Shown here: in pieces, positions 1 through 64,000 of the stretch
How positions within the stretch are numbered: position 1 is the first letter of the stretch
How the letters are laid out: the number at the start of each line of letters is the position of its first letter
From: Ktedonobacteraceae bacterium
GTDB taxonomy: Bacteria; Chloroflexota; Ktedonobacteria; Ktedonobacterales; Ktedonobacteraceae
Length of the DNA: 64,000 bases
Direction: 5' to 3'
Assembly (NCBI GenBank): GCA_035653615.1
Contig: DASRBN010000025.1
Coordinates: forward strand, 186,001-250,000
Translations under genes and position numbers: made by a program
Notes under the pieces: generated by a model
Databases searched by the model: none
What the model was told of the DNA's origin: nothing
The model's input: the letters and a program-made list of their open reading frames with translations, nothing else

Positions 1-64
1 CATCACCGGCGTGCTCACGGCTGTTCAGTTCTACTTCCTGACACGTAACCGCTATAAGATATAA
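1..64 (+). CDS. C-terminal end of a membrane protein, possibly a sugar ABC transporter permease (partial)
   Basis: Reading from base 2 the frame encodes about 20 residues (ITGVLTAVQFYFLTRNRYKI) and stops at TAA 62-64. A hydrophobic helix followed by a short basic tail is how MalF/UgpA-type sugar ABC permeases commonly end, but this is only an impression from a short stretch. The gene is cut by the window edge and a long perfect palindrome begins at its stop codon. Any other polytopic membrane protein would fit. Confidence 0.4.
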   Translation, partial: ITGVLTAVQFYFLTRNRYKI

Positions 65-122
65 GCATAAGAGCAAAAAATAGGAGCGCACGCGTTGCGC
101 TCCTATTTTTTGCTCTTATGCT
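64..122. terminator. 27-bp perfect palindrome, bidirectional intrinsic terminator
   Basis: Arms 64-90 and 96-122 are exact reverse complements of 27 bp around a 5-base loop (CGCGT). Each arm carries a run of six A or six T, so a transcript from either side would form a GC-rich hairpin followed by a U-run. It starts at the stop codon of the upstream gene and ends about 40 bases before glgA. A TATAAT at 128-133 right after it may be the glgA -10 element; no good -35 is visible. Confidence 0.85.
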
Positions 123-164
123 CGTGTTATAATGCGAAAAATGGAAACGTAGGGGAGTAGAGCA

Positions 165-1634
165 ATGCAGGACGAACAGCCACTGAAAATACTGATGTTG
201 GCCGCTGAAGCGGTGCCATTTGCTAAAGTGGGCGGCCTGGCCGATGTGGTAGGTGCCTTGCCCAAAGCGTTGCAGAAATTGGGACACGATGTGCGCATAG
301 TGATGCCCCGCTTTGGACAGATTTCCACGGAACGGTTCGAACTGAAGCCCGTAGTCGATTCGCTCACAGTACAGATGTCCAGTTTCCACGAGCACGTGAG
401 CGTCCTACAGGGGAGCATCGGCAATGGCATACCGGTCTATTTTATAGATGCTCCACGCTATTTTGATCGCGAGAATATTTACGGCTATACTGACGATGGC
501 GAACGATTTATCCTGTTTTGCCGTGCGGCACTTGAAGCAGTTCGCGCTTTGAACTGGTCTCCCGATGTCATTCATTGCAATGACTGGCAAACCGGCATCG
601 TGCCTAACTGGACGCATACCGTGTATCGCGATGATCCTTTCTTTGCTGCAACTGCAACTGTATATACCATCCATAATCTCGCGTATCAAGGGATTTTTGG
701 CTATCGCATCCTGGAAGTTGCGGGTGTAGCCGCGGGTGGTTTTCTCTATCCACAAATCGTTGAACTCGCCAATGTGGTCGATATCATGGGGCGTGGCATT
801 CTCTTTGCCGATGCCGTCACAACTGTGAGCCAGCGTTACGCGCAAGAAATACTCACTCCCACTTACGGCGAGAAACTCGATCACCTGCTGCGCTCGCGCC
901 GCGACCGTCTCTTCGGTATTCTCAACGGCATAGATTATACCGAATTGAATCCCGCTACCGACCATTATATTGCCGCACAATATGATGCCGAAACGCTGGA
1001 TAAACGCGCCGAAAATAAGCGCGCGCTACAAGAAAGGGCGCATCTGCCCATCAAGCCCGATGTCCCGCTGATCGCCATGATCTCGCGGCTCACAGACCAG
1101 AAAGGGTTTGATCTCCTTGCACAGATTGTTCAACCCTTGTTTGCCCAGGGCATCCAATTCGTTATCCTGGGTATTGGCGATCAGCATTATCACGAAATGT
1201 TTCAGAACCTGGCTGTTCGCTATCCCGAGCAGGTCGCTACTTTTCTGACGTTCAATACGGAACTGGCGCAGATGATTTACGCAGGCAGCGACATGTTCTT
1301 AATGCCCTCGCGTTTTGAACCCTGTGGCCTGGGCCAATTGATCGCCATGCGCTATGGCAGCGTTCCCATCGTGCATCATGTTGGCGGGCTGGCAGATACA
1401 GTACAGGAGTATGATCCAGACACAAGGCAGGGTAATGGTTTCGTTTTTACTCATTATGATCCCTGGGAACTGTTTGCTGCCATTGTGCGCGCTCTGGAGC
1501 TTTATCGTTTCAAAGATATCTGGCGTACCTTGCAACAACACGGCATGGCTGCTGACCATTCCTGGCACGCATCCGCAAAAGCCTATGTCGATGTCTACCG
1601 CGATGCCATCGAGTTTCACAACAGTGGCCAATAA
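165..1634 (+). CDS. glgA: Glycogen synthase (ADP-glucose type, GT5)
   Basis: Transfers glucosyl units from ADP-glucose (or UDP-glucose) to the non-reducing end of alpha-1,4-glucan, building cytoplasmic glycogen. The 489-residue length is normal for bacterial GlgA. The GT5 signature KVGGLADVVGALP lies at residues 21-33, with K21 the nucleotide-sugar-binding lysine. HNLAYQG and NGID occur mid-protein, and the C-terminal Rossmann half has RLTDQKGFD and the family motif PSRFEPCGLGQL followed by VGGLADTV. GGGGAG precedes the ATG. It stands alone: no glgB, glgC or glgP is in the window, and a terminator separates it from the upstream gene. The downstream gene is convergent. The identification is secure; donor preference cannot be read from the sequence. 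Confidence 0.95.
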   Translation: MQDEQPLKILMLAAEAVPFAKVGGLADVVGALPKALQKLGHDVRIVMPRFGQISTERFELKPVVDSLTVQMSSFHEHVSVLQGSIGNGIPVYFIDAPRYFDRENIYGYTDDGERFILFCRAALEAVRALNWSPDVIHCNDWQTGIVPNWTHTVYRDDPFFAATATVYTIHNLAYQGIFGYRILEVAGVAAGGFLYPQIVELANVVDIMGRGILFADAVTTVSQRYAQEILTPTYGEKLDHLLRSRRDRLFGILNGIDYTELNPATDHYIAAQYDAETLDKRAENKRALQERAHLPIKPDVPLIAMISRLTDQKGFDLLAQIVQPLFAQGIQFVILGIGDQHYHEMFQNLAVRYPEQVATFLTFNTELAQMIYAGSDMFLMPSRFEPCGLGQLIAMRYGSVPIVHHVGGLADTVQEYDPDTRQGNGFVFTHYDPWELFAAIVRALELYRFKDIWRTLQQHGMAADHSWHASAKAYVDVYRDAIEFHNSGQ

Positions 1635-1654
1635 TTGCGCTCCGGCATCATTCG

Positions 1655-2623
1655 TCACAATGCAGGCATTCTCAGCTGTCCTCCATATTTAGCGCTGTAG
1701 GATGACCAGCCGTCGGGGCCTGTTGTGCGTTCGCAATGTTCAATAAAACCGCTCAGGCTGGCCTCTGCCTTATCGGCAAGATGAACGATCAAGGCTTCAA
1801 TACTCACGGGGCTTACAGGCGAACCGTATTCCCTGGTGTGATGGGCCAGAATGATATGAAGCAGATCGTTGCGAATGGCCGCGTCTAATGTGCTCATTTG
1901 CTGTGCTCGCTCCTGAACATATTGCAATCCGCGCACGATATGGCCGAACATACGGCCATCAGGCGTGAAGCCCGATCCAACCTGCTCTTCCAATTCTTCC
2001 AATTTGCCGATATCGTGCAGGAGCGCGCCTGCCAGCACCAGGTCTGCGTTGCAGGGGTACATCTGCGTCATCCTATCGGCGATCAAGGCCACCTGTACTG
2101 TATGCTCCAGTAATCCTCCAATGACTGTTCCGTGATGCCGCACCGCCGCTGGCCAGCGGCGAAAACGCGCGACGACTTCAGGAGTAAAGCAGCTTTCGAG
2201 TAGAGCATGCAGGTCTGGGTGATAGACTTTGTCTATGAGTTGTCGCAGGTTCTGCTCAAGCTGGGCCAGGGGATGGCGAGTTGCGGGCAGGAAAAGTTCT
2301 GGTGGAGCAGTTTCATCTGTTATGGCCCGTAACAGGCGTATATAGACCTGGTTATTGAATTTTTCGACCAATCCCTCTAAAAGCACAACCGTACTTTCCC
2401 TTGGCAAAAGAGCCTCGTTGCCTGGTGGGTCGAAGTATCGACCGGTGATTTCTTGCCCGAGCTGGTCGCGTAGTGTGAGGTCAAGAAAGGGTTTACCGTT
2501 GTTTGCCTTGCGCACCTGCACTTCTGTCGCAAACAGCCATCCAGAGATGGTGCTCTTTACCTGGAAATCTCTGATACGAAGTGGTTCAGGCGCGGTGCCA
2601 TGGTGGAAAAATTGCTCTGCCAT
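1655..2623 (-). CDS. OB-fold/HD-domain protein, YhaM-like 3'-5' exoribonuclease
   Basis: The order OB-fold nucleic-acid-binding domain (roughly residues 8-95) then HD domain matches the YhaM/CbfI family, which degrades RNA and single-stranded DNA 3'-5' using metal held by the HD motif. Visible motifs are HHGTVIGGLLEHT, the HD pair in LLHDIGKLEEL, and HHTREYG followed by HLADKAEA, as in YhaM. The start was set at ATG 2623 because CTGGAGG precedes it; a longer frame runs upstream through the palindrome at 2664-2729 and is unlikely to be translated. The product is 322 residues, usual for the family. It is convergent with glgA and divergent from the sigma-like gene. The substrate is inferred from the family. 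Confidence 0.8.
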   Translation of the reverse strand: MAEQFFHHGTAPEPLRIRDFQVKSTISGWLFATEVQVRKANNGKPFLDLTLRDQLGQEITGRYFDPPGNEALLPRESTVVLLEGLVEKFNNQVYIRLLRAITDETAPPELFLPATRHPLAQLEQNLRQLIDKVYHPDLHALLESCFTPEVVARFRRWPAAVRHHGTVIGGLLEHTVQVALIADRMTQMYPCNADLVLAGALLHDIGKLEELEEQVGSGFTPDGRMFGHIVRGLQYVQERAQQMSTLDAAIRNDLLHIILAHHTREYGSPVSPVSIEALIVHLADKAEASLSGFIEHCERTTGPDGWSSYSAKYGGQLRMPAL

Positions 2624-2663
2624 GCTATAAACCTCCAGATTGTTTGTGGTTTCATTCTTATAG

Positions 2664-2729
2664 ATACGTGTCGTGTCAAAAAAAGCGGAAGCACCGCATA
2701 CTTTCCGCTTTTTTTGACACGACACGTAT
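2664..2729. repeat. 27-bp perfect palindrome in a divergent intergenic region
   Basis: Arms 2664-2690 and 2703-2729 are perfect reverse complements of 27 bp around a 12-base loop. Each arm contains a 7-base A or T run next to a GCGGAA/TTCCGC clamp, the shape of a bidirectional terminator. It lies upstream of both flanking genes, between the start at 2623 (minus) and the start near 2907 (plus), so it ends no annotated transcript. It could be an insulator, an attenuator in one of the two leaders, a protein-binding palindrome or a mobile repeat. Confidence 0.8.
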
Positions 2730-2906
2730 AAAGAAAGTAGGGCGGGGTGAGCATGGATCGAGATTGAGGGACAGATGTATAGCGGCGGCCCTTGCGGTTG
2801 CTACTGACTGGTAGCCCATGCAGCGTTACCATTGACCTTTCGCGCCATCATACCTATACTGAAGAGGAAATCTTCAAGATTATCTCTCGCGGAGGTAGCG
2901 GGTGTC

Positions 2907-3740
2907 GTGGAGCAACAGCATTCTCAGGCCGCGGACCTATCACTTGTGGACTCGCTCGATGAGGAAGTAATCAAGCGTCGCGCTTACCTGGCAGGCATAT
3001 TTGAACATTTGCCCATATATGGATCGGAGGCTTTCTGGAGCGCTGTTGAAACGCCATCTATGAAATCGGCGCTTCCACTGGAAGTGCTGGTAAAATGCCT
3101 GCGTAGCCTCGTTACAAAAGGTGATATTGAAGGCCGTAATCGCATTCTCACGGTCATTATTCGCCATATTCAGGTATCTAACGAGTATTGGCTACGGAGT
3201 GTACTTAATACGCTTTCTTTGAGGGTTGAGGAGCAGCAAGCGTTTTTCAGTGATCTCTATGCTGACCTGTGTGAGCATCTGATACGGATGCTGATTGACC
3301 CGACTCGCATCTTCTGGGAGGAGAATTTTCAGCACTGTTTGCGCTTCGAGCGTAAACATGTCTATCATGCCTTTATGGTGCGCGAAGGGAGATGGCAGCA
3401 CTCGCCGGACAAACTCCCTGAACGTATACCGCGCAAGCATATAGATAGTCTGGATACAATGCTTGTGCATGCCGGCGATGAGACAATGGCGTTTGAGATG
3501 GACGATGAAGGGGCACAGCGGGCTTTGTTGACCGTGGAATATGCGGAGATACCGCGCCTCGTCCTGCGTTTACCTGAGAAATTACAGGCCGTTGTCTGGC
3601 TCATTTTCTGGGAGGGCAGAACAGAAACGGATACCGCCAGGATTTTGGAAGTTTCTGATCGAACTGTGCGCAAGCGAAAGCATGAGGCCTTGGAGCTACT
3701 ACGTGAGGAGTTGCATACAAGAAGGGATGAATGGTTATGA
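2907..3740 (+). CDS. Sigma-70-like factor with C-terminal region-4 helix-turn-helix
   Basis: The last ~60 residues match sigma region 4 or an ECF-type helix-turn-helix: RLPEKLQAVVWL, then TDTARILEVSDRTVRKRKHEALELL. A stretch in the middle (DPTRIFWEENFQHCLRFER) may correspond to a diverged region 2, but no classical region 2 is obvious, so this may be a promoter-specificity factor or a simple DNA-binding protein. The GTG at 2907 was chosen because GGAGGT (2891-2896) lies 10 bases upstream. A TTG at 2832 would add 25 residues but has no ribosome-binding site. The stop overlaps the next gene's start in an ATGA, so the two products are probably co-translated and may act together. The regulon is unknown. 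Confidence 0.65.
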   Translation: MEQQHSQAADLSLVDSLDEEVIKRRAYLAGIFEHLPIYGSEAFWSAVETPSMKSALPLEVLVKCLRSLVTKGDIEGRNRILTVIIRHIQVSNEYWLRSVLNTLSLRVEEQQAFFSDLYADLCEHLIRMLIDPTRIFWEENFQHCLRFERKHVYHAFMVREGRWQHSPDKLPERIPRKHIDSLDTMLVHAGDETMAFEMDDEGAQRALLTVEYAEIPRLVLRLPEKLQAVVWLIFWEGRTETDTARILEVSDRTVRKRKHEALELLREELHTRRDEWL

Positions 3741-4408
3741 AAAAAGAAGAGGAAGAGGATGTGCTGCGTATAACTGCCCAATATGTTGCGGAACAGCAAG
3801 CCGGTCGTCAACCCCGCTTGAGCGATTACTTGCTCCGCTATCCACGCTACGCCAGCGCAATTACTGATTTTGTAACCTATTATCATGCCGTCGAGGTCGA
3901 TATCCCTTCTGTTGCTGGCGAGGAAGTCTCTACAGATTCTATGCTGCCTCCTCTTTCAGAAAATGCTCGTCTGGCGTTCGATCAAGCATTGAGGCGTGTA
4001 TCGCAAGCAGGTGAGAGCCATGAGCGTCACATGAATGCTCCTTTGACAATACAACAGGTGGCACATACACGGCAAAAGTCGTTATCGCAATTGGCAGGTG
4101 AGGTCGGACTGAGTGTAGATGTTCTGGAAAAACTGGCACGGCATGTCATTCATGCTGCTACAATACCACAGGAGGTTCTGAGGCGATTATCGCGCGTGCT
4201 GGAACTGCCGCCTGATAGTGTTGCCGGCTTTTTTAGCCCGCGCGCGGCTAAAGGCCCGGCGCGTGGAATAGCCGAGGCCACCGCGGAGTACGTTCTCGGA
4301 GAGCAGGATCAGGCGCAGAGCTTTCGCGAGGCTCTTGAAGAAAGTATTGCGCTCTCAAACGAGCAAAAAGAAGCATGGCGCGAGATACTGGATAGAGAAG
4401 GATTATAG
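3737..4408 (+). CDS. Helix-turn-helix protein coupled to the sigma-like factor, possible modulator
   Basis: 223 residues and soluble, with no membrane segment or zinc-binding anti-sigma motif. The acidic N-terminus is followed by a helical segment (LSDYLLRYPRYASAITDF), a sequence type seen in Chloroflexota regulators. Residues ~105-165 (TRQKSLSQLAGEVGLSVDVLEK, then PQEVLRRLSRVLELP) look like an XRE-type helix-turn-helix reading frame. The ATG at 3737 overlaps the preceding stop (ATGA) and AGGGA lies about 8 bases upstream; an in-frame ATG at 3731 is possible. Translational coupling to a sigma-like factor suggests an anti-sigma or co-regulator, which is an inference from position only. I do not recognise a named family. 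Confidence 0.55.
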   Translation: MKKEEEEDVLRITAQYVAEQQAGRQPRLSDYLLRYPRYASAITDFVTYYHAVEVDIPSVAGEEVSTDSMLPPLSENARLAFDQALRRVSQAGESHERHMNAPLTIQQVAHTRQKSLSQLAGEVGLSVDVLEKLARHVIHAATIPQEVLRRLSRVLELPPDSVAGFFSPRAAKGPARGIAEATAEYVLGEQDQAQSFREALEESIALSNEQKEAWREILDREGL

Positions 4409-4450
4409 AGGCCGGGCGATGGACTTGAATATCGGGTAGGTGATAGGGGT

Positions 4451-4508
4451 GGGCGCTGCCGGGAAGCAACCCCCTGAAGGGGAGAAGAGGTTGCACCTGG
4501 CAGCGCCC
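4451..4508 (+). other. Candidate structured RNA element upstream of larC
   Basis: Three nested helices can be drawn: GGGCGCTGCC (4451-4460) with GGCAGCGCCC (4499-4508); GCAAC (4466-4470) with GTTGC (4490-4494); and CCCC (4471-4474) with GGGG (4479-4482) closing a TGAA tetraloop. No T-run follows, so it is a poor intrinsic terminator. It lies 70 bases before larC and 43 after the previous stop. It could be a leader structure, an mRNA stabiliser or a repeat element. Confidence 0.4.
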
Positions 4509-4577
4509 TGTGGGGGAGGGACATAGAATATTTCTTTTTCTGATCTATTAAACCGGAAGTGTTAGGAAGATTTGCAT

Positions 4578-5780
4578 ATGGCACAGCTCATCGCCTATCT
4601 TGATTGTTATTCTGGCATTAGCGGCAATATGTTTCTAGGCGCAATGCTCGATGTCGGTCTCTCATTAGATACGCTTAAACAGGGCCTGTCCGCTTTGCCT
4701 CTCCAGGGCTATGAACTCAAGCTCGAGCGTTTTCAGGATAAGGGCATTCGAGGTTCGCGTTTTGAAGTTGTGCCTTCGGAACAGCAACAACAAACGCGCC
4801 ATCTTTCAGACATCGTAACGTTGATTGAATCCTCCACGCTTTCTGCGCGAGTGCGAGAAATGACAATCGACATCTTTAAGTGCCTGGCCCAGGCTGAAGC
4901 GATTGTCCATGGCACCAGCATTGAAGAAGTGCATTTCCATGAAGTTGGGGCTGTTGATGCCATTGTTGATATCACCGGAGCGGCCATTGCTATCGAAGCT
5001 CTGGGAATAACGCAACTCTACGCCTCACCTTTGCCTATGAGCAGCGGCCATGTGCAAACTGCGCATGGACTATTGCCGGTTCCTGCTCCCGCCACGCTCG
5101 AAATCCTGCGCCGTATCAATGCGCCATGGAAACCATGCCCGGTCGAAGGCGAGATGGTGACGCCCACCGGAGCGGCCATTCTCGCGACGCTGGCGCAATT
5201 TTGCATGCCTGCCATTGCTATTCAGCGCGTAGGCTATGGCTTTGGACACAAACAATTTCCCTGGCCCAACTGCCTGCGTGCCTGCCTTGGCACATCATAT
5301 GGATTGGAACAGGATGACAATGGCTTGGCGGATACCGATTGGGTCACGGTCATTGAAACCAACATTGACAATATGACCGGCGAACTGCTGGGCGGGCTTA
5401 TGGATCGCCTGTTAGCGGCTGGCGCGTTGGATGTGAGCTATATTCCCATGCAGATGAAAAAGAATCGCCCTGCTGTCATGCTGGTAATCATCTGCCGTTC
5501 CGAAGAGAGCGATGCCATGGCTCAACTACTTCTTAGAGAGACCAGCACTCTCGGCGTGCGCATCCAGCAGGTACAACGCTTGAAGGCTCAGCGCATCCAG
5601 CAGCAAATCGAGACGGCGTTAGGTCCCTTAACGATCAAGGTCAAACGCCTCGGTACGCGCATCATCAGCGCCTCACCCGAATATGAAGAATGCCACCGTA
5701 TCGCGCTCGAACGTGGGATTGCGCTGGAGGAGGTATACGATGTTGCGCGGCGCGCGATAGAATCCCATTTTGGAAAATAG
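4578..5780 (+). CDS. larC: Nickel-pincer cofactor biosynthesis protein LarC (nickel chelatase)
   Basis: LarC inserts nickel into pyridinium-3,5-bisthiocarboxylic acid mononucleotide, the last step in making the nickel-pincer cofactor of lactate racemase and related LarA enzymes. The N-terminus has the family signature DCYSGISGNMFLGAMLD, followed by HFHEVGAVDAIVDI and the GEMVTPTGAAIL motif. The C-terminal half carries ETNIDNMTGE and MQMKKNRP. At 400 residues it is full length and in one frame, unlike the split larC of some lactobacilli. ATG 4578 is preceded by AGGAAGA with good spacing; the TTG at 4572 is less likely. No larA, larB or larE is within the window, so its partners must lie elsewhere. 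Confidence 0.92.
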   Translation: MAQLIAYLDCYSGISGNMFLGAMLDVGLSLDTLKQGLSALPLQGYELKLERFQDKGIRGSRFEVVPSEQQQQTRHLSDIVTLIESSTLSARVREMTIDIFKCLAQAEAIVHGTSIEEVHFHEVGAVDAIVDITGAAIAIEALGITQLYASPLPMSSGHVQTAHGLLPVPAPATLEILRRINAPWKPCPVEGEMVTPTGAAILATLAQFCMPAIAIQRVGYGFGHKQFPWPNCLRACLGTSYGLEQDDNGLADTDWVTVIETNIDNMTGELLGGLMDRLLAAGALDVSYIPMQMKKNRPAVMLVIICRSEESDAMAQLLLRETSTLGVRIQQVQRLKAQRIQQQIETALGPLTIKVKRLGTRIISASPEYEECHRIALERGIALEEVYDVARRAIESHFGK

Positions 5781-5892
5781 AACGCTTGCGTAGATACCTG
5801 TTCTCATATATCCTATAATAGAAGGCAGAGAAGAAAATAACGATAGAGAAGAGAGAGAAATCATTTTCTCATTTGCAACCAGGAACATACAC

Positions 5893-6444
5893 ATGGATTT
5901 CAAAGATTGGCGTAAATCGACGCAAGAGAACACTGAAGAGGAAAAGGCGCCAAAGATCAACAGGTTTCGCGGCAGGCGGTTCTACGATTATATCGATGAG
6001 CAGATTCGGGAGGCTCAAGAACAGGGTAAATTTGAGAACCTTCAAGGGTTCGGTAAACCGCTCAACCTTGATAGCAACCCCTATACAGGTGATAAGACTC
6101 TGGGTTATAACCTGCTCAAAAGCAATGGCTATGCGCCTCCAGAGATCGAGCTGGCGAACGAAATCTCGAGGGAGCTTGCTGATGCGGAAACAAAGTTGGA
6201 GAAGCTGCGCCATCAAGGGCAGGCAATGCGGGCGCGTCGCGTTCCCCCATTTCCCAGCGAAAAACGCGCTTTTAATGCCGCCGTAGAGAAGGCGACTGCC
6301 GAATACGGCCAGAAGCTGCGCGAGTTGAACCGCAAGATACTCACGCTAAATTTGTCAGCACCCGCTGCTATGCATAGGCCGTTGATAGAGGTTGAAAAGC
6401 AGGTGCAACAATTTCGCGAATCCTGTCCTATGTTCACCGTGTAA
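5893..6444 (+). CDS. DUF1992 (DnaJ homologue subfamily C member 28-like) protein
   Basis: 183 residues. The N-terminal ~75 residues carry the DUF1992 signature: YDYIDEQIREAQEQGKFENL, then GFGKPLNL and NPYTGDKTL, ending in LKSNGYAPPEIELANEI. The rest is a charged helical extension with heptad-like spacing. The family is conserved in bacteria and in eukaryotic DNAJC28 but has no J domain and no established biochemical role. AGGAA precedes the ATG. Single gene between larC and the carbamoyltransferase, each separated by more than 100 bases. Confidence 0.8.
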   Translation: MDFKDWRKSTQENTEEEKAPKINRFRGRRFYDYIDEQIREAQEQGKFENLQGFGKPLNLDSNPYTGDKTLGYNLLKSNGYAPPEIELANEISRELADAETKLEKLRHQGQAMRARRVPPFPSEKRAFNAAVEKATAEYGQKLRELNRKILTLNLSAPAAMHRPLIEVEKQVQQFRESCPMFTV

Positions 6445-6544
6445 CCCCGGCACTTGCAAGGGGCTTCTTCCCTTTCGTGCCTCAGGACTCCGGCTCACGC
6501 GCTCAGATGACATGCGAGATAGTCCTTTTCATCGCGTGGTATGC

Positions 6545-6586
6545 CCCTCTATGTGAAACGGGAGAAGCGCGCTTCTCGTGTAGAGG
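6545..6586. repeat. Nested palindrome in the leader of the carbamoyltransferase
   Basis: The 232-base gap holds a 16-base perfect palindrome GAGAAGCGCGCTTCTC (6562-6577), flanked further out by CCTCTA (from 6545) and TAGAGG (to 6586). No T-run follows, so it is not a clear terminator. It may be an mRNA structure or an operator in the leader of the gene at 6677. The rest of the gap shows nothing I can name. Confidence 0.4.
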
Positions 6587-6676
6587 TAAGAAGCTATCAG
6601 GATGGGCCTGTAATGGTGATTGCAAGGATTCGGCAATGCTTAAAGGTAGCTCTTTGTGAGAGGAGCGTAAACATTC

Positions 6677-8425
6677 ATGTATACCCTGGGAATCAATGCC
6701 GCCTATCACGACCCGGCGGCCTGCATCGTCATGGATGGCCGGGTAATCGCGGCTGCGGAGGAGGAGCGTTTTACTCATGTGAAGCATGGTAAACGGCCTG
6801 TGCCTTTTTCAACCTACGAACTGCCTTTTCACGCTATCGATTACTGCTTGCGCGAGGCGGGAATAACGCTTGCGGATGTCGATCACTTGGCCTACTCCTA
6901 TGATCCTTTTCTGCTGCTTGGCCGCTTTCGCGATGAGACGATGATAACGCTACCCCTGGAGCCAAGCGCCTATCCAACACCCGCCGAATGGGAGTCCGCG
7001 TGGGACCCGCTCTTCTTATCGTCGATTGTCAACGCCCCGCGCCACCTGGTTGATGGCGTTCCGCTGCACCTGCAGGCGCGTTTCCGCGGGCATAATTCCT
7101 CGTCGGAGAAAAAAGGTCGTTATAGCTGGCATTTCGTGGAACACCATATCGCCCATGCTGCCAGCGCATTTCATGCCTCACCTTTCCGGCAGGCGGCTGT
7201 GTTGACGCTCGATGGGCGAGGTGAAAAAGCTACCACCGGCTACTATAGAGGTGAGGGTAACGAATTGCATTGGATCGCGCAGGTGAATTTCCCGCATTCC
7301 CTTGGACTGCTGTACGAAGATGTCACAAGCTATCTTGGCTTCCTGCGCTCTTCGGACGAGTACAAAGTCATGGCGCTGGCATCTTTTGGCAAGCCACGCT
7401 ACCTTGCCGATTTTCGCGAGATCATCCAGATCGGCGCCGATGGTCAGTATACGATTGCCTCGCCGTGCCTGGTGGAGCGCTTTGGCCCGGCCAGGATGAA
7501 AGGCGGGCCGCTAGAGCAGCGTCATTATGATATTGCGAGTTCATTGCAGGCCGCGCTTGAAGAGACAGTGCTGGAACTGACGAGCTGGCTGTACAATCAG
7601 GCACCACAGGAAAACCTCTGTATGGCGGGTGGGGTCGCCCTGAATTGTGTCATGAACGCGCGCATACGCGATGAAGGCCCATTCCAGCATGTCTGGGTGC
7701 AGCCAGCTGCCGGGGATGCTGGAACAGCGTTGGGCGCCGCGCTCTGGATCGATGCGAAGGAGCGGCAGAAGAGCGGGGATGACGAGCACCATTTTTGTAT
7801 GGATCATGCCTTTCTCGGCCCCGCCTATAGCGATGACGAGATCGAACAGTTCCTGCAATGGGCAAAAATACCCTATCGCCGCATGACTTCGGTGGCGGAA
7901 GAGGTGGCGGATATATTGACGCAAGATAAAGTCATCGGCTGGTTTCAGGGACGCATGGAATTTGGCCCGCGCGCGCTTGGAGCGCGTTCGATCCTGGCAT
8001 CTCCGCTGCACGCCTCTATGCAGGCCCGTCTCAACGAGATCAAGGACCGTGAAGATTTCCGTCCCGTAGCGCCGGTGGTGCTTGAGGAAGAAGCGAGTAA
8101 CTGGTTCGCCGGCGCCAGTGTATCGCCGTTCATGCTCTTCGTTTACGATGTGCTGCCTGATAAGGCCGATCTTATCCCTGCCGTGCGCCATGTTGATGGC
8201 ACAGCGCGTATTCAGACCATCAACCGGCAGCAGAACGCGCGTTATTATGATCTGCTCAAGGCATTCCAGGCGCGAACAGGCGTCCCGGTGCTCGTCAATA
8301 CCTCATTTAATACGCGTGGTGAGCCGATAGTGTGTTCGCCACGTGACGCGCTTGAGTGTTTCTGGACTTCGCCGCTCGACGCGCTTGCAATCGGCTCGTT
8401 TTTAGTAGAGAAACCATGCAGTTGA
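6677..8425 (+). CDS. Carbamoyltransferase, NodU/CmcH family
   Basis: Transfers a carbamoyl group from carbamoyl phosphate, through carbamoyl-AMP, to a hydroxyl of a sugar or secondary metabolite. The N-terminal ASKHA-type domain begins LGINAAYHDPAACIV and carries EEERFTHVKH and the metal-binding EHHIAHAASAFHAS. The middle has CMAGGVALNCVMN, and the C-terminal domain has GRMEFGPRALGARSI and VLVNTSFNTRGEPIV. The 582-residue length is normal for the family. GAGAGGAG lies upstream of the ATG. It overlaps the next glycosyltransferase by 10 bases, suggesting one operon in which a glycan or glycolipid is both extended and carbamoylated. The acceptor cannot be read from the sequence. Confidence 0.9.
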   Translation: MYTLGINAAYHDPAACIVMDGRVIAAAEEERFTHVKHGKRPVPFSTYELPFHAIDYCLREAGITLADVDHLAYSYDPFLLLGRFRDETMITLPLEPSAYPTPAEWESAWDPLFLSSIVNAPRHLVDGVPLHLQARFRGHNSSSEKKGRYSWHFVEHHIAHAASAFHASPFRQAAVLTLDGRGEKATTGYYRGEGNELHWIAQVNFPHSLGLLYEDVTSYLGFLRSSDEYKVMALASFGKPRYLADFREIIQIGADGQYTIASPCLVERFGPARMKGGPLEQRHYDIASSLQAALEETVLELTSWLYNQAPQENLCMAGGVALNCVMNARIRDEGPFQHVWVQPAAGDAGTALGAALWIDAKERQKSGDDEHHFCMDHAFLGPAYSDDEIEQFLQWAKIPYRRMTSVAEEVADILTQDKVIGWFQGRMEFGPRALGARSILASPLHASMQARLNEIKDREDFRPVAPVVLEEEASNWFAGASVSPFMLFVYDVLPDKADLIPAVRHVDGTARIQTINRQQNARYYDLLKAFQARTGVPVLVNTSFNTRGEPIVCSPRDALECFWTSPLDALAIGSFLVEKPCS

Positions 8426-9609
8426 CCGTGACAGACAAGACGTATCGCATTTCAGTCGTAGTGCCCACCTACAAACGCCCGGATTTACTCCATCAATGCC
8501 TGGCGGCCCTTAGTATGCAAGACCTTGACCCATCCGACTATGAAATCATCGTCGTTGACGATGCCGCGTGCGAAAACACCCGGCGGCAGGTAGATCAATG
8601 GGCCGCGTGTATGAGGGATAGAAAGCCAGGTAGCTGCCCGGTGCCTGCGATACGCTATATTCCCGTCACTGGCTCTCATGGGCCAGCGGTGGCTCGCAAT
8701 ATTGGCTGGCGTGCCGCACATGGCGAAATAATCGCCTTTACAGATGATGACTGCATTCCAACGCCGGGCTGGCTCAGTGCGGGCCTGGCGACCTTTAATT
8801 CTGGCGTTGTGGGAGTGTCTGGAAAACTCGTCATGCCCCTGGATCATATCCCCACCGATTACGAGCGCGACGCCGTTCAACTTGAGAAGTCCGAATTCGT
8901 GACTGCCAACTGCTTCTACCGCCGGGATGTACTCGAGCGCGTGGGTGGCTTCGATGAACATTTTCGCATGGCATGGCGCGAGGACAGCGACCTTTTCTTT
9001 ACCATACATGAGCATGTTGAGCAATGCGGGTACAGAGAAGGCATGTGTGCCGCACTCATGCCGGGGCGAGCGCAAGGAGTTGGTAGCGAGCGACCCCAAC
9101 ATCTGCCGGCGCAAACAATGATGGCCCCTGCCTCTTTCAAGGACGACCACATTGCAAAAAAGCCTGCGCGCAAGGGGGATAACTGCGATCCTTTCCATGC
9201 CCTGATCTACGTTCCCAGGGCGGTTGTCATTCACCCGCTGCGCCCGGCGCCCTGGGGGATAAGCCTGAAGCAGCAGCGCAAAAGTATGTACAACGCGCTG
9301 CTCTACAAAAAGCACCCCCAACTCTACAGGCAAAAAGTTCAGGCCGCGCCACCCTGGCACTACTACTGTATCGTCGTTGCGCTGCTCATCGCCCTTGCGA
9401 GTATCCTGGCCGGGTTCTGGTTCATCGCGTTGGGCGCAATTACTGCCTGGATGTTGATGACAGGGCGATTCGTCTTACAGCGATTGCGCGATACCTCTCA
9501 TGCCCCCTCGCACGTGCTGGAGATGATTGTGACATCGATGCTGATTCCGCCATTGTCAATCTTCTGGCGTATCATTGGAGCGATACGCTTTCGCGTGTTT
9601 TTCTTATAG
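8416..9609 (+). CDS. Family 2 glycosyltransferase with C-terminal membrane helices and an in-frame insertion
   Basis: The GT-A catalytic domain is clear: ISVVVPTYKRPDLL (residues 12-25), IIVVDDA, GPAVARNIGW, the metal-binding FTDDDC (108-113) and the later WREDSDLFF. Two hydrophobic segments follow near residues 315-355, and a last hydrophobic stretch ends the protein, so it is probably anchored at the inner face of the membrane. ATG 8416 overlaps the carbamoyltransferase stop by 10 bases. Residues ~199-261 (bases 9010-9198) break the family pattern: they are rich in Cys, Pro, Arg and Lys and separate FFTI from IYVPRAVVIHP, which are close together in relatives. The insert keeps the frame, but its effect on activity is unknown. 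Confidence 0.8.
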   Translation: MQLTVTDKTYRISVVVPTYKRPDLLHQCLAALSMQDLDPSDYEIIVVDDAACENTRRQVDQWAACMRDRKPGSCPVPAIRYIPVTGSHGPAVARNIGWRAAHGEIIAFTDDDCIPTPGWLSAGLATFNSGVVGVSGKLVMPLDHIPTDYERDAVQLEKSEFVTANCFYRRDVLERVGGFDEHFRMAWREDSDLFFTIHEHVEQCGYREGMCAALMPGRAQGVGSERPQHLPAQTMMAPASFKDDHIAKKPARKGDNCDPFHALIYVPRAVVIHPLRPAPWGISLKQQRKSMYNALLYKKHPQLYRQKVQAAPPWHYYCIVVALLIALASILAGFWFIALGAITAWMLMTGRFVLQRLRDTSHAPSHVLEMIVTSMLIPPLSIFWRIIGAIRFRVFFL

Positions 9610-9730
9610 CCAGTTTACTCAAGCCATACATCTCTTATAATAAGCACTACCAGTTAGATGTAATTCAAAATGCCTTTCAGGGCTATATGTTAACTGGAAA
9701 AACATGTAACAGGATGATGAAATATAAAGA

Positions 9731-9801
9731 GCCGGTGAAGAGATTCGAACTCTTGACACTCGCTTTACGAAAGCGATGCTCTACCTCTGAGCTACACCGG
9801 C
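9731..9801 (-). tRNA. tRNA-Thr, anticodon CGT
   Basis: On the minus strand the 71 bases fold as a complete cloverleaf: acceptor GCCGGTG/CACCGGC, D stem GCTC/GAGC, anticodon stem TCGCT/AGCGA with the seven-base loop TTCGTAA (anticodon CGT, reads ACG), and T arm AAGAG-TTCGAAT-CTCTT. No CCA is encoded. No other tRNA lies nearby. Confidence 0.97.
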
Positions 9802-9843
9802 TTGTCCTTTTGTAAGGCTTAAAAGGCATTCCTGACGCAACCG

Positions 9844-9873
9844 ATTATACTCCTGAAGTGCGACGGGTGTCAA
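9844..9873 (-). promoter_or_regulatory. Sigma-70 promoter of tRNA-Thr
   Basis: On the minus strand a perfect TTGACA (9868-9873) and a perfect TATAAT (9844-9849) are separated by 18 bases. Transcription would begin near 9837, leaving a leader of about 35 bases before the tRNA. It is the best vegetative promoter match I saw in the window. Confidence 0.85.
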
Positions 9874-10039
9874 GCTTTTTTCCTCTTCTCCTCTTCTAGC
9901 CAGGGCTATTTTCAGGCCGAAATAATAACTCTGCCTGATAAATGCATGGCATGGACAGGTTACCCAACGCATGGTAGACTTAAGGTGTTACGTAACTCGT
10001 ATACTGGGATATAATACCCACTTTAGACGGGATGATACG

Positions 10040-13000
10040 ATGAAACGCGGCTCTCTGCCACAGGTCTCCAATAACCTCCTGTTCAGATACGACGAAGAAA
10101 AGGATCAGTTCGCGCCGGTCGTTGTTGGCTCGGATGCCTGGTACGCGTGGTTGGCGAATCAAGCTACCCAATCCTTTTCGGTCAGAAACGCCCTGGGTAG
10201 CTTTACTGCCCGGCGTGAACAGAAACGTCACGGGCAGTACTGGTATGCCTATCGCAAGCGTGCAGGGAGGCTGCGCAAAGCCTATCTGGGCAGAAGCGAG
10301 GATTTGACGCTTGAACGGCTCAACACTGTAGCCTCAACACTCGCAGGTCGTGGCAATCACAATAATGGTACACAGGCTCGCCTGGACGATCTGGAGAGAA
10401 CTGTTCCAATGGTGTCCCTGGATAGCTGGGATGGAAGGAATAGTTTTTCTCTGTTGCCAGCTTCCACTTTGTCATCCCCAGTAACGGCCCGCTCCTCAAG
10501 AGGCCAGCTACCGGCCCGGCTTGCCCCGTTAGTTGGACGCGAGCAGGAAGTGGTGGCCGCCTGTACGTTGTTGAGGCGACCGGAGGTACGTCTCTTGACG
10601 CTCGTTGGTATCGGTGGAGTCGGCAAGACGCGCCTGGGAGTTGAGGTCGCAACGGAACTGGCCGGTGACTTTACCGGCGGAGTTTGCTTTGTTTCCCTCG
10701 GACCCATTAGCGATCACCGGCTGGTCTTACCTGCTGTTGCTGGAGCGCTAGGACTTCGAGAATCCGGGGAGCAACCGTTCATCGAGCGGCTCATCGCTTG
10801 CTTACAAGAGAAAGAATTGCTCCTGTTCCTGGATAACTTCGAGCAGGTGATAGACGCCGCGTCAGAGCTGACCGCACTCCTGGGAAGATGTCCGGCACTG
10901 AAGATACTTGTGACCAGCCGTGAGGCATTACGTGTGTACGGCGAGCAGGAATTTCCCGTGCGCCCATTGGCGCTCCCCGATCTCACACAGCTTCCTGAGC
11001 CTGGTGCTTTGTTACAGTATGGAGCCGTAGCTCTCTTTGTCCAACACCTGCGCCTGGTGCAGCCCGATTTTCAAGTTACCGCGGCTAATGCCAGCACGAT
11101 TGCCGCGATCTGTAACCGCTTAGACGGCCTTCCATTGTCGCTCGAACTGGCCGCCGCCCGCCTCAAGCTCCTTTCACCACAGGCTCTGTTATCGCGCCTG
11201 GAGCACCGGCTGGCTGTTCTGACACAGGGAAGGCGGGATGGTCCCCCCAGGCAGCAAACCCTGCGTAACACCCTTCAATGGAGCTACGATCTGCTCGATG
11301 CCAGGGAACAACGCCTCTTTCGCAGGCTTGCAGTCTTCGCCGGTGGCTGTACGGTCGAGGCAGCCGAAGCCATCTGTAAAGCGCTCGGTGAGGAGACGGA
11401 GCATATATTCGATGAGATAGCTTCCCTGCGTGACAAGAGTCTGCTACAAATACAGAGCGCGCAGCGCGACGGAGAAACCCGCCTGACCATGCTGGAGACG
11501 ATCCGCGAGTATGGGCGAGAGTGTCTGACCAGCTATCGTGAGATAGAGCATGTGCGGCAGGTTCACGCGCACTATTACCTGGAACTAGCAGAAGAGGCCG
11601 GGGCAGAACAGTCACAACATGCTGAGTGGCTGGAGCGATTAGAGCGCGAGCATGATAATCTGCGGGCAGCAATGCAGTGGTCTCTCGAAGGCAGCATGGC
11701 TGCGGAAGGTCGCAGCGAGAGAAGCTGCGAGATGGCACTACGTTTTGGGCAGGCCCTGCGGGGCTTCTGGGTCATACATGGATACTGGAGCGAGGGTCGA
11801 GCCTTTCTGGATCGCGTCCTGGCCGCCAGCGAAGGAAACGAGACAGCTGCGCGGGTAAAGGTACTCGAGTTGGCAGCAGGTCTGGCTGTCTATCAGAACG
11901 ATCACGAACGAGGAGAGATGCTGTGCAGGGAAAGCTTGAAGCGGTATCGCGCATGCGGAGACAAGGCTGGAATGGCCTATTCACTCTACCTGCTTGGCAC
12001 ACTCGACTGGCAGCAGGGCAACTTTGCTACAGCTCTCTCGCCGATAGAAGAGTCACTGGCACTCTATAGGGAAGTAGGCGATGAGAAGAATATTGCTTAC
12101 TCGCTCTCTTGCGTGGCGCAACTGGTCACGCAACAGGGCGATTATGCCAGAGCGCACGCTCTGCTGGAAGAAAGCATGATGATGTACAGGAAGTTGGGGA
12201 ATGTGAGGGAGCTTGCTCATGCGCAGCGTGCGCTGGCGCTGACACTTTTTATTTCCCGCCGCGACCCTACGCTGGTTCGCTCGCTGCTCGAAGAAAGTAC
12301 CGCGCTCTCCAGGGAATTGGGAGACAAAAGCAATCTTGCCCGTTGTCTCTCCCATTCGGCATTAGTCGCTCTTGAGCAGGGCGATGCAGCTACCGCGCGC
12401 CAGCTTTTAGAGGAAAGCATGGCGCTGCATAAAGAGACAGGAGATCTGTGGGGGATTACCTGGGTACAGTTCCTGCAGGCGCGTGTCGCGGTATGCCAGG
12501 ACAACCTTGAGGCGGCGTATGGCCTGTACGTAGAGAGCCTGGGGAGAGCCATCAGGATCAATAGCAGGCTCAACATCGCGCTCTGCCTGGAAGGAATGGC
12601 GAGTATACTGCTAGCGCAGGGAGAGCCTATGCGAGCAGCGAACCTCTGGGGTACAGCAGAGGCGTTGCGGGAACTCATTGCGGCTCCCATCTGGCCTGTT
12701 CAACGGGCTTCCTATGAACGCTCCATAGCAACTGCCCGTCACTACCTTCGGGCGGAAACATTTACCGCTGCCTGGGCCGAGGGAAGAACGATGCGACCGG
12801 AGCAGATCCTTGCCACAGAGCAATCGAGAAAGATGTCGCCATTATCCGCCGCAGGATATCAATCAGTTACTCCCGTCAAGTCACAGGCGCGTTTCCCGGC
12901 GCGACTGACCAGGCGAGAGATCGAAGTACTTCGTTTGCTGACGAGGGGATTGACCAGCGCGCAGATCGCCGAGCAGCTGGTCATCAGTCTTCCCACCGTC

Positions 13001-13090
13001 AACACCCACGTCAGTTCGATCTATGCGAAGCTCGGCGTTCCTTCTCGATCCGCGGCAACGCGTTACGCTGTTGAACATCACCTCGTTTAG
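10040..13090 (+). CDS. LuxR-family transcriptional regulator with NB-ARC-type ATPase and TPR domains
   Basis: About 1,016 residues. The N-terminal ~100 residues have an aromatic and basic motif (GQYWYAY, then RKAYLGRSEDLT) found on many large regulators of this group. A STAND-type ATPase follows, with Walker A VGIGGVGKTRL (~residues 187-198), Walker B LLLFLDNFEQV and the later GLPLSLELAAARL. TPR-like repeats fill residues ~530-890. The last ~65 residues are a LuxR/GerE helix-turn-helix (LTRREIEVLRLL, QIAEQLVISLPTVNTHVSSIYAKL). Such proteins bind a ligand or partner through the TPRs and activate transcription in an ATP-dependent way. ATG 10040 has GGGAT upstream; a GTG at 9971 is possible. No target is evident; the next gene, a lipoprotein on the same strand, is a candidate. 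Confidence 0.88.
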   Translation: MKRGSLPQVSNNLLFRYDEEKDQFAPVVVGSDAWYAWLANQATQSFSVRNALGSFTARREQKRHGQYWYAYRKRAGRLRKAYLGRSEDLTLERLNTVASTLAGRGNHNNGTQARLDDLERTVPMVSLDSWDGRNSFSLLPASTLSSPVTARSSRGQLPARLAPLVGREQEVVAACTLLRRPEVRLLTLVGIGGVGKTRLGVEVATELAGDFTGGVCFVSLGPISDHRLVLPAVAGALGLRESGEQPFIERLIACLQEKELLLFLDNFEQVIDAASELTALLGRCPALKILVTSREALRVYGEQEFPVRPLALPDLTQLPEPGALLQYGAVALFVQHLRLVQPDFQVTAANASTIAAICNRLDGLPLSLELAAARLKLLSPQALLSRLEHRLAVLTQGRRDGPPRQQTLRNTLQWSYDLLDAREQRLFRRLAVFAGGCTVEAAEAICKALGEETEHIFDEIASLRDKSLLQIQSAQRDGETRLTMLETIREYGRECLTSYREIEHVRQVHAHYYLELAEEAGAEQSQHAEWLERLEREHDNLRAAMQWSLEGSMAAEGRSERSCEMALRFGQALRGFWVIHGYWSEGRAFLDRVLAASEGNETAARVKVLELAAGLAVYQNDHERGEMLCRESLKRYRACGDKAGMAYSLYLLGTLDWQQGNFATALSPIEESLALYREVGDEKNIAYSLSCVAQLVTQQGDYARAHALLEESMMMYRKLGNVRELAHAQRALALTLFISRRDPTLVRSLLEESTALSRELGDKSNLARCLSHSALVALEQGDAATARQLLEESMALHKETGDLWGITWVQFLQARVAVCQDNLEAAYGLYVESLGRAIRINSRLNIALCLEGMASILLAQGEPMRAANLWGTAEALRELIAAPIWPVQRASYERSIATARHYLRAETFTAAWAEGRTMRPEQILATEQSRKMSPLSAAGYQSVTPVKSQARFPARLTRREIEVLRLLTRGLTSAQIAEQLVISLPTVNTHVSSIYAKLGVPSRSAATRYAVEHHLV

Positions 13091-13257
13091 CAACGCCCCT
13101 CATAAAAATCCTTATTTCTCACGATGCGCCTTCTCTTTTCTGTTGTTAAGCTACTAGCAGGAATTGAAACATGAAGATCTGAAGGGTTTTCAGGAGAAAG
13201 AGCAAGATGATAGCCAGACCTGACCGGTGTCAGATCGCTGACCGAAAGGAGAAATAT

Positions 13258-14022
13258 ATGAGGGCGACTGCTCCCATCAGTGGCCTTTGGAATGTCCAAA
13301 ACGAGACCCCTAAACATATCCTTACAGGCGGACGAAGGAAGTTGCCGGTTATTATGCTGGTTCTGTTCCTTCTAGTGCTTCTGTGTGGCTGCTCGGGAGG
13401 CAACGCTGCGCCTGTAGCTTCAACAACCCCAACTGCACCTGCCCGGCCAACGCCAACCTCGCTGCCTGCTGGCACCTTACTCTACCAGTCGGATTGGTCG
13501 CATGGACTGGATGGCTGGCAAAGTACTGGCGGGTGGAAACTCATGCACGGCATGCTGCAATCAGATGTAGGTGCTGGAGAGATCCTTACATCACCATATA
13601 TGCCTGTGGTTCCCAACTATGCCATCGAAGTCCGCTACCAGATCATCAGCACTCCTGTGAATGGAGGAAACTTTGCCGTGGTAGCAGACAAGGCACCGCA
13701 AAAAGATGGATATACCGCCGGCATTTTGGATTTCCATGGGCCGGCTCCGCACTCGGAATTTTCCAATCCCGAAGTGCTCGTCTTCCTAAATCCGATCGAT
13801 GCCGCTGGGAGCAGACCCCAAATCTCTGATTACGAGTCCTCTCCAGGCGTACACACGTATCGTATCGAGGTGCAGGGACCAGAGATTCAGTTCTTCATCG
13901 ATCAGGAGAGAAAAAGTAGCGCGACCAGCTCACAAACCGATTTCCTCTCGAATGGCCCGATCCACGTGAGGGTAGACAAGGCGATTATCCGAGTGTTCAG
14001 CGTGCGTATAACCGCGCTATGA
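13258..14022 (+). CDS. Secreted lipoprotein with a concanavalin A-like (DUF1080/LamG-type) domain
   Basis: 254 residues. A basic N-terminus and the hydrophobic stretch VIMLVLFLLVLL lead to the lipobox LLCGC, so the protein is probably lipid-anchored outside the membrane. A Thr/Pro/Ala-rich linker follows, then a beta-rich domain beginning LLYQSDWSHGLDGWQ, which resembles the opening of concanavalin A-like DUF1080 or LamG domains (a phrase like 'F.s.l.gW'). AAGGAG precedes ATG 13258; an earlier ATG at 13207 lacks a site. Function is unknown; sugar or polymer binding is inferred from the fold impression. Confidence 0.65.
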   Translation: MRATAPISGLWNVQNETPKHILTGGRRKLPVIMLVLFLLVLLCGCSGGNAAPVASTTPTAPARPTPTSLPAGTLLYQSDWSHGLDGWQSTGGWKLMHGMLQSDVGAGEILTSPYMPVVPNYAIEVRYQIISTPVNGGNFAVVADKAPQKDGYTAGILDFHGPAPHSEFSNPEVLVFLNPIDAAGSRPQISDYESSPGVHTYRIEVQGPEIQFFIDQERKSSATSSQTDFLSNGPIHVRVDKAIIRVFSVRITAL

Positions 14023-14135
14023 TAGCTCGTTGATCCAGTTTCGGGTACATTGGTACTATCTTATGTTAAGCATGTATGTCCCCTTTGGACCTGGCACGTT
14101 TTTCATAGTAGAAATGCTAGAAAAGGAGGGGCGCT

Positions 14136-14549
14136 ATGTCGAGTGGAAAGATAACCCCTGATGTATCTGGCCAGGAAAAAACGATCTTAATTATAGATGA
14201 TGACCATGATATTGGAGAAATGCTGCGCGCCGTCATTACTCAGCAGACAAATTACCGGGTGGTATGGATAGCTGAAAGTGATCTGGCGCTGGAAGCGGCT
14301 TCGCATATGCGGCCTTCGCTCATCCTGCTCGATTATATGATGCCTACTATGGATGGGCTGAAACTCTATGACTACTTGCAGGATAAACCAAATATGCGCG
14401 GCGTTCCTGTTGTAATGATTAGCGCGCGGGCTACGCTGCCTTTTGAGCAGATACGCGAACGTGGGATGTATATGCTGCGTAAACCTTTTGATCTGAGCGA
14501 CCTGTTGGATATTCTGGCACAGTTGCTCTCTAATGAAAGCGACTTATAG
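14136..14549 (+). CDS. Stand-alone response regulator receiver (CheY-like)
   Basis: 137 residues forming only a receiver domain. The acidic pocket is IIDDDHD near residues 20-24, the phosphoacceptor is D66 in LLDYMMP, the switch residue region is MISARA and the conserved lysine is K116 in LRKPFD. With no output domain it must signal through a partner. AAAGGAGGGG is a strong ribosome-binding site. The convergent HD-GYP gene ends 27 bases away; receiver and HD-GYP domains are often fused, so the two products may work together, but this is only an inference from position. Confidence 0.88.
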   Translation: MSSGKITPDVSGQEKTILIIDDDHDIGEMLRAVITQQTNYRVVWIAESDLALEAASHMRPSLILLDYMMPTMDGLKLYDYLQDKPNMRGVPVVMISARATLPFEQIRERGMYMLRKPFDLSDLLDILAQLLSNESDL

Positions 14550-14575
14550 AGCAGGAGCCTTTTTGGATAGCCTGG

Positions 14576-15331
14576 TTAACGGGCGAGTAACGATGTTTCC
14601 AGGCCATCACAAAATTGTCTGACCAGCAGCGGGTCAAACTGCGTTCCTGCGCAAGCGCGTAGCTCTGCCAGAGCTTGATCAGGCATGCGTGCTGATTGAT
14701 AGGGTCTTTGAGAGGTCATCGCATCAAAAGCATCGATAATTGCCACAATGCGCGCTCCTGGTAGTATAGCTTTTCCACGCAAGCCGCAAGGGTAGCCATG
14801 GCCATCCCATCGTTCGTGGTGGTGATAGACCAGCGGCATCACGCACTTCATCGTCTTGAACTGTTGCAGTATCATAGCGCCAAATGCTGGATGCTTTTTC
14901 ATGATCTCAAGTTCTCCGGCGCTCAATGGTACCGATTTGGCAAGCAACTTTACGTCGATAATGATTTTGCCGATATCATGCAGGAGCGCCGCGGCCTCGA
15001 TAATCATTGCATCTTCCGGCGCAAGGTGGATCATTTCTAAAAAAAGATGGGCCAGTTCTTTCACACGCGTGGAGTGTTCGTAACAGGGAAGATCATTTGC
15101 CTTTAATAACAGTCCGAGAAAGCTAAGCTCTCTATCGAACGCCTGTCTTTGTTGGTCATTAAACACTTCCTTCTCTACTGATGGGATACGGAAGAGCGTC
15201 TCAGCCGCAAAAAAAGAGCCGGGGGCTTGCAGCGAGATGCCTGGCAAGAACTCATCTGGGAGTTGCAGAGAGGGACGGTTATATGTATCCAGCACACCAC
15301 TGGATGCAGGGGGTAGCATCTGGGTACTCAT
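14576..15331 (-). CDS. HD-GYP domain protein, probable cyclic-di-GMP phosphodiesterase
   Basis: 251 residues. The C-terminal ~170 residues form an HD-GYP domain: HSTRVKELA, LLHDIGK (HD at 118-119), HPAFGA, HHERWDGHGYP (170-181) and IIDAFDAMTSQRPYQ. All metal-ligand and GYP residues are present, so it should hydrolyse cyclic di-GMP. The N-terminal ~75 residues match no sensor domain I know. ATG 15331 was chosen over GTG 15340 because AGGAGA lies 9 bases upstream. It is convergent with a stand-alone receiver. Confidence 0.85.
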   Translation of the reverse strand: MSTQMLPPASSGVLDTYNRPSLQLPDEFLPGISLQAPGSFFAAETLFRIPSVEKEVFNDQQRQAFDRELSFLGLLLKANDLPCYEHSTRVKELAHLFLEMIHLAPEDAMIIEAAALLHDIGKIIIDVKLLAKSVPLSAGELEIMKKHPAFGAMILQQFKTMKCVMPLVYHHHERWDGHGYPCGLRGKAILPGARIVAIIDAFDAMTSQRPYQSARMPDQALAELRACAGTQFDPLLVRQFCDGLETSLLAR

Positions 15332-15560
15332 GGGAGGCACTCTCCTGTTTTCGTATTGAGGGAGCAGCTTATTCCGGGAAATGCATTCCAGGCATATTTA
15401 CTGGAATATTGGAAAAAATTCACCACTTCTTCTAACATACTATACGGAAAATCAGTCCAAAAAGTGACACCGGGGATGGCTTCCATCCAAACTCGACAGC
15501 TTATCTCTTATATGATAAAATAGGGGCCTATGTTAAAATCTTCATGCCTGGGAAGTATGT

Positions 15561-16172
15561 ATGCGTGATTTATTGCTGGCAACGACGAATGTGCATAAGC
15601 TAGAGGAATTCCGAGCCATTTTCGCGGATTTGCCGTACAGGTTGCTGTCACTGCAAGATATTCAGTTACAGATGGATGTTGAGGAAACGGGCAGCACCTT
15701 TGCGGAAAATGCAGAGTTGAAGGCGCATACCTATGCCGGGGCTTCGGGCCTGCTCACCCTGGCAGATGATTCGGGCCTGGAAATAGATGCCCTTGAGGGA
15801 GCTCCTGGCGTCTTCTCCGCTCGTTTTGCGGGCAGGGATACATCTTATCAGGAACGTTTCCGTTTGATCCTGGAGCGATTGGAAGGGTTGCCGGTTGAGC
15901 AGCGGGGCGCCCGTTTTCGCTGCGCTATTGCGTTGGCCGAGCCTTCCGGTTATACTCGTATAGTGGAGGGAGTGATTGAGGGTGTAATTGCGGACGCGCC
16001 ACGTGGCGAAAACGGATTCGGTTACGATCCTATTTTCCTGGTGCCTGAACTTGGTATGACGACTGCCGAGCTGGAACCAGGAGATAAGAATCGTATCAGC
16101 CATCGTGGTCGTGCGGCCCAATTGGCTCGCATTCTTCTTAAATACTGGCCCTCACTTGAGGGAAGCCGGTAG
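15561..16172 (+). CDS. rdgB: XTP/dITP diphosphatase (RdgB/HAM1)
   Basis: Hydrolyses non-canonical purine nucleotides such as XTP and dITP to monophosphates, cleaning the nucleotide pool. Family motifs are complete: TTNVHKLEEF, ADDSGLEIDAL, GVFSARFAG, GENGFGYDPIF and KNRISHRGRA. The 203-residue length is normal. GGGAAG lies 5 bases before the ATG. The TAG stop (16170-16172) lies inside a GTAGGGACAG-type interspersed repeat, so the last residue or two may have been set by repeat insertion. It is followed 88 bases later by the exonuclease fusion gene. Confidence 0.93.
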   Translation: MRDLLLATTNVHKLEEFRAIFADLPYRLLSLQDIQLQMDVEETGSTFAENAELKAHTYAGASGLLTLADDSGLEIDALEGAPGVFSARFAGRDTSYQERFRLILERLEGLPVEQRGARFRCAIALAEPSGYTRIVEGVIEGVIADAPRGENGFGYDPIFLVPELGMTTAELEPGDKNRISHRGRAAQLARILLKYWPSLEGSR

Positions 16173-16193
16173 GGACAGCGCCTGGTGCCTGTC
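16169..16193. repeat. GTAGGGACAG-family interspersed repeat at the end of rdgB
   Basis: The sequence from GTAGGGACAGCGCC to GGTGCCTGTC matches the core seen at 40864, 41723, 47990 and 59281. Its TAG serves as the rdgB stop codon. The arms are only partly complementary. Confidence 0.6.
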
Positions 16194-16260
16194 GTCGTAC
16201 CCTGACCACCTTAGCCGAAGATCGTGTTCCAGCAGTATATAGACGAGAAAAAGGAATTGT

Positions 16261-19200
16261 ATGTCAAAGCAGCCACCCGTTCGCGTGGCACTTGATCTGG
16301 AAACAACCGGTTTGCATGCTGAACAAGATGCGATACTTGAGGTTGCAGCAGTCAAGTTTCAAGGGGGAACGATACTTGATACGATGGAGACCCTGGTTGC
16401 CCCGGGGCGTTCCATTCCTTTCCGCGTGCAGCGTCTGACCGGCATAACCCCACAACAGGTAGCGGATGCCCCTGGTTTCGAGTCTATTGCACACCGTTTG
16501 CAGCAATTTCTAGGCGATCATCCAATTGTTGGTCATAGCATTCCTTTTGATGCCGGTTTCCTGAGACGGCGCGGCCTGGTGCGCAATAATCCACTCATAG
16601 ATACTTTCGAACTGGCGACTGTACTACTGCCGTCTTTGCCGAGCTATAACCTGGGGCAGGTCGCTAAGGCTCTAGGCGTGCCTCTTGTACCGGGACGGCA
16701 CCGCGCCATGGTTGATACCATCCTCGCAATGAAGGTCTTTCTAGCGTTGGATGAACTCCTGAAGCAGGTCGATATAGGGCTTCTCAACGATCTGGCGAAC
16801 CTTGATGCCCCTCGTTCGTGGCCCCTACTTGGTTTTTTCCGCCAGGAGTGGCGCGAACGCGTGGCAGCGGATGGCATGCAAAATGTTCCCTTGCGCGGTA
16901 ATCTACGTGATCGATTCGCCGCCCAATTAGGTATGGACCCACGCGTTTTATCCTTCGCTATTGCCCGTAGCGAACCATCAACTGCTGAAAACGTCATGCC
17001 GGCAATGCAACCTGCCACATCGTCTTCCACTGTGCCTGAGCAACAGGAGGAAGCGATGCCGGCAACAGAGCATATTACTCCGATCCTGGCAGAGCAGCCT
17101 GCCAGTTATCAAGCGGCTCACCGGGCGGTGCTACAGGCGCTGGAGGAGAGAAGCAGCCTTTTGCTCGAAGTCACGATTGGAGCAAACGATTTTACGCCGG
17201 CTCTGCTCCCTGCATTGCAATGGATTTGCCAGCAGCCCGCAAGCGATGGAAGTTCTGCCGCCTCAACTGAAGCGAGACGTCTTGTCATTGCCTGCGCGAA
17301 TACGCAGGCAGCGCGTCGCTTGATCGAGCATGTCTTGCCGCGCCTGCAAGGGCAGCTTGCGAAACCGGTAAAAGTAGCATATCTTGCTGAGCACGGCGGC
17401 TATCTATGTATTCACCGCTGGTTTGGATCGGCCTTGCGTCGAACCAGTGGTGAGCTCTCCGCGGAGCAGGCGCGTGGTTTAGCAAAATTGGCTCTATGGG
17501 CGCAGCAGACCCTCACCGGTGAGCGCAGCGAGTTGACCATCTTACCACAGGAAATTACAGCCTGGGAACGAATTTGTTCGGGAGTTGAGCGTGTCCCACT
17601 TGCCCTTGCCGACGGGCGTGGCAATACTCCCTACCAGCGCTGCCTCTACCGTAGCAAAGGCTATTGTTTCGTCAGGCGCGCAGAAGAGCGGGTGAATGCG
17701 GCAGATGTTGTTGTAACTACGCATGCCGGGCTGCTAGATGACCTTTCTTCCGAAAACAGCCTGTTGCGTCATGTGGACTGTCGCCTGATCCTGGATGCCG
17801 ATCTGTTGGACGAAGAGTCTGCGCGCTGGAATAATCAAGAACTCGATCATCAGAGCCTGCTCAGGCAATTAAATACAATTGGCATTGAATTGCCCGATGG
17901 TCGTTACCAGGGCCTACTGGCCCTCGCCGCGCCTGCCTTACGCGAGAATGGCCCTGGCGGCCTCTCAACCACTCACACGATAGCGAAAGCGGAACTTGAC
18001 AGCCGCATGCTTGGCTGGTTTCAAACGCTCCGCCAGGCGCGCACGGCCATCGATGCCCTCTTTGTCGCGCTTGCCCAACTCATGCAGGAAGCATCAAGCG
18101 CCGGCAATTCCGGCGGTCCGAACAACAAGGGCAAAGCGACCAGGATGGAGAATGGGCCGCGTTCCGCGAATGCACGGGGCGTCGAACGCGTCGACCAGCC
18201 TTTGCGACTCACTTCCCAGATACGTAATGTTGCCGGCTGGATGGAAGTAGAACACGCGTGGCAACAAGCCGCCCATCGCTTGCAGATGGTCATTGATCTC
18301 GCGCACGAGGCTGAAAAGATCATGCTTACCAGGCAGCGCCCTCGCCATCGCATCGATCCAGGCAGTGGAGAAGACGATTCGGTTGCCTGGGAATTCGCGG
18401 CCCTTGCGGAACGCCTGCGTGCGCAAAAGCGCTTCGGCCAGCAGGCTCTTACATTAAGCGAAAACGGGGGTGGGAGCGGTAATTCTGCAAATAGAGAGGA
18501 TGCCATGGTCTACTGGCTGCGCGTTCCGCCGGCCCCCTTACCTTTTGCGCAGCAGCGCGCAGTAGATTCGGCCTCTCCGGGGTCATCTCCGGCCAGTGTG
18601 CCATCACCGGTGGTGCAGGCCGAGAATTCACCTGTACTCTACGGCCAGCTTGTACAGACTTCCACGCTCTTGAAACGATATATACTGACACCAGGTTCCG
18701 CCGCTATTTTCGCCGGTGCGGCCCTCTCCATAGACAACAACTTTTCATACTATCGCGGGCGCTTCGGCCTCGATGCTGATACCTGTCCTGCTCTTTCCGT
18801 CGTTACCGACCACCAGGAGCAGACCTTGCTGTTTATGCCAAATGACGTGCCGGAGCCAAATATGCCCCAGTACCAGCGGCACCTCGATGAAGCTATAGCG
18901 CAGCTAGCCATCATGCTCGACGGCCAGCTGGTCGTACTCTTCACCTCGTATGCCGCTCTGCGCAGTTCCTATGCAACTGTCAAACCCTTGCTTGAGGCGC
19001 GGGGTATCCTTGTCCTCGGTCATGGCATCGATGGTTCGCCCAGGCAACTCTGGCAACTGTTCTCGGATCAAGAGCGTGTCGTCTTACTTGGCGCGGGCAG
19101 CTTCTGGGATGGGATCGAGGAAGTCAGTCGGCCACCTGCCTGTGTGCTTCTATCGCGCCTTCCCATGCCTGTACTCAACGACCCGCCCATCGCGGCCATT

Positions 19201-19458
19201 GCGGAACAATACTCCGACCAGCTGCACCAGGTCACCGTGCCTATGGCCGCCTTGCGTACCCGCCGCGCCCTTAATCGACTCGCCTGGAGTGGCAACAGGC
19301 GTAATGCCGTCGTCCTCTTTGACCGGCGCATCATCTCCAAGGAATATGGTGCCACCATCCTGAATACATTGCCCCATTGTTCGCAACGGCAGGGCCAGGT
19401 ATCGCATATGCCCGAAATAATACTAGATTGGCTGACGGCTACCGGCTCCTGGGACTAG
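16261..19458 (+). CDS. DEDDh exonuclease fused to a degenerate DinG-like helicase
   Basis: 1,065 residues. The N-terminal ~165 residues form a DnaQ-type 3'-5' exonuclease with all catalytic residues: D12 and E14 (DLETTG), D97 (GHSIPFDAGF), H147 and D152 (GRHRAMVDT). The remainder follows the DinG/XPD helicase plan but lacks the key motifs. Where Walker A should be, residues ~300-318 read LLLEVTIGANDFTPALLPAL with no GKT. The DEAH box position reads LILDADLLDE (~507-516). Cysteines near 439, 461 and 469 resemble part of the iron-sulfur cluster set. The C-terminal motifs survive only as GAGSFWDGIEEV and LFDRRIISKEYG. Active DnaQ-DinG fusions are known in Firmicutes. Here the nuclease looks active and the helicase looks like a non-ATPase scaffold. 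AAAGGAA precedes the ATG. Confidence 0.8.
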   Translation: MSKQPPVRVALDLETTGLHAEQDAILEVAAVKFQGGTILDTMETLVAPGRSIPFRVQRLTGITPQQVADAPGFESIAHRLQQFLGDHPIVGHSIPFDAGFLRRRGLVRNNPLIDTFELATVLLPSLPSYNLGQVAKALGVPLVPGRHRAMVDTILAMKVFLALDELLKQVDIGLLNDLANLDAPRSWPLLGFFRQEWRERVAADGMQNVPLRGNLRDRFAAQLGMDPRVLSFAIARSEPSTAENVMPAMQPATSSSTVPEQQEEAMPATEHITPILAEQPASYQAAHRAVLQALEERSSLLLEVTIGANDFTPALLPALQWICQQPASDGSSAASTEARRLVIACANTQAARRLIEHVLPRLQGQLAKPVKVAYLAEHGGYLCIHRWFGSALRRTSGELSAEQARGLAKLALWAQQTLTGERSELTILPQEITAWERICSGVERVPLALADGRGNTPYQRCLYRSKGYCFVRRAEERVNAADVVVTTHAGLLDDLSSENSLLRHVDCRLILDADLLDEESARWNNQELDHQSLLRQLNTIGIELPDGRYQGLLALAAPALRENGPGGLSTTHTIAKAELDSRMLGWFQTLRQARTAIDALFVALAQLMQEASSAGNSGGPNNKGKATRMENGPRSANARGVERVDQPLRLTSQIRNVAGWMEVEHAWQQAAHRLQMVIDLAHEAEKIMLTRQRPRHRIDPGSGEDDSVAWEFAALAERLRAQKRFGQQALTLSENGGGSGNSANREDAMVYWLRVPPAPLPFAQQRAVDSASPGSSPASVPSPVVQAENSPVLYGQLVQTSTLLKRYILTPGSAAIFAGAALSIDNNFSYYRGRFGLDADTCPALSVVTDHQEQTLLFMPNDVPEPNMPQYQRHLDEAIAQLAIMLDGQLVVLFTSYAALRSSYATVKPLLEARGILVLGHGIDGSPRQLWQLFSDQERVVLLGAGSFWDGIEEVSRPPACVLLSRLPMPVLNDPPIAAIAEQYSDQLHQVTVPMAALRTRRALNRLAWSGNRRNAVVLFDRRIISKEYGATILNTLPHCSQRQGQVSHMPEIILDWLTATGSWD

Positions 19459-19812
19459 CTCCGCCCAGGGATGCGATAAGGCCGATGAATCGGCGGTGGG
19501 CGCAGTATGCCTGTCCCCCAGACAGGACTGCCCAGTCCCTACGTTCCAGGCCGATGAATCGGCGATGGGCATGGTGAACTGGCCCCTACAGCCCACCCCC
19601 AGGCGACGTTTCTGCTCCCGTCTTGTCCTGTAAATAAGCAGTACCACTATTAATGCCACCAGCAGCATTGCTCCAATCCAGGTAAAAACAAGAGAAAATG
19701 GTGGTATCAGCAGTGTTCCGCCCAGCACTGCTATAATTGCTATGAAATAACCAGAAGGGGTATTTCTTTCGGGGGGTTCGCTTGCGGTATCCGCCCTCTC
19801 AATCCCATCCAT
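19423..19812 (-). CDS. Small two-helix membrane protein with a repeat-derived tail
   Basis: 129 residues. An acidic, hydrophilic N-terminus (~20 residues) precedes two adjoining hydrophobic segments (YFIAIIAVLGGTLLIPPFSLV and TWIGAMLLVALIVVLLIY), then a basic stop-transfer sequence RTRREQKRR. The final ~55 residues are translated from interspersed repeats (IADSSAW and TADSSAL are the same repeat read twice) and are probably not functional. GGGAG lies 10 bases before the ATG. The 3' end overlaps the convergent exonuclease gene by 36 bases. Function is unknown. Confidence 0.45.
   Translation of the reverse strand: MDGIERADTASEPPERNTPSGYFIAIIAVLGGTLLIPPFSLVFTWIGAMLLVALIVVLLIYRTRREQKRRLGVGCRGQFTMPIADSSAWNVGTGQSCLGDRHTAPTADSSALSHPWAELVPGAGSRQPI
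19481..19563. repeat. Two copies of a GCCGATGAATCGGC palindromic repeat
   Basis: GCCGATGAATCGGC, a 6-bp stem with a GA loop, occurs at 19481-19494 and 19550-19563, each followed by G(G/A)TGGGC. Between them lies a degraded GTAGGGACAG-family sequence (CTGTCCCCCAGACAGG, then AGTCCCTACG). The whole block forms the 3' part of the small membrane protein frame. Confidence 0.65.
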
Positions 19813-19944
19813 CGAATCTCATCTCCCATCATCCAACTACCAGTACATGTATATTCTTCATACATTTTACCCATTCTCTCAACAAGCAAGCGGTGTGTAA
19901 CTCGACAACGTAGTAGGTAATGGCGTCATACTACCCAGGAGAAA

Positions 19945-20022
19945 GGCGGGCAACCATTGTAGAGTGCGGATTTGCGTAGCGTGCAGATTCATCGCACTCG
20001 TCACGTGGTACGCCCCTACAGG
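19945..20022. repeat. Interrupted GGCGGGCAACC...TACGCCCCTACAGG repeat
   Basis: The ends GGCGGGCAACC (19945-19955) and TACGCCCCTACAGG (20009-20022) match the shorter repeats at 26739-26768 and 34947-34975, here separated by ~53 extra bases. It lies directly upstream of the propeller gene. The rest of the 242-base gap is AT-richer and may hold the promoters of the two divergent genes. Confidence 0.45.
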
Positions 20023-20054
20023 TCCATATTAATTTGGGGAAGGAGATCCACGTT

Positions 20055-21104
20055 ATGTATTTCGCAAAACCGCGCCAGGTAACTTTCACTATTGTCATCG
20101 CAACAGCACTCTTCGTATCCTGCCTCGCATTTACATTGCTGGGCACAAACATCAGGCAGGCACATGCATCAGGAGGTGGCTTCAATAACCCCGGCAATGT
20201 GCTTATTTCAGACCAGTTCAACAATCGTGTCATTGAAGTCGACCGCAATAAAAACATTGTCTGGAGCTTTGGTACAGGCGATCCCAATGATTGCTCTCCC
20301 GGCCCAGGCCATATCATCGCGCCGAATGATGCTGAACGCCTCGCCGATGGCTTCACCCTCATCCCTGGCACCGGTACGAGCAATTGCCCTGATAACCGCG
20401 TCATCGTTGTAGATCAGAGCGGCAACATTATCTGGCAGTATGGAGTAGCCGGGAAGACAGGCCGGGGCTTTAATCGCCTCAACGTTCCCGTTTTTGCCAT
20501 TCAATTGCCCAATCACGATTTCCTGATTGTTGATCAGGGCAATAACCGCGTGATTGAGGTCAACAAGGAAAAGGAGATCGTATGGTCGTATGGGCCTAAG
20601 ACAGGCCCGGGCGCGTTAAATAGCCCTAATAGCGCCGAATTGCTTCCTAACGGTCATATTCTGATTGCCGACGAGAACAATAACCGTGTCATCGAGATCG
20701 ACCGTGATGGACATATTGTGTGGCAATACAGCCAGGGGCTTAACGTCGTCGCCTTTGCCAGCCGACTTCCTGATGGCGATACCCTCATCGTCGATTCTGG
20801 AAACAACCGCATCATCAAAGTGACGCAGGATAAGCAGGTCGAATTCCAGTACTTCACGAACAAGGGAAAGAACAGCAATCCCAATCCCAACCCGACCGGA
20901 GCCGTGCAATTGTACGACGGAGATATCTGCATTGCCGATCAGTTCAACGACCGGGCCATCATCATCGACCCGAATAAGCGTATCGAGTTTCAATACGGTA
21001 TGACCAACATCGTCGGCAACGGACCTGACCAGCTGAACGCGCCCTACTCGGCGGTCGTCATAGGCGATTATAACGGGCAAACTCCACCACCGGATCACTT
21101 CTAG
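20055..21104 (+). CDS. Secreted six-bladed beta-propeller protein
   Basis: About 349 residues. A signal peptide covers residues ~1-35 (hydrophobic core TIVIATALFVSCLAFTLLG, likely cleavage after AHA). The mature part is six repeats of ~45-50 residues built on 'LIaDq.NNRVIEvd....IvWqYG': QFNNRVIEVDRNKNIVWSFG, then variants ending IIWQYG, IVWSYG, IVWQYS, VEFQYF and IEFQYG. Six such repeats fit an NHL-type or PQQ-like six-bladed propeller exported from the cell, a ligand- or polymer-binding scaffold. AAGGAGAT precedes ATG 20055. A rho-independent terminator follows, so it is probably monocistronic. No catalytic residues are evident. Confidence 0.75.
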   Translation: MYFAKPRQVTFTIVIATALFVSCLAFTLLGTNIRQAHASGGGFNNPGNVLISDQFNNRVIEVDRNKNIVWSFGTGDPNDCSPGPGHIIAPNDAERLADGFTLIPGTGTSNCPDNRVIVVDQSGNIIWQYGVAGKTGRGFNRLNVPVFAIQLPNHDFLIVDQGNNRVIEVNKEKEIVWSYGPKTGPGALNSPNSAELLPNGHILIADENNNRVIEIDRDGHIVWQYSQGLNVVAFASRLPDGDTLIVDSGNNRIIKVTQDKQVEFQYFTNKGKNSNPNPNPTGAVQLYDGDICIADQFNDRAIIIDPNKRIEFQYGMTNIVGNGPDQLNAPYSAVVIGDYNGQTPPPDHF

Positions 21105-21144
21105 ACCACTTTCACTATAACCGTCGTATCCCATCTGATCTACC

Positions 21145-21178
21145 AGCCTGGCACCTATAACAGGTGCCAGGCTCTTTT
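21145..21178 (+). terminator. Rho-independent terminator of the propeller gene
   Basis: AGCCTGGCACCT (21145-21156) pairs perfectly with AGGTGCCAGGCT (21162-21173) around a 5-base loop, followed by CTTTTC. It begins 41 bases after the stop codon at 21104. Confidence 0.85.
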
Positions 21179-21342
21179 CAATCTCTATAGAAATCCTGGA
21201 GCGAGACTACTCACCATCGCTCTAATTGTGTGGTATAACGGAGATTTTGCACCTCTAAGCCCTGGCTTATGATGTATAATAAAAGTCGCTCCATGTTCCT
21301 CTATCACCCTCTAGTGGTGCAGAAAGCAAAGAGAGATTAGAT

Positions 21343-22212
21343 ATGTCTATTGAAAAGAGCAGTGCATCATCTTCAATGCCCATCGTTTCAGAATTAAACA
21401 TTTACCCCATCAAATCATGTGCGGGAATAGCGCTGGAAACAGCTAGCATAGGCCCCAGGGGGTTTTATCACGACCGCGCGTACATGCTGGTTGATCCGCT
21501 CGGCTACTTTATTACGCAACGCGAACAACCGCGCATGGCCCTGATTACCCCTGCCCTCGCCGGAGATGGCGCGCTGAAGGTAAAGGCCCCTGGTATGCAA
21601 GAGATAACGATTATCCCTTCGCAAGTGGAAAAAAGACGCGAGGTTTTTATCTGGAATGATACCTGTGTGGCTGTAGACCAGGGCGATGCTGCTGCCAGCT
21701 GGTTCAGTACCTTTCTAGACACCGACTGCCGCCTGGTAAGATTTCCTGAGGATACCACAAGGCCGGTCGATCCTCGCTATACTGTAAGCGGGCATGACGA
21801 GGTGGGATTTGCCGATGGCTTCCCATTTCTGCTCATAACCCAGGCCTCGCTCGATGACCTGAATGCGCGCCTGAAGCAGCCAATTCCTATGAATCGTTTT
21901 CGACCAAACATCGTCGTGAAAAATACAGCGCCTTATGCCGAGGATACCTGGCGAACTATTCGCATTAGAGATATCACGTTTCATATAGTCAAATCATGCG
22001 CGCGCTGTGAAATTCCGACCACAGATCAGGTTACGGCGGAGAGAGGTAAGGAACCATTAAAAACGCTCTCGACATACCGGCATGCCCCGCGCGGCGTCAT
22101 GTTTGGCCAGAACGTCATACATGAGCAACAGGGAAGTATCCATGTGGGTGATGCCATCGAAATCATCGAGGTAGCCGATTCCCCGAATTTCACCTTGAAG
22201 AAACATTCTTAG
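21343..22212 (+). CDS. MOSC domain-containing protein (YcbX/MOCOS C-terminal type)
   Basis: 289 residues. An N-terminal MOSC beta-barrel (LNIYPIKSCAGIALETA, then GFYHDRAYMLVD) precedes the MOSC domain, in which KSCARCEIPTTDQ carries the conserved cysteine and RHAPRGVMFGQNV follows. MOSC proteins handle sulfur for molybdenum cofactor enzymes or reduce N-hydroxylated compounds with molybdopterin (YcbX, mARC). The length and domain order match YcbX without its ferredoxin domain. TATAAT at 21275-21280 could be the -10. No molybdenum genes are nearby. Confidence 0.85.
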   Translation: MSIEKSSASSSMPIVSELNIYPIKSCAGIALETASIGPRGFYHDRAYMLVDPLGYFITQREQPRMALITPALAGDGALKVKAPGMQEITIIPSQVEKRREVFIWNDTCVAVDQGDAAASWFSTFLDTDCRLVRFPEDTTRPVDPRYTVSGHDEVGFADGFPFLLITQASLDDLNARLKQPIPMNRFRPNIVVKNTAPYAEDTWRTIRIRDITFHIVKSCARCEIPTTDQVTAERGKEPLKTLSTYRHAPRGVMFGQNVIHEQQGSIHVGDAIEIIEVADSPNFTLKKHS

Positions 22213-22343
22213 GGATGCACTCTCGTGGCCGGTTCGCCTGTCTATGAGTACCAATCTATTTGACGCGCATCTCATGCTGTGTTACCATACTTTCGCAATG
22301 AGATATCGTAATCATGCCCATTATCGGGAGGTATATAGCAGCT

Positions 22344-22694
22344 ATGAATCTCTATGAGCAATTACTCGTCGTCCGCGAACGCCTGGAAGGTATTGGCGCG
22401 CACGACGACAGCATGGACCTGGTCGAGAAGCTTATTAAAAGGGCAGAGGCGGCGCGCGGTGACAAGACCAGCATCACACAGGTGCAGGTTCTCCGCCACA
22501 TGTTGCGCATGCGCGAGGCCAGCGACAATTACAACATCTACAATGACCTGCAAGAGCTTCTCAGCGAGCGCGATGAAACCGAAGTCAGCGCGCGCGAAGA
22601 TTCCGCCCCGGCGGCATACGAGGATACCGAGCGGCATCCCAAGCCAAAGTCGTTCTACAAAGCCAAAAAGGAACGCGACAAAAAGAAGGGCTAG
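22344..22694 (+). CDS. Small helical protein of unknown function
   Basis: 116 residues, predicted almost entirely helical and charged. The first ~75 residues (NLYEQLLVVRERLEGIG, later QVQVLRHMLRMREAS and NIYNDLQELL) have amphipathic spacing, and the tail is acidic then very basic (KAKKERDKKKG), perhaps contacting nucleic acid or ribosomes. ATG 22344 has GGGAGG about 13 bases upstream; an in-frame ATG at 22314 has no ribosome-binding site. I do not recognise the family. A 12-base palindrome CCCTGGCCAGGG (22695-22706) follows the stop. Confidence 0.55.
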   Translation: MNLYEQLLVVRERLEGIGAHDDSMDLVEKLIKRAEAARGDKTSITQVQVLRHMLRMREASDNYNIYNDLQELLSERDETEVSAREDSAPAAYEDTERHPKPKSFYKAKKERDKKKG

Positions 22695-22989
22695 CCCTGG
22701 CCAGGGTTGGCCCTCAAAATGTCTTTCAGGCCTATATGCCGGTTGTTGTGGTTGTTCCCTTGCTGACCGGTTTGCCTCTTTATGAGAAGGAATCCCTGGA
22801 GTTCTCTTCTCCAGCACTCCATCTCATGGATGCCACTCTCTCTGGATACCCCCTGTTTCCATAGACGGGACTGATTTACTTTTTCATCACCCCGAAACGC
22901 TTTCACCTGATCTTTTCAAAGATCTCTTCATGAAGCTGACCTCTCATTGGCAGAGACAATGACCATAAAGAGGCAGGCAAACGTTTACA

Positions 22990-23125
22990 CACTGTTTATG
23001 CAACAGGCGTCCACGATATGGTGATCGTATCAGTTTCAGACAATGGACCAGGTATTGATCCTGACGAACTGCCACGTCTTTGAGAGGTTTTACCGGGCAC
23101 GTCATGGACGCCAGCAGCATTCTAA
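22990..23125 (+). pseudogene. Remnant of a histidine kinase ATPase domain, frameshifted
   Basis: From 23021 the frame reads VIVSVSDNGPGIDPDELPR and stops at TGA 23081. Shifting one base, from 23073, it continues HVFERFYRARHG. Together these are the G1 box (DNGPGI) and F box (FERFYR) of a GHKL histidine kinase, broken by one base. The H box, N box and G2 box are absent. The 650-base gap 22695-23344 holds nothing else I can name except TATAAT at 23224-23229, a possible -10 for the thiolase gene. Confidence 0.7.
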
Positions 23126-23344
23126 CGGCACAGACCCGCGCCCTCGCCCGGCGACGTAGAATAGTAGCTCATATGCTGACACCCTTAACTCGGTTTCTCT
23201 CTTCCTGTACCCCCTGCAGCGTGTATAATTGTAGTAGATAATACTTCCCTTTAGTGCTTTAACAGCGGGGTCCTGATTTATCACGTCCCATCAGCATCGA
23301 TATATGTGCAGTTTCGTATCAAGTCTACTAAGGAGCAGACGAAC

Positions 23345-24529
23345 ATGGCAGAATTACAGGATGCGGTCATCGTAAGCGCTGTGCGTACCGCGATAGGCAC
23401 GTATGGTGGCGGACTGGCGGAAGTGCCAGCCGTGAAATTGGGTGAAATTTGTATTCGAGCAGCTTTAGAACGAGCAGACCTGAAACCTAACCAGGTCAAT
23501 GAAGTTATTATGGGCAATGTGTTGCAGGCCGGTCTGGGACAGAACCCGGCGCGGCAGTCTGCCGTGAATGCAGGATTGCCGGTAGATATTCCTGCTATGA
23601 CGATTAACAAGGTATGCGGCAGCGGCCTCAAAGCGGTTTCGCTGGCCGCTCAAGCCATCAGGCTGGGCGACGCGGATATCATCGTTGCCGGTGGCATGGA
23701 GAGCATGAGTCGAGCACCTTACCTGGTAGAAAAGGCGCGCTTTGGCTATCGCATGGGTGATGGCACGCTGGTTGACTCCATGATTCGTGACGGCCTGGAG
23801 GATGCCTTTAACCACTATCATATGGGCATCACCGCGGAAAATATCTGTACCGCCTGTAACTTGAGTCGCGAAGAACTCGACGAGTTTGCCCTGGAAAGCC
23901 AGAAGCGCGCGCTGCATGCCATCGAAGCTGGCAAATTCCGCGACGAGATCGTGCCGGTAGAGGTGCCGGGTAAGAAAGGGCCAACCCTCTTTGAACAGGA
24001 TCAGCAGCCGAGGGCAGATACCACCGCCGAAGCGCTGGCAAAATTGCGCCCCGCCTTTAAACAGGGTGGCATGGTCACGGCGGGCAACTCGTCAGGCCTC
24101 AATGATGGGGCCGCCGCCGTTGTCGTGATGAGCCGTCGCAAGGCCGCGGAACTCGGTTTGCAGCCTATGGCCACCATTCGGAGCTACGCATCGGCGGGCG
24201 TGGATCCCAGCCTTATGGGATTGGGGCCCATCCCTTCCAGCAGGAAAGCTTTGGAGAAGGCGGGCCTCTCCGTCTCGGATATGGATTTAGTGGAGGCCAA
24301 CGAGGCTTTTGCCGCGCAATCCGTAGCAGTAGGCAAAGAACTTGGATTTGATCGCTCGAAGCTCAATGTCAACGGTGGCGCTATTGCTCTCGGTCATCCC
24401 ATCGGCGCCAGCGGCACACGCATTCTGGTTACCCTGCTCTACGAGATGCGCCGTCGCCAGGCCCACTATGGTCTGGCAACCCTCTGTATTGGCGGAGGCC
24501 AGGGCGTGGCGATGATTGTCGAACAATGA
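23345..24529 (+). CDS. Acetyl-CoA acetyltransferase (thiolase II type)
   Basis: Condenses two acetyl-CoA to acetoacetyl-CoA or cleaves 3-ketoacyl-CoA. 394 residues, the usual length. Catalytic residues are present: acyl-accepting C91 in [12 protein letters not shown], the histidine in [14 protein letters not shown] and the second cysteine in LCIGGGQG. The sequence NEAFAAQ is also typical. AAGGAGCAG precedes ATG 23345; a longer frame from 23306 lacks a site. It leads a run of acetyl-CoA and pyruvate genes on the same strand, although the 224-base gap after it contains repeats and suggests separate transcription from pckG. Confidence 0.92.
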
Positions 24530-24538
24530 TTCTACCAT

Positions 24539-24677
24539 CCTGATGAGTTTTGACAACCAGATGAGGAATCCTGATGAGTTTTTCAACCGAATCGCTAATC
24601 TGAGCGACCCTGGTCGTGTCATGCTGAGCGAAAGAAGCCGAAGCCCTGAGCGCAGCGAATGGGGAAGAATCTCGAAA
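24539..24677. repeat. Tandem duplication plus a TCATGCTGAGCG-type repeat
   Basis: CCTGATGAGTTTT occurs at 24539 and again at 24570, followed by variants of CAACC. Then 24617-24677 (GTCATGCTGAGCG ... GGGGAAGAATCTCG) matches the repeat family at 34795, 41288, 49848 and 51953. A small open frame through this block is repeat, not a gene. Confidence 0.65.
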
Positions 24678-24753
24678 GATGAGAAACTGTTTGCTATTTT
24701 CATAGAGCTGGAGCTGCTCTGGCTCCAGTTGTAGTACCCGGATAGGAGAGCTC

Positions 24754-26595
24754 ATGGATATACCTGAATACATAACGAATGCCAAATTGCGTGCCTGGAT
24801 CGTAGAGATGGTTGGGTTATGTAAGCCGGACAGCGTCTATTTTTGTGATGGTTCCCAGGAGGAGTACGACCAGCTTTGCACGCAGATGGTCGAGTCGGGA
24901 ACCCTCATCCGGCTTAATCCTGAGAAGCGCCCGAATGGCTACCTGGCGCGTTCCGATCCCGGCGATGTCGCTCGCGTCGAGGACCGCACGTTTATTTGCT
25001 CCCTCAGTCGGGCCGATGCCGGTCCAACCAACAACTGGGTTAATCCAAGGGAGATGAAGGAGACGCTCAGGGGTCTATTCGATGGTTGCATGCGCGGGCG
25101 TACCATGTATGTTGTTCCTTTCAGCATGGGGCCGCTCGGCTCGCCAATTGCTCACATCGGCATCGAACTCACCGATTCGCCCTATGTTGCCGTCAGCATG
25201 CGTATCATGACCCGCATGGGCCGTGCCGTCTATGATGTACTGGGGCCGGAGGGAGATTTCGTCCCTTGCATGCACTCGGTCGGTATGCCGCTGGAACCGG
25301 GCCAGAAGGATGTTGCCTGGCCGTGTAACAAAGATGCCAAATACATTGTGCATTTTCCGGAGGAGCGCTCTATCTGGTCATATGGCTCCGGCTATGGTGG
25401 CAATGCATTGCTCGGCAAAAAGTGCTTCGCGCTCCGCATCGCCTCGGTACTTGCGCGAGATGAGGGCTGGCTCGCGGAGCATATGCTCATCCTGGGCGTC
25501 GAAGACCCGCAGGGAGAGAAGACATATGTTGCTGCTGCTTTTCCCAGCGCCTGCGGCAAGACCAACTTCGCCATGCTCATTCCGCCGCAGGAGTTCCAGG
25601 AAGAGGGCTGGAAGGTTACCACAGTTGGTGACGACATTGCCTGGATCAAGACAGGACCGGACGGCAAACTCTACGCCATTAATCCTGAAGCCGGCATGTT
25701 TGGCGTCGCACCCGGCACCAATATGCAATCGAACCCCAATGCCATGACTACGATTGCCGAGAATGCCATCTTTACCAATGTTGCGCTTACCGATGACGGC
25801 GACGTGTGGTGGGAAGGTATGACGAAGACGCCGCCCGCGCACCTGATCGACTGGACCGGCCAGGACTGGACGCCCGCAAGTGGTCGCAAGGCCGCGCATC
25901 CCAATGCGCGCTTCACCGCTCCGATTCGCCAGTGTCCGGTCTATGACCCGGCAGCTGATGACCCGCAGGGCGTGCCGATTTCTGCCTTTATTTTCGGCGG
26001 GCGGCGCGCGAATACCGTGCCTCTCGTCTACCAGGCCTTCAACTGGAACTACGGCGTTTACTCCGCGGCCACAATGGGTTCGGAGACAACGGCGGCTGCC
26101 GCTGGCAAAACCGGAGAAGTGCGCCGCGACCCGTTTGCGATGCTGCCGTTCGCGGGCTATCACATGGCCGAATACTTTAATCACTGGCTCGACTTCGGGC
26201 GGCAGTTGCCGAACCCGCCGCGCATGTTCAATGTCAACTGGTTCCGGCGGGATGCGGACGGCAATTTCCTCTGGCCGGGCTTTAGCGAGAACTTTCGCAT
26301 TTTGAAGTGGATCGTCGAACGGGCTCGTGGCCGCGCTATCAGCATCGAAAGTCCCATTGGTTGGATGCCACGCTACGAGGACCTGGACTGGCGAGGGATG
26401 GAGGATTTCACGCGCCAGCGTTTTAGCGAATTGATGTCCGTGGATCGCGATCTCTGGCAGCGCGAGCTACTGGCGCACGAGGAACTGTTTATACGCCTCT
26501 ACGACCGCCTGCCCAAGGAATTGCTCTTCATCCGCGAGCTGATTCTCTCGGCCTTGTGGCGTTCTCCCCAGCATTGGGGCCTGGAACCCGAATAA
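24754..26595 (+). CDS. pckG: Phosphoenolpyruvate carboxykinase (GTP)
   Basis: Converts oxaloacetate and GTP to phosphoenolpyruvate, CO2 and GDP, the gluconeogenic entry step. The 613-residue length fits the GTP-dependent family, not the ~540-residue ATP enzyme. Hallmarks are [18 protein letters not shown], the substrate loop [22 protein letters not shown] and the kinase loop [12 protein letters not shown] (263-274), where cysteine in the P-loop is specific to GTP-PEPCK. GDDIAWI follows and FGGRR lies further on. GGAG precedes the ATG. It sits between a thiolase and the pyruvate dehydrogenase operon. Confidence 0.97.
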
Positions 26596-26738
26596 ACGCC
26601 AGTTGCTGAGGTTTGGGCATAACCGGCAGTCATCATGTCGCGATATGATGGGACGAATAACCAGCCGGTAGTGAGACCTTTCGTTTGGACTGAAACGAAA
26701 AGGTACCATAGCACATACTATCAATGAAAAGCGAAAGA

Positions 26739-26768
26739 CGGGCGACCACCAGAGTACGCCCCTACGGG
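26739..26768. repeat. CGGGCGACCACC...TACGCCCCTACGGG repeat
   Basis: The 30-base element recurs at 34947-34975 with two or three changes, and its two ends appear at 19945 and 20009. It lies between pckG and the CBS-domain gene. Confidence 0.6.
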
Positions 26769-26799
26769 TTATTTTCTTACTGAATAGAGAGGTGCGGGC

Positions 26800-27267
26800 A
26801 TGAAAGCTGAAGATGTCATGACGACCAGGGTTATTACTGTTACGGAACAACAAAGCAAACAGGAGGCGGCGCGCCTGCTCTCCCAGCATCGTATCAGTGG
26901 CTTGCCGGTCGTCAATGATGAGAATGCAGTGGTGGGGGTTGTCAGCGAGTTTGATGTCATTAGCAAACAGGGTCAGACGGTTGGCCAGATTATGAGCCGC
27001 GATGTCATTAGTGTGACGCCGGATACCGACCTGGAAGTGGTACGCACTATCCTGGTCAATGAACGCATCAAACGTTTACCGGTGCTGGATCAGGGGCGGC
27101 TGGTAGGCATCGTCAGTCGCGCCGACCTGGTAAGACAGGTGGCTGAGCATTGGATATGCCCCGTATGCGGTGAAGTTGTACGGAGTGGGCAACAGCCCGA
27201 ACGTTGTCCTCGCTGCGGGGCAAAAAACGTGTCCCGTTCCGTCGAACCGGCAGCTCCGGGGTCATAG
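26800..27267 (+). CDS. CBS-pair protein with C-terminal zinc ribbon
   Basis: 155 residues. Two CBS motifs span residues ~5-55 (VMTTRVITV ... GLPVVNDENAVVGVVSEFD) and ~63-112 (IMSRDVISV ... RLPVLDQGRLVGIVSRADL), together a Bateman module that binds adenine nucleotides. A rubredoxin-like zinc ribbon follows with C120, C123, C136 and C139. AGAGAGG precedes the ATG. The pdhA start is only 16 bases after its stop, so it is probably the first gene of the pyruvate dehydrogenase operon and may sense AMP/ATP for it. That role is inferred from position. Confidence 0.82.
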   Translation: MKAEDVMTTRVITVTEQQSKQEAARLLSQHRISGLPVVNDENAVVGVVSEFDVISKQGQTVGQIMSRDVISVTPDTDLEVVRTILVNERIKRLPVLDQGRLVGIVSRADLVRQVAEHWICPVCGEVVRSGQQPERCPRCGAKNVSRSVEPAAPGS

Positions 27268-27283
27268 AAAGGATGAGCTAAAT

Positions 27284-28342
27284 TTGGACATTACGAGGAA
27301 ACAACAGGCAGCTGCTCAAGCCCCCATTCCAGAGGGAGAAGACCGCGAGACGCTGCTTCGCTATTATCATGACATGCTGCTCATTCGCCGTTTTGAGGAA
27401 AAGGCCGGCGAAATGTATACAAGGGCCAAAATTGGCGGCTATTGTCACCTGAATCTGGGCGAGGAAGCTACTATTATCGGGTTCTGTGAGGGGCTGGAAC
27501 CAGATGACTACGTCTATACGAACTACCGCGAGCATGGCTATGCCATTGGGCGCGGTATCTCACCGGGAGCGGTCATGGCCGAGTTATTCGGCAAGGAGAC
27601 AGGAGCTTCCCGCGGAAGAGGCGGCTCTATGCACCTGTTCGATATCAATCGCCACTTTATGGGAGGTTACGCCATTGTGGGTGGGCAAGTTCCGCTGGCA
27701 ACCGGAGCGGCTTTTGCGCTTGCTTATCGCAATGCGCGTGAAATTGTTGCCTGCCAGATGGGTGAAGGCACGACTAATGGAGGGGCTTTCTTCGAATCGC
27801 TCAACCTGGCCAAGATTTATCACCTGCCCATCGTCTACTTTGTCGTCAATAACCAGTACGGCATGGGACTGCGCGTAGAGCAGGGATCGGCGGTCGCCGA
27901 AATTTATCGCAAGGCCTGCGCTTTTGATATGGAAAGCTGGCGCGTTGATGGCACCGACGTGCTGGCTGTGCGGGATATCATGCGCCAGGCGGCAAAACTG
28001 GCACGCGAGCGGCATGAACCGAGCCTGGTTGAGGCTGTCAGCTTCCGTTTTCGCGGTCACTCCGTGGTTGATCCTGACCGCTATCGCGATCAGGAGCAGG
28101 TCAAAACAGAACGGGCCGCCAATGACCCCATTACAGCCTTTGCAGCACGCCTGCAAGCAGCATCGCTGGTCGATGAGCAGGGGCTGCAGCAGATCGAGCA
28201 GCAGGTAGATTCTGAAGTAGACCAGGCGGTTCAGTTCGCCGATCAGAGTCCCGATCCACCGTTGGATACGCTCTTCAACTACATTTATGCTCCATCTGAA
28301 ACGGAGTCTGCCACCGCGGAGGGAGGAAGTAACAATGGCTGA
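27284..28342 (+). CDS. pdhA: Pyruvate dehydrogenase E1 component, alpha subunit
   Basis: With the beta subunit forms the thiamine-diphosphate-dependent E1, which decarboxylates pyruvate and acetylates the lipoyl group of E2. Motifs: RYYHDMLLIRRFEEKAGEM, GRGGSMHLFD, and the ThDP fold GEGTTNGGAFFE ending in FVVNNQYGM. The phosphorylation-loop-like RFRGHSVVDPDRYR is typical. About 352 residues. The only well-placed start is TTG 27284, with AAAGGATG 8 bases upstream; a longer frame would run into the CBS gene. Its end overlaps pdhB by 8 bases. A branched-chain 2-oxoacid substrate cannot be fully excluded. Confidence 0.92.
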   Translation: MDITRKQQAAAQAPIPEGEDRETLLRYYHDMLLIRRFEEKAGEMYTRAKIGGYCHLNLGEEATIIGFCEGLEPDDYVYTNYREHGYAIGRGISPGAVMAELFGKETGASRGRGGSMHLFDINRHFMGGYAIVGGQVPLATGAAFALAYRNAREIVACQMGEGTTNGGAFFESLNLAKIYHLPIVYFVVNNQYGMGLRVEQGSAVAEIYRKACAFDMESWRVDGTDVLAVRDIMRQAAKLARERHEPSLVEAVSFRFRGHSVVDPDRYRDQEQVKTERAANDPITAFAARLQAASLVDEQGLQQIEQQVDSEVDQAVQFADQSPDPPLDTLFNYIYAPSETESATAEGGSNNG

Positions 28343-29324
28343 GATGACCTATCGACAGGCACTGCATGATACGCTGCGCGAAGAACTGCTGCGAGACGAA
28401 AATGTGTTCCTGCTGGGTGAGGAAATCGGCACCTTCGAAGGCTCCTACAAGATCACGGCAGGCCTTCTCAATGAATTCGGCCCCAGGCGGGTGGTAGACA
28501 CGCCTATCTGTGAAAATGGGTTCGTGGGCATGGCAACCGGCGCCGCAATGCTCGGGCTGCGCCCTATTGTAGAGATCATGACCATCAATTTCATTATCCT
28601 GGCTATGGACCAGATTGTCAATCATGCCGCCAAAATTTATTACATGTTTGGCGGCCAGTGCCCGGTGTCCATGGTTATTCGCACCCCAGGCGGCGGTGGG
28701 CAACAACTGGCGGCTACCCATTCCCAGAATCTAGAGGTCTGGTTCGCTCATGTCCCCGGTCTGAAGGTTGTAGCGCCATCCACACCAGCCGATGCCCGCG
28801 GCATGCTGCGTACTGCCGTGCGTGATAACAATCCGGTGATCTTTCTGGAAAACCTGGCACTTTATAATGTCAAGGGCGATGTTCCTGATGGCGACTATAT
28901 GATTCCTTTCGGTAAAGCTAAAGTGACGAAGGAAGGCAGGGATTTGACCGTGATCAGCTATTCGCGTATGGCGGCGGTAGCTCTGGATGTCGCTCGTCGT
29001 ATAGAACAGGAAAATGGGCTGAGTATTGAGGTTGTCGATGTACGTTCGCTACGACCCCTGGACATTGATACCATCGTCAATTCCGTCAAGAAAACGAATC
29101 GCGCCATTGTCTTCGAGGAGGACTGGCTCTCGTTCGGCGTGGGGGCGGAAATCGTGTCCCGCATACAGGAGGGGGCTTTCGACTATCTGGACGCGCCCAT
29201 CAAGCGAGTAGCCAGTGTGGAGGTTCCATTGCCCTACTCCAAACCTTTAGAGCTGGCAGCGTTGACGGGGGCCAAACAGCTAGAGGAGGCTATTCAAGAA
29301 CTCGCGCCCCGCCGCAGGAGGTAG
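28335..29324 (+). CDS. pdhB: Pyruvate dehydrogenase E1 component, beta subunit
   Basis: 329 residues completing the E1 heterotetramer and contributing half of the thiamine diphosphate site. Motifs: MTYRQALHDTLREEL, FLLGEEIG, GPRRVVDTPICENGFVGMA, RTPGGGGQQLAATHSQ and the C-terminal VFEEDWLSFGVGAEI. ATG 28335 follows GGGAGGAAG and overlaps the last codons of pdhA, so translation is probably coupled. The next gene starts 7 bases after the stop. Confidence 0.93.
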   Translation: MAEMTYRQALHDTLREELLRDENVFLLGEEIGTFEGSYKITAGLLNEFGPRRVVDTPICENGFVGMATGAAMLGLRPIVEIMTINFIILAMDQIVNHAAKIYYMFGGQCPVSMVIRTPGGGGQQLAATHSQNLEVWFAHVPGLKVVAPSTPADARGMLRTAVRDNNPVIFLENLALYNVKGDVPDGDYMIPFGKAKVTKEGRDLTVISYSRMAAVALDVARRIEQENGLSIEVVDVRSLRPLDIDTIVNSVKKTNRAIVFEEDWLSFGVGAEIVSRIQEGAFDYLDAPIKRVASVEVPLPYSKPLELAALTGAKQLEEAIQELAPRRRR

Positions 29325-29330
29325 AATACG

Positions 29331-30638
29331 ATGCCCGAAATAACTATGCCGCGACTCAGCGATACAATGCAGGAGGGTACGATTGCGCGCTGGCTCAAGA
29401 AGCCAGGCGACAAGGTCAACAAAGGCGATATCCTGGGAGAGATCGAGACCGATAAAGCGACTATGGACCTGGAGGCCTACGACGCCGGCGTGCTAGAACA
29501 AATTTTGGTGCAGGAGGGCGAAACGGCCTCGATAGGCCAGCCCATAGCCATTATCGGCACAGGAACCGCTGCTGCTGCTCAACCCCAACAAGAGCAGCCT
29601 GCCAGGGCTGCTGCCGCTTCGGACGAACAAACAGCACAACCTGCTCCTCCGGTATCGTCCGCTCCTCCTGCTGCACCGGCCGCCAGCGCTCAACGCGAGG
29701 CCGCCCCTGCCGGAAACGGAGCAGTCAAGGCGTCGCCACTGGCTCGTCGCATGGCTGAAGAATATGGCCTCGATTTGAGTCAAATTCATGGTACCGGACC
29801 CGGTGGGCGCATCGTGCGCGATGATATTCTGGATTTCCGGGAGGAGCATCAACCGGCAGTCGCCCAGGCACCACAGCAGGCCCCGGCAGCTGCCCCTGCT
29901 CCCGCTCCTGCCACACAGCCCGCTCCCACGACGGCACCTGCTATTCCACCTGATGCCGAGGTCGTCAAACTCACGCGCGTGCAGCAGCTTATCGCAAAAC
30001 GGTTGACCGAATCGAAGCAGACGATCCCGCACTACTATATCAGTAGCGAGGTCGATATGACCGATCTGCTGGCGATGCGCCAGACCCTCAATGCGTCTGC
30101 TGGCGAAGAAGGGGAGAAGATTACCGTCAATGACCTGATTATGAAGGCGGCGGCCCTGGCCCTGGAGAAATTTCCTGAAGTGAATAGCACGCTTAAAGAC
30201 GATTCCTTTATCCGCTACAAGCATATCAACATCGGTATGGCCGTCGACGCGCCGACCGGGCTGGTGGTGCCTGTTATCCGCGATACCAACATCAAAGGAG
30301 TGCGCTCCATCGCCCGCGAATCCAAAGCGTTGATCGCGAAGGCCCGCAATAATAAGCTGGCTCCTGCCGACCTGGAGGGCGGAACCTTTTCGGTCTCGAA
30401 CCTGGGTATGATGGATACCTCTACCTTTATTGCGGTCATCAATCCTCCCCAGGCGGCAATTCTGGCGGTGGCAGCGGCTCGGAAGCAGTTTGTTCCCATC
30501 GATGGACAGCCTGTCATCCGCGATATGATGACCATGACCCTGTCCGCCGATCACCGTATTATCTCTGGGGCCACGGTCGCTCGTTTCCTGCAAGAGGTCA
30601 AGCGGCTACTCCAGAATCCATATAGCCTGTTGGGTTAA
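29331..30638 (+). CDS. pdhC: Dihydrolipoamide acetyltransferase (E2) of the pyruvate dehydrogenase complex
   Basis: 435 residues with one lipoyl domain (residues 1-78, lipoyl lysine K42 in EIETDKATMDLE), an Ala/Pro-rich linker, a peripheral-subunit-binding domain (ASPLARRMAEEYGLDL, then GTGPGGRIVRDDI), a second Ala/Pro linker and a catalytic acyltransferase domain. The catalytic motif reads DHRIISG with H408; the aspartate usually two residues before the glycine is a serine, a position that varies in other E2s. CAGGAGG precedes the ATG. No E3 (lipoamide dehydrogenase) gene is in the window. It converges with the GH65 gene four bases away. Confidence 0.93.
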   Translation: MPEITMPRLSDTMQEGTIARWLKKPGDKVNKGDILGEIETDKATMDLEAYDAGVLEQILVQEGETASIGQPIAIIGTGTAAAAQPQQEQPARAAAASDEQTAQPAPPVSSAPPAAPAASAQREAAPAGNGAVKASPLARRMAEEYGLDLSQIHGTGPGGRIVRDDILDFREEHQPAVAQAPQQAPAAAPAPAPATQPAPTTAPAIPPDAEVVKLTRVQQLIAKRLTESKQTIPHYYISSEVDMTDLLAMRQTLNASAGEEGEKITVNDLIMKAAALALEKFPEVNSTLKDDSFIRYKHINIGMAVDAPTGLVVPVIRDTNIKGVRSIARESKALIAKARNNKLAPADLEGGTFSVSNLGMMDTSTFIAVINPPQAAILAVAAARKQFVPIDGQPVIRDMMTMTLSADHRIISGATVARFLQEVKRLLQNPYSLLG

Positions 30639-30642
30639 TAAA

Positions 30643-33000
30643 TCAGGAGCGATGTTCCCCGCGTGGGGTTGGTGCGCGTCCTGGTGGTTCAGCCGGTCGT
30701 GGTCCAGCGTGGATAGGTGGAATGGGCCGCGTTACCGGCTTATCTGCTTCCAGGCGTATTTCCTCGCCATGGTGCCATGTCTTGAGCGGTGAACCTTCGA
30801 GAAGATGATACGTTGCTTCCGAGTCCTTTACTTCGACACGCAGGCGGCTGCCGCGAAACAGGATATTGAAAACCAGTCGAGTAATATTCCGCGGTATCCG
30901 GGGCGCGAAGGATATTGCTCCGTCCTGCCAGCGCAGGCCTCCAAATCCGGCTACCAGCACCGTCCAGCTTCCTGCTAACGAAGCAATATGAAGCCCATCT
31001 TTTGTATTATGTTCCAGGTCGTCAAGGTCCATCAATGCTGCCTCTCCCAGGTAATCATAGGCAAGTTCGAGTTGTCCCACCTCAGCGGCCATGACTGCCT
31101 GCGGGGCTGCTGATAGCGATGAATCGCGTACGGTCAAAGGCTCGTAATAGGCGAAGTTACGGGCCTTCATCTCCGCAGAAAACGCGCTGCTGAAGAGTTG
31201 CATCGCCAGAACCAGGTCTGCCTGTTTGATGACCTGTTTGCGATAGAGATCAAAATAGGGGAAATGCAGGAACAGTGGGTACTGGTCAGGCCTGGTATCG
31301 GCGAAATTCCATACCTCATATTCGGTAAAATGCTCGTCTTGCGGTGTCACCTGCAGGCGCTGATCATAAGGGATCAGCATCTTTTCGGCGGCACTGCGCC
31401 AGCGTGAAATTTCTCCGGCCTCTACTCCAAGTTTCTCTGCTATTTTGGGATGGCGCTCAGCTGCATCTGCTGCAGCGCGCAGGTTAAGCTGCGCCATCAG
31501 GTTGGTGTAAACGTTGTTATCGGCCAGGGCGCTGTACTCGTCGGGACCGGTCACGCCATCGATGCTGAAATGCCCACTCGCATCTTCAAAGCCAAGCGAA
31601 CGCCACAAACGGGCCGTCTCTACGAGCAGTTCTACGCCGACCTCTTCTTCAAACTTACTGTCACCAGTGGCGCCAAGGTAGTGAACCACAGCATATGCGA
31701 TATCCGCGTTGATGTGGAAAGCGGCGGTACTCGCGGGCCAGTAGCCTGAACATTCCTCGCCCGCAATCGTGCGCCAGGGAAAAGCCGCCCCTTTAAATCC
31801 GAGCTGGTGGGCACGCTCCTTCGCCTTGTCCAGAATCGAGTAGCGCCAGCGTAGGGCATCGGCAGCTGCGGCAGGCTGGGTCAGTGTCAAAACTGGCAGG
31901 ACGAATGTCTCGGTATCCCAGAAGGTGTGACCGTCGTAGCCAGGCCCCGTCAATCCTTTTGCCGGGATTGGGCGTCGTTCTCCGCGTGCTCCTGCTTGTA
32001 AGACGTGGAAGAGCGAGAAACGCACTGCCTGCTGTATCTCTGGATCTCCTTCAAGTTCGACATCAGCATGCGACCAGAAATCGTCCAGGTAGTCGCGCTG
32101 TTCTTTGAGCAATCCTTCCCAACCGGTTGAGCGCGCGGCTGACAGTGCCGCACGAACCTGGTCGTGGATCGCGGGCCGCGAGCGCACGCTTGACCAGCCA
32201 TAGGCAATGAACTTGGTAATCCGTAAACGTTCGCCCGGCTTTAGTGTCACGGTGATGGTGACACGAGCGACATCAGGAGAGCTTTCGGACGTGACTTCCA
32301 TTCCCTCGGGTCCCTCGATGATATGGTCCATCGCGGCCCCTATGCGCAAACCGCTCAACTTCGTGTGATGAATGAGCAGTCCGGCTGCGTCATGTGCCCA
32401 GTCTTCTTCGCTCACCAATGGCGATTGAATAGTCGCGGCGGCACGCGGATCCATACCGGCGTCAGGTTGTTCTTCGTTCGCTACCAATTCCGACTGGACA
32501 ACCATACGCGCCGGATTATCTACCGGCTCGACCTCGTAGCTGATTGCCGCGATAGCACGCTGTGTAAATGAAACCATACGCGTGGACGATACCCTGATGG
32601 TGCGTCCGGCCGGTGAGGTCCAGCGAACGTTGCGGCGCAAGACTCCGGCGCGAAAATCAAGCTCGCGTTCATGTTCTTCGAGCGTGCCATATCGTACATC
32701 GAAAGGTTCATCGTCCACCAGCAGGCGGATCAGCTTGCCGTTCGTCACATCGATGACCGTCTGATCGGACTCAGGGTAGCCGTATCCCCTTTCGGCATAG
32801 GGCAGAGGGCGTAATTCGTAAACAGAATTCAAATACGTGCCGGGAATACCGTGCGGCTCGCCCTCGTCAAAGTTACCGCGCAATCCAATATGCCCATTAG
32901 AGAGCGCAAAAACAGATTCGGTCGGCGCCAGTTTATCCAGGTCCAGTTGCGTTTCGTGTACGCTCCAGGGTTCGACAGTAAAGGCAGGATGCTCAATCAT
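30643..33000 (-). CDS. Glycoside hydrolase family 65 protein (disaccharide phosphorylase or hydrolase)
   Basis: 785 residues, the usual GH65 length, with an N-terminal beta-sandwich (NGHIGLRGNFDEGEP), an (alpha/alpha)6 barrel and a short C-terminal beta-domain. The barrel carries GHTFWDTETFVLPV, TIAGEECSGYWPASTAAFHIN and the catalytic glutamate E488 in DGVTGPDEYS. GH65 members split alpha-glucosides (maltose, trehalose, kojibiose) by phosphorolysis or hydrolysis; the sequence does not settle which. No beta-phosphoglucomutase gene lies beside it, although that is a common partner of the phosphorylases. AAGGA precedes the ATG. Cytoplasmic: no signal peptide. Confidence 0.88.
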   Translation of the reverse strand: MIEHPAFTVEPWSVHETQLDLDKLAPTESVFALSNGHIGLRGNFDEGEPHGIPGTYLNSVYELRPLPYAERGYGYPESDQTVIDVTNGKLIRLLVDDEPFDVRYGTLEEHERELDFRAGVLRRNVRWTSPAGRTIRVSSTRMVSFTQRAIAAISYEVEPVDNPARMVVQSELVANEEQPDAGMDPRAAATIQSPLVSEEDWAHDAAGLLIHHTKLSGLRIGAAMDHIIEGPEGMEVTSESSPDVARVTITVTLKPGERLRITKFIAYGWSSVRSRPAIHDQVRAALSAARSTGWEGLLKEQRDYLDDFWSHADVELEGDPEIQQAVRFSLFHVLQAGARGERRPIPAKGLTGPGYDGHTFWDTETFVLPVLTLTQPAAAADALRWRYSILDKAKERAHQLGFKGAAFPWRTIAGEECSGYWPASTAAFHINADIAYAVVHYLGATGDSKFEEEVGVELLVETARLWRSLGFEDASGHFSIDGVTGPDEYSALADNNVYTNLMAQLNLRAAADAAERHPKIAEKLGVEAGEISRWRSAAEKMLIPYDQRLQVTPQDEHFTEYEVWNFADTRPDQYPLFLHFPYFDLYRKQVIKQADLVLAMQLFSSAFSAEMKARNFAYYEPLTVRDSSLSAAPQAVMAAEVGQLELAYDYLGEAALMDLDDLEHNTKDGLHIASLAGSWTVLVAGFGGLRWQDGAISFAPRIPRNITRLVFNILFRGSRLRVEVKDSEATYHLLEGSPLKTWHHGEEIRLEADKPVTRPIPPIHAGPRPAEPPGRAPTPRGEHRS

Positions 33001-33181
33001 TGGATTTTTTCCTTCAAATGTTTCTTAATGCCAGGCAGTCATACTTTTATCGCAGTACCCATTTAGAAACATACAAAATAGGGATGAAAGGTTTCAAGGT
33101 TAACATCCTCTAAGCGCTTGAATTTATACAGTTGGACAAACAGCAGTTGAGGCGTAAGAAGTCCCTGATTGCTTTGGGGCC

Positions 33182-33221
33182 AAAAAGACGAGAAGGCCAC
33201 CAGTACAGGTTGGTGGCCTTC
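33182..33221 (-). terminator. Rho-independent terminator of the MHS transporter at 33250
   Basis: On the minus strand GAAGGCCACCA and TGGTGGCCTTC (33211-33221 and 33192-33202) form an 11-bp stem around 8 bases. A run of five T (33182-33186) follows after five bases. It lies 29 bases downstream of the transporter stop. The remaining 180 bases up to the GH65 start show nothing I can name. Confidence 0.8.
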
Positions 33222-33249
33222 CATAAATGCCGGAAAAATGCTCGTCCGA

Positions 33250-34644
33250 TTAGTCGGTGCCGGCCAGCACGACCTCATCCTCAGTGATCTTGAAAGCCTC
33301 AACATTCGAGATATCTGCTTTCGTCAGTTCTCTCAGACCAAGCACTGAGGCGAATGAGATAACCGCGAGAATGATGATGTAGATCGAATCTGCCTGCCAG
33401 GAGCCGGCGCCGATACTCACCACAACTTTGCTCAGACCGAGCGGGGCCAGGTTACTCTTCCCATTAAGCAGTATCAGGGCGATGATTGGAGCCAATCCAC
33501 CGGCAAATGGCGCGGCAAGTTGATAGCCCAGAGAGGCGCCACTATAGCGCGCCCGCGTTCCGAAACGCTCTGCGATGAGGGCCGCTTGAGGACCGTATAC
33601 CCAGGCATGGAACATAGCGAGGGAGAGGACAACGGCCAGGATAAAGACGGCGCTCACTTTCGTATTCATCAACAAAAAGTACGGGAAGGCGAAGGCGGCC
33701 ATCAGCACGCAGCCAATCAGGTACCATCTGCGCCGTCCGACATAATCAGACAGGTAGCCAAAAAGCGGGATCGTAAAGAGTTCCACGACCGCGGCAATGG
33801 TGATGGCATTCAGGATCAAGGTTCTATCCAGCAGGAGCTTGTCCACGCCATAGGTGATGACAAAGGTGCTGAAGAGGTAGAACGGGGCCTGTTCGACAAA
33901 CCGCGCGCCGGCGCTGAGCAGAATTTCGGGAGTGCTATGCCGGAATGCCTCGATGATTGGGGCTTTGACATCGCGCTCCTGTCTTTTCACCTCAGTAAAG
34001 AGCGGCGTCTCCAGGACTCTCAAGCGAATATACAGGCCGATAGCGATGAGCAGCGCGCTAATGAAGAATGGGATGCGCCATGCCCAGGTCAGGAAGGCCG
34101 GGCCTGAAGCGGCCTGCACGATATTGACAATCACCGTTGAGCAGATGAGTCCTACAGGTACGCCCATCTGCGGCCAGCTTGCCCAGAATCCCCGATTACG
34201 CCTATGGCCGTATTCGAGGGCGAGCAGAACGGAACCACCCCACTCACCGCCGACTCCCAGCCCCTGGCCCAGGCGTAGAACGACAAGAATAACAGCGGCA
34301 GCGATTCCCCAGGTGGCATAGCCGGGCAGGAATCCGATGATCAACGTCGAAAGGCCCATCAGCAGGAGTGTGGCAATCAGTGTGGATTTTCGACCAATAC
34401 GGTCGCCCAGGTGTCCAAAGAGCGCTCCACCAAAAGGACGAGCGATAAAGCCAACGAGGAAGGTGAACAATGACAGGAGGGTGCCTACGAAGACGTTAGA
34501 TTCAGGGAAAAAGACCTTGGGAAAGACGAGGGTTGACATCGTGCCATAGAGAAAAAAGTCGTACCATTCGATAGCCGTGCCAATGGTACTTGAGAAGATG
34601 ACAGGCGTCATTGATTGCGCCTGTACAGTGTTATCAGTCGCCAT
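33250..34644 (-). CDS. MFS transporter, metabolite:H+ symporter (MHS) family
   Basis: 464 residues with about 12 membrane helices. The MHS signature GTAIEWYDFFLYGT opens helix 1, followed by ARPFGGALFGHLGDRIGRKSTL (the MFS loop 2-3 motif, in parts) and GLGVGGEWGGSVLLALE in helix 4. Family members carry citrate, alpha-ketoglutarate, proline/betaine or shikimate with protons. ATG 34644 is preceded by GGAGG; a longer frame lacks a site. It is a paralogue of the next gene, with the same helices and loops, pointing to duplication. The substrate cannot be read from the sequence. Confidence 0.88.
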   Translation of the reverse strand: MATDNTVQAQSMTPVIFSSTIGTAIEWYDFFLYGTMSTLVFPKVFFPESNVFVGTLLSLFTFLVGFIARPFGGALFGHLGDRIGRKSTLIATLLLMGLSTLIIGFLPGYATWGIAAAVILVVLRLGQGLGVGGEWGGSVLLALEYGHRRNRGFWASWPQMGVPVGLICSTVIVNIVQAASGPAFLTWAWRIPFFISALLIAIGLYIRLRVLETPLFTEVKRQERDVKAPIIEAFRHSTPEILLSAGARFVEQAPFYLFSTFVITYGVDKLLLDRTLILNAITIAAVVELFTIPLFGYLSDYVGRRRWYLIGCVLMAAFAFPYFLLMNTKVSAVFILAVVLSLAMFHAWVYGPQAALIAERFGTRARYSGASLGYQLAAPFAGGLAPIIALILLNGKSNLAPLGLSKVVVSIGAGSWQADSIYIIILAVISFASVLGLRELTKADISNVEAFKITEDEVVLAGTD

Positions 34645-34740
34645 GATTTCCTCCGTATTCGCAAAAAACTTCACTTTACCGCAACCTGATTGGGAAAAGC
34701 GTGACGAAGAACTGTCGTATGTTCTGCTTTACCTCCTTTC

Positions 34741-34905
34741 TCACGGTCGTGCCACTCTGATCTCACGGTCGTGCCACTCTGATCTCACGGCCGCGTCATT
34801 CTGAGCGCAGCGAAGAATCGGTGCCACGTTGTGCTGAGATTCTTCGCTGCGCTCAGAATGACACGACTGGAGCCGCTCAGGGCTGCGCTCAGAATGACAC
34901 GACCG
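34741..34905. repeat. Cluster of direct and inverted TCATTCTGAGCGCAGCG repeats
   Basis: Two 22-base direct copies of TCACGGTCGTGCCACTCTGA (34741-34762 and 34763-34784) are followed by TCATTCTGAGCGCAGCGAAG at 34796, its inverse at ~34838-34862, and a further inverse copy ending ~34902. The block fills most of the 402-base gap between the two transporter genes. Confidence 0.75.
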
Positions 34906-34946
34906 GCTTTGATTGGTAACATCCAACAGAGTGTGACGAAGAACAG

Positions 34947-34975
34947 CGGGCGACCACCAGGGTACGCTCCTACGG
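34947..34975. repeat. CGGGCGACCACC...TACGCTCCTACGG repeat
   Basis: A second full copy of the element at 26739-26768, adjoining the TCATTCTGAGCG repeat cluster. The 70 bases from here to the transporter stop at 35047 are AT-rich with no clear hairpin. Confidence 0.6.
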
Positions 34976-35046
34976 AAAGCATAGAAGACGCGGGTAAATA
35001 TTACATAAACAAAGTGAGGAAGATGTAAACAAATGTATAAATATTT

Positions 35047-36384
35047 TTAAGCCTCTTCAGCAGGGGCTTGTCCGGCAAAATCCTTTAACGACAAAGCAGC
35101 AAAGAACGAGACCAGGGCGGTGGCGACAATATACAGCGCGATAAGCCCCCAGGCAGGGGTAACGAGGGATTGAGACGAGGAGGGTGCCAGCAGGTAGGTG
35201 GCAACGATGGGGGCAGGCCCGCCGGCGATAATTGAGGCCAGTTGATAACCCAGTGAAGTTCCGGTATAACGCAGCCTGGTAGGAAAGCGCTCGGCGATGA
35301 AAGAAGACTGCGGGCCATAAAGACAGGCGTGGGCGCATCCCAACGCGAGCGCGAGCGACAGAACAACCAGGCCGGGAATCCTGGTGTTGAGTAACAGGAA
35401 GTAGGGAAACGCGAAAAGCATCATCGCCAGCGCGCCACAGATGGTTGTAGAGCGTCGCCCAATACGGTCTGAGAGCGCGGCAAAAGCTGGCATGGTAAAG
35501 AACGAAACACCGGCGGCGACGATCAGGCCGGTATAGAGCAGCGGCGCATCCAGGTGGAGAACCTGCACGCCATACGAAAGCGCAAAGGTGGTAAAGATAT
35601 AGAAAGGAGCCTGTTCGCCGCAGCGAACAAGCGCCGAGAGTAAAATTTCCTGCCAGTGGAGTCGCCAGGCATCCCAAAATATGGGTGTGGTTTGCAAGCG
35701 AGATTTCAGGCGCAGGAAAGCGGGCGTTTCAGGGATGCGCAGGCGGATGTACAGGCCAACTACTACCAGCATTGAACTGAGCAGGAAAGGCATACGCCAG
35801 CCCACGCTCTGGAAAGCTTCACCAGGATACAGGTTCTCGAAGAGCAGGATGGAAGCCGAGGAAAGCGCCAGACCTATGGGAACCCCGGTCTGTGGCCAGC
35901 TTGTCCAGAAACCCCTGTGGCGCTGCTCGCTAAACTCCATTGTCAACAGGACTGAGCCGCCCCACTCGCCTCCCACGCCAACGCCCTGGAGAAATCGCAG
36001 CAATGCCAGCAGCAGAGGCGCCACAATCCCCAGGCTTGCATAGCCGGGAAGCACTCCCATCAGCATCGTCGTAATACCGATCAATAACAGTGTCGCTACC
36101 AGGGTCGATTTGCGCCCAACGCGATCACCGAAGCGGCCAAACAAAGCGCCGCCCAGGGGACGCGCCACGAAGCCGACAAAGTTAGCGGTGAATGACGCCA
36201 CGATCCCGGTAGATGGGTCGAGTCGTGGGAAGAAGACCACCGGGAAAACCGTCACGGCCAGAAAACTGTAATAAAAGAAATCGGACCATTCGATCGCTGA
36301 GCCAAGCGTACTGGCAACGATGATTGGAAAAAGGGTTTCTCGGGTAGTCGTCTCGTCCTTTCTTTCCAGGTCAAGAACCGGCAT
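35047..36384 (-). CDS. MFS transporter, metabolite:H+ symporter (MHS) family, paralogue
   Basis: 445 residues, about 12 membrane helices. It shares with its neighbour the opening GSAIEWSDFFYY, the loop ARPLGGALFGRFGDRVGRKS and GVGVGGEWGGSVLL. ATG 36384 is preceded by GAGGAGGATC. The start lies 186 bases from the divergent histidine kinase gene, so the two probably share a control region and the two-component system may regulate this transporter. Substrate unknown; a carboxylate is the commonest type for the family. Confidence 0.87.
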   Translation of the reverse strand: MPVLDLERKDETTTRETLFPIIVASTLGSAIEWSDFFYYSFLAVTVFPVVFFPRLDPSTGIVASFTANFVGFVARPLGGALFGRFGDRVGRKSTLVATLLLIGITTMLMGVLPGYASLGIVAPLLLALLRFLQGVGVGGEWGGSVLLTMEFSEQRHRGFWTSWPQTGVPIGLALSSASILLFENLYPGEAFQSVGWRMPFLLSSMLVVVGLYIRLRIPETPAFLRLKSRLQTTPIFWDAWRLHWQEILLSALVRCGEQAPFYIFTTFALSYGVQVLHLDAPLLYTGLIVAAGVSFFTMPAFAALSDRIGRRSTTICGALAMMLFAFPYFLLLNTRIPGLVVLSLALALGCAHACLYGPQSSFIAERFPTRLRYTGTSLGYQLASIIAGGPAPIVATYLLAPSSSQSLVTPAWGLIALYIVATALVSFFAALSLKDFAGQAPAEEA

Positions 36385-36570
36385 TGATCCTCCTCTTTTG
36401 TTTGAAAGTGAGTGTACCTGGAATACTGTAAAAAATCCGTAAACGGAACTATCCCTGAAATAAACAAAAATATAAATATTTCTCTCTTGCACGCCCAAAC
36501 AATTGAATTGCTGGCCAGATTAGCACATACTATAAAGTAATTGGGCAATGCTTTCCAGAGGAGGAGAACC

Positions 36571-38838
36571 ATGCTAAAGATACTGGAGCGTAAGATTACC
36601 CTGCAACTGCTGGTCTTTTACGCCCTGTTTGTCATTCCTCTCCTGCTGGGTGGTTTAGAACTCTATTTTTTCCAGTATAATGCGTTGCAACAAAGCGCGC
36701 AACAGGCCGACCTGGCCCTGGCTCAGTCCATTGCGCAAAACGTGGAAACCCAGGTACACAATGTGGGACAGGAGGCTATGGAACTGGTACATAGCCAGGC
36801 GGTGATTCAACTCAATCGCCTGCAGATGCTCTCGCTCTTCACCGTTTCAAAACAGATACATCCTGAAATCAGTCAGTATGTCATTTGCGACCCATCCGGC
36901 AAAGTGGTGTTGAATTATCCTGCGGGTCCAACCAGTTGCGGACAAAATTTCAGTGGCCCCGATTATTTTCAAAAGGTTCCGCGCGGCAACAGTTACGTCG
37001 TCTCTGCTGACCGCATCATTCAATCGGGCGGTTCCTACGTCGTCCCGGTTGCAACAGGGATTAGCGATGGCCACAACCACTTGATCGGTGTGATGATTCT
37101 CAATCTTTCGTTGGCACAACTGAACGCGCATCTGAAAGCTGTGCAGCAGCAACTAACCGCCAATGGCGAGGTACGCATCTGGATCATCGATAGTAATGGC
37201 GATACTATTGCTAACACGGTTGGAGTTTCCCCGCGGAGCAGTCTTTTACGGCGCATCCCCAGCCTGCGGATTGCCTTGCGGGGCAAAGCTGGGAACCTGG
37301 TTGCCCAGGATGAGCAGCGAGGCTGGCTGTATAGCTATGTCCCGGTCAGCGGTACAAAGTGGGCGGTAGCCGTGGGCCGGCCCGTGGATGCGACGTTTGC
37401 GACAGCCATTAGCTTTCAACACAGCCTGATCATTGCGCTGGTGATGTTGTTAGTCGGGGCAAGCGTTTTCTGGTTCGTCATGCATGGCTGGGTAGTCGCG
37501 CCGATCAGCCGCCTGGCGCAGGCCGTGGCGATGATGAGGCCGGATCAGACGGTGAAAGTGACCGCTAGCAAGCGGCTGGCCAGGGAAAAGAGCCGTCAAG
37601 ACGAGATTGGTCGCCTGGTGAATGCCTTCTCGACGATGGAAGAGGAGATGCATGAACTCTTCCGCAAGAGTGACGCGCAAAGCCATACACGCTTGCAAAC
37701 GCTGGATGCGATTATGCGCAGTATGTACGAGGGCGTTTTATTGGAGAGCCCTTCCGGGCAAATCGTCTACGCCAATCAGCGTTTTACGCGCTTTGTGGGC
37801 ATCTCCGCTCAGGAAATGCTGTCCGACTCCTTCCAGGAATCGCGTTTGACCGAGCGCCTGGAGGCTTTGATGGAGGCGCCAGAGGCATACCATGAGGCGC
37901 TTGCTTCCGCGGAACGCGGCGACGGCCCCCAGGTGATCGCATTCTGGATGCGTGGATACTACAATCAATTTGGTCAGCTGGTTCCTTCGCGACGGCATAT
38001 CCGTATGCGCCTCTTTGAGGTACGAGATATGACCGGCCAGCTGATTGGGCGAGGCAAGATTTTCAACGATGTGACGCAGCAAAGCGAGGCTGAGCAGGTG
38101 AAAAAGAACCTGCTGGCGATTGTCTCGCACGAATTACGCACGCCGCTAACTTCGATTAAGGGCTATGCAACCAGCTTGCTCGAGACGGATGTAGAACTGG
38201 ATGCCGCCACGCAGCGCGATTTTCTCCAGCGCATTGTCGAGGAAGAGGACCGTATGGCCGAACTGGTGACCAGTCTGCTGGAGATGTCGCAGTTGGAGGC
38301 CGGTACGTTGAAGCTGGTGCCAGACCTGTACAGGTTGGATACGCTGATCGAGCGGGCGGTCAAGGCGGCGAAAAGCGACAATTTACCTATCCATATCGCT
38401 CTACCAGCGGAGTTGCCCGTGTTACGCGTAGATGGGCGCAGGATAGAGATGGTTTTGCGCAATATTCTTGAGAATGCGCAGAGATATGCAGGCGATGGAG
38501 CCGAGGTAGAAATTGCTATGCGTTACGCCCGCGATCAGGAAGATGAGGGCATCTTCCTGACCATCGCAGATAATGGCCCTGGTTTGCCGGGCGACCTGAC
38601 CGAGCGCATTTTCGAGCGCTTTTACCAGGTCGATAGTGGAAGGAGGCGTGGCAGCAGCGGTGTGGGATTGGGGCTGGCGATTTGCCGTGGCTTTATCGAG
38701 GCCCATGGTGGGCGTATCTGGGCCGAGAATCGAACGGAGAACGGGGGTGGCGCGATCTTCACGATCTGGCTGCCACAGCGTTTAGTGCATGTGCGCGGCG
38801 CGCAAAACAATCCTTTTGAACTGGGAAGAGCATTGTGA
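36571..38838 (+). CDS. Membrane sensor histidine kinase (Cache-HAMP-PAS-HisKA-HATPase)
   Basis: 755 residues. One membrane helix near residues 10-28 and a second near 290-312 (LIIALVMLLVGASVFWFV) bracket an extracellular double-Cache-like sensor domain. HAMP (PISRLAQAV) and PAS (LLESPSGQIVYANQRFTRFVG) follow. The phosphoacceptor is H520 in IVSHELRTPLTSIKG, and the ATPase domain has the N box LRNILENAQRYA, G1 DNGPGL, F box FERFYQVDSG and G2 GVGLGLAI. All kinase motifs are intact. GAGGAGGAG precedes ATG 36571. The response regulator starts 24 bases after the stop. Cache domains often sense small carboxylates or amino acids outside the cell, which fits the divergent MHS transporters. Confidence 0.93.
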   Translation: MLKILERKITLQLLVFYALFVIPLLLGGLELYFFQYNALQQSAQQADLALAQSIAQNVETQVHNVGQEAMELVHSQAVIQLNRLQMLSLFTVSKQIHPEISQYVICDPSGKVVLNYPAGPTSCGQNFSGPDYFQKVPRGNSYVVSADRIIQSGGSYVVPVATGISDGHNHLIGVMILNLSLAQLNAHLKAVQQQLTANGEVRIWIIDSNGDTIANTVGVSPRSSLLRRIPSLRIALRGKAGNLVAQDEQRGWLYSYVPVSGTKWAVAVGRPVDATFATAISFQHSLIIALVMLLVGASVFWFVMHGWVVAPISRLAQAVAMMRPDQTVKVTASKRLAREKSRQDEIGRLVNAFSTMEEEMHELFRKSDAQSHTRLQTLDAIMRSMYEGVLLESPSGQIVYANQRFTRFVGISAQEMLSDSFQESRLTERLEALMEAPEAYHEALASAERGDGPQVIAFWMRGYYNQFGQLVPSRRHIRMRLFEVRDMTGQLIGRGKIFNDVTQQSEAEQVKKNLLAIVSHELRTPLTSIKGYATSLLETDVELDAATQRDFLQRIVEEEDRMAELVTSLLEMSQLEAGTLKLVPDLYRLDTLIERAVKAAKSDNLPIHIALPAELPVLRVDGRRIEMVLRNILENAQRYAGDGAEVEIAMRYARDQEDEGIFLTIADNGPGLPGDLTERIFERFYQVDSGRRRGSSGVGLGLAICRGFIEAHGGRIWAENRTENGGGAIFTIWLPQRLVHVRGAQNNPFELGRAL

Positions 38839-38862
38839 ATTGATGGGAAGGTGTGTCAGCAT

Positions 38863-39555
38863 ATGCCACAAGAAAAGCATGTCCTGGTTGTGGATGACGA
38901 ACCGGATATTCAGCATTTTATGCGGCGCAATCTGGAGTTACGGGGTTTTAAGGTTTCGCTTGCCGGCAATGGACTGGAAGCGCTGGCCTTCTTCGAGAAG
39001 GGCAACTTCGAATTGGTGATCCTGGATATCATGATGCCGGGCATGGATGGGCTGGAAGTGTGCCGCAGAATCCGCCAGCGCAGCACTGTGCCGATTATTA
39101 TGCTGACCGCGCTTGGTGAAGAAGCCGACAAGATCGCGGCGCTGGATCAGGGGGCCGATGATTATCTGACCAAGCCGTTCGGGGTGGGAGAATTGCTGGC
39201 GCGGGTCAGAGCCGTATTGCGGCGCAATCACTGGGCGGAGCAACCTGTTTCGGTTGGCACGCGGCGCTTTGGCGAGCTGGAAATCGACTTCGAGCAGCGG
39301 CGTGTATGGAAAGATGGCATGCTGGTAAAGCTCTCGCCCACGGAATTTGCCTTGCTGCAAGAACTGGCGCTGCATCCCGGCAAGATTTTCACGCACGAGG
39401 CGCTGCTGAGGCGAGTGTGGGGAACGGAATACCATAGCGAGACCGAATACCTGCGTGTCTACATTGGCCGCCTGCGCCGCAAACTCGAAAACGATCCCGC
39501 GCGCCCGGCGCATCTTTTAACCGAACCCGGAATTGGCTATTATATGGTGAAATAA
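38863..39555 (+). CDS. OmpR/PhoB-family response regulator
   Basis: 230 residues. The receiver has VVDDEPD (9-15), phosphoacceptor D55 in ILDIMMPGMDG, MLTALGEE and the lysine in DYLTKPFG. The winged-helix output domain has LSPTEFALLQELALHPGKIFTHEALLRRVWG and the recognition helix ETEYLRVYIGRLRRKLE. ATG 38863 is preceded by GGAAGG; a GTG at 38851 is possible. It is the partner of the upstream kinase. Likely targets are the divergent transporter and the downstream amidohydrolase, an inference from position. Confidence 0.93.
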   Translation: MPQEKHVLVVDDEPDIQHFMRRNLELRGFKVSLAGNGLEALAFFEKGNFELVILDIMMPGMDGLEVCRRIRQRSTVPIIMLTALGEEADKIAALDQGADDYLTKPFGVGELLARVRAVLRRNHWAEQPVSVGTRRFGELEIDFEQRRVWKDGMLVKLSPTEFALLQELALHPGKIFTHEALLRRVWGTEYHSETEYLRVYIGRLRRKLENDPARPAHLLTEPGIGYYMVK

Positions 39556-39568
39556 GGAAGATCGTATC

Positions 39569-40867
39569 ATGCCCGACCTTACTATCCCCGTTGCCCTGAA
39601 ACATGTGACACTGATCGATGGCACCGGTTCTGCACCGCGTGAAAACGTAGTGATTGTCTTGCGAGAGAAACGCATTGACTTCGTTGGTGACGCAGCCCAG
39701 TGGCAGCCGGAAGAACATGAACAGGTAATCACGCTCGATTTGAGTGGACGCTATGTATTACCAGGATTAATCGATTGTCATGTACACCTGGCCATGGATG
39801 GCCCACCTGATAGCAGATTGCAAGGCGATTGGGCCTGGACGACATTACTAATGCTCAAACACGCCCAGAACAGCCTGGCCGCCGGTGTCACGACCGTCCG
39901 AGATGTAGGAGGGCGGCATGGCCTCGAGTTCTCGGTTCGTCGCTCCATTGAACAAGGTCTCTGGACAGGCCCGCGCATGCAGTTGGCGGGAAAGCTGCTC
40001 TCCATCACCTCGGCAGGCACAGAATATTTTGATGGCATGTATCGCGAGGCCGATGGTGTCGAGGAGGTACGCAAAGGGGTGCGCGAGCAGTTGAAAGCGG
40101 GCGCGGACCTGATTAAGGTGATGGCAACCGGGGCCGTCCTCACTCCGGGTGAACAGCCAGGCGCGGTACAATTTGACCTCGACGAATTAACCGTTGCGGT
40201 AGAGGAAGCCAGCAAGGTCGGTAAGCCCGTCGCTGCTCACGCCCATGCACTGGAAGGCATACGCAATGCCGTAGCTGCCGGAGTGCGCACGATTGAACAT
40301 GGCACCTACCTCAATCGGGATGAGCGACTGATGGCAACGATGGCCGAGCGCGGAATTTTTCTGGTGCCTACATTGAAGGCAGGCTTTGATATTTTGCAAG
40401 GAGACCGTCCTGGCATTCCTGCATGGATTCGCGAGAAGATGAAGACCGTCCAGGAAGATGCGCTGCTCAGCGTGCGACGTGCAGCTGAGTTCGGCATTCC
40501 TATAGCCATGGGAACCGATGCCGCCACGCCATACAACTATCATGGTGATAACGCGATGGAACTGCTCTGGATGCAGCAGGCCGGGCTTTCGACGATGCAG
40601 GCCATTATCGCTTCTACTGCCAATGCCGCACGCGCGCTCGGCTGGGATTCCTGGCTGGGAACGATTGAGCCGGGTAAGGTGGCAGACCTGCTTGTCGTTG
40701 ACGGCAATCCGCTCGATAATCTACACCTGCTCGCAGACCGCCGCCATATCGAGCTGGTCTTCAAGGATGGTCAGGTTGTAGCAGGGCCACTTTCAGAGCT
40801 TAATGGAGTGCCAGAATCGGTATTAGCAGGCGCCTGGATTTGCTGTGGCCTTCCCGCTCCCTTGTAG
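39569..40867 (+). CDS. Metal-dependent amidohydrolase (imidazolonepropionase/prolidase-like)
   Basis: 432 residues of the amidohydrolase superfamily: small N- and C-terminal beta-sandwich parts around a metal-binding TIM barrel. Ligands: HVH in GLIDCHVHLAMDG, the carboxylated-lysine candidate in LIKVMATGA, histidines in AAHAHA and IEHGTYL, and the aspartate in GTDAATP. The family includes Xaa-Arg dipeptidases and other cyclic amide or ester hydrolases; the substrate is unknown. AAGGAAG precedes the ATG and it follows the response regulator by 13 bases, so it probably belongs to that operon. The C-terminal ~20 residues and the TAG stop run into a GTAGGGGCAG repeat and may not be native. Confidence 0.83.
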   Translation: MPDLTIPVALKHVTLIDGTGSAPRENVVIVLREKRIDFVGDAAQWQPEEHEQVITLDLSGRYVLPGLIDCHVHLAMDGPPDSRLQGDWAWTTLLMLKHAQNSLAAGVTTVRDVGGRHGLEFSVRRSIEQGLWTGPRMQLAGKLLSITSAGTEYFDGMYREADGVEEVRKGVREQLKAGADLIKVMATGAVLTPGEQPGAVQFDLDELTVAVEEASKVGKPVAAHAHALEGIRNAVAAGVRTIEHGTYLNRDERLMATMAERGIFLVPTLKAGFDILQGDRPGIPAWIREKMKTVQEDALLSVRRAAEFGIPIAMGTDAATPYNYHGDNAMELLWMQQAGLSTMQAIIASTANAARALGWDSWLGTIEPGKVADLLVVDGNPLDNLHLLADRRHIELVFKDGQVVAGPLSELNGVPESVLAGAWICCGLPAPL

Positions 40868-40912
40868 GGGCAGGTCTGGTACCTGTCCTTGTTGGGGTGC
40901 CAGGACCCGGGA
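40864..40912. repeat. GTAGGGGCAG-type repeat at the end of the amidohydrolase gene
   Basis: GTAGGGGCAGG starts at 40864 and supplies the TAG stop codon (40865-40867). It continues with GGTACCTGTCC and a GGTGCCAGGACC palindromic part. It is related to the repeats at 16169, 41723, 47990 and 59281. Confidence 0.55.
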
Positions 40913-41171
40913 ATTGACGGAAGCTGGCTTTTCCGGGGCCATTACCCATGCTCTTCCATTTGAGTCCCATTATGCTTCGCTCGATGCGTTCCTGCAATCG
41001 ACAGCAAGCAGGTTGACCGCCGGTGTGATGGGGCAGCCCAGCAAACCTGAGCAACAGCACCTGTTGAGGGAGGTGAGGCAGGCATTGAGCCAGTTTGAGG
41101 GATCTGATGGCCTGGTGGCTCCAGCAGAATTCTTGCTCGGTGTGGGAAGCAAAGAGATGAGACCATGCTGA
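40908..41171 (+). pseudogene. C-terminal remnant of a class I SAM methyltransferase
   Basis: The frame reads RELTEAGFSGAITHALPFES, then SLDAFLQSTASRL and LLREVRQALSQFEGSDGLVAPAEFLLGVGSK. This is the usual C-terminus of a class I SAM-dependent methyltransferase ('L..AGF..v....' followed by an 'FeGpDGlv.Pa..l' ending). The SAM-binding Rossmann part, ~150-180 residues, is missing and repeat sequence adjoins upstream. Confidence 0.6.
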
Positions 41172-41287
41172 CCCTTCAAAGCAACGCCTTCCTCGTTGCC
41201 GCACGGCAAGCTTCAGATTACTCACTTCGTTGTGTAATCGGCCAGAGTATATTCAATACTGGAGAATCAGCAGAAGTTGGACAGAGA

Positions 41288-41312
41288 TTCTTCGCTGCGC
41301 TCAGAATGACAT
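41288..41312. repeat. Single AGATTCTTCGCTGCGCTCAGAATGAC repeat
   Basis: GATTCTTCGCTGCGCTCAGA beginning at 41287-41288 is an inverse-oriented copy of the family at 34796. It sits in the gap between the methyltransferase remnant and the glycosyltransferase pair. Confidence 0.7.
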
Positions 41313-41316
41313 GGCC

Positions 41317-41385
41317 GATGATGAGAATGGGTCGATGATGGGAATAGGTCGATTAGTGAGAATAGGTCGATGATGAGAATGGGTC
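41317..41385. repeat. Four tandem 17-18-base repeats
   Basis: GATGATGAGAATGGGTC (41317-41333) is followed by variants at 41334-41350, 41351-41368 (18 bases) and 41369-41385; the fourth is identical to the first. It lies 63 bases upstream of the glycosyltransferase start. The units differ at two or three positions, so it is a minisatellite rather than a CRISPR. Confidence 0.85.
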
Positions 41386-41447
41386 GATTGACACGGTGGA
41401 AAGGAAGGGCAGAGATGGTACAATGACGAGACGAAAGGAGGAGCTTG

Positions 41448-42641
41448 ATGCTTGATTGGCTGGCTTATGGACTGACATCACTCTTTGCCCTTGATCGAGT
41501 TTTGAAGCTGACTGCGATACTGCACTTTTTTCGTCGTCCCATACCGCCTGCGCCCGTAAGGTGGCCGAGCATCACGCTGTTTCAGCCGATTACACGTGGC
41601 GTAAGTGGATTGCCTGATTCGTTGAGGTCGCGGTTGCGCCTGGATTATCCGGCGCCAATTCAACACCTGCTGATCTGTGACGCGGGCGATAGCGAAATGA
41701 TTGCCGAATGCGAGGCGGCATTGGGACAGGGACAAGCCGCTGTCCCTACAGTATTTCCTTTGTTGCAGGCGGAGATCATGCGAGTGGAAACACATCATGG
41801 CGCGATCGCGACGAAGACTGAGAAACTACTGGCGGCAATTCCTCACGCGACCGGCGAAGTCTACTGGTTTCTTGATGATGATGTGGCACTGCGTCCAGAG
41901 GCGGCGCGTCTCATGATACCCTATCTTTATCAACCGGGAGCGGGTGCCGTCTTCGGTCTGGCCTGCTACACAAACTGGCGCACGCTGTGGTCGAGCCTGA
42001 TGAGCGCGTTCGTCAATGCCAATGCTCTTTTGAGCTACATTCCGATTACCTACCTGACCGAGCCGTACACGATTACGGGTCACTGTTTTGCCTTGAGACG
42101 CGAAGTGTTCGAGGCGGCCGGGGGATTTTCGAGCATGGAGCAGCGCATTGACGACGACCATGAGCTGGCGCGGCGCGTTCGCCAGCTGGGTTTGCGCTGT
42201 GTGCAGACGCCGATGATCTACGACGTGAATAACGATTTCGATTCGCTGAGCGCGTATAACAAACAGGTGAAGCGCTGGTTTATCTTTCCGCGCCAGGCGA
42301 TGCTGCCGTACCTGACACGATGGGAGAAGACCGTCTCGTTTATTGGCAGCGCGAGCAACCTGCTGCCCGCTCTGCTTGTGTTGCTGGCCGTTGTTACGCG
42401 CAGGCGTTCCGCATTGCAGGCGCTGGGCATGAGCCTGGGCCTGTTCATCGCTGTTTACGCGGTGTGCCAACGGGGTTATCTGAAGCGGCACATGCCGGTG
42501 AAGCGCTGGGTTTTGTTGCCGTTTGTAGCGCTGATCATTCCGCTTCAGATACTGAAGGCGCTGATCTCAAACGAGGAGATCGAATGGCGCGGCCAGCGCT
42601 TGCGTATTCGGCGCGGCGGGAAAATGGAGGTGCTTTCATGA
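41448..42641 (+). CDS. Membrane glycosyltransferase (GT2/GT21, ceramide glucosyltransferase or HpnI-like)
   Basis: 397 residues. A short N-terminal hydrophobic segment precedes a GT-A domain with ITLFQPITRG, LICDAGDSE, the D-D-D motif FLDDDVALRP (~141-150), TGHCFALRR, IDDDHEL and the processive-type KQVKRWFIF. Three or so membrane helices follow (residues ~300-370). This is the GT21/HpnI layout of enzymes that glycosylate lipids at the cytoplasmic face. AAAGGAGGAG precedes ATG 41448. The stop overlaps the next start (ATGA). Residues 93-102 (GQGQAAVPTV) are translated from an interspersed GTAGGGACAG repeat inserted in frame. Confidence 0.82.
   Translation: MLDWLAYGLTSLFALDRVLKLTAILHFFRRPIPPAPVRWPSITLFQPITRGVSGLPDSLRSRLRLDYPAPIQHLLICDAGDSEMIAECEAALGQGQAAVPTVFPLLQAEIMRVETHHGAIATKTEKLLAAIPHATGEVYWFLDDDVALRPEAARLMIPYLYQPGAGAVFGLACYTNWRTLWSSLMSAFVNANALLSYIPITYLTEPYTITGHCFALRREVFEAAGGFSSMEQRIDDDHELARRVRQLGLRCVQTPMIYDVNNDFDSLSAYNKQVKRWFIFPRQAMLPYLTRWEKTVSFIGSASNLLPALLVLLAVVTRRRSALQALGMSLGLFIAVYAVCQRGYLKRHMPVKRWVLLPFVALIIPLQILKALISNEEIEWRGQRLRIRRGGKMEVLS
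41723..41751. repeat. GTAGGGACAG-family repeat inside a coding sequence
   Basis: GGGACAGGGACAAGCCGCTG, then TCCCTACAG, differs by about one base from the copy at 59358-59382. Here it lies within the glycosyltransferase reading frame and keeps it open. In the paralogous downstream gene the matching region has no such sequence. Confidence 0.75.
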
Positions 42642-43816
42642 AGAAGGTATGGCTGCTGGCGGGTCTGCTGATGCTGTTCGAACGCATATGGAAGCACTGG
42701 CTGGTGATGCGATTTTTCCGGCGTCCCATTCCAGCGACCGTCACTGAGCCGGCCCTGGTAAGCATTCTTCAACCGGTTCTCAGTGGCGACCCGACTATGC
42801 TTACTTGCCTTGAGCGCAGCCTGCAACTGGCGAGCCGCTATCGATTGGAGTTTATCTGGTTGGCCGATAGCGATGATGACGCCGGCCTGCGCACCTGCGA
42901 GCAATTAATGGCTCGCTATCCTGAACGCTCTGTGCGGCTCATCACCTTACCACCACCACCAGAAAGCTGCAATCCGAAGGTGTTCAAGCTGATAGAAGGC
43001 GCGAGAATCGCTCGTGGTGAGATACTGTGCGTGCTTGACGATGATACGATGCTGCCCGATACTGGTCTTGAGATGTGCCTGCCGTTCCTCGATTTGCCCG
43101 GTGTTGGACTGGCTTTTGGCCTGCCTTACTACGTCAATTTTTCAGACACGTGGTCGAGTATGGTTTCCGCCTTCGTCAATAGCAATAGTTTGCTGACCTA
43201 TATTCCTTATACGGCAGTGACACGGCCTTTTACGATCAATGGCATGTTTTATGCGATGCGACGCGAGATATTGGAAGAGATCGGCGGTTTTGAGGCAATA
43301 TCACATATTTTTGCCGATGATTTCGCCGTGGCACAGTTAGTGCGCTCGCATGGTTATCGACTGGCACAAACTCCGCTTTGCCATGGCATCAGCACGCAGG
43401 TTCGGGGGCCGCGGCGCTATCTGAGTTTGATCCAGCGCTGGTTTGTTTTGCCTCGCGAGTCGCTGTTGCGTCACCTGAGTTTGCGCGACCGGCTGATTGT
43501 CTACGGGTTGGGATTGATTCCGGCGCTCTATCCATTGCTGCTCGTACTGTGCCTGCTGGTACGCCCATCGCGTCGTCTTTTTAGCTACACATTGCTCTAC
43601 TACGGCTACAATTATACCATCTTTGCCCACTTCAACAGGCGCTACCTGCGAGGAGCGACACCATGGCGTAAGTCGTGGCTGGTGCCGCTGATGCAGGTGA
43701 TTTTTCCGATCCAGTTGCTTGTGGCCCTGCTTTCATCGCAGCGCATCAACTGGCGCGGGAACATTGTAGAAGTAGAACGCGGTGGTGGCTTCCATTATGT
43801 GCAGAGACGCGGGTAA
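42638..43816 (+). CDS. Membrane glycosyltransferase, paralogue of the preceding gene
   Basis: 392 residues with the same plan: an N-terminal hydrophobic segment, then RRPIPATV, SILQPVLSGD, WLADSDDDAG, CVLDDDTMLPD, NGMFYAMRREI, FADDFAVA and LIQRWFVLPRE, and C-terminal membrane helices (~290-330 and 355-375). ATG 42638 overlaps the upstream TGA, with GGAGG upstream, so translation is coupled. The pair may add two successive sugars to one lipid or form a heteromer. It converges on the adenylating enzyme gene with a 10-base gap, which may link it to the lipid-like product of that operon. Confidence 0.85.
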   Translation: MKKVWLLAGLLMLFERIWKHWLVMRFFRRPIPATVTEPALVSILQPVLSGDPTMLTCLERSLQLASRYRLEFIWLADSDDDAGLRTCEQLMARYPERSVRLITLPPPPESCNPKVFKLIEGARIARGEILCVLDDDTMLPDTGLEMCLPFLDLPGVGLAFGLPYYVNFSDTWSSMVSAFVNSNSLLTYIPYTAVTRPFTINGMFYAMRREILEEIGGFEAISHIFADDFAVAQLVRSHGYRLAQTPLCHGISTQVRGPRRYLSLIQRWFVLPRESLLRHLSLRDRLIVYGLGLIPALYPLLLVLCLLVRPSRRLFSYTLLYYGYNYTIFAHFNRRYLRGATPWRKSWLVPLMQVIFPIQLLVALLSSQRINWRGNIVEVERGGGFHYVQRRG

Positions 43817-43826
43817 TCACCGGCTT

Positions 43827-45158
43827 TCAGGGATTGACACGCCGAATCCGGCGCCTTTTTGTACCAGGTGCTAAGGGAAGCAGTCCCTCTTCGACGCTTA
43901 TCTCTGCCGGGCGGCAATCGTACTGTGCCACAATTTCGTTGGTGCTGGCCTTTACTGCTTCAGCAACGGTATTGAAAGCTATGCCTGGAGCCGCGCAAAG
44001 GTAGATACGTATGTGCCCGTGGCGTTCCTGGATGACCTGGTAATCGACAATGTGCGGGCTTGCGAGCAAGATCATACGGCGTATCGTGTCGGGAAAGAAA
44101 GGGCGTAGGCCACCACTCAGCGATTCAAAATAAAAGATGTCATCGCTGCGTCCCTCGATGGCTCGAATAACGCGGAAAGAGCATCCGCAGGCACAGGGAG
44201 CGGGATCGAGTTGCAGGATGTCGTTGAGGCGATAGCGAATGATAGGTTGGGTTTTGCGCCAGAGGTCGGTAACAATCGGCATCACCCGTTCGTCGCTGCC
44301 CGGCAATGGCTCGAACTGGAGCATGACGATATCTTCCTGAATATGTAGCGAACCCCTGGCACAACTCACCGCCAGCAATCCCTCGGTACACTGGTAAATC
44401 TGGTGAACCGGGGCGTTGAAGGCGGCTTCAATCCGCTCGCGCTCCTGCGGTTCCAAAACTTCGGCCACCGAGATCAATCGCTCGGGAGTGGCATGGAGTT
44501 TGCCGCGTATTCGCTCTTGCGCGAGAAAACCAAGCAATGATGGTGGCCCAACAATGATATGAGGCCGGAAATCGTTCAGCGCGGCAACTGCTCCAGCAAT
44601 CGGCTGCATGAGGTCAAAATAGCGAAAGGCGATCAGCAGGCCTCCTATCTGCTCGTACAGGTTGCTGTTGGAGCGCAGGAAGAATGCGACGCGTAGACGG
44701 TGGCGTGGTATTCCATGTAGCGCGCGCGCCAGAATAGTCCCGGCCCAGCCTGCCTGTTCCATGGGACTGGCCAGAAACAGGCCGCGGTGTCCCGAAGTGC
44801 CCGATGATAAGCCGACTGTGAGACCATGCAACAGAGGCTGGAAATCCCGGCTGCGTTCGGCTCGCAGCGCAACCTCCATCGCCTCTTCACGTCTGATGCC
44901 GCGCGTATTGAACGTCTCGAAGTTGTCCATCATGAGTTGCTTATCGACGGTTGGCAGGGTGCGCCAGTTCTCGACAGGGGATTGCACCTCTTTTGTCCAA
45001 TGCTGGCGGTAGAAAGGCGCGTGTCGCAAGGTGTAGGTTACTATCCGGCGCGCGCGTTGTTCTTGAAACTGTTCCAACCTGCTGCCATGCAGGTGTTTCC
45101 AGCGCCAGCGAGCGCCGGTGAAGTGATGCATGAAAGTGGGAATATCGGTAAGATTCAT
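43827..45158 (-). CDS. Adenylate-forming enzyme, PaaK/coenzyme F390 synthetase-like
   Basis: 443 residues of the ANL superfamily, closest to phenylacetate-CoA ligase and F390 synthetase-related proteins. The ATP loop is SSGTSGHRG, the middle has QCTEG (usual Y-x-x-TE), and PIIRYRLNDILQLD is followed by the metal-site-like PCACGCSFRVIRAIEGRSDD, as in PaaK. It should activate a carboxylate with ATP. The start at 45158 overlaps the hydrolase stop (ATGA), which makes it the last gene of the operon starting at 47975. In Ole clusters the corresponding ANL enzyme, OleC, turns a 3-hydroxy acid into a beta-lactone; this protein is from a different ANL branch. Substrate and reaction are inference. Confidence 0.75.
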   Translation of the reverse strand: MNLTDIPTFMHHFTGARWRWKHLHGSRLEQFQEQRARRIVTYTLRHAPFYRQHWTKEVQSPVENWRTLPTVDKQLMMDNFETFNTRGIRREEAMEVALRAERSRDFQPLLHGLTVGLSSGTSGHRGLFLASPMEQAGWAGTILARALHGIPRHRLRVAFFLRSNSNLYEQIGGLLIAFRYFDLMQPIAGAVAALNDFRPHIIVGPPSLLGFLAQERIRGKLHATPERLISVAEVLEPQERERIEAAFNAPVHQIYQCTEGLLAVSCARGSLHIQEDIVMLQFEPLPGSDERVMPIVTDLWRKTQPIIRYRLNDILQLDPAPCACGCSFRVIRAIEGRSDDIFYFESLSGGLRPFFPDTIRRMILLASPHIVDYQVIQERHGHIRIYLCAAPGIAFNTVAEAVKASTNEIVAQYDCRPAEISVEEGLLPLAPGTKRRRIRRVNP

Positions 45159-45991
45159 ACTTCTACTACTTCCGCAAATGCTTCTGGACAATGGCTGGGC
45201 ACGATTACAACATCGGGACATGCCTGGGCGAACTCATACAGGTGGTCAATGGTGGTACGAGCGGCGCGAGCATCGTCTACAAACAGGTGCGTTATCCTGG
45301 CAGGGGGGCGACGCTCGCGAATTGACCGCCGCAACCAGCAGCCGTCCGCCGCGAATAGTATCCGGCCACGCCTGGTTTGCGCGAGCAGGCCCATTTGCCC
45401 GCGAGCGTGTCCGGGCAGCCCCATGAGCAACAGCGAGCCATCGCCGAACAGGTCGTGCGTTGGTCCCAATCCAGGCAGAGCAGGCCCGTCAAAAGATGAG
45501 ACAAGGCACTTGCGTGTATCGAAGTCGTTGGGCAGTAGCGCGGGAATGAACGCCCGCCTTAATGCAGCGATCCCTTGCCTCCAGGCTATATCCTCGTAGG
45601 CGGCATTAGACGCAATAATCTCAGCTTCTGGAAAGTCACGCAGGCCGGCGATGTGATCGGCGTGAAAATGAGACAGAATGACGCGCCGGATATCGCCCGG
45701 TTGCAGCTTCCAGCGTGCCAGTTGCGCCGCGATACTGAGTTCTGGCCGCAGTCTGAGGGGCGTAGCGTACCTGTAGAGCAGGAAAGGCAGGCGCTGTGTA
45801 GCGGTGAGGATACGCGGGGCATAGCCGGTATCCCATAATAACCAGCCTTGTTGTGGATGGTGTAGCAGGGCTACCAGCGAGTGGCAGGCGATTTTCTTGC
45901 GCTGTCCCCCCTGCATGACGTGGTGTTCCCAGGCGATACAATAGCCGGTATCCAGTATGTGGCATTGTAGATGTACAGGTGTTGAACTCAT
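45155..45991 (-). CDS. Metallo-beta-lactamase-fold hydrolase (lactonase-like)
   Basis: 278 residues. The dinuclear zinc motif HFHADH is at 108-113, with further ligands H195 (GLPGHARGQ), D216 (FAADGCW) and a histidine in VPSHCPE. The layout, including the LLWDTGYAPR strand and the HARGQMGLL segment, resembles N-acyl-homoserine lactonase-type enzymes. All ligands are present, so it should be active on an ester or lactone. It overlaps its neighbours by ATGA on both sides. In the proposed Ole-like pathway it occupies the position of OleB (beta-lactone decarboxylase), a different fold; a beta-lactone or thioester as substrate is a hypothesis. Confidence 0.85.
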   Translation of the reverse strand: MSSTPVHLQCHILDTGYCIAWEHHVMQGGQRKKIACHSLVALLHHPQQGWLLWDTGYAPRILTATQRLPFLLYRYATPLRLRPELSIAAQLARWKLQPGDIRRVILSHFHADHIAGLRDFPEAEIIASNAAYEDIAWRQGIAALRRAFIPALLPNDFDTRKCLVSSFDGPALPGLGPTHDLFGDGSLLLMGLPGHARGQMGLLAQTRRGRILFAADGCWLRRSIRERRPPARITHLFVDDARAARTTIDHLYEFAQACPDVVIVPSHCPEAFAEVVEV

Positions 45992-46959
45992 ACCTGTATC
46001 CTCAACGATTCCAATGTGTGTTCAATGCCCTCAGCAACAGAGACTTGTGGCACATATCCAAGGTCACGCTTAGCGGCGCCAATATCATATGTCTGCGTGC
46101 GCGCTAGAATCAGGGCCGAGTAGCGTGTGAGCAGTGGCTCTTTGCCGGTCAGCGCGGCGCGCATTTCCATAAGCGAGGCGGCTGCCAACGCGACGGAGAG
46201 CGGCACCCTACGCAAGTTAGCAGGCAAATCGAGCCGCCTCAGCACCTCACGAATAACCTCCCAGAGCGAAACGTGTTCGTCGTTGGTGATCGTGTACGTC
46301 TTGCCAGCAGCTGCCTGGGCATCCAGCGCCAGCAGCAAGGCATGGACAACGTTTTCCACGTAGGTGAGATCGACGAGGTTGTGGCCGTCCCCAATTTGAG
46401 GCAGGCGCTTCTGGCGCGCGGCCTCGATGAGCCGGGGCAAGAGCGTTGAATCACCGGGGCCAAAAATGGCCTTGGGACGCAGTATCACGGTTTCCAGGCC
46501 CGATGCATTGACCATGTCTTCACCCAGCTTTTTGGTCAATGAATAGACCGACGAAAAACGACGCGGATATGGCACGTTTTCAGGCGCGTTATGCTGATCG
46601 CGGCCATCGAAGACAACACTGGGCGAAGACACATAGATCAGCCGGCAAACTCCGTGCTTACGACAACCATCCAGCACGGCCTGTGTTCCACCAACGTTGA
46701 TCGCGTAAAAATCGGAGCGTTTGCCCCAGGGCGCTGAGAAGGCTCCGGCGTGATAAACGACCTCGATTCCCGCGCACGCCGCGCTGACGCCCGCTCGATC
46801 TCGCAAATCGACGGCTACCGGGCTGGCACCGGCTGCTACTAGAGACGATACGCCGCTAAAGTTGCGTCCCATAAGATGGACATCATGACCATTTGCCAGT
46901 AAAGCCCTGGCGAGATGCCGTCCCAGAAAGCCGGTGCCTCCGGTAACGAGAATCTGCAT
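45988..46959 (-). CDS. NAD(P)-dependent epimerase/dehydratase, OleD-like 3-oxoacid reductase
   Basis: 323 residues of the extended SDR type: nucleotide-binding GGTGFLG (7-13), catalytic Y139 and K143 (YSLTK), and the serine pair in YVSSPSVVFDGRD. That last motif, with the following PYP and GDGHNLVDLTYVENV, is characteristic of OleD and 3-beta-hydroxysteroid dehydrogenase-like enzymes, which reduce 2-alkyl-3-ketoacids. ATG 46959 follows GGAGCAG; longer frames lack a site. It starts 23 bases after the KAS III stop and its own stop overlaps the hydrolase start. The pairing with a thiolase-like KAS III strengthens the OleD reading. Confidence 0.82.
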   Translation of the reverse strand: MQILVTGGTGFLGRHLARALLANGHDVHLMGRNFSGVSSLVAAGASPVAVDLRDRAGVSAACAGIEVVYHAGAFSAPWGKRSDFYAINVGGTQAVLDGCRKHGVCRLIYVSSPSVVFDGRDQHNAPENVPYPRRFSSVYSLTKKLGEDMVNASGLETVILRPKAIFGPGDSTLLPRLIEAARQKRLPQIGDGHNLVDLTYVENVVHALLLALDAQAAAGKTYTITNDEHVSLWEVIREVLRRLDLPANLRRVPLSVALAAASLMEMRAALTGKEPLLTRYSALILARTQTYDIGAAKRDLGYVPQVSVAEGIEHTLESLRIQV

Positions 46960-46982
46960 GTACTGCTCCGTCCTGGTATTAG

Positions 46983-47975
46983 TTAGTAAATCAATGATAC
47001 AGCTCCCAGGGTAAGCCCGGCGCCGGTGCCAACCAGCAGTATGCGGTCGCCGCGCCTGATGCGCCCATCGTATACTGCTTCCGCAAGCGCGAGGGGAATG
47101 GATGCGGAGACGCAATTGCCACGCAGTGTGAGGTTGAGTATAAGCTGGTCGCTGCTGAATCCAAACCGCTTGCTCAATTGCTCAATGGCATGCCGGCTCG
47201 CCTGGTGCGGAATGACAGCATCGATCTGCCCGCGCTCCCAATCAGATGCCGCGAAGAAACGCTCCAAAAAGGGTTCCATCAGCAGCGCGGCCTGGCGAAA
47301 GATGGCCGGGCCGCGCATATGGAACATGTTCATCTCAGGTATGGTTTCGGGATCGTTGGGGTGATGATGCGTTCCCCCACCGGTAATCTCTGTCAAATCG
47401 GCACCGCTGCTATGTGTCTCAAAGCAAGCATGGCAGAATGCGCTTTCCTCCCCCAACTGGCTACGAGTGATGATGGCAGCCGCTGCTCCATCACCGAACA
47501 GTACCGCGCTCTCACGCTCCTGTGGATTTAAGGAACGAGAAGCAATTTCGGTGCTGCATATCAATACCGTGCGATAGATGTCCGCGGCAACCAGGTGTGC
47601 AGCTGTTTGAAGCGCAAACAGGAAACTGAGGCAGGTGGCATTGATATCAAAACAGGCGCTTGCACCCTCCGGCGCTCCCAGCTCGCGTTGTAACAGTGCC
47701 GCCGTGCAAGGGATAGCCTGGTGCGGCGCCGACGATGCTCCAATGATCGCATCGATATCATGTACCTCTAATCCAGCATGCCGTAGCGCCATATGGGCGG
47801 CAGCTGCCCCCATACTGACCGCTGTTTCGCACGCGGAAACATAGCGACGCTCCCTTACGCCTGTCGCGCGTTCAATCCAGTCTGCCGGAATGCCGAGTCG
47901 CTCCTCAAGTTCGGCATTAGTCACACGCCGTCCCGGTAAATACCAGCCCAGCCCAGCCATTTTTATGGGAAGCAT
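46983..47975 (-). CDS. KAS III/OleA-like 3-oxoacyl synthase
   Basis: 330 residues of the FabH/OleA fold. The catalytic triad is present: C115 (INATCLSFL), H257 (PHQASRH) and N287 (LRGNCVSASIP). The usual FabH motif ACAG is replaced by NATC, and a histidine-rich loop (GTHHHPND) lies mid-protein. OleA joins two acyl-CoA head to head into a 2-alkyl-3-ketoacid; FabH condenses acetyl-CoA with malonyl-ACP. The OleD-like gene downstream favours an OleA-type role. AAGGGAAAG precedes the ATG. It is the first gene of a four-gene operon. A chain-initiating role in another lipid or polyketide pathway remains possible. Confidence 0.8.
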   Translation of the reverse strand: MLPIKMAGLGWYLPGRRVTNAELEERLGIPADWIERATGVRERRYVSACETAVSMGAAAAHMALRHAGLEVHDIDAIIGASSAPHQAIPCTAALLQRELGAPEGASACFDINATCLSFLFALQTAAHLVAADIYRTVLICSTEIASRSLNPQERESAVLFGDGAAAAIITRSQLGEESAFCHACFETHSSGADLTEITGGGTHHHPNDPETIPEMNMFHMRGPAIFRQAALLMEPFLERFFAASDWERGQIDAVIPHQASRHAIEQLSKRFGFSSDQLILNLTLRGNCVSASIPLALAEAVYDGRIRRGDRILLVGTGAGLTLGAVSLIY

Positions 47976-47989
47976 AGTTCTTTCCCTTC

Positions 47990-48022
47990 GCGGACAGGCC
48001 CAAGGCGCTGTCCCTACAGCTA
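47990..48022. repeat. GTAGGGACAG-family repeat upstream of the Ole-like operon
   Basis: GGACAGGCCCAAGGCGCTG, then TCCCTACAG, lies 15 bases upstream of the KAS III start codon and so within its leader. It is the same family as at 41723 and 59281. The 114-base gap before the GT9 gene holds little else. Confidence 0.65.
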
Positions 48023-48089
48023 ACTTAACAGTACGTTATCTCAGCGGTATTGTACACCCTTTTGAGGAAATATTCATGGGGCAATGTAC

Positions 48090-49271
48090 CTATTTGCATC
48101 TCCTGGCTTTCGCTTCCGAAGATTGTAACAGCGCAATAATCGCCTCGGTTAATTGTTGTGGAGCGATGTGATCGAAGAAATTCCGTCGTGTGCAGGGGTA
48201 GGCTTCTTTGAACACGCCGGGTGCCAGAGATCGTTGTTCTTTGCGACCCCGACCTACAGTAATCGTTTGTTTGCTATAGCCATGCAGCCCTGGATTGGTG
48301 CCACCAAAGATGGCGATAGTATTCTTCATGTTTCGCGGGCATACTTGCTCATTTTCCTCAATGCTCAATTTCCGCGTGGTGACTGCCAGGTGCATCGTCC
48401 CGGTATCGCCGGTGATAAAGACATCGGCCTGGTCGATAAGCATGGCGAGGTCAGCTAGCGAGGGCCGCGGTTCAGATGGCATGAGGAAAATACGCTGTTC
48501 GAAGCGCGGCGCGAGCATATTGTAGAGAGTGCCGGCGGCAGCAGTGTCCGTATAGCCGGGCAAGATGTAGACGAGCAGGTCTGGCCGCATACGAAGCGCG
48601 GCGCTGACGCCTTCGGCCAGCAAGTTTGCCGGTGGTCTTGTGATTATAGACGATGCATCGGGCGCTATCAGCAGTATGCGGCACCGTTCGCCAGAAATAC
48701 CTGATTGCTCTTTTATGCCTTCGATTGTGGCAACTGCCTTTCGCAGGTGGCGAGGATGTACGTATAGGGGAATAGCTTCATCGATGCCCGGTTCAGGCAG
48801 CGTATTGCCAAAATAAGCGTTGATGGCCTGGCGTGTGATTTTGCCAATGGGTATATCCGCGCCGGTTCGCAGCAATAAAAAGGCCTGAAATAGCTCTGGC
48901 AGGCTTGCTTTTATAATGTTGGCACGCAAACCGCGGTAAAAGATTGGCGTTGAGTTACCTGGAAATATTCCCTCGTAATTTCTGCTTCGTAGTACCTGTT
49001 TTAGGCGGCGCGCTTCAGGTGGAAGCATGATTCCCTTGATCCAGGTTTTTGCGTCCGGTGTTGGGAAAAGAAGGCCTGTAACGAAGAGTATTTCGTTGAT
49101 ACGAGGGTCATATGTAAAAAGGTTGGCCTGCAATTCGTTGCAGACGATATCAATTTTTCCCTGCGCTGCCGGGTCATTTTTAACAATTTGGTCGATGGCG
49201 CTTAATCCTATAGCCGCAGCATCTCCGATGCCAAATGGCATCAGAATCAGGAAACGCGCAGGATCCCGCAT
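48090..49271 (-). CDS. Family 9 glycosyltransferase (heptosyltransferase-like)
   Basis: 393 residues with the GT-B plan of GT9. The N-terminal half starts LILMPFGIGDAAAIGLSAID. The C-terminal half has the nucleotide-sugar site LLIAPDASS, the segment LADLAMLIDQADVFITGDTGTMHLA (given in parts: the GDTGTMHLA is diagnostic) and IAIFGGTNP. GT9 enzymes add heptoses or related sugars from ADP- or other nucleotide donors to glycans. A long insert after MHLA is unusual. It is on the same strand 114 bases upstream of the Ole-like operon and may be read through into it. With the two GT21-like genes it suggests a glycolipid or cell-envelope product. Confidence 0.78.
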   Translation of the reverse strand: MRDPARFLILMPFGIGDAAAIGLSAIDQIVKNDPAAQGKIDIVCNELQANLFTYDPRINEILFVTGLLFPTPDAKTWIKGIMLPPEARRLKQVLRSRNYEGIFPGNSTPIFYRGLRANIIKASLPELFQAFLLLRTGADIPIGKITRQAINAYFGNTLPEPGIDEAIPLYVHPRHLRKAVATIEGIKEQSGISGERCRILLIAPDASSIITRPPANLLAEGVSAALRMRPDLLVYILPGYTDTAAAGTLYNMLAPRFEQRIFLMPSEPRPSLADLAMLIDQADVFITGDTGTMHLAVTTRKLSIEENEQVCPRNMKNTIAIFGGTNPGLHGYSKQTITVGRGRKEQRSLAPGVFKEAYPCTRRNFFDHIAPQQLTEAIIALLQSSEAKARRCK

Positions 49272-49422
49272 CTTCTTCTGTCCTTATGCAACCAGTATAT
49301 TCTTTTCCACGTGTATAGTATAACCAGCACAAGCTTCTGGAACAAAAGGTGAAGTGCTGGGCACCGTTTCGACCGTGTTGAAACATCGACTTTATTGAAA
49401 CAGAGAGAATGGAGAAATGTCA

Positions 49423-49722
49423 ATGGCAACAATGGTGATAGCGGCTGCTTTGAATCCTGGCGGATTCATCGGCTGGATTATTATTGGTCTGCTCGCTGGC
49501 TGGCTGGCAGGCGTGATTATGCCTGGTAAGGGCTTTGGCCTGATTGGCGATCTGATCGTTGGATTAATAGGAGCCCTTATTGGTGGCATATTGATGGACA
49601 TTCTTGTCCCCGATGCCTCTTTTGGCTTCTGGGGAAGTTTCGTCGTAGCATTGATCGGCGCCTGTATCCTGGTCGCCATCATCCATGCATTTACGGGCAG
49701 AAGCACGGCTAGGCGCGTGTAA
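49423..49722 (+). CDS. GlsB/YeaQ/YmgE-family small membrane protein
   Basis: 99 residues with three membrane helices rich in glycine: FIGWIIIGLLAGWLAGVIMPG, then LIGDLIVGLIGALIGGIL and GFWGSFVVALIGACILVAII, and a short basic tail. This is the transglycosylase-associated (GlsB/YeaQ) family, which is often stress-induced and has no enzyme activity shown. ATG 49423 has GGAG 8 bases upstream; ATG 49417 is too close to it. It is followed by a strong terminator and is probably transcribed alone. Confidence 0.85.
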   Translation: MATMVIAAALNPGGFIGWIIIGLLAGWLAGVIMPGKGFGLIGDLIVGLIGALIGGILMDILVPDASFGFWGSFVVALIGACILVAIIHAFTGRSTARRV

Positions 49723-49762
49723 CTGCTCTTCAAGCACGCGGCAAAGAACATAAACGACGAGT

Positions 49763-49817
49763 AAACGAGAGAGGATGCGATCAGCATATGGCATCAGATC
49801 GCATCCTCTCTCGTTTT
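49763..49817. terminator. 20-bp perfect palindrome, bidirectional terminator
   Basis: Arms 49763-49782 and 49797-49816 are perfect 20-bp reverse complements around a 14-base loop. Each outer end has AAA or TTT, and the plus-strand side continues TTTG. It separates the GlsB-type gene from the convergent ABC permease gene and can serve both. Confidence 0.85.
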
Positions 49818-49847
49818 TTGTATCCAGAATGACAGGTCCCGGTCTGT

Positions 49848-49970
49848 CATTCTGAGTGAAGTAAGCCGAAGCCCTGAGGAACGAAGGGGAAGAATCCATG
49901 CATTGGGCTGCCGGGATTCTTCGTGGAGTTTCCCTTCGAGCGAAGCGAAAGGCTCAGCATGACACGCAGG
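49848..49970. repeat. Paired TCATTCTGAG...GAAGAATC repeats, inverted
   Basis: GTCATTCTGAGTG (49846) to GAAGAATCC, then the inverse GGATTCTTCGTGG to GCTCAGCATGAC (~49964), make a large imperfect inverted pair about 120 bases long. It lies just downstream of the ABC permease gene. Confidence 0.7.
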
Positions 49971-49982
49971 ACGAAATAGTCA

Positions 49983-50918
49983 TTATCCCAGGTCCTTCAA
50001 TGGAGCTCCCATTTCCCGAATACCGCGCGAGCGGGGGTCAAGGTGGTCGCGCAGGGCATCGCCCAGTATGTTGAGGCTCAGGACGACGAGAACGATGGCG
50101 AGAGTCGGACCAAGCAGCATCCAGGGGTCGCTAGTGAGATACACCTGCGCCTCGCTGATCATCGAACCCCATTCGGGCGTCGGTGGCTGCACGCCCAGCC
50201 CCAGAAAGCTCAGCGTCGATTCTTCGAGAATGGCAAACGAGATGGAAATGGTGGCCTGTACAAGCAACGGGGCGAAAATGTTGGGCAGGATATGGCGGAA
50301 CATGATCTTGCGGGCTCGTGTGCCGCAGGCGATGGCCGCCGTCACATAGCCTTCAGTCGCTACCTGCAATGTCTGGCCGCGTGCGAGACGCGCATAAATA
50401 GGGATGCGCACGATGGCCAGCGCAATCAAGACGTTGATGATGTTCGGCCCTAAGGCTGCGACAATTGCGAGCGCAAGGATCAGCGAAGGGAACGAAAGGA
50501 GCGCGTCGGTGATCATAATGGTGACCTGGTCAATCCATCCCTTGAAATATGCGCCCAGGATACCGAGCAACGTGCCAAGCAGCCCTCCAACCAGAATTGA
50601 AGCAACACCGACTGTAAGTGAGATGCGCGTCCCATAAATCACGCGACTCAGCTGGTCGCGGCCCAGATCATCAGTTCCCAGCAGATGTGCCAGCGTTGGC
50701 CCCTGTTCCGCGATGGCCGGGTGGTACAGTAAAGGCGGATAAGGGCTGATGAAAGGCGCGAAAATGGCGGCGATCACAAATACGAGCAGGATAACGCCAA
50801 ACCACAGGCGTGGGTCATGCGCGAATGTATGGAGAGCATGCCCAATCCACCGTAAAGCTTTTGTGGTTGGTTGGATGTTTACTACCTCTGGTTGTGAAGT
50901 TTCTACTGGCGCTGCCAC
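49983..50918 (-). CDS. Dipeptide/oligopeptide ABC transporter permease, DppC type
   Basis: 311 residues. The N-terminal OppC-N helix (WFGVILLVFVIAAIFAPFIS) is followed by a permease domain with LLGTDDLGRDQLSRVIYGTRISL and the EAA loop YVTAAIACGTRARKIMFRHILPN, the coupling helix for the ATPase. C-terminal AGxxL-type helices complete it. The start is GTG 50918 with GAGGAG upstream. It follows the DppB-type gene by 24 bases. No DppD or DppF ATPase follows, so ATPases must come from elsewhere. Confidence 0.92.
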   Translation of the reverse strand: MAAPVETSQPEVVNIQPTTKALRWIGHALHTFAHDPRLWFGVILLVFVIAAIFAPFISPYPPLLYHPAIAEQGPTLAHLLGTDDLGRDQLSRVIYGTRISLTVGVASILVGGLLGTLLGILGAYFKGWIDQVTIMITDALLSFPSLILALAIVAALGPNIINVLIALAIVRIPIYARLARGQTLQVATEGYVTAAIACGTRARKIMFRHILPNIFAPLLVQATISISFAILEESTLSFLGLGVQPPTPEWGSMISEAQVYLTSDPWMLLGPTLAIVLVVLSLNILGDALRDHLDPRSRGIREMGAPLKDLG

Positions 50919-50942
50919 ACAATGCTCCTCACTGCTGAAGAT

Positions 50943-51887
50943 CTACTTTTCGTAGCGTATGCGTGGATCAAGGAACGCATAGCATATATCAATCAGTAAA
51001 TTAGCGACCATATAGGAGAATGCCGAGAGTAAGACGACGCCCTGAACGACCGGGTAGTCTTTTGACAGGATGCTCATAATCGTCAACTGGCCAATACCGG
51101 GCCAGAGGAAGATCGTTTCCACGATAAATGCCCCGGCCAGAATTGAGCCTATCTGCAGCCCAATAAGGGTAAGAACCGGCAGAAAAGCATTTCTGAGGGC
51201 GTGGACGTAAGCCACGCGGCGCTCAGGCAGCCCTTTAGCGCGCGCGGTTCGTATGTAGTCCTGCCCCAGCGCTTCGAGCATATTGGCTCGTATCTGCCGC
51301 ATATTGACGGCTACCACTCCTGTTCCGAGCGTTACCATAGGTAGGATGAGATCGCGAATATTACCCGCCGGATCATCACCGAATGCTGTATATCCGCCTG
51401 GAGGGAACAGGCGGATATCGACGGCAAAGAAGAGAATAAGCACCAGCCCCAGGACGAACACCGGAATAGCCGTGCTAAACAGGCTGAACACGTTGACCAG
51501 CCAGTCTCCTATCGAATTCGGGTGCGTGGAGGCATAGATACCAAGCGGGATGGCGAGAATCAGAGAATAAAGCAACGAGCAAATCCCCAGTTCTACCGTA
51601 ACGGGCAGTCTCTGTTCAATTGCCTGCACTACCGGCTGTTGAAGCTGGATAGACTGCCCCAGGTTGCCTTGCAACGCCTGCCATAACCAGAGAACGAATT
51701 GTACTGGTATTGGCTTATCCAGCCCCAGCTGGTGGTCTAAGGCCGCTACAGATTGCGGCGTCGCATATTCTCCCAGGAGAACACGCGCGGGATCACCCGG
51801 AACGAGGTGAATCATCATGAATGTCAGGAAGCTCACAAGCAATGCGACGGGGAACATGAAAAGAATCCGCCGCAGGATATAACGCAT
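50943..51887 (-). CDS. Dipeptide/oligopeptide ABC transporter permease, DppB type
   Basis: 314 residues. The DppB N-terminus RYILRRILFMFPVALLVSF and MIHLVPGDPARVLLGE are diagnostic, as are the coupling-loop sequence YIRTARAKGLPERRVAYVHALRN and the C-terminal ALIDPRIRY-like end (FLDPRIRYEK). ATG 51887 has GAGGAG about 10 bases upstream. A repeat-filled gap of 191 bases separates it from the substrate-binding protein gene upstream. With DppC it would form the membrane channel for peptide import. Confidence 0.93.
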   Translation of the reverse strand: MRYILRRILFMFPVALLVSFLTFMMIHLVPGDPARVLLGEYATPQSVAALDHQLGLDKPIPVQFVLWLWQALQGNLGQSIQLQQPVVQAIEQRLPVTVELGICSLLYSLILAIPLGIYASTHPNSIGDWLVNVFSLFSTAIPVFVLGLVLILFFAVDIRLFPPGGYTAFGDDPAGNIRDLILPMVTLGTGVVAVNMRQIRANMLEALGQDYIRTARAKGLPERRVAYVHALRNAFLPVLTLIGLQIGSILAGAFIVETIFLWPGIGQLTIMSILSKDYPVVQGVVLLSAFSYMVANLLIDICYAFLDPRIRYEK

Positions 51888-51943
51888 CACAGTAGCACTC
51901 CTCTAGACCTATCACATAGACCTATCATGCCATCAGGAAAGCA

Positions 51944-52066
51944 CTCCACCCTGTCATACTGAGCGGCACTCCACCCTGTCATGCTGGGCGGCACTCCACC
52001 CTGTCATACTGAGCGAAGCGAAGAATCTGCCCATACCATCAGCAAAGCCCTCAGCATGACAGGCGA
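51944..52066. repeat. Tandem CACTCCACCCTGTCATACTGAGCG repeats
   Basis: CACTCCACCCTGTCATACTG (from ~51944) recurs from ~51968 with CATGCTGGGCGG and from ~51992 with CATACTGAGCG, each about 24 bases, then runs into GAAGCGAAGAATC and an inverse CAGCATGACAGG. It belongs to the TCATTCTGAGCG family and fills the gap between the binding-protein and permease genes. Confidence 0.75.
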
Positions 52067-52078
52067 GTGGCCCTTCAC

Positions 52079-53668
52079 CTATGAACCGACGTACACGCTG
52101 GCAAAGTTCATCAATCCTGTAGGCAGGAGCGTGAAATTTTTGATATTCGTCCCGGTTGCCTGCTCGTTTACCCCATAGTTGATGAACACATAGGGGGCAT
52201 CCTGCAAGATTAACTGTTCTGCCTGCTGGTAGTCAGAAGTGCGCGTGGCTTGATCACTGGTCGCGCGTGCGGCCTCAAGGAGCGAGTCCACCTGCGGGTT
52301 CGAATACTGCATGTCGTTAAAGCCACCGCCAGTATGGAACCAGGAGTACATGTTTCCATCCGGGTCTGGGCGCCCGCTCCATCCTATCAGGGCCGCCTGG
52401 AAGTTAAAGGCAGATGTGTCATTGAGCAGGGTTGTGAACGTTTCCTGCTTGATGTTCACGGTAATACCGGCCGGCTGCAGTTCCGACTGAATGAACTGTG
52501 CCTCCTGAGCATTCAGCGGGGAGCCGCTGGTAATCAAGAGCGTGAAACTCACGCCGCTCGCCTTGCCCGCTTGCGCAAGTTCAGATTTGGCGTTGTTGAT
52601 GTTGTAGCTATAAGGCGCGAAGCTGCTGTTGTATGCCCAGCTAGCCGGAGAGAGCGGTCCCTGGGCAACAACTCCAATCCCTTTCAAGACAGTATTGACA
52701 ATCTCGTTGCGGTTCACTCCCCACTCGATAGCCCGGCGAACGTGGACGTTGTTGAATGGGGCAACCTTTGTGTTGAGCATGAACCCAAAGAAGCTTAATC
52801 CGGGCTCCTGTTTGTAAACAAGGCTGGGATTGGACTTCGCGGAAGCTACCTCGGTTGGACCGAGATCATCGGCGACGTTGATGGTGCCGGTTTCAAGGTT
52901 GGAGTACATCACACTCTCATTGGTGATGGGAACGTAGCGAATTGATTGCAGGTACGGTAAGGCGTTCCCCTGGGCATCTTTCATCCAATAATGCGGGTTC
53001 TTTACGATAGTGAGGTGATCGCCTTTCACCCATTCCTTAAACGTGAACGGGCCAGAGCCGGCATTGACCGGGCCATTTGCCAGACTGCTGCCTAGCTTTT
53101 GCACGGCAGTTGGCGAAAGCATCATACCGGCGCGATCGGTCAGCGCTGCCAGCAGGGGCGCAAAAGGCTTTTTCAGCGTGAACTGCACGTGCGAGGCATC
53201 CACAGCCGTCACCGATTGCACGCTGGATATCTCGCTATAGCGTGGCGAAGTCGGCGTCTTCAAAATGCGGTTGATGTTGAAGACAACCGCGTCGGCGTTG
53301 AACGGCGTGCCATCCTGGAACTTCACATCGGTGCGCAAGGTGAATACAAGTTGTGTCGGAGACGTATACGACCATGATGTAGCGAGGTCTGGTACGATGG
53401 AATTGTTGGCATCGAGCCTGACCAGCGTGTCGTAAATGTTCAGCATCACCTGTCGGTCGTACAACGAGGTCGATAGTAATGGATCGAGTGTAGTTACGTC
53501 AGCATCAAGTCCAACCTTGATGTTTCCACCGAACTTCGACGATGAATTGGTAGCCTGCGTACCACTGCTACCACACGCTGCCAGAATTGTTACAAGACAG
53601 AACATTGCTACGAGTTGGAAAAATAACTTCTGAGAGCGGACGCATTGCACGGGGGGATGATACTTCAT
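52079..53668 (-). CDS. Peptide ABC transporter substrate-binding lipoprotein (SBP family 5)
   Basis: 529 residues. The signal sequence FFQLVAMFCLVTILAAC ends in a lipobox (LAAC), so the protein is lipid-anchored outside the membrane. The mature protein starts GGNIKVGLDADVTTLDPL, with NIYDTLVRLD, PDLATSWSYTSPTQLVFTLR and DGTPFNADAVVF, all typical of DppA/OppA-type cluster C binding proteins. AAGGAGG precedes the ATG. It is the first gene of the importer; DppB and DppC follow beyond a repeat block. The ligand may be a dipeptide, glutathione or another short peptide. Confidence 0.92.
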   Translation of the reverse strand: MKYHPPVQCVRSQKLFFQLVAMFCLVTILAACGSSGTQATNSSSKFGGNIKVGLDADVTTLDPLLSTSLYDRQVMLNIYDTLVRLDANNSIVPDLATSWSYTSPTQLVFTLRTDVKFQDGTPFNADAVVFNINRILKTPTSPRYSEISSVQSVTAVDASHVQFTLKKPFAPLLAALTDRAGMMLSPTAVQKLGSSLANGPVNAGSGPFTFKEWVKGDHLTIVKNPHYWMKDAQGNALPYLQSIRYVPITNESVMYSNLETGTINVADDLGPTEVASAKSNPSLVYKQEPGLSFFGFMLNTKVAPFNNVHVRRAIEWGVNRNEIVNTVLKGIGVVAQGPLSPASWAYNSSFAPYSYNINNAKSELAQAGKASGVSFTLLITSGSPLNAQEAQFIQSELQPAGITVNIKQETFTTLLNDTSAFNFQAALIGWSGRPDPDGNMYSWFHTGGGFNDMQYSNPQVDSLLEAARATSDQATRTSDYQQAEQLILQDAPYVFINYGVNEQATGTNIKNFTLLPTGLMNFASVYVGS

Positions 53669-53920
53669 GAACCGGACCTCCTTGTTCTAGGATGATACCA
53701 GATGATGTGGATTCAACTGTTCAATTAGCTGAACAATGCGTACTACTATATGAACAGTATAATTTGGGGAAAAGCATATGTCAATGTTCACTTGCTTCTT
53801 TTGCGCGGTTGGGGATGTTTTACCCTGTTGTAGATGATGTGAGAGCCGGACAAACGTTTCCTCGTCTGCCGGCCCTGCTCTCTATCCTTGCCTGTTTTAC
53901 TTGTCTGGCCGATGTTTGCT

Positions 53921-55519
53921 TTACCAGGCGGCGGCCAAACTTTCGGCGCGCGGGTCGGCTCCTCCCTGCATCATGCCTGTCTGTGCATCGAATGTAATAC
54001 CCTGCGCATAGCCCATACCTGTTTCCCATGCGCCCAGTTCTTCCACCTGGTGGCCGCGCTGGCGTAAAACTGCCAGCGTTGCTGGCGGAAAGCGGTCTTC
54101 CACGCGCAGTAGCTCTATACCGTTTGCCGCACCGTGGATCCAGCGCGGCATCTCGATAGCTTCCTGGATGTTCAGCCCAAAACGCGCTATCGCGGTATAG
54201 ACCTGCAAATGAATCTGGGGCTGTCCATCACCGCCCATCGTACCAAAGACCATCGCGGGTCTGCCATCGCGCAGCGCCATCGATGGGATCAGCGTGTGCA
54301 GCGTTCGTTTGCCTGGCGCAAGCGCGTTCGCGGCAGCTGGGTCGAGCGAAAAATATGCTCCTCGATTCTGGAGAACGATGCCCGTATCATCCACAACGAC
54401 GCCGCTTCCGAAGCCCATATAATTACTCTGAATGAGCGAAACGACGTTACCCTCTCTATCAGCCGCGCAGAGATATATCGTATCGCCACCAAAACTGCCG
54501 GGTGCAACGGACGGTTGCGCTCTAACTGGGTCGATGAGCGCCGCTCTTTGGCTCAGATAGTCCGGCTCAATGAGTGCTGCCGGATTGAATCGCATATAGG
54601 CAGGGTCAGTAAGATAAGCATCACGGTCCGCGAAAGCCAGCTTTTTCGCCTCGACCGCCATGTGGATGGTATCCGGCGATAACGGGCCATCGCCGAGGGA
54701 CAGGCGATCCAGGATTCCAAGCATTTGAAGGGCCGTCACGCCCTGGGTATTGGGTGGCAGTTCATAGATGCTCAGGTCCGCAAATGGAACGCTGAGGGGT
54801 GTGACCCATTCGCTCTGGTGCGCGGCCAGGTCTTCGCGGGTAATCAAGCCGCCCTCGCGCGCAAAAAACGCGGCGACCTGTTCCGCGATCTCTCCCCGGT
54901 AAAACGCTGAGGATCCCTCTCTGGCGATGGTTCGTAGCGTTTGTGCCAGTGTAGGAAAGCGGATTATTGTTCCGGCTGCAGGAACAGAGCCACCGGGCAA
55001 GAAGTGGGCGTGCCAGGAGCGATGAATACCTTCTCTTCTACTCATACGTGTCAGGGCATCATGCAGGTCCGGTCCCACGGCCACGCCCTCTTCGGCGTAG
55101 GAAATAGCCGGGGCAAGCGCCTGCGCCAGCCCCAAACGGCCAAAATGTTGCTCTGCCTCATCCCATCCGGCGGCGCATCCAGGAACAGTGACTGTGTGGA
55201 TACCCAGCACGGGCATAGATGTATAGCCCAGGGCGCGGTAGCGTTCGATAGTTGCTGCCCGCGCTGAGCGCCCGCTGCCGTTCAATCCAGAGAGTTTTCC
55301 GCTGGCAGCGTCGTAGATAAGCATGAAGACATCGCCGCCGAGTCCGCAGACAAAAGGATACACAACCTGGAGAACGGCGCTTGCTGCTACTGCCGCATCA
55401 ACGGCGTTGCCCCCACCTTTCAGAAGTTCCAACCCTGCTTCTGCTGCCAGATAATGCGGCGCAACAACCATACCCTTTCGAGCGAAGGTGATGGGACGAT
55501 GCAAGGAAAGTGAGGACAT
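53921..55519 (-). CDS. Gamma-glutamyltransferase family protein
   Basis: 532 residues, cytoplasmic type: no signal peptide is seen. The N-terminus has GMVVAPHYLAAEAGLELLKGGGNAVDAAVAA, given here in part as the family signature GGNAVDAA. The nucleophile threonine, where the proenzyme would cleave itself, is about residue 347 in GGDTIYLCAADREGNVVS. GSGVVVDDTGI and GTMGGDGQPQ follow. This form resembles YwrD-type relatives, which may act on small gamma-glutamyl or amide compounds rather than glutathione. ATG 55519 follows AAAGGAAC. It lies upstream of a peptide importer, a possible supplier of gamma-glutamyl substrates. Confidence 0.87.
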   Translation of the reverse strand: MSSLSLHRPITFARKGMVVAPHYLAAEAGLELLKGGGNAVDAAVAASAVLQVVYPFVCGLGGDVFMLIYDAASGKLSGLNGSGRSARAATIERYRALGYTSMPVLGIHTVTVPGCAAGWDEAEQHFGRLGLAQALAPAISYAEEGVAVGPDLHDALTRMSRREGIHRSWHAHFLPGGSVPAAGTIIRFPTLAQTLRTIAREGSSAFYRGEIAEQVAAFFAREGGLITREDLAAHQSEWVTPLSVPFADLSIYELPPNTQGVTALQMLGILDRLSLGDGPLSPDTIHMAVEAKKLAFADRDAYLTDPAYMRFNPAALIEPDYLSQRAALIDPVRAQPSVAPGSFGGDTIYLCAADREGNVVSLIQSNYMGFGSGVVVDDTGIVLQNRGAYFSLDPAAANALAPGKRTLHTLIPSMALRDGRPAMVFGTMGGDGQPQIHLQVYTAIARFGLNIQEAIEMPRWIHGAANGIELLRVEDRFPPATLAVLRQRGHQVEELGAWETGMGYAQGITFDAQTGMMQGGADPRAESLAAAW

Positions 55520-55625
55520 GTTCTCTGTTCCTTTCTGCCTTTTCCGGTTCCCTATACTTTTCTCCTGTGTTTTATAGCGCTTATGTAGGTTATAGTACGC
55601 GTTTTCAGGGAATGCAAATTCTGTA

Positions 55626-57209
55626 TCAGGCTTTTGGGATGTGAGCGCGGTCCTTCTTTCCTGTTCCCACCAGGGCTGCGTCGTTTGCTGCCGTGACTCG
55701 CTTCCTCCATATCCAGTAGGAGCCGTCGCCATAAGCGCTGTGCATGGGGATTCTCGCAACGAGCTGGTAGTCCTGGCTGGCATTCAGGCTTTGTGTGATA
55801 TGTCTGGCCAGGGCCGCGTGATACCCATAACTCAGTTCAATCATCTCGAAGTATCCGGCTTGAATTGCGGCCGTATAGGCCGCTTCTCCTGAAAGCTCCC
55901 GTTTGTCCGCAGCGATGTACACGAAATAGTCCAGGCTACTCCACTGCCAGATATCGGTCTGCTTCTGTAAGCTATAGCGCAACACATCATAATCTTCCGC
56001 CAGGTAGTGATCCTTTCCTTTGTGTACTTGCGGTTGCAAGAATGTGGTCAGCTGTGTACTCGAAGGCCAGCCCTCGTAGAGCAGAGATGCTTGCTGGATA
56101 CCCGAAAGGAAGATCAGCAGGCATAGTGCCAGCACAGCCAGCCAGGAAAGACCACCCATGTATCTGTGTAGCACGTTGACGAAGAAGGCAGTGATATAGC
56201 CGACCAGCGGGGCCAGAAAGATCATACAGAACGCCAGGTGCTTGTCCAGTGAGACCATTTCTCCCCTGGTCGTGTGATAGAGCGGGACGAGCAATGCTGA
56301 GCCAAAGAATAGCAGGCCGGTCAGCACGCGCTTCCTGCCACACAGCGGCAGGGCCAGCAAACCGAGCGCGAAAAAGATCCCGGTCGTGGTTGCGATATGT
56401 CCTATGACCACCAGCGCTGGGGCAGCAGTGAGGCTGACGCGATTGATGGTTGTCACGTTCATTCCGGTGAGCGCCTGCTGATCCATCACCAGGAAAGCGA
56501 GAAGGCCTGTTATGATCAATGACGTGAGCGCCAGGTGTAAGCGGTCGAGCATCTCCCGCCATCCCTGCTGTTGCCAGCTCCACCAGGCAAGCAGGGCCAG
56601 TATCGTTGGGATGAATAACAATCCGGCGTACTTGGCGGCAACCATGAGCATCAGCAAAGGACCGAATACCAGCAGGCGGCGGTCCGATGCCGCCTGGCTG
56701 GCCCAGAGGCAGAAGGTTAGCGCCAGTGCCAGCAAACAGCAACACAGGGCATCGTAGGTAGCCAGGCGTCCCACAAACAGGACCGACCCGCCGCAGGCGA
56801 AAATGAAAGCCGCGAGCAGCGCGCTTGTACGATCAAACAGCCGGAGCGTCAGGCCATAGACGCAGGTGGTGGCGATCAGCATACAAAGCAGGCTGAACAG
56901 ACGTGCCATCTCCAGTCCTCCCAGCAAATCGAGCAAGCCCGCTATGGGCGGGTAAAAGAAAGGATAGCCGGAAAAATACAGGCCATACGGCTCCAGATAC
57001 GTTGCCTGGCCCTGCCATCGGAGCAGAATCTGGTGTCCGGCTAACAGGTAGAGGGCTTCATCCTGGAAAGGCGTATTGTTGAGTAGGAGCAGAGAAGTGC
57101 TGGCTTGCACGAGCAGGATAAAGGGCAGCAGGAACCACGAGAGCCAACCGTTGAAACTGGCCCCTTGCTCCGAACGTTTCTTTATGCGTACTGAAGAACT
57201 CACCTGCAT
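55626..57209 (-). CDS. GT-C type membrane glycosyltransferase (PMT/ArnT-like)
   Basis: 527 residues, with about 10-12 hydrophobic segments. The GT-C acidic motif is near residue ~50 in NTPFQDEALYLLAG, in the first extracytoplasmic loop, where these enzymes bind the lipid-phosphate sugar donor. Hydrophobic runs follow at MLIATTCVYGLTLRL and later. The C-terminal ~150 residues are soluble and probably periplasmic-facing. ATG 57209 has GGGAG about 9 bases upstream; further ATGs exist upstream with no clear site. Acceptor and sugar are unknown. Confidence 0.72.
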   Translation of the reverse strand: MQVSSSVRIKKRSEQGASFNGWLSWFLLPFILLVQASTSLLLLNNTPFQDEALYLLAGHQILLRWQGQATYLEPYGLYFSGYPFFYPPIAGLLDLLGGLEMARLFSLLCMLIATTCVYGLTLRLFDRTSALLAAFIFACGGSVLFVGRLATYDALCCCLLALALTFCLWASQAASDRRLLVFGPLLMLMVAAKYAGLLFIPTILALLAWWSWQQQGWREMLDRLHLALTSLIITGLLAFLVMDQQALTGMNVTTINRVSLTAAPALVVIGHIATTTGIFFALGLLALPLCGRKRVLTGLLFFGSALLVPLYHTTRGEMVSLDKHLAFCMIFLAPLVGYITAFFVNVLHRYMGGLSWLAVLALCLLIFLSGIQQASLLYEGWPSSTQLTTFLQPQVHKGKDHYLAEDYDVLRYSLQKQTDIWQWSSLDYFVYIAADKRELSGEAAYTAAIQAGYFEMIELSYGYHAALARHITQSLNASQDYQLVARIPMHSAYGDGSYWIWRKRVTAANDAALVGTGKKDRAHIPKA

Positions 57210-57439
57210 GCGTACTGGCTCCCGAATTGAGTGCCCATCACAGCTGAGCGTGCCGTAATGCCAGGCCAAAGAACAAAGCAGCAGTTGCATTGACGAATGC
57301 CTGCTATCAGATAACATGCTCCCGTCGAGCCGAGAGGGCATACTCCTGTAAAGGAGACGTTTGAGACCGGGGCGCCGTAGCGGTGTTATCACTCGCGTCA
57401 GATGCCGGATTGGACGGTAGAGCCAGGCTTTCCCGCCAA

Positions 57440-57598
57440 CTATGAATCGTTCGGGCAGACGCGCACGCGCATCCCGGTATACAGGCCCAGAACGTGACCA
57501 TCTTTACTGACAAAGTAGTAGCCCTCGAATGTATGAGGTTCAGTACGCGTTTGATCCAGCGTAACAAGGGTATACTCGAGACCGGGAATGACTCCCAA
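57440..57598 (-). CDS. Possible 52-residue small protein
   Basis: A short frame starts at TTG 57598 with AGGAG upstream and encodes MGVIPGLEYTLVTLDQTR, later GYYFVSKDGHVLGLY and TGMRVRVCPNDS. It alternates hydrophobic and polar residues, as in a small beta barrel, and looks more protein-like than a chance frame. There is no membrane segment. I recognise no family and it may be a remnant. The 230 bases between it and the GT-C gene hold nothing I can name. Confidence 0.3.
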   Translation of the reverse strand: MGVIPGLEYTLVTLDQTRTEPHTFEGYYFVSKDGHVLGLYTGMRVRVCPNDS

Positions 57599-57672
57599 GC
57601 CCTACTCCTACCATCAATGCCAGCTCAATTACCCAGCCAGTTTGTGATCGTCTCTCGGTATGACGCATAGCT

Positions 57673-57909
57673 GTGCTACCTCAAGACGCAACCTGGTGCC
57701 AAATACCTGGCGTCACCACGGGTCGCGAAATCGATGATACGCTAGCCGCGGCACTGGCAGGTTATCCAGATCATCTCATACTGCTGCGCCCGGACCATTA
57801 TGTCGCAGCCTGCATTCCGGTATCGGATATCGCTCGCGGAAGCGAGATCGTCAGCGCCCTTCATGCAGAGTACCTGGAGATCAACCGAAGGAAGGAATTT
57901 GTAAGATGA
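57673..57909 (+). pseudogene. C-terminal remnant of a flavin-dependent aromatic monooxygenase
   Basis: The frame of 78 codons (from GTG 57673) ends in DHLILLRPDHYVAACIPV, then a helix. The 'LlRPD.YVA' ending is typical of the C-terminal thioredoxin-like domain of FAD aromatic hydroxylases (phenol or 3-hydroxybenzoate hydroxylase type). The FAD domain (~450 residues) is absent and the stretch just upstream is closed by stops. It lies 170 bases before gentisate dioxygenase, whose substrate such a hydroxylase makes, which supports the reading. Confidence 0.45.
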
Positions 57910-58079
57910 GGGAAAAGAGGTTGACTTGATACCGATAGCTTTTGTAGGATGTCAATATCATTCATAGCGATGACCTGCCGAGCTCCTGTGTAATGCGCTA
58001 TTCACAGGACGAGTACCAGGCGTTTTCACGTATACGGACTGCTTCTCTGGCTGGTAGCTGGAGAGAAAGGAGAGAAAAG

Positions 58080-59216
58080 ATGGGCATTGATATGAGTCAT
58101 GCGCAGACCGTCGAGGTCGGCTATGACGAGTTTTGCGGGGCGCTGGCGGCGCGCGATCTCAAGCCGTTGTGGAAAATTGCCAGGCAGTTGATGCCGGAGG
58201 TGCCACTACCGACCACCCAGGCCTGGCTCTGGAAGTGGGACGACGTGCTGCCGCTTGCCAAACGCGCCGGAGAACTGATTACGCTGGAACGCGGCGGGGA
58301 CAGGAGGGTGCTGGCCCTCGCCAATCCAGGGTTGAATGGCCTGCCTTTCACCAGCACGACGTTGTGGGGCGCGCTACAATACCTCGGCCCGCACGAATCG
58401 GCCCCCGCGCACCGGCATACGCCCAGCGCTATCCGCTTCGTCCTCACCGGCTCGGGCGTCTACACGACAGTCAACGGCGATGCCTGTGACATGGAGCCGG
58501 GCGACTTGATCCTGACGCCTATCTGGAACTGGCACGACCACAACAACCGCAGCGACGAGCCGATGGTGTGGTTCGATGGCCTGGACTTGCCCCTTTTGAC
58601 CACACTGGAGTCGATCTTCTTCGAAAACCACCCCAACCAGCTGCAGCCGGTAGAGGGTCACAATCTCTCCGAACAAGGCTTCTCCGGGGTCGGGCTGCGC
58701 GAGTTGGGCGCCAGCTCTCCCGTTGCCCACTCGCCACTGCTGCGCTACCGCTGGGCCGAGACTGAGCGCACCCTGGAGGCGTTGCACCGGGCGCGCGGCG
58801 GCCCCATGGCCAGCCTGGAGTTTGTCAACCCGCTCACGGGTACGCCGGCCGTCGCCACCTTCGCTTGCGAGATGCATCGTCTCTACCCTGGCGAGCGCAC
58901 TGCTACGAAACGCAAGACAGGCAGTTCCATCTACGTGGTTTTTCAGGGCAGCGGCCGCTCGGTCATCAATGGTGTGCGCTTCGACTGGGGCCCCGGCGAT
59001 ATTTTCGTCACCCCCTCCTGGGCCAGCGTTGATCACCAGGCCGAGGAGCAGGCCGACCTGTTCGCCGTCAGCGACCGGCCCGTCTTACAGGCGCTCTATC
59101 TCTACCGTGAAGAGAAACTGCCGGAGCACCAGGAGATCAGCGGAACATTTGTGCCGCTCAAGGGTGCAATAAGTACTGCCGACGCGACCCAAAATGGGCA
59201 GAGCACGTCCTGGTAG
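58080..59216 (+). CDS. Gentisate 1,2-dioxygenase
   Basis: Opens the ring of gentisate (2,5-dihydroxybenzoate) with O2, using Fe(II), to maleylpyruvate. 378 residues with two cupin domains. The N-terminal cupin has the iron ligands H111 and H113 (APAHRHTPSAIRFVL) and H152 (WNWHDHNN); the C-terminal cupin (VVFQGSGRSVINGVRFDWGPGDIF) lacks them, as in known enzymes. ATG 58080 follows AAAGGAG; a longer frame from 57993 has no site. No maleylpyruvate isomerase or fumarylpyruvate hydrolase gene is adjacent. Its GC-rich codon use fits neighbours. Confidence 0.92.
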   Translation: MGIDMSHAQTVEVGYDEFCGALAARDLKPLWKIARQLMPEVPLPTTQAWLWKWDDVLPLAKRAGELITLERGGDRRVLALANPGLNGLPFTSTTLWGALQYLGPHESAPAHRHTPSAIRFVLTGSGVYTTVNGDACDMEPGDLILTPIWNWHDHNNRSDEPMVWFDGLDLPLLTTLESIFFENHPNQLQPVEGHNLSEQGFSGVGLRELGASSPVAHSPLLRYRWAETERTLEALHRARGGPMASLEFVNPLTGTPAVATFACEMHRLYPGERTATKRKTGSSIYVVFQGSGRSVINGVRFDWGPGDIFVTPSWASVDHQAEEQADLFAVSDRPVLQALYLYREEKLPEHQEISGTFVPLKGAISTADATQNGQSTSW

Positions 59217-59280
59217 GCCTCCTTGTTTTTGTGCAAAAGTTCTCGTGGTTGTCAACCGTTTTTCTGTTCTACCACAGCTA

Positions 59281-59382
59281 CTGTAGGGACAGGGGCAAGC
59301 CCCTGTCCTGCTTGGGGCGTGAGGCAGGCAGCAGGCCCTGTGCGTGTTGGGCGGGGGCAGGGACGAGCCGCTGTCCCTACAG
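59281..59382. repeat. MITE-like element with 12-base inverted termini
   Basis: CTGTAGGGACAG (59281-59292) and CTGTCCCTACAG (59371-59382) are perfect inverted repeats bounding 102 bases. Inside are AGGGGCAAGCCCCT (a nested palindrome, from 59291) and GGGGGCAGGGACGAGCCGCTG. It is the fullest copy of the GTAGGGACAG family seen here. The 325-base gap between the dioxygenase and the efflux gene contains this and nothing else I can name. Confidence 0.7.
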
Positions 59383-59541
59383 GACACGATGATGGTGATT
59401 CCCCGATTCGATGGGAAAAATTCATCAGAACCTGGTGATCCTGAGCAAACTGAAAGGGCTCAAGTATTACCTGCCGAGAGGCGTTTGGGCGTGCTTGTTT
59501 TCTTGCCACGGAGAACCTCCTTACCATCCTCACTCCAAGAT

Positions 59542-60990
59542 TCACTCGCCTTTTCTCACGTGCCGCAGCCGATAGATCGGGAAGCTGGCCAGCAGAAGCA
59601 GTACGCTGATGATAGTAAGGATGGTGGCAATGATATGCAGGCCGTCGCTGGTGATCGTTGTCCCAAGCAGGCTGGTGGCGAGAATGGCTCCCACGTAGCG
59701 GAAGGTTTGGAACTGACCACTCGCAGCACCCATCTGCCTGGCCGGGGCGTGTTCGTAGAGAGCAGCCTGTAGGCCGAGGTTATTGAAGCCGTTGGGAATG
59801 CCGAGGATGGCCCCGATAGCGAGGATCACGATCACCGGGGTGGCAGCGTTGAAGACCAGCAGCAAAAGGGAGCCCACAATGAGCGTGAAGGAACCGATGA
59901 TGAGGGCCGGTCTGGGGCCAGATTTGCTGATGAGCCGCGCTGCGATGGGTGTGGCCAGTACACCCATACCGGAGATAGGCAGCAGCAGGAGTCCTGCCAT
60001 GCCGCTATCGAAGCCGCGCACCTGTTCTAACCAGAGTGGCATGCTGAAGAAGACGGCGTAGAAGACGATATTGACACCCGCAAATTGAGCATAGACACCT
60101 ATCAACGGGCGGTTGGCAGCCAGCATTCTCACATTAAGAAATGGCTCAGCCACACCGCGCTCGCGTAGAACCAGTAGGACAGCGGCAAGCGGGGCGACCG
60201 GTAACAAGAGCCACAGCGGGCCGCTGGCCAGTGATAGCAGGAATGCGAGGAGACTAGCCAGCATCCCGCTGAACAAGACGATCCCAGGAACGTCGGCCAT
60301 TCTCACCGCCGCTTGTGCGACCGAGAGGCGCGACGGCGAGTCTTCCAGTGTGGCCAGACCAGGGGTGCTGTCTGCTGGCAACCAACGCAAGGCCAGAATG
60401 AGACCCACGATGGTCAGTGGAACGTTGACGAGAAAGATCGCAGGCCAGCCCAAAAGCCTCGCCAGAAACCCACCAAGCACCGGCCCGAGAGCAACGCTCA
60501 CCGACGAGGTGATGGAGATTGCGCCGAGCGTTCCTGCAGGAGCCTTGCCTTGTGGATCGCCAGCGCGAATGATGGCAAGTCCCGCCGGGTATGCTGCCGA
60601 GGTACCGAGTGCCTGCACCATACGAATGGCGATCAACCAGCCGAATGCCGGTACGAATGGCGCGAACGCACTTGCTATCCCGACCATGAGTAAGCCGGTG
60701 CAGAAAACACGCCGGGGACCGAACAGGTCAGAGAATCGACCCATCAAGGGCTGTGCGATAGCAGCCGCTAGTGCGAAGCCGGAGAGGAGCAATGACGCGG
60801 TGGTCACGCTGATCCTGAAGTTCGTCTGGATCAGAATGAGCGCAACGGTGATCATCGACGAGTTGAGCGGGTTCAGCAGCGTCCCCGCCAGCACCGCACT
60901 GACAAGGCGTTTACCAGGTCGCTGAGTCAGGGGCGTGCCCCTGGTTGCGTCAGTTTCAACAGCAAGTTCTATCTCTTTTTTGTGCATCAT
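59542..60990 (-). CDS. MFS drug efflux transporter, DHA2 (EmrB/QacA) type
   Basis: 482 residues with about 14 hydrophobic segments. Motifs: GTLLNPLNSSMITVAL in helix 1 (DHA2 usually has 'LDxTIVNVALP'; here N and S replace D and T), GRFSDLFGPRRVF (MFS motif A) and LGPVLGGFLARLLGWPAIFLVNVP (motif C region), with later helices. Such pumps export drugs or hydrophobic acids using protons. ATG 60990 has GGAGG about 11 bases upstream. It is divergent from a LysR regulator across 196 bases that hold a palindromic operator, so it is probably regulated by it. Confidence 0.87.
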   Translation of the reverse strand: MMHKKEIELAVETDATRGTPLTQRPGKRLVSAVLAGTLLNPLNSSMITVALILIQTNFRISVTTASLLLSGFALAAAIAQPLMGRFSDLFGPRRVFCTGLLMVGIASAFAPFVPAFGWLIAIRMVQALGTSAAYPAGLAIIRAGDPQGKAPAGTLGAISITSSVSVALGPVLGGFLARLLGWPAIFLVNVPLTIVGLILALRWLPADSTPGLATLEDSPSRLSVAQAAVRMADVPGIVLFSGMLASLLAFLLSLASGPLWLLLPVAPLAAVLLVLRERGVAEPFLNVRMLAANRPLIGVYAQFAGVNIVFYAVFFSMPLWLEQVRGFDSGMAGLLLLPISGMGVLATPIAARLISKSGPRPALIIGSFTLIVGSLLLLVFNAATPVIVILAIGAILGIPNGFNNLGLQAALYEHAPARQMGAASGQFQTFRYVGAILATSLLGTTITSDGLHIIATILTIISVLLLLASFPIYRLRHVRKGE

Positions 60991-61101
60991 AAATGTCAGA
61001 AAACCTCCGCTTTCTCTTCTGTGAGGATATTCACCCGGCAGAAACCTGGCTGACCACAAGCTTCAACACCATATTGGTTTGTGCATGACCGTGTGGTTTG
61101 A

Positions 61102-61131
61102 TTGTAGACCGGTCATCTTATGTGTTACAAT
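61102..61131 (+). promoter_or_regulatory. Predicted lysR promoter
   Basis: TTGTAG (61102-61107) and TACAAT (61126-61131) are separated by 18 bases, upstream of the LysR gene. A GACCGGTC palindrome (61107-61114) lies in the spacer. The prediction rests on the sequence match only. Confidence 0.5.
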
Positions 61132-61142
61132 ACATATGTATT
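61129..61142. promoter_or_regulatory. Candidate LysR operator, AATACATATGTATT
   Basis: A perfect 14-base palindrome overlaps the predicted -10 element of the LysR gene and lies 139 bases from the divergent efflux start. Its ATAC-N4-GTAT core fits the dyad of LysR-type sites (T-N11-A). This is the expected place for autoregulation and activation of the divergent gene. Confidence 0.55.
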
Positions 61143-61186
61143 CATATATCCATGACTCTGCAGCCATAAGAGAGGATACAAAGGCG

Positions 61187-62095
61187 ATGGATCTGCTCCA
61201 GCTTCGCTATTTTCAGACCGTTGCCCGGCTTGAGCATATGACGCAGGCAGCGCAAGAACTCTACATTTCCCAGTCCTCTCTGAGTAAGACCATTATTCAT
61301 CTTGAACACGAGCTGGGTGTCTCGCTGTTCGATCGACAGGGACGCAAGATCCAGCTCAACCAGTATGGCAAAGCGTTTTTACGGCGTGTCGAGCAGGTTT
61401 TTGCGGCGTTGGATGATGGACAGCGCGAGTTGGCTGATCTGGCAGAAGGGAAGCAGGGGCAAGTGTCGCTCGCGTCGATGAGTATCTATCTCCTCCCTGG
61501 TCTTCTCCAGTCCTTCCGTGAGCGCCATCCAGGCGTCAACATCCGCATTTTTGGCTCTCCTCGTCAGGAAATGCTCGCTCAGCTTGAACGCGGAGAAATT
61601 GATCTTTGCTTCTCTGCCCCGCCGCTCGAACGGCCAGAGATCGAGTATACATCATTGATGATGGAGGAAATTCTGCTTGCGGTCCCGCCGGGGCATTGCC
61701 TGGCGGAACGCAAGACAGTCCGTTTGAACGAAGTTGCGCAAGAGCCCTTTTTAGCACTCAAACAGGGATATAGTCTGCGCAAACTTATCGACACGTGTTG
61801 TCAACAGGCAGGTTTTACTCCACATGTCGTGTTTGAGGGGGATGAGCCTATGGCGCTGTTGCACCTTGTCAAAGCTGGACTGGGTATTGCTTGTATTCCC
61901 GCGCTTGTCTGGAAGAGCGTCCCTGAGATAGCGGTTGCACGCGTCCATATCGAAGAGCCACTCTGCCAGCGTGAGTTGGCTTTGCTCTGGTCAAAGGAGC
62001 GCTACCTCTCTGTTGCCGCGCGTGAATTGCGTGATTTTATCATCACGTACTTTGCACACTTTGACCAAACCACGCCATTATCCGGAAGCTTCTGA
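61187..62095 (+). CDS. LysR-family transcriptional regulator
   Basis: 302 residues. The N-terminal winged helix-turn-helix reads LLQLRYFQTVARLEHMTQAA, then LYISQSSLSKTIIHLEHELGVSLFDRQGRKIQL. The ligand-binding part resembles a periplasmic-binding-protein fold (VSLASMSIYLLPGLL, then LGIACIPALVWK). ATG 61187 follows AAAGG; a longer frame begins inside the promoter region. It is divergent from the efflux pump at 60990, its most likely target, and may also respond to an aromatic acid handled by the neighbouring dioxygenase. Ligand unknown. Confidence 0.93.
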   Translation: MDLLQLRYFQTVARLEHMTQAAQELYISQSSLSKTIIHLEHELGVSLFDRQGRKIQLNQYGKAFLRRVEQVFAALDDGQRELADLAEGKQGQVSLASMSIYLLPGLLQSFRERHPGVNIRIFGSPRQEMLAQLERGEIDLCFSAPPLERPEIEYTSLMMEEILLAVPPGHCLAERKTVRLNEVAQEPFLALKQGYSLRKLIDTCCQQAGFTPHVVFEGDEPMALLHLVKAGLGIACIPALVWKSVPEIAVARVHIEEPLCQRELALLWSKERYLSVAARELRDFIITYFAHFDQTTPLSGSF

Positions 62096-62137
62096 TTGAG
62101 AAGGCACAGGTTATTTTCTCCTTTTATCTTGCAAGGC

Positions 62138-62914
62138 TTATTTTGCTGTCCAGCCGCCATCAATAACGAGGGCCGAGCCGGTGACGAAGGCTGCCTCGTC
62201 TGAAGCCAGGTATAGAGCGGCATGGGCAACTTCATTCGGAAGTCCCATGCGTCCGACGGGCTGGCGGGCGTGCAACTGCTGGCGCACCTCGTCCTCATGT
62301 CCGGCGAAGTTGCGGGCGAGGTAGCCCTCGACGAAAGGTGTCTGCACCGTGCCGGGGCAAATGGCGTTGCAGCGAATGCCTTGTGTGACGAAGTCGATGG
62401 CGATCGAGCGTGTGAGGGCCAGCACCGCACCTTTACTGGCGCAATAGGGCAAACGCCGCTCGATCCCGATCATCGCCGCGACCGAGGCCATGTTGATAAT
62501 GACGCCGCCCCCTGGCGATTGCGCCAGCATTTGTCGTACCCCTTCACGTGCGCACAGGAAAACACCACCCGCGTTCACTCGCATCACGCGCTCCCAATCC
62601 TCAAAGCTGGTTTCCAGCAGAGAGCCAACGTGGCTGATACCTGCATTATTAACCAGGATATCGAGCCTTCCTTCGCGCGCGGCGATCTGCTCTATGGCAG
62701 CCTTCACCTGAGACTCTTCGGCAACGTCCAACTGTTGTACCCGCGCGCTTCCTCCCGCTTCTTGAATCTCACCGGCAACTCGCTGCGCTGCATCTTCTCG
62801 AAGGTCTGCCAGCACAATATGCGCACCCTGCTGCGCAAAAAGTCGCGCGATAGATTCTCCGATGCCTGAGCCGGCTCCAGTCACGAAGGCGATTTTCTTT
62901 TCCAGGCGAAACAT
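62138..62914 (-). CDS. Short-chain dehydrogenase/reductase (SDR), classical type
   Basis: 258 residues. NAD(P)-binding TGAGSGIGESIARLF (residues ~12-26), NNAG (~90), catalytic serine in INMASVAA, and Y-x-x-x-K in LPYCASKGAV are all present. ICPGTVQTPF follows, then ITGS-like VTGSALVIDGGW at the end. NAD preference is suggested by the acidic residue in VLADLRED. AAGGGAAC precedes the ATG. It is convergent with lysR and in the same direction as the isomerase upstream, 74 bases apart, so they may share an operon that oxidises a sugar or polyol. Confidence 0.9.
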   Translation of the reverse strand: MFRLEKKIAFVTGAGSGIGESIARLFAQQGAHIVLADLREDAAQRVAGEIQEAGGSARVQQLDVAEESQVKAAIEQIAAREGRLDILVNNAGISHVGSLLETSFEDWERVMRVNAGGVFLCAREGVRQMLAQSPGGGVIINMASVAAMIGIERRLPYCASKGAVLALTRSIAIDFVTQGIRCNAICPGTVQTPFVEGYLARNFAGHEDEVRQQLHARQPVGRMGLPNEVAHAALYLASDEAAFVTGSALVIDGGWTAK

Positions 62915-62988
62915 GGTCGTTCCCTTTCTTTATTGGCCGTCTCTACACCACTCGATTTCGCTCTGCCCTCTCTCAAGACACATTGGCT

Positions 62989-63909
62989 CTATGAACTGGC
63001 ACCTGGACTCTGCTGAACGAGAAATCGCCGCCAGTATGTAACGCTCGCGCGTAATTCGTCCAGTACCAGTGTATCTGGAGCCTCGAAAGGATGGATAGGT
63101 TCGAGAAAGAGATAGAGATCTTCGTGCCTCTGCCAATGCGCAATGGCCTGTAGAATATCCCCGGCTTCTATTACACCCTGTTTGTTGTATGCTTCGGTAA
63201 ATGGCCAGTGGTGGTCGTTCAGGAGGTCACTTTGCTGCAAGTGAATGATTGGTATCTGCCTCCAGGAAGCGGCGAACCAGTTTTGGTAGGTAGCACTGAG
63301 GGTATTCGTGCGTAAGACATGCCCCACGTCAAAGCAGAGGACAAGCGGAACTGCTGTGTCCAATTGATCGAGCCACTGCGCCTCGTCAAGTGTGTGTCCC
63401 CATTCGCGCTCCGCCGCCATATTTTCGAACAGCAGAAAACGCAAACCGTGTTGTGACGCGTAGTCGGACAAGGTAGAGAGATGCTCTTGCAATTCGGTCA
63501 GCAGTGCCGATTTACGTTCGGTATGCGAGAAATCTCGCACGCTAAACGCGCCAATGTGTCCACCTGTCCCCCAGGCGCCCAGGCGAGCGGTCACCTCAAT
63601 CGCTCGCTTATACCAGCGCAGTGCGGCCAGGCGCAAACGCGCATCGGGATGCAGCAACTGGCTCCAGGAGTAGGCGGCCAGGCCGGTAAAGGTGCTGTGA
63701 ATCTGGAGACCCCGCGCGGAAGCAACCTCTCTGGTCTCGTCTGCGTAGGCCTGGACTGCCTCCTCATCGAACAATGGATCGATCAGGTCAAAGCTGAATT
63801 GACAACAATCCAGTCCAAGTTCATCGTGTACTATACGCACCCACTGCTCCGGCTCTGGCCAGCGTTTGACGGCGAAGCAGGTATTGATGCCGAGGTGTAT
63901 GCGAGACAT
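62989..63909 (-). CDS. Sugar phosphate isomerase/epimerase-like TIM-barrel protein
   Basis: 306 residues of the xylose isomerase-like/AP endonuclease 2 fold. Motifs: HLGINTCFAVKRW, GLDCCQFSFDLIDPLFD, LLFENMAAERE with the metal-binding glutamate, VLCFDVGHVL with D and H ligands, and the C-terminal LFLEPIHPFE. These metal-dependent enzymes isomerise or epimerise sugars, ketoses or inosose. ATG 63909 was chosen because GGAGGGAGG lies upstream; the longer frame starts inside that site. The SDR follows. Substrate unknown. Confidence 0.82.
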   Translation of the reverse strand: MSRIHLGINTCFAVKRWPEPEQWVRIVHDELGLDCCQFSFDLIDPLFDEEAVQAYADETREVASARGLQIHSTFTGLAAYSWSQLLHPDARLRLAALRWYKRAIEVTARLGAWGTGGHIGAFSVRDFSHTERKSALLTELQEHLSTLSDYASQHGLRFLLFENMAAEREWGHTLDEAQWLDQLDTAVPLVLCFDVGHVLRTNTLSATYQNWFAASWRQIPIIHLQQSDLLNDHHWPFTEAYNKQGVIEAGDILQAIAHWQRHEDLYLFLEPIHPFEAPDTLVLDELRASVTYWRRFLVQQSPGASS

Positions 63910-63943
63910 AGGGCCTCCCTCCATGTTTAGCGCCTCAAAGGTG

Positions 63944-64000
63944 TTAACCGCTCACCATCTGGTAGCCGCGCAGCTTTCCTTTATGCAAGGTGGCGAGTAC
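63944..64000 (-). CDS. C-terminal end of an unidentified gene (partial)
   Basis: From the window edge the minus strand reads VLATLHKGKLRGYQMVSG and stops at TAA (63946-63944). It lies upstream of the isomerase with a 34-base gap to that start codon, so it may be the preceding gene of the same operon. Too little is present to name the family, and the frame itself is not certain. Confidence 0.3.
   Translation of the reverse strand, partial: VLATLHKGKLRGYQMVSG

Follow-up and report, generated by a model that had tools for sequence, protein, structure and literature searches.

A single-frame ExoDinG gene downstream of rdgB

The window, a 64,000-nucleotide stretch of a Ktedonobacteraceae contig (class Ktedonobacteria, Chloroflexota), carries an open frame of 1065 residues (Table 1). 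An earlier interpretation made from the letters alone (the sequence-only reading) had described this frame as uninterrupted over more than 900 residues, and indeed it runs as one frame throughout. The encoded protein has an N-terminal DEDDh 3'-5' exonuclease with all five catalytic residues, followed in order by the DinG motor domains with their Fe-S/Arch insert, as judged from the Helicase_C_2 match, the profile alignment described below and a model of motor domain 1 (MD1) of modest confidence. This is the architecture of ExoDinG, in which an N-terminal DEDDh exonuclease precedes the DinG helicase domains, as in the DinG proteins of S. aureus (SaDinG), B. subtilis (BsDinG) and L. monocytogenes (PDB 8zef/9ii8); the nearest solved structure by sequence is SaDinG, 8zef. 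No Pfam model matched MD1 of the window protein, and the NCBIfam models TIGR01407 and NF005981 scored the frame at 289.1 and 314.1 bits, below their cut-offs of 547.7 and 789 bits, respectively.

Table 1. Features of the ExoDinG locus, in positions of the window
Feature	Position	Strand	Basis
RdgB/HAM1 (non-canonical purine NTP pyrophosphatase)	15561..16172	+	Ham1p_like 2.4e-63; 88 bp upstream of ExoDinG ORF
Predicted motorless ExoDinG: DEDDh 3'->5' exonuclease and DinG-type pseudo-helicase, 1065 aa	16261..19458	+	Single open frame, Pfam, profile comparison
DEDDh exonuclease domain, residues 9-160 (D12, E14, D97, H147, D152)	16285..16740	+	Pfam RNase_T 5.6e-30
Former motif I / Walker A, residues 303-311, EVTIGANDF	17167..17193	+	Ungapped profile alignment to EAGTGxGKS
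C383-x-H385: first Fe-S cysteine and Ktedonobacteria-invariant His	17407..17415	+	His in 38/38 rows vs 0/42 outgroup rows
C461 and C469, third and fourth Fe-S cysteines; second (column 445) gone	17641..17667	+	Alignment columns
Former motif II / DEAH, now LDAD, residues 511-514	17791..17802	+	DE in outgroup vs LD in 37/38 Ktedonobacteria
Motor domain 2, Helicase_C_2, residues 882-1039	18904..19377	+	Pfam 4.1e-17; dN/dS 0.007-0.11
Former motif VI, RRALNRLAWS, arginine finger position = W1009	19261..19290	+	R in 41/42 outgroup rows vs W in 38/38 Ktedonobacterial rows

The upstream gene, rdgB, is the probable operon partner of the window ExoDinG. It adjoins ExoDinG in three of the four families of the order (f1, f3 and f4), with spacings from an 89 bp overlap to a 185 bp gap. 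A link specific to motor loss was ruled out, since rdgB is not adjacent in family f2 and is adjacent in two relatives with an intact motor (L049 and L090). Thus, the adjacency suggests co-expression and not a cause of motor loss.

The motor motifs are replaced, not displaced

We compared profiles of 17 Ktedonobacterial and 15 intact Chloroflexota ExoDinG proteins, which matched in a single alignment spanning 927 columns (E 8e-174), demonstrating homology along the length of the window protein. The alignment was gap-free across LLLEVTIGANDFTPALLPA / LIVEAGTGVGKSMAYLLPA, so that EVTIGANDF pairs with EAGTGxGKS and LDAD with DEAH, and the sequence-only reading had thus placed both substitutions correctly. 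Column counts were made on 38 Ktedonobacterial rows and 42 other (sampled outgroup) rows. The P-loop lysine was present in 41/42 outgroup copies and in 0/38 Ktedonobacterial rows, and motif I was absent from every Ktedonobacterial copy covering that region. The first two residues of DEAH were D in 42/42 and E in 41/42 outgroup rows, whereas 37/38 Ktedonobacterial rows had LD and none of the 38 had DEAH. Furthermore, three losses had been overlooked earlier: motif III, where TSATL is AGAAL in the window and typically AGxAL in Ktedonobacteria, the motif VI arginine, which has become a tryptophan (Table 1), and one Fe-S cysteine. The window protein therefore lacks all four motifs (I, II, III and VI) of an active SF2 (XPD/DinG) motor. 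In contrast, D12, E14, D97, H147 and D152 of the exonuclease, previously noted as intact, were invariant in the Ktedonobacterial rows covering those positions.

Displaced motifs were ruled out by a search of 43 Ktedonobacterial copies, which revealed no alternative P-loop, DEAH or QxxGRxxR at other sites; the sole regular-expression match was an exonuclease-domain string in two copies. No orthologue of the class was found with an intact motor. Thus, neither of the outcomes that would have told against the sequence-only reading was observed, and the missing motifs are conserved as missing across the class. Together, these substitutions indicate that ATP hydrolysis has very probably been lost in Ktedonobacterial ExoDinG.

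A second order carries a motorless ExoDinG

One of the sampled outgroup proteins (L103, genome G299) had also lost the motor while its exonuclease was intact by sequence, and the same held for 5/5 genomes, from three genera, of the order to which G299 belongs. In these proteins GTGxGK has become GNDHTR or GSHREK and QGFGRLI has become QAFERLL, with KLPF kept; dN/dS was 0.07-0.11. Motifs were intact in 26/26 other sampled proteins of the same class, including that of G318, the best-scoring relative of G299 outside this second order, and about 96 sampled Chloroflexota proteins outside both motorless groups had an intact P-loop.

The second order belongs to another class, and genome taxonomy points to two losses of the motor. 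In the gene tree the second order was placed inside its own class (support 95). With the motif columns removed, a tree separated Ktedonobacteria from the rest at a branch with support 100. The trees come from quick searches, and the majority of the genomes are drafts or MAGs. A single clade of both motorless groups was disfavoured by the tree but not rejected by the AU test, where grouping the second order with Ktedonobacteria gave p 0.165, or 0.322 with fewer classmates. Independent losses are favoured, short of proof.

Nearly all genomes with a motorless ExoDinG have a separate DinG

When genomes were searched with a stand-alone DinG, 19/20 Ktedonobacteria and 5/5 members of the second order proved to have a full DinG apart from ExoDinG, compared to 2/35 of the genomes whose ExoDinG motor is intact, although the genomes are not independent and the association amounts to only two events. 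The separate DinGs that were examined had intact motifs. The sole Ktedonobacterial exception was G033, a draft that is 91% complete, and G321 has kept its motor in spite of a second DinG-like protein. G318, the nearest relative of the second order, has both an intact ExoDinG (L180) and an intact DinG (L210) that is 40% identical to the DinG of the second order. This combination suggests that the stand-alone DinG arrived before the motor was lost.

A Ktedonobacteraceae DinG (G000:C22:73217-76553; L110:1218-4553), as well as L114 and L115, joins an intact helicase to a Ser/Thr-kinase-like domain at its N-terminus, apparently a pseudokinase (HSN for HRD and DFA for DFG), and the stand-alone DinG of families f3 and f4 has 660 residues. 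A kinase-like domain in Ktedonobacterales DinG is noted in PMC11981726, there as C-terminal. We also observed frames of about 1800-2000 residues with DinG-like helicase motifs (G006:C1:2924283-2926442, G009:C47:21037-23142, G321:C1:19370-21454 and G318:C355).

The helicase-derived body is retained with class-specific changes

Three cysteines had been said to remain in the helicase part, and C383, C461 and C469 were invariant in 38/38 rows, while the second of the four was lost in all 38. A review counts three or four cysteines as an FeS domain, and by sequence the window protein falls within this definition. Two residues past the first cysteine, H385 was invariant in Ktedonobacteria and absent from the 42 outgroup rows, and the YLCxHRWFG stretch around it was strongly conserved. 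An invariant histidine in the very region where a cluster cysteine is gone, together with the adjacent rdgB in three of four families, raises the possibility that the helicase body gained a regulatory role, for instance as a sensor serving the exonuclease or as its scaffold for protein interactions, perhaps by means of an altered C-H-C-C metal site and in functional coupling with RdgB. There is a parallel in AddAB, where a helicase-like domain recognises Chi according to PMC4824097, so inactive helicase domains can gain recognition. However, the rdgB adjacency is shared with intact-motor relatives and missing in f2, and in the second motorless order the four cysteines are all present and H385 has no equivalent; we therefore regard a regulatory role as unlikely. 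We are similarly hesitant about a bolder possibility, in which the motor was lost at least twice to give a distinct class of ATP-independent exonucleases with a repurposed body, and in which the Ktedonobacterial features (the C-H-C-C metal site, the HRWFG stretch and W1009) might sense or select substrate ends, possibly with RdgB.

PMC12345164 gives K801, F804, F823, R858 and Y864 as ssDNA contacts of SaDinG motor domain 2. Their equivalents, mapped by alignment, are R966, M969, L988, R1023 and Y1029 in the window protein; R966, R1023 and Y1029 are thus retained, whereas the two phenylalanines are represented by M969 and L988 in the window protein's family. In motor domain 1 the KGR site has changed to AE[R/H]. 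Since these contacts are only partly kept, the helicase body may, but need not, be the DNA-binding scaffold that the sequence-only reading had proposed.

A full-length AlphaFold2 model (nine sequences) reached a pLDDT of only 38.5 and was set aside, and a model of the MD1-Fe-S fragment was of modest confidence (pLDDT 59.9). With that qualification, the fragment still resembled DinG, its best Foldseek matches being 6fwr (probability 1.0) and 8zef (0.92). A DinG-like fold could in principle bind nucleotide or hydrolyse ATP through a non-canonical site; we consider this very improbable, since other residues stand in for the P-loop lysine, DEAH, motif III and the motif VI arginine and no Ktedonobacterial copy has a P-loop elsewhere.

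The gene was carried by 47/47 genomes of class Ktedonobacteria, across four families. Pairwise dN/dS was 0.05-0.21 for the pseudo-helicase and lower for motor domain 2 (Table 1), resembling the values of intact relatives. Furthermore, 13 positions had a class-specific conserved state, including T487, L511, D512, W931, W1009 and N1015, with switches such as R to W1009, DE to LD and N to T487 (T487 in 38/38 rows). This conservation bears out the earlier proposal that selection maintains the protein and its fold while ATP hydrolysis has very probably gone. Decay of the helicase half, with the gene on its way out and only the exonuclease maintained, might be read from the faster evolution of motor domain 1 relative to the exonuclease and from broken copies in the assemblies G001 (runs of N) and G026 (frameshifts), but it is very improbable and was rejected on the class-wide presence of the gene, the low dN/dS of the dead half and the new invariant residues at motif positions. 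In the nearly complete assembly G026 (L117) the frameshifts affect both rdgB and the ExoDinG gene, and they may be sequencing errors.

Discussion

We propose that Ktedonobacterial ExoDinG is a fixed motorless form, whose motor was lost as redundant after a second DinG was acquired and whose exonuclease works 3'->5' without ATP beside a passive helicase body; we put the probability of this reading at about 0.7. At the level of sequence it is based on intact exonuclease residues, class-fixed loss of motor residues, purifying selection and co-occurrence with a separate DinG, from which we infer an active exonuclease, an inactive ATPase, a platform role for the body and the order in which the events came about. 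In the proposed course of events, the lineage would first have acquired a stand-alone DinG helicase; ExoDinG would then have had no further need of its ATPase and lost it, with the DEDDh exonuclease staying under strong selection. Today the protein would most likely degrade single-stranded DNA and/or RNA in the 3'->5' direction without ATP, while what is left of the helicase, mainly motor domain 2 and the Fe-S/arch region, would serve as a passive platform, binding the substrate or positioning it behind the active site and neither translocating nor unwinding.

Work on intact ExoDinG bears on both sides of this proposal. BsDinG K290A degraded ssDNA as the wild type did, and the toxicity of BsDinG overexpression required the exonuclease and not ATP hydrolysis (PMC12525004); likewise, L. 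monocytogenes DinG E465A kept exonuclease activity on RNA and DNA (PMC12774634). As these Walker A and DEAH mutants retain the exonuclease, an ATP-independent exonuclease is plausible in Ktedonobacteria. However, complementation of crosslink sensitivity in S. aureus required both DinG activities (PMC12345164), and the ATPase is therefore needed in some settings. This requirement counts against the motorless-exonuclease reading, as do the restriction to two loss events, the AU p values of 0.17-0.32, the only partial retention of DNA-binding residues, and the genomes G033 and G321.

Ktedonobacterales are already listed among ExoDinG-bearing orders in PMC12345164 and PMC11981726, and a search of the open-licence literature, covering main texts, brought up no publication that describes a motorless ExoDinG in Ktedonobacteria. 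SaDinG uses ATP to unwind DNA and the ATPase activity of BsDinG depends on ssDNA, whereas the window protein has other residues at ATPase motifs I, II, III and VI. The sDinG group of Nostocales and other cyanobacteria is likewise described, in PMC11981726, as DinG-like and without conserved ATP-binding residues, but sDinG has neither exonuclease nor Fe-S domain, whereas the window protein has an exonuclease and Fe-S cysteines. pExoDinG (e.g. of Caulobacter) is likewise an exonuclease-DinG protein with a dead half, but the opposite one, the exonuclease being incomplete and the ATPase site intact. Among Chloroflexota we also noted proteins with an intact motor and no recognisable exonuclease residues (L098, L160, L165, L168, L170, L208 and L209), i.e. 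the opposite loss. The helicase-nuclease subunits AddB and RecC similarly set an inactive helicase-like domain beside a nuclease, although they are Superfamily 1 proteins, act as separate subunits and recognise Chi, and the likeness is offered as an analogy.

The role of the ExoDinG ATPase is disputed, as the BsDinG and Listeria mutants degrade nucleic acid in its absence, yet SaDinG confers crosslink resistance only with it. Some proteins annotated as 'ATP-dependent helicase DinG' are, judging by their motifs, almost certainly not. The natural motorless forms represent cases in which the exonuclease and the helicase-derived body were kept without the motor, apparently when another DinG was available, and motorless ExoDinG thereby offers a testable prediction on the role of each half.
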